Positions 1 to 7,647 of a stretch of DNA of 7,647 nucleotides are shown here, in pieces; the stretch's first letter is position 1; every line of letters starts with the position of its first letter. The DNA is from a bacterium (GTDB lineage: Bacteria > CSSED10-310 > JAJRTK01): the NCBI GenBank assembly GCA_024278345.1, contig JAJRTK010000040.1:1-7647 (forward strand). Direction: 5' to 3'. Position numbers and translations under genes: made by a program. The notes under the pieces are model-generated. The model was not told the origin of the DNA, ran no database searches, and worked only from the letters and a program-made list of their open reading frames with translations.

Positions 1-714
1 GCCGAATGTCCGCCCCGTGATCTCCGCCGCGTCGGCCGAGGCCAGGAATAGCGCCACCGGAGAGATCTGCTCCGGCTTCATTTCCTCGGGAACCATGGCG
101 ATATCTTCCGTCATGCGGGTTTTCGCCATGGGGGCCATGGCATTGACCGTGATCCCAAACCGACCAAGCTCTTGCGACGCCACCAGCGTCAACCCAAAAA
201 TTCCCGCCTTGGCCGCTCCATAGTTCGCCTGGCCAAAGTTTCCCTTCAGCCCCGCATAAGAGGTCGTGTTAATGATGCGACCGCCGGAACCTTGTTCCTT
301 CATGCGCGACGCAGCGGCCTGCATACAAAGGAAGGTTCCCTTGAGATGCACCGCAATGACCAGATCCCACATCTCCTCAGTCATTTTCAGCATCGTCTTG
401 TCCCGGAGGATTCCGGCGTTGTTCACCAGAACGTCGATGCATCCAAAGGCATCCACCGCCGTTTGGACGATTCCCCGTGCCCCCCCAGAGTCGGCCACCG
501 AGTCGTAATTAGCTACAGCCTGGCCTCCGGCCGATACAATCTCGTCAACCACCGTGTCCGCCATGGAGCGCGTGCCCCCCGATCCGTCTCGGGCACTCCC
601 AAGATCGTTCACCACGACCTTTGCCCCCTCCGCCGCGAATGCCAGTGCATGACAGCGACCGATCCCTCCGCCAGCACCGGTGATAACGACAACTTTGCCA
701 TCGAAAAGTCCCAT
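1..714 (-). CDS. SDR family NAD(P)-dependent oxidoreductase (3' end cut by window edge)
   Basis: Predicted cytoplasmic short-chain dehydrogenase/reductase that uses NAD(P)(H) to interconvert a hydroxyl and a keto group. The frame is open from an ATG at 714 to base 1, giving 238 residues without a stop. Visible motifs are the Rossmann glycine motif TGAGGGIG (residues 12-19), NNAG (98-101) and the catalytic Ser152, Tyr165 and Lys169 (YGAAK). The N-terminus (MGLFDGKVVVITGAG), the VNDLG-ARDGSG stretch and VHLKGTF resemble SDRs related to the dehydrogenase domain of 17-beta-HSD type 4, that is (3R)-hydroxyacyl-CoA dehydrogenase-like enzymes; a FabG-like 3-oxoacyl reductase is the alternative. The residue usually Asn in the VNLxG motif is His here. 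The start is supported by GAGGTG four bases upstream of the ATG. About 238 residues already nearly fill the usual 245-305 residue length. Family is secure; substrate is not. Confidence 0.
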   Translation of the reverse strand, partial: MGLFDGKVVVITGAGGGIGRCHALAFAAEGAKVVVNDLGSARDGSGGTRSMADTVVDEIVSAGGQAVANYDSVADSGGARGIVQTAVDAFGCIDVLVNNAGILRDKTMLKMTEEMWDLVIAVHLKGTFLCMQAAASRMKEQGSGGRIINTTSYAGLKGNFGQANYGAAKAGIFGLTLVASQELGRFGITVNAMAPMAKTRMTEDIAMVPEEMKPEQISPVALFLASADAAEITGRTFG

Positions 715-718
715 GGTT

Positions 719-724
719 CACCTC
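719..724 (-). promoter_or_regulatory. Ribosome binding site of the SDR gene
   Basis: Read on the minus strand, GAGGTG lies four bases before the ATG at 714. It is a good Shine-Dalgarno match and fixes the start of the SDR reading frame. Confidence 0.7.
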
Positions 725-855
725 ACAGGATTACGGGATTTCAATCGAGCCCCCAGCTTGGCCACAACGAATCGTGACCGCGGAATAGAATCCAGAATCC
801 GCCGGTAAAGCGCCTGAAGACCGGAAAGCTCGCTCCAAAACCTTCGAAGGAGCGA

Positions 856-885
856 CTATAACCCAACTTCGTGGAATGGAGAAAA
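856..885 (-). promoter_or_regulatory. Possible sigma70-type promoter for the SDR gene
   Basis: On the minus strand TTTTCT (880-885) is followed by an 18-base spacer and TTATAG (856-861), a plausible -35/-10 pair firing toward the SDR gene with a leader of about 135 nt. The -35 hexamer overlaps the left target duplication of the adjacent MITE, so the insertion lies directly behind it. The match is imperfect and unsupported by any other signal in the window. Confidence 0.25.
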
Positions 886-889
886 CCAG

Positions 890-913
890 GGCCTCGGTCA
901 TGGTACCGGCCAC
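890..913 (+). repeat. Left terminal inverted repeat of the MITE
   Basis: A 24-bp arm identical to the reverse complement of 1067-1090. It contains the palindrome GGTACC. Identity stops sharply at base 914, which defines the inner end. Confidence 0.9.
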
Positions 914-919
914 CCGAAA

Positions 920-941
920 AAAGCGCGCAGCGCACAAAGAT
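920..941 (+). repeat. Dispersed 22-nt repeat, copy inside the MITE
   Basis: This segment contains AGCGCACAAAGAT and matches the minus strand of 7229-7250 at 20 of 22 positions. It lies between the left terminal repeat and the hairpin array of the MITE. Confidence 0.55.
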
Positions 942-947
942 GTGGGT

Positions 948-1044
948 CCAGGGAGCTGGCTCCCTGGCGTGGGTCTGGGAGCGTCGCTCCCAGCGGAGGT
1001 ACGGAGGCAGAGCCTCCGCCGGGTTCCAGGGCTGGAAGCCCTGG
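948..1044. repeat. Phased array of four GC-rich hairpins inside the MITE
   Basis: Four perfect stem-loops follow one another: 948-967 (CCAGGGAG / CTCCCTGG), 975-993 (CTGGGAGC / GCTCCCAG), 1002-1018 (CGGAGGC / GCCTCCG) and 1026-1044 (CCAGGGCT / AGCCCTGG). Starts are spaced 27, 27 and 24 bases, with 7-8 base linkers. Stem sequences differ from one another, but each remains perfectly complementary, which suggests that pairing rather than sequence is conserved. Loops are 3-4 bases. No T-run follows, so this does not look like an ordinary intrinsic terminator. Confidence 0.85.
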
Positions 1045-1066
1045 GGCGGCGTCTGAAATCTGCACC

Positions 1067-1090
1067 GTGGCCGGTACCATGACCGAGGCC
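1067..1090 (-). repeat. Right terminal inverted repeat of the MITE
   Basis: Exact reverse complement of 890-913, followed directly by the second copy of the AAAACCAG target duplication at 1091-1098. Confidence 0.9.
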
Positions 1091-1155
1091 AAAACCAGCT
1101 CATCTTTTTCCACAAAGAGGAGTTTCTAGTAACATTGCTGTTCATCTTTTTTATG

Positions 1156-1175
1156 GTTGGGGTCCGCTCGCATCG
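1156..1175 (-). repeat. Dispersed 20-nt motif, copy C
   Basis: On the minus strand it reads CGATGCGAGCGGACCCCAAC, which matches the copy at 2614-2633 and the copy at 7558-7577 at 17 of 20 positions each. An A-rich tract (AAAAAAGATG) follows, as in copy A (AAAAAAGAGG). Its 5' end overlaps the palindrome at 1174-1193 by two bases. It is oriented toward the MITE and the SDR gene. Confidence 0.55.
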
Positions 1176-1193
1176 CGTGCGGGCCCGCACGCG
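1174..1193. promoter_or_regulatory. Perfect 20-bp palindrome upstream of mltA
   Basis: CGCGTGCGGGCCCGCACGCG is a perfect palindrome about 100 bp before the mltA start. No T-run follows on either strand, so a terminator is unlikely. It could be an operator for a dimeric regulator, or the hairpin that precedes dispersed motif copy C. The symmetry is certain and the role is unknown. Confidence 0.5.
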
Positions 1194-1278
1194 CTACTCG
1201 CCCCCGTTCCCCGCTTTCCCAAGTTTTTCCCAAAGAGATTGAAAATCCCCAAATAAACCTCTTTCGCCATTCGCTCGT

Positions 1279-1283
1279 AAGGA
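1279..1283 (+). promoter_or_regulatory. Ribosome binding site of mltA
   Basis: AAGGA seven bases before the ATG at 1291 supports that start, which also gives a clean N-terminal membrane segment. Confidence 0.65.
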
Positions 1284-1290
1284 TACCTCT

Positions 1291-2520
1291 ATGCGCCGCA
1301 AATTCTTTCTTTTAGGCAGATTTCTTCTGGTCGTTCTGGCTCTGCTGGTGGCGAACCGCCTGGAACAGCGGGTGATCTCGACGCTTATACCCGGCCTTGG
1401 GGTTTCGGTGCCCATCACCGATCCGTCCCAAGCCTTGCTTGCCGCCAACTCCCTGGAAGCGGCTTCTGACGATGGGGATGCTGAATCTCTTTTGACAGCG
1501 TTGCAGGAGAGCGTCCGGGTCCTTGCGCGGCGGCCAGATTCCATGCTGAGATTCGGCCCCGAACGGGTGTCGGCCCGGTCCGTGGTCCATCAGCTCCGGG
1601 AGGTTGCGGGGCTCGTGGAATCGGGTCTGACCGGCCCCGATTTGATGAGAGCTCTTCTTGGGCGGTACCGTCTTTACAGGAGCGCGGCTGGAACAGGGAG
1701 AGTCCTTTTCACCGGCTATTATGAAGCTTCCCTCAAGGGTAGCCTGGTTCGAGGAGGCCGCTACAAAACGCCGCTCTACCGGCTGCCTGACGATTTAGTC
1801 AAGGTCGATCTTGGCCGTTTTCGGGCCGATCTCCAAGAAGAGAAAATCGTGGGCCGCCTTGAAGAGGGGCGGCTGGTTCCCTATCCAGACCGCGCCGCCA
1901 TCGTTTCCGGTGCCCTGGAGGGCAAGGGGCTGGAGCTGGTTTGGGTCGATGATCCGGTGGAGGCGTTTTTCCTGCAGATCCAGGGGTCCGGGCGGGTGGC
2001 TCTTCCCGAGGGGAGGAGCATGCGCGTTCACTATGCCGGGTCCAACGGCTGGCCCTACCGTTCCATCGGGAGGCTGCTCATCGAGGAGGGTAAGATCTCA
2101 AGGAAAAAGATGTCGCTCCAGGCGCTTCGCGCCTATCTCCGGGAGCATCCCGAGGAGCGTGACCGAATCTTCAACACCAATCCCAGTTATGTTTTCTTCG
2201 AGTCAAGAAAAGACGGACCTATAGGGAGCAGCGGCGCTGTTGTGACCGCCGGCCGGTCCATCGCGACGGATTCTCGTTTGTTTCCCGTGGCTGCTCTGGC
2301 CTTTCTTCGAGCGAAGCGGCCGGTGGTCGATGAAAAGGGAGAGCGGATAGGAACAGAGACCATGGAGCGGATCGTTTTCAACCAGGATACGGGTGGCGCC
2401 ATACGAGGCGCTGGGAGAGTCGATCTATTTTGTGGGGTCGGCCCGGCGGCGGAGGCTTTGGCGGGGCAGCTCAAGGATCGGGGCACGCTTTACTTCTTTT
2501 CTCCCTCGCCCGCAGAATAG
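1291..2520 (+). CDS. mltA: Membrane-anchored lytic murein transglycosylase A (MltA with 3D domain)
   Basis: Cleaves the MurNAc-GlcNAc bond of peptidoglycan in the periplasm, leaving 1,6-anhydromuropeptides, during wall turnover. The 409-residue product has a basic N-terminus and a hydrophobic segment at about residues 5-21. The MltA domain follows, with FTGYYE (140-145), the GRYKTPLYRLP stretch (156-166), LVWVDDPVEAFFLQIQGSGR (216-235) and the HYAGSNGWPYRSIG region (247-260). The C-terminal 3D domain has DTGGAIRGAGRVDLF (366-380). By family knowledge recalled, not aligned, Asp378 corresponds to the catalytic Asp308 of mature E. coli MltA. Unlike E. coli MltA there is no lipobox: the only cysteine is Cys381. 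It is therefore probably held in the inner membrane by an uncleaved anchor, or secreted, rather than being an outer-membrane lipoprotein. mutS2 follows on the same strand after 216 bp. Confidence 0.92.
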   Translation: MRRKFFLLGRFLLVVLALLVANRLEQRVISTLIPGLGVSVPITDPSQALLAANSLEAASDDGDAESLLTALQESVRVLARRPDSMLRFGPERVSARSVVHQLREVAGLVESGLTGPDLMRALLGRYRLYRSAAGTGRVLFTGYYEASLKGSLVRGGRYKTPLYRLPDDLVKVDLGRFRADLQEEKIVGRLEEGRLVPYPDRAAIVSGALEGKGLELVWVDDPVEAFFLQIQGSGRVALPEGRSMRVHYAGSNGWPYRSIGRLLIEEGKISRKKMSLQALRAYLREHPEERDRIFNTNPSYVFFESRKDGPIGSSGAVVTAGRSIATDSRLFPVAALAFLRAKRPVVDEKGERIGTETMERIVFNQDTGGAIRGAGRVDLFCGVGPAAEALAGQLKDRGTLYFFSPSPAE

Positions 2521-2613
2521 GCTGGCCCGGCTTCCTGGATGTGTAGGGTTCGTGCGGTTCCATTGACGGTGCCAGTGGGGGGATGGATGCGACCAGCGTG
2601 CAGCGGAGGCGAG

Positions 2614-2633
2614 CGATGGGAGCGGAACGCAAC
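2614..2633 (+). repeat. Dispersed 20-nt motif, copy A
   Basis: CGATGGGAGCGGAACGCAAC matches the minus strand of 7558-7577 at 19 of 20 positions and copy C (1156-1175) at 17 of 20. It is followed by AAAAAAGAGG and then GGCATGGAGGC (2650-2660), an 11-mer that also occurs at 7403-7413. It lies in the 216-bp gap between mltA and mutS2 and ends 103 bases before the mutS2 start, reading toward mutS2. Confidence 0.6.
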
Positions 2634-2724
2634 CCAAAAAAGAGGGATCGGCATGGAGGCTCTTGCCTGTGATGTTCGGGGATCGTGCGTCGATGTTGGA
2701 TGTTCCGGAGGCTGAAGGGGGGGG

Positions 2725-2730
2725 AAGGAG
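2725..2730 (+). promoter_or_regulatory. Ribosome binding site of mutS2
   Basis: AAGGAG, preceded by a G-run, lies six bases before the ATG at 2737. It is a strong Shine-Dalgarno site that fixes the mutS2 start. Confidence 0.75.
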
Positions 2731-2736
2731 GTTGGG

Positions 2737-5085
2737 ATGGAATCGGTTTGCTCGTTGAAGGATCTGGAAACCCTTGGGTTTTTGGAGGTTCAGGGACGGT
2801 TGGCCCACTGTTGCCGTTCGCGGGCGGGAAAGGAGCTTGCGTTGGAGCTACAGCCCACGGCCGATCTGAAGGAGTTGGAGGCTCGACGGGCCTTGCATCG
2901 GCAGGGCCGGCGGTTGGTGGAGGGGAACGGGCAGCCGGATTTGATGGCTCCGGACATTCGAGAGGTTCTGAGGCGTGTGGAGGCTGGGGTTCAGGTCTTG
3001 ACTCCCCGGGAGCTTTTGGAGGTGGGATCGTTTGTGGCTGCGGCGCGGGAGGCGGCTCGGCTAGCCGACTATTGTGGCAGAGAGCGTGACCCGGAGCTTC
3101 TGGATCGTCTGGAATCGTTGGTGGATCACACGTCGCTTCTCAAGTCGATTCAGCGGGCTCTTTCTTTGGATGGCACGGTTCGAGATGGCGCATCGACCCT
3201 GCTTTCCCGGCTTCGGCGGACGCTGGCTCGCTCGAAGCAAGAGGTGCGAACCGAGCTTCTTTCTTTTGCCAGGAGCTGTGGTGATGCTGTCTGGGACGAA
3301 GTTGTGACGGAGAGATCGGGGCGGTTCGTGATTCCTGTAAAATCGGACCACCGGGGGCGCGTGGCAGGGATCGTACACGATTTTTCAGCGAGCCGGCAGA
3401 CGGCATTTGTGGAGCCAGCTCCCTTCGTGCATCGGAACAACCACATCCAGGAGACCGCGGCCAGGGAGCGGGAAGAGGTTGTTCGCATTCTCCGGGACCT
3501 CAGCCGGCAGGTCGCAGGGGCGGCGGGGGAGCTCGGGTCGAATCGACGGATCCTGGCGGAGCTCGATCTCTTGTTTGCGGCGGTGTCGTTCGGGTTGCGC
3601 CAGGATGCCGTCCTCTGCCCACTGGGCGATTCCGATCTGGAGCTTTTCGATGCGCGGCACCCTTTGCTGGTGCCCGCTGAATGCGTGCCTATCGACATCA
3701 GGAGTCATCGCGAGGCTCGTTTGCTGCTCATTTCCGGTCCCAATGGCGGCGGGAAGACAGTGGCCCTCAAGTGTTTGGGAATTTTGGTGTTGATGCACCA
3801 GAGTGGGCTTGCCATTCCCGTTTCACCGGCAAGCCGCTTGCCGGTTTGGCAACGGGTTGTTGCTGACATTGGCGATCCGCAGAACTTGGGGCATGATAGT
3901 ACCTACACAGGCCATCTTCGCCTCCAAAAGAAGCTCTTGGATGTTGCCGGAGATGGATGGCTGGCCCTTCTTGATGAAGTGGGTGCTGGCACGGATCCGG
4001 AGGAAGGAGCGGCCTTGGCGGCCGTTGTTTTGGAACGTCTGGCGGCGCGGGGGGTGCGGATTGTGGCAACGACGCATCTCCTGGGGATCAAGGCTTTCGC
4101 CCACGAGGCGCCCTGGGCCGTTCTCGCTGCCACGGAGCTTTCCCCGGAGACACATCAGCCGACCTTCAAGCTTGTCTATGGGGTTCCGGGGCGGTCCAGC
4201 GCTCTGCAACTCGCGGAGAACTTGAGTTTTCCGGTCGATCTTCTCCACGCGGCCAGAAGCCGGCTCCAGGTGGGGCAAGTGGAGTTTGAAAAGCTCGTCG
4301 TGGAGCTGGAACGCGCACGGAAGAGACTGGATCTTGCGGCGTCCGCGGCGGAGCTGGAAAAACGGGAGGCCCGGGAGCTTCGAAAGCAGTTCGAGCTCAA
4401 GAAGGGGCGGGGTTTCGCCGCCGGGATGCGGGAGTTTCGACGGAAGAGTGCCGGGCTATTCAACGAGATACAGGAATTGCTGCACCGCCCGCGTCAACCT
4501 CCCGGGCGCGGGGAATTACGCAGGATGGAGGGCCGCATTTCCGCTCTGGCCGCGGAGGCCGCGGCGGCAGCGAAGGCTCCGGTGCCGAAGGCCTCTTCCG
4601 GCCCGGCGCCGCAGTTGCTGTCCGGGAAGATCTGTGTGGGGGATTCCGTTCTTGTGCTCTCGTTGGAAATTAGGGGAAACGTGTTGGCCCTCAACGAAAA
4701 GCGGAAAACCGTCACCGTCCAGGGTCCCAGTTTTTCCCTGACTCTTCCCATCAAGGACGTTCGGAAGATTCTTTCGGAGGTTGCGGAAGAGCATGGGGGC
4801 CGGAAGATGGGAGTCGAACTGCAGGTGGCGGAGAAAGATCTGCCCATGCAGATCGATCTCCGGGGCTTCCGTGTGGAGGAGGGAGTTGAGGCGTCGGAAC
4901 GGTATCTGAGCGACGCGGTGCTTGCGGGGTTCCCCAGTATCCGCATTATCCACGGAATGGGTACCGGTCGCCTCCGGAAGGCGATCCACGGTCTCCTGGA
5001 TGGGCATCCTCTTGTAGGGGGTTTTCGGGATGGAGGCGAAACCGAGGGGGGCCTTGGGGCCACGGTCGTTCTGTTAGGGGATTGA
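2737..5085 (+). CDS. mutS2: MutS2 family ATPase with C-terminal Smr domain
   Basis: Cytoplasmic MutS-like ATPase. In characterised relatives it either suppresses homologous recombination by acting on branched DNA, or binds collided ribosomes and splits them (B. subtilis MutS2/RqcU). The product is 782 residues, the usual length (about 785). There is no mismatch-recognition domain. The helical core/clamp (about 1-310) includes VTERSGRFVIPVKSDHRGRV (190-209). The ATPase has Walker A GPNGGGKT (334-341), Walker B LLDEVGAGTDP (411-421) and ATTH (444-447). A charged helical region (about 515-610) and a KOW-like segment (about 631-680) lead to the Smr domain (about 703-782) with DLRG (707-710) and HGMGTG (739-744), both intact. 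The ABC signature is unusual: DPQNLGHDSTYTGH in place of the common DEQSIEQSLSTFSSH type. The last 12 bases overlap lepB on the other strand. Confidence 0.95.
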   Translation: MESVCSLKDLETLGFLEVQGRLAHCCRSRAGKELALELQPTADLKELEARRALHRQGRRLVEGNGQPDLMAPDIREVLRRVEAGVQVLTPRELLEVGSFVAAAREAARLADYCGRERDPELLDRLESLVDHTSLLKSIQRALSLDGTVRDGASTLLSRLRRTLARSKQEVRTELLSFARSCGDAVWDEVVTERSGRFVIPVKSDHRGRVAGIVHDFSASRQTAFVEPAPFVHRNNHIQETAAREREEVVRILRDLSRQVAGAAGELGSNRRILAELDLLFAAVSFGLRQDAVLCPLGDSDLELFDARHPLLVPAECVPIDIRSHREARLLLISGPNGGGKTVALKCLGILVLMHQSGLAIPVSPASRLPVWQRVVADIGDPQNLGHDSTYTGHLRLQKKLLDVAGDGWLALLDEVGAGTDPEEGAALAAVVLERLAARGVRIVATTHLLGIKAFAHEAPWAVLAATELSPETHQPTFKLVYGVPGRSSALQLAENLSFPVDLLHAARSRLQVGQVEFEKLVVELERARKRLDLAASAAELEKREARELRKQFELKKGRGFAAGMREFRRKSAGLFNEIQELLHRPRQPPGRGELRRMEGRISALAAEAAAAAKAPVPKASSGPAPQLLSGKICVGDSVLVLSLEIRGNVLALNEKRKTVTVQGPSFSLTLPIKDVRKILSEVAEEHGGRKMGVELQVAEKDLPMQIDLRGFRVEEGVEASERYLSDAVLAGFPSIRIIHGMGTGRLRKAIHGLLDGHPLVGGFRDGGETEGGLGATVVLLGD

Positions 5086-5679
5086 ACGTCCGGAGGCGGC
5101 GGGCGCCTTCTTTTCCCCCGCCAGGGTTTCGTGTCCAATGAGGCCCAGTGCCTCGAGGGGCCAGAAGCGGTAGACGACTTTACCGACGATGTACAACTCC
5201 GGGACGAAGGCCCAATGGCGGGAGTCTTCGCTCGCCATCCGATTGTCGCCCAAAACGAAATAGTAGCCAACTGGAACCGTCACGGCCGTGAAATTGTCTG
5301 TTCCCCGCCTGGATCGGTCAAGGAATTTCTCGGGAATCTGGTGGCCGTTGAGAAAGAGCTTGCCTTCTCTGAGAGATACCCGATCACCGGGAACTCCGAT
5401 GATCCGTTTGACCAACGTTTTGAGTGGCGCTGGCGGGTACCAGAACACGACCACGTCTCCTCGTTGGGGAAGCCCGAAGCGATAGGCGAAGCGGCTGACG
5501 AAAATCCGCTCTCCATCGCGGAGCAGTGGTTCCATGGAGACGCCCTGGACCTCGAAAGATTGGAAGCCGAAGGCCGTGAAGAAATAAAAAAAGACCGCCG
5601 CATAGGAAAGATGGCGGATCCAGCCAAGGAGTTCTCGTTTCCAGGGCCTGCGCTTCGGGATTTCCACTGGCGGTCTCAT
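5074..5679 (-). CDS. lepB: Signal peptidase I
   Basis: Inner-membrane serine protease that removes signal peptides from exported proteins on the outer face of the membrane. The 201-residue product has one N-terminal membrane segment (about 24-40), followed by the conserved boxes: QGVSMEPLL (45-53) with nucleophile Ser48, RGDVVVFWYP (73-82), LVKRIIGVPGDRV (89-101) with general base Lys91, and GDNRMASEDSRHWAFVP (144-160). The Ser/Lys dyad and the GDN...SxDSR box are complete, so it should be active. Length matches the short, single-anchor form rather than the longer E. coli enzyme. The ATG at 5679 overlaps the TGA of the upstream HtrA-like gene (ATGA) and has no clear Shine-Dalgarno site, so translation probably depends on coupling. 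Its TAA (5074-5076) lies inside the end of mutS2, in convergent orientation. Confidence 0.95.
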   Translation of the reverse strand: MRPPVEIPKRRPWKRELLGWIRHLSYAAVFFYFFTAFGFQSFEVQGVSMEPLLRDGERIFVSRFAYRFGLPQRGDVVVFWYPPAPLKTLVKRIIGVPGDRVSLREGKLFLNGHQIPEKFLDRSRRGTDNFTAVTVPVGYYFVLGDNRMASEDSRHWAFVPELYIVGKVVYRFWPLEALGLIGHETLAGEKKAPAASGRSIP

Positions 5680-7187
5680 TGGCTGGGGTCTCGGTTGTCC
5701 GGCGGGTCCAAATGGCTGTTGGACTTGCGCGTCGTCGGAGAATCCGGGTTTGCTGCCTGTTCCGGCGCTTCGCCACCGGTGGAGTTGCCAATCTTCTTCA
5801 GAAGTTGTCGCAGCCCCGCTTCGAGCCGCAATAGCCGCAAAGCCAGGGCATCTTGATCGACTCGTATCTGGAGAGCGGTTGCTTGAACCAAGAGAGGTTG
5901 TTCTTTTCTAAGGATCTTGAGAGTCAAGGTGCCTTCGAGCTTCGGCTGCCAGGTTTCCTCTTCGAGCTGACTAATATCTTCCAGGATCTTACCGTTGATC
6001 TCAAGGAGAATGTCGCCTTCTTTCAGGCCCAACCACCCAGCCAAGGGAGGGGATATCACTTTTTCCACGATGACGCCTCTCTCTTGGCCGGCTTTCGGAC
6101 GCCTGTTTGCCAGGAGAAGACCCGCCCACCGGGTCTTTGCCACCTTTGGCCACGTCCGTGAGGGGCGTTCTCCCAACGTCACGGAGATTTCTTGTTGTGC
6201 TCCGTCTCGAAGGATGAGCATTGGGAGGGTTTGCCCGATACCTCTTGTCCAAAGGTGATGGACCAGCCCAGAGAGAGTGGTGACTTTCTGGCCGTCCACG
6301 GCGACGATGCGATCCCCAGCAGCCAGTCCAGCCGCTTTGGCCGGACTGTCAGGATGCACACCCGAGATATAGAGAGAACCGATGTTTTCCACGGCGGGGT
6401 TGGCTCCCAGATCGAGCTCCAGAGTGGGGCCTTCGAGCTGGACTCCCAAGTAGGGCCGGCGCACGTTTCCAGAATTTCGAAGCATTTCGGTCACCAGTTC
6501 CCGAGCGCGGAAAGCGGGGATTGCGACGCGGCTTATTCGTTCGGTCCCCTCTTCCATGAAGTGGGGAGCGTAGAGGCCCACCAGCCGCCCCTCGAGATCG
6601 AACAAGGCTGCCCCGCTTCTGGAAAGAGCCCCCAAAGGGGAGAAGCGGACGAAGTCCTCGAGCCTTCCTGTAACGGCCCGACGGGCAACTCCATTGAGCA
6701 GGCCAAGGGAAAGCGTGGTGAAGGAGACCCCTTCCCGGCTGATCAAGACCAGGAACGTGCCGGTCTCGGGCTTATTCGAGAACTCGGGAACTCGCCAGAC
6801 ATGTTTCCCCGTGTCACGGAAGAGGGCCATGCCAGACAGCTCATCGACTCCCGCCAGTTCGAGCTCCACCGTCTCCTTACCCAAAACGATGCGGTAATCC
6901 GACCCATCGACGGCGACTTTCGCCGGTGCAACCAGCAGACCCTGTTCATCGACCACCACCGCCGTGCCTACGCGGTAGCGGCACTCCTGGTGGTGGGAAG
7001 AGGAAGGGCGATGGCGGTGGACGACAAGCGGAAACACGCTGTCCGCTGAAATCCGGACCACCGAGGGTATTGCTCCTTCGAGGTCGAGGCCGGAGCCGGC
7101 TTGGGAAAGTGACGGGAGCAGAGAGAGGAACGTCAAGGCGATAGCGAAAGCCGGTATCACCACGCGGAACGGGACGGCATCGGTCAT
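5676..7187 (-). CDS. Secreted HtrA-like protein with degenerate trypsin domain and two PDZ domains
   Basis: Predicted 503-residue periplasmic relative of the DegP/HtrA proteases. A signal peptide (residues 1-30, ending SLSQA before GSG) is followed by a trypsin-like fold (about 37-230), PDZ1 (about 245-338, YLGVQL... SPAKAAGLAAGDRI), PDZ2 (about 352-430, PLAGWLGLKEGDILLEING), a leucine-rich helix (446-466) and a polar, probably disordered tail (468-503). The triad is broken: the usual TNxHVV is VAPAKVAV with Lys90 at the His position, the DxDLAL Asp is Gly119 (DELSGMAL), and only the Ser191 region (LSRSGAAL, normally GNSGGPL) keeps its serine. It is therefore likely a pseudoprotease, chaperone or PDZ scaffold. 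ATG 7187 was chosen because it begins the signal peptide. The frame stays open upstream to a GTG at 7628, but that stretch is Arg-rich and unlike a protein. The Shine-Dalgarno site is weak. The stop overlaps the lepB start. Confidence 0.85.
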   Translation of the reverse strand: MTDAVPFRVVIPAFAIALTFLSLLPSLSQAGSGLDLEGAIPSVVRISADSVFPLVVHRHRPSSSHHQECRYRVGTAVVVDEQGLLVAPAKVAVDGSDYRIVLGKETVELELAGVDELSGMALFRDTGKHVWRVPEFSNKPETGTFLVLISREGVSFTTLSLGLLNGVARRAVTGRLEDFVRFSPLGALSRSGAALFDLEGRLVGLYAPHFMEEGTERISRVAIPAFRARELVTEMLRNSGNVRRPYLGVQLEGPTLELDLGANPAVENIGSLYISGVHPDSPAKAAGLAAGDRIVAVDGQKVTTLSGLVHHLWTRGIGQTLPMLILRDGAQQEISVTLGERPSRTWPKVAKTRWAGLLLANRRPKAGQERGVIVEKVISPPLAGWLGLKEGDILLEINGKILEDISQLEEETWQPKLEGTLTLKILRKEQPLLVQATALQIRVDQDALALRLLRLEAGLRQLLKKIGNSTGGEAPEQAANPDSPTTRKSNSHLDPPDNRDPSQ

Positions 7188-7228
7188 CGTTTGGGCCGTG
7201 TCTCGCTGCCATCGACATCGGTCACCTG

Positions 7229-7250
7229 ATCTTTGTGCGCTTCGCGGTTT
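7229..7250 (-). repeat. Dispersed 22-nt repeat, copy in the leader of the HtrA-like gene
   Basis: Minus-strand match, 20 of 22 positions, to the MITE segment 920-941, including an exact 13-mer AGCGCACAAAGAT. It ends about 40 bases before the ATG at 7187. No MITE terminal repeat lies nearby. Confidence 0.5.
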
Positions 7251-7369
7251 CCCTTTCCTTCTCCTGTTTTGTCCTGTCTTAACACTCATGGAGACCCATC
7301 GAACCACCCCAGAAGCATGAAAGGCTGGACGCTGCGGACACCGATGTTTTCCCCACCCCCAATCTTTTC

Positions 7370-7429
7370 GCATGGAGGCCTTCCGGCCTTTCTCCGGCCT
7401 TTGGCATGGAGGCCTTCCGGTCTCCATGC
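7370..7429. repeat. Paired 17-bp direct repeats forming GGAA-loop hairpins
   Basis: GCATGGAGGCCTTCCGG occurs at 7370-7386 and again at 7404-7420. The second copy continues into TCTCCATGC, so on the minus strand 7404-7429 folds as an 11-bp stem with one mismatch and a GGAA tetraloop. The first copy gives a 5-bp stem (7376-7389) with the same loop. A 10-mer TCCGGCCTTT is also duplicated (7382-7391 and 7393-7402). Confidence 0.7.
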
Positions 7430-7557
7430 TGGCGTGTACTTTCGCGGCAAGACAGATGTCTGCTTTGCGTTTACTTTCATGGTAAGTGGAGACCCCACAT
7501 TCTGGACGTGCTCTTCTTTTAGGGCGGGGTTGTCGGCAAACCCTTTGTTTTCTACGT

Positions 7558-7577
7558 GTTGCGTTCCGCTCACATCG
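7558..7577 (-). repeat. Dispersed 20-nt motif, copy B
   Basis: On the minus strand it reads CGATGTGAGCGGAACGCAAC, 19 of 20 identical to copy A at 2614-2633. A hairpin (stem CGGCGG / CCGCCG, 7576-7595) ends exactly at the CG that begins the motif, just as the palindrome does at copy C. It lies about 370 bases before the HtrA-like start and reads toward it. Confidence 0.6.
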
Positions 7578-7647
7578 GCGGCAGTCCGTCCGCCGCTGTT
7601 CGCCATCATCGCCGCTCTCACTCTCCACTGCCCTAAGGCCGAAGCAC

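Follow-up and report, generated by a model that had tools for sequence, protein, structure and literature searches.

The element at 890–1090 of the window (the whole stretch of DNA analysed, 7,647 nucleotides) is very probably a DUF6399-type MITE (a non-autonomous DNA transposon) present in many copies. It has terminal inverted repeats (TIRs) and target-site duplications (TSDs), is dispersed through its host genome, has a paralogous empty site, and carries TIRs like those of DUF6399 elements. DUF6399 proteins share conserved DDE and DxxH residues and a predicted fold described below, and fragments of DUF6399 genes lie beside the MITE TIR in the host. Because the MITE carries DUF6399 end sequences, the DUF6399 family is tied to DNA jumping. 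A role as DNA transposases is thus likely for a Pfam family of unknown function (PF19936) that ranges over Proteobacteria, cyanobacteria, Chloroflexi, Planctomycetota and others.

The two TIRs are exact reverse complements at 24/24 nt (100%) with 153 nt between them, and AAAACCAG is present on both outer sides as an 8-bp TSD, which confirms what the initial annotation had stated (Table 1). Its description of the element as a MITE without transposase also holds, as the element is short (201 bp), has TIRs and contains no long ORF. To judge the structure against chance, the window was simulated 300 times with a first-order Markov model having the same dinucleotide steps. In these simulations the longest inverted repeat within 2.5 kb had arms of at most 16 nt (mean 11), and 0/300 contained one flanked by an 8-bp duplication. 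The MITE lies in the upstream region common to the divergent short-chain dehydrogenase and MltA genes. The predicted fold of the whole element is -132.6 kcal/mol, with z = -7.6 on the + strand and -11.1 on the - strand relative to shuffles. An Rfam search of the element returned no family at gathering score, the best match being RsmW (20.2 bits vs 52).

Table 1. Features of the MITE locus and its flanking genes in the window.
Feature	Positions	Strand	Remarks
Short-chain dehydrogenase gene, flank	1..714	-	PF00106, E 2e-43
Left TSD copy, AAAACCAG	882..889	.	identical to 1091-1098
Left TIR, GGCCTCGGTCATGGTACCGGCCAC	890..913	+	exact reverse complement of 1067-1090
Interior without transposase gene, holds hairpin array	914..1066	+	no long ORF
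Hairpin 1, CCAGGGAGCTGGCTCCCTGG	948..967	+	common to TIR-less dispersed host repeats
Hairpin 2, CTGGGAGCGTCGCTCCCAG	975..993	+	
Hairpin 3, CGGAGGCAGAGCCTCCG	1002..1018	+	
Hairpin 4, CCAGGGCTGGAAGCCCTGG	1026..1044	+	
Right TIR	1067..1090	-	pairs with 890-913
Right TSD copy, AAAACCAG	1091..1098	.	
MltA-type lytic transglycosylase gene, flank	1291..2520	+	PF03562, E 7e-63

The host assembly is a 6.06-Mb draft of 550 contigs, 87.9% complete, in which the window is contig C506; seven other genomes of the host phylum were sampled. The TIR pattern GGCCTYGGTCATNGTACCGGCCA occurs at 250 sites in the host genome with ≤2 mismatches, and the reversed control pattern at 0. This count of 250 TIR ends corresponds to about 125 MITE copies. 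Further copies at about 200 bp spacing, for which the initial annotation had called, are thus present. Twenty copies are near full length, with a mean pairwise identity of 96.4% (minimum 94.0%). At 2/201 bases (positions 984 and 1001) the window copy departs from the consensus of these copies, while near-full copies differ by 3.6% on average, so that the insertion proposed to be recent is recent in a relative sense. Many TIR sites, among the matches listed, are located at most about 140 bp from a contig end, indicating that the abundance of the MITE breaks up the host assembly. Variable positions in the near-full copies are 8/960 in the TIRs vs 76/3053 in the interior (p = 0.001). Several copies have variants in common, which suggests that amplification may have proceeded from more than one source copy. 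The element was not found in plasmids, phages or 59 sampled genomes, and a TIR search of 386 genomes detected related elements only in G003, a member of the same phylum. Single TIR matches in G182 and G309 appear to be due to chance and were rejected.

Both flanks are available for 19 near-full copies. A perfect TSD of 8 bp is present in nine of them and one of 9 bp in two, and all 11 perfect TSDs differ in sequence. The TSD is absent in the other 8/19. Six of these eight lie within 40 bp of a contig end, the exceptions being L005 and L011. Because repeat joins near contig ends are unreliable and misjoined repeats likely there, the missing TSD in the six copies may be an artefact, an explanation that does not apply to L005 and L011. 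An empty site was also found. The copy at L026 is flanked by GGGCAACG, and a paralogous stretch in L098 has a single GGGCAACG and no element, with flanks 82% identical to those of L026 over 87 bp spanning the junction. Judged by this identity the empty site is paralogous and not orthologous; an empty site was thus obtained as foreseen, only not from a sister strain. The same data bear on whether the element could instead be a repeat that multiplied through recombination or duplication and has TSDs by chance. Copies lacking a TSD (8/19) would suit such an origin, but the element boundaries are exact at the TIRs within unrelated flanks, and 11 perfect, different TSDs stand against 0/300 simulations. 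This origin is extremely unlikely, being already refuted by the TSD and empty-site data.

The ends of the MITE were found to match those of DUF6399 insertion sequences. A host TIR variant, GGCCTTGGTCATAGTACCGGCCA, at C96 (L087) is followed by a leader and then the start of an HTH protein. The first candidate fragments, C96 and C36, had either no Pfam matches or only HTH-type ones, and no plasmid match. Weak relatives in G003 led by tblastn to a DUF6399 protein encoded on a Thiodictyon plasmid, where the gene lies between the TIRs GGCCTTGATCATAAATCCGGCCA and GGCCTTGATCATCGTTCCGGCCA with the 8-bp TSD GTCCAACC. Searches of genome contigs with a 61-aa fragment and of viral contigs with P0001 found nothing. 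A genome-contig scan gave 80 DUF6399 loci, 54 of which had usable coordinates for a blind scan for inverted ends with a duplication of at least 7/8. The scan was positive at 20/54 DUF6399 loci vs 2/266 controls in which flanks had been swapped between loci. With the DUF6399 end sequences given, elements of this family can now be delimited.

DUF6399 elements fall into two TIR groups, A (GGCCTYGGTCATCGTTTCGGCCA and variants) and B (GGSTAYCAACTTAAGSCGGGACA), and the branch that separates them in the DUF6399 protein tree has support of 100/100. Group A insertion sequences occur in Thiodictyon, Lamprocystis, Magnetococcales and Chloroflexi. The one from a Magnetococcales genome (L135) has the TIR GGCCTCGGTCATCGTTTCGGCCAC and the 8-bp TSD CCAATCTT, and 21/24 positions of the window TIR are identical to its TIR. 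The window MITE thus has the group A TIR and 8-bp TSD. It resembles group A insertion sequences in its TIR of about 23 bp (GGCCTCGGTCATCGTTTCGGCCA in L135, GGCCTCGGTCATGGTACCGGCCA in the MITE) and in TSD length. It differs in being 201 bp long and gene-less with a hairpin interior, whereas the group A elements span 1.83–1.92 kb and encode a transposase. Group B includes several copies from Leptolyngbya PCC 7375 that are nearly identical to one another and stand between different duplications. In that strain at least 10 similar DUF6399 elements were seen (L183-L192, L197-L199), four of them shown with different 8-bp TSDs. In G003, three DUF6399 C-termini lie near a related TIR. A locus of the same genome, L108 (G003:C95), has an ISKra4-like segment (NF033572, E 1e-23, below cut-off) 3' of a DUF6399-like N-terminus and was set aside as a mosaic; it may be a mosaic or a nested insertion.

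Profile searches of the host assembly recovered DUF6399 fragments only and no intact gene. Group A is represented by fragments on C96, C387 and C80, and group B by fragments on C188, C507 and C36. C96 carries the TIR, the leader and a DUF6399-type N-terminus in the host's own genome. On C80 the TIR, with one mismatch, stands 39 bp beyond a group A C-terminus, and on C188 a group B TIR lies beyond a group B C-terminus. With only fragments recovered, the active source has either been lost, lies in the missing 12% or is hidden at collapsed contig ends. The initial annotation had postulated an insertion sequence with the same TIRs, acting from elsewhere in the genome. Insertion sequences with matching ends (21/24) do exist in other bacteria; the 88%-complete host assembly contributes fragments, so that mobilisation from within the genome is half borne out. 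Group B-type TIRs (e.g. GGGTATTCACTTAAGGCGGGACA) were also seen in the host at L110 (C188) position 562, beside the group B fragment, at L095 position 128 and at L098 position 2264. A second MITE-like family occupies the leader of the DUF6399 remnant at L087 (C96), in the stretch that separates the TIR (590-612) from the ORF start (307); its ends are GGGACCTATCARAT/TGATAGGTCCC and its 8-bp duplication is CAACCCAT.

DUF6399 proteins resemble DDE transposases in conserved residues and predicted fold. D161, D215, D235xxH238 and E488 (L135 numbering) are identical in 27/27 aligned proteins. Transposases that carry a helical insertion domain, ISCth4 among them, have been described with a DDE triad in which the second D is closely followed by a C/DxxH motif (PMC7780238), and the DUF6399 protein has both the triad and the motif. 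A confident AlphaFold model (pLDDT 89.8) places RNase H-like strands at 154-234, helices at 236-477 and then the E, which amounts to a predicted RNase H-like fold with a helical insertion before the E. The top Foldseek matches of the model are Hermes and ISCth4. Hermes matches with E 6e-4, a whole-chain TM of only 0.30 and 10% identity, and its VIA alignment gives Z 12.6 and rmsd 8.0 over 320 residues. Retroviral integrase catalytic cores align by VIA-align with Z about 13-14 over 152-537. The Hermes, ISCth4 and integrase-core matches of this predicted model are regarded as resemblances of fold only.

Two known families are among the closest comparisons. The hAT family has 8-bp TSDs, and its member Hermes is the best Foldseek match of the model, but Hermes is eukaryotic and has a BED finger, whereas DUF6399 has an HTH-like N-terminus. 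IS256, as represented by ISCth4, shares with DUF6399 the 8-bp TSD, the RNase H-like domain with helical insertion and the C/DxxH motif (PMC7780238), but DUF6399 proteins were not seen to reach the curated cut-off of the IS256 NCBIfam model. The same was true of the other NCBIfam IS-family models. Weak matches to IS256_Zn_var were obtained with 3/27 DUF6399 proteins (best E 4e-6, cut-off not displayed) and with none of ten members scanned singly. A PDB sequence search with the DUF6399 profile returned no transposase, a literature search found no mention of the name DUF6399, and PADLOC gave only a weak mad1 match.

Duplications of 8 bp occur with ISL3, IS1595, IS66 and IS256-type transposases, and 8-9-bp TSDs together with TIRs starting GG suit several of these families. 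The initial annotation named enzymes of these four types, leads that followed from TSD length alone. A MITE belonging to one of these known families would agree with the finding that ISCth4 (IS256) is one of the solved structures nearest to the DUF6399 model. It is nevertheless very improbable, as the TIR agrees with that of DUF6399 elements at 21/24 positions and DUF6399 fragments adjoin the same TIR in the host genome. The TIR match instead indicates DUF6399-type elements.

Fetched host DNA was searched with the interior after masking everything ≤205 bp from a TIR. About ten further interior-like places without a TIR were found in the host, e.g. L037, L030 and L116. These TIR-less repeats carry the hairpin GTCCAGGGAGC..GCTCCCTGG and its flanks, and the matches span about 918-1006. 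Because of this match with TIR-less host repeats, the hairpin interior was probably captured, a host hairpin repeat having come to lie between DUF6399 ends. The hairpin array that had been called an unusual design is real, with four hairpins, but appears to have this simple source. The element is an actual example of a MITE that apparently has a captured host hairpin repeat as its interior.

The hairpins could also mean that the element is a host-function repeat, such as a hairpin RNA, a terminator or a nucleoid-binding site, which the host itself has spread and for which movement is secondary. Strong hairpins on both strands, the resemblance of the interior to a TIR-less host repeat and the position of the window copy upstream of two divergent genes are all in keeping with this idea. 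However, TSDs that differ from site to site, an empty site at a paralogous locus and a conservation of the TIRs above that of the hairpins are marks of transposition, and there is no Rfam match. There is very little probability that such a function accounts for the element, although the host could make use of a MITE after its insertion.

Hairpin MITEs with related TIRs were also identified in G003, one of 127 bp with the TSD GAGAAAAC (L212, 8/8) and one of 81 bp (L216, 7/8), and the host has another hairpin MITE of 132 bp with the TSD GGGAATCC. A hairpin interior therefore recurs with this TIR type. The G003 MITEs are like the host MITE in having related TIRs, no gene and hairpin interiors, and unlike it in length (81-127 bp), interior sequence and low copy number. 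They are independent of the 201-bp host MITE. The bacterial MITE MITEAba12 (PMC6382973) is likewise a gene-less, IS-derived mobile repeat. At C32 (L073/L094) the left end of the MITE is fused to CGAACCGTACGTGC. This sequence seems to resemble the 3' portion of a group II intron.

We infer that the DUF6399 protein catalyses transposition and, from the matching end sequences, that a DUF6399 enzyme moved this MITE, by either a cut-and-paste or a copy-out mode. The two TIRs would be bound in trans by the transposase, a DDE enzyme of RNase H-like fold that has a helical insertion domain. This enzyme would cut or copy the MITE and insert it into target DNA with a stagger of 8 bp or sometimes 9 bp, and repair of the stagger would yield the TSD. 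The interior would have arisen when DUF6399 ends came to flank a dispersed host hairpin repeat. The weak points of assigning the MITE to DUF6399 are the absence of an intact source, the 8/19 copies without TSD and a TIR match of only 21/24. A broader proposal, to which we give roughly even weight, is that an undescribed bacterial IS superfamily has the DUF6399 proteins as its transposases, with two TIR groups (GGCCTYGGTCATNGT..CGGCCA and GGSTAYCAACTTAAGSCGGGACA), 8-bp TSDs and a catalytic domain with an IS256/hAT-like helical insertion, the MITE being its amplified non-autonomous form with the host hairpin repeat as cargo.

Other repeats were noticed in the window. Positions 7330-7500 resemble a dispersed host repeat near C438 (L097), with repeated GGCATGGAGGCCTTCCGG hairpins and ACTTTCATGGTAAGTGGAGACC. 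Positions 2614-2633 and 7558-7577 form an inverted pair, CGATGGGAGCGGAACGCAAC / GTTGCGTTCCGCTCACATCG, with 95% identity. This pair is probably another dispersed repeat, as similar sequence seems to be present at other host loci.
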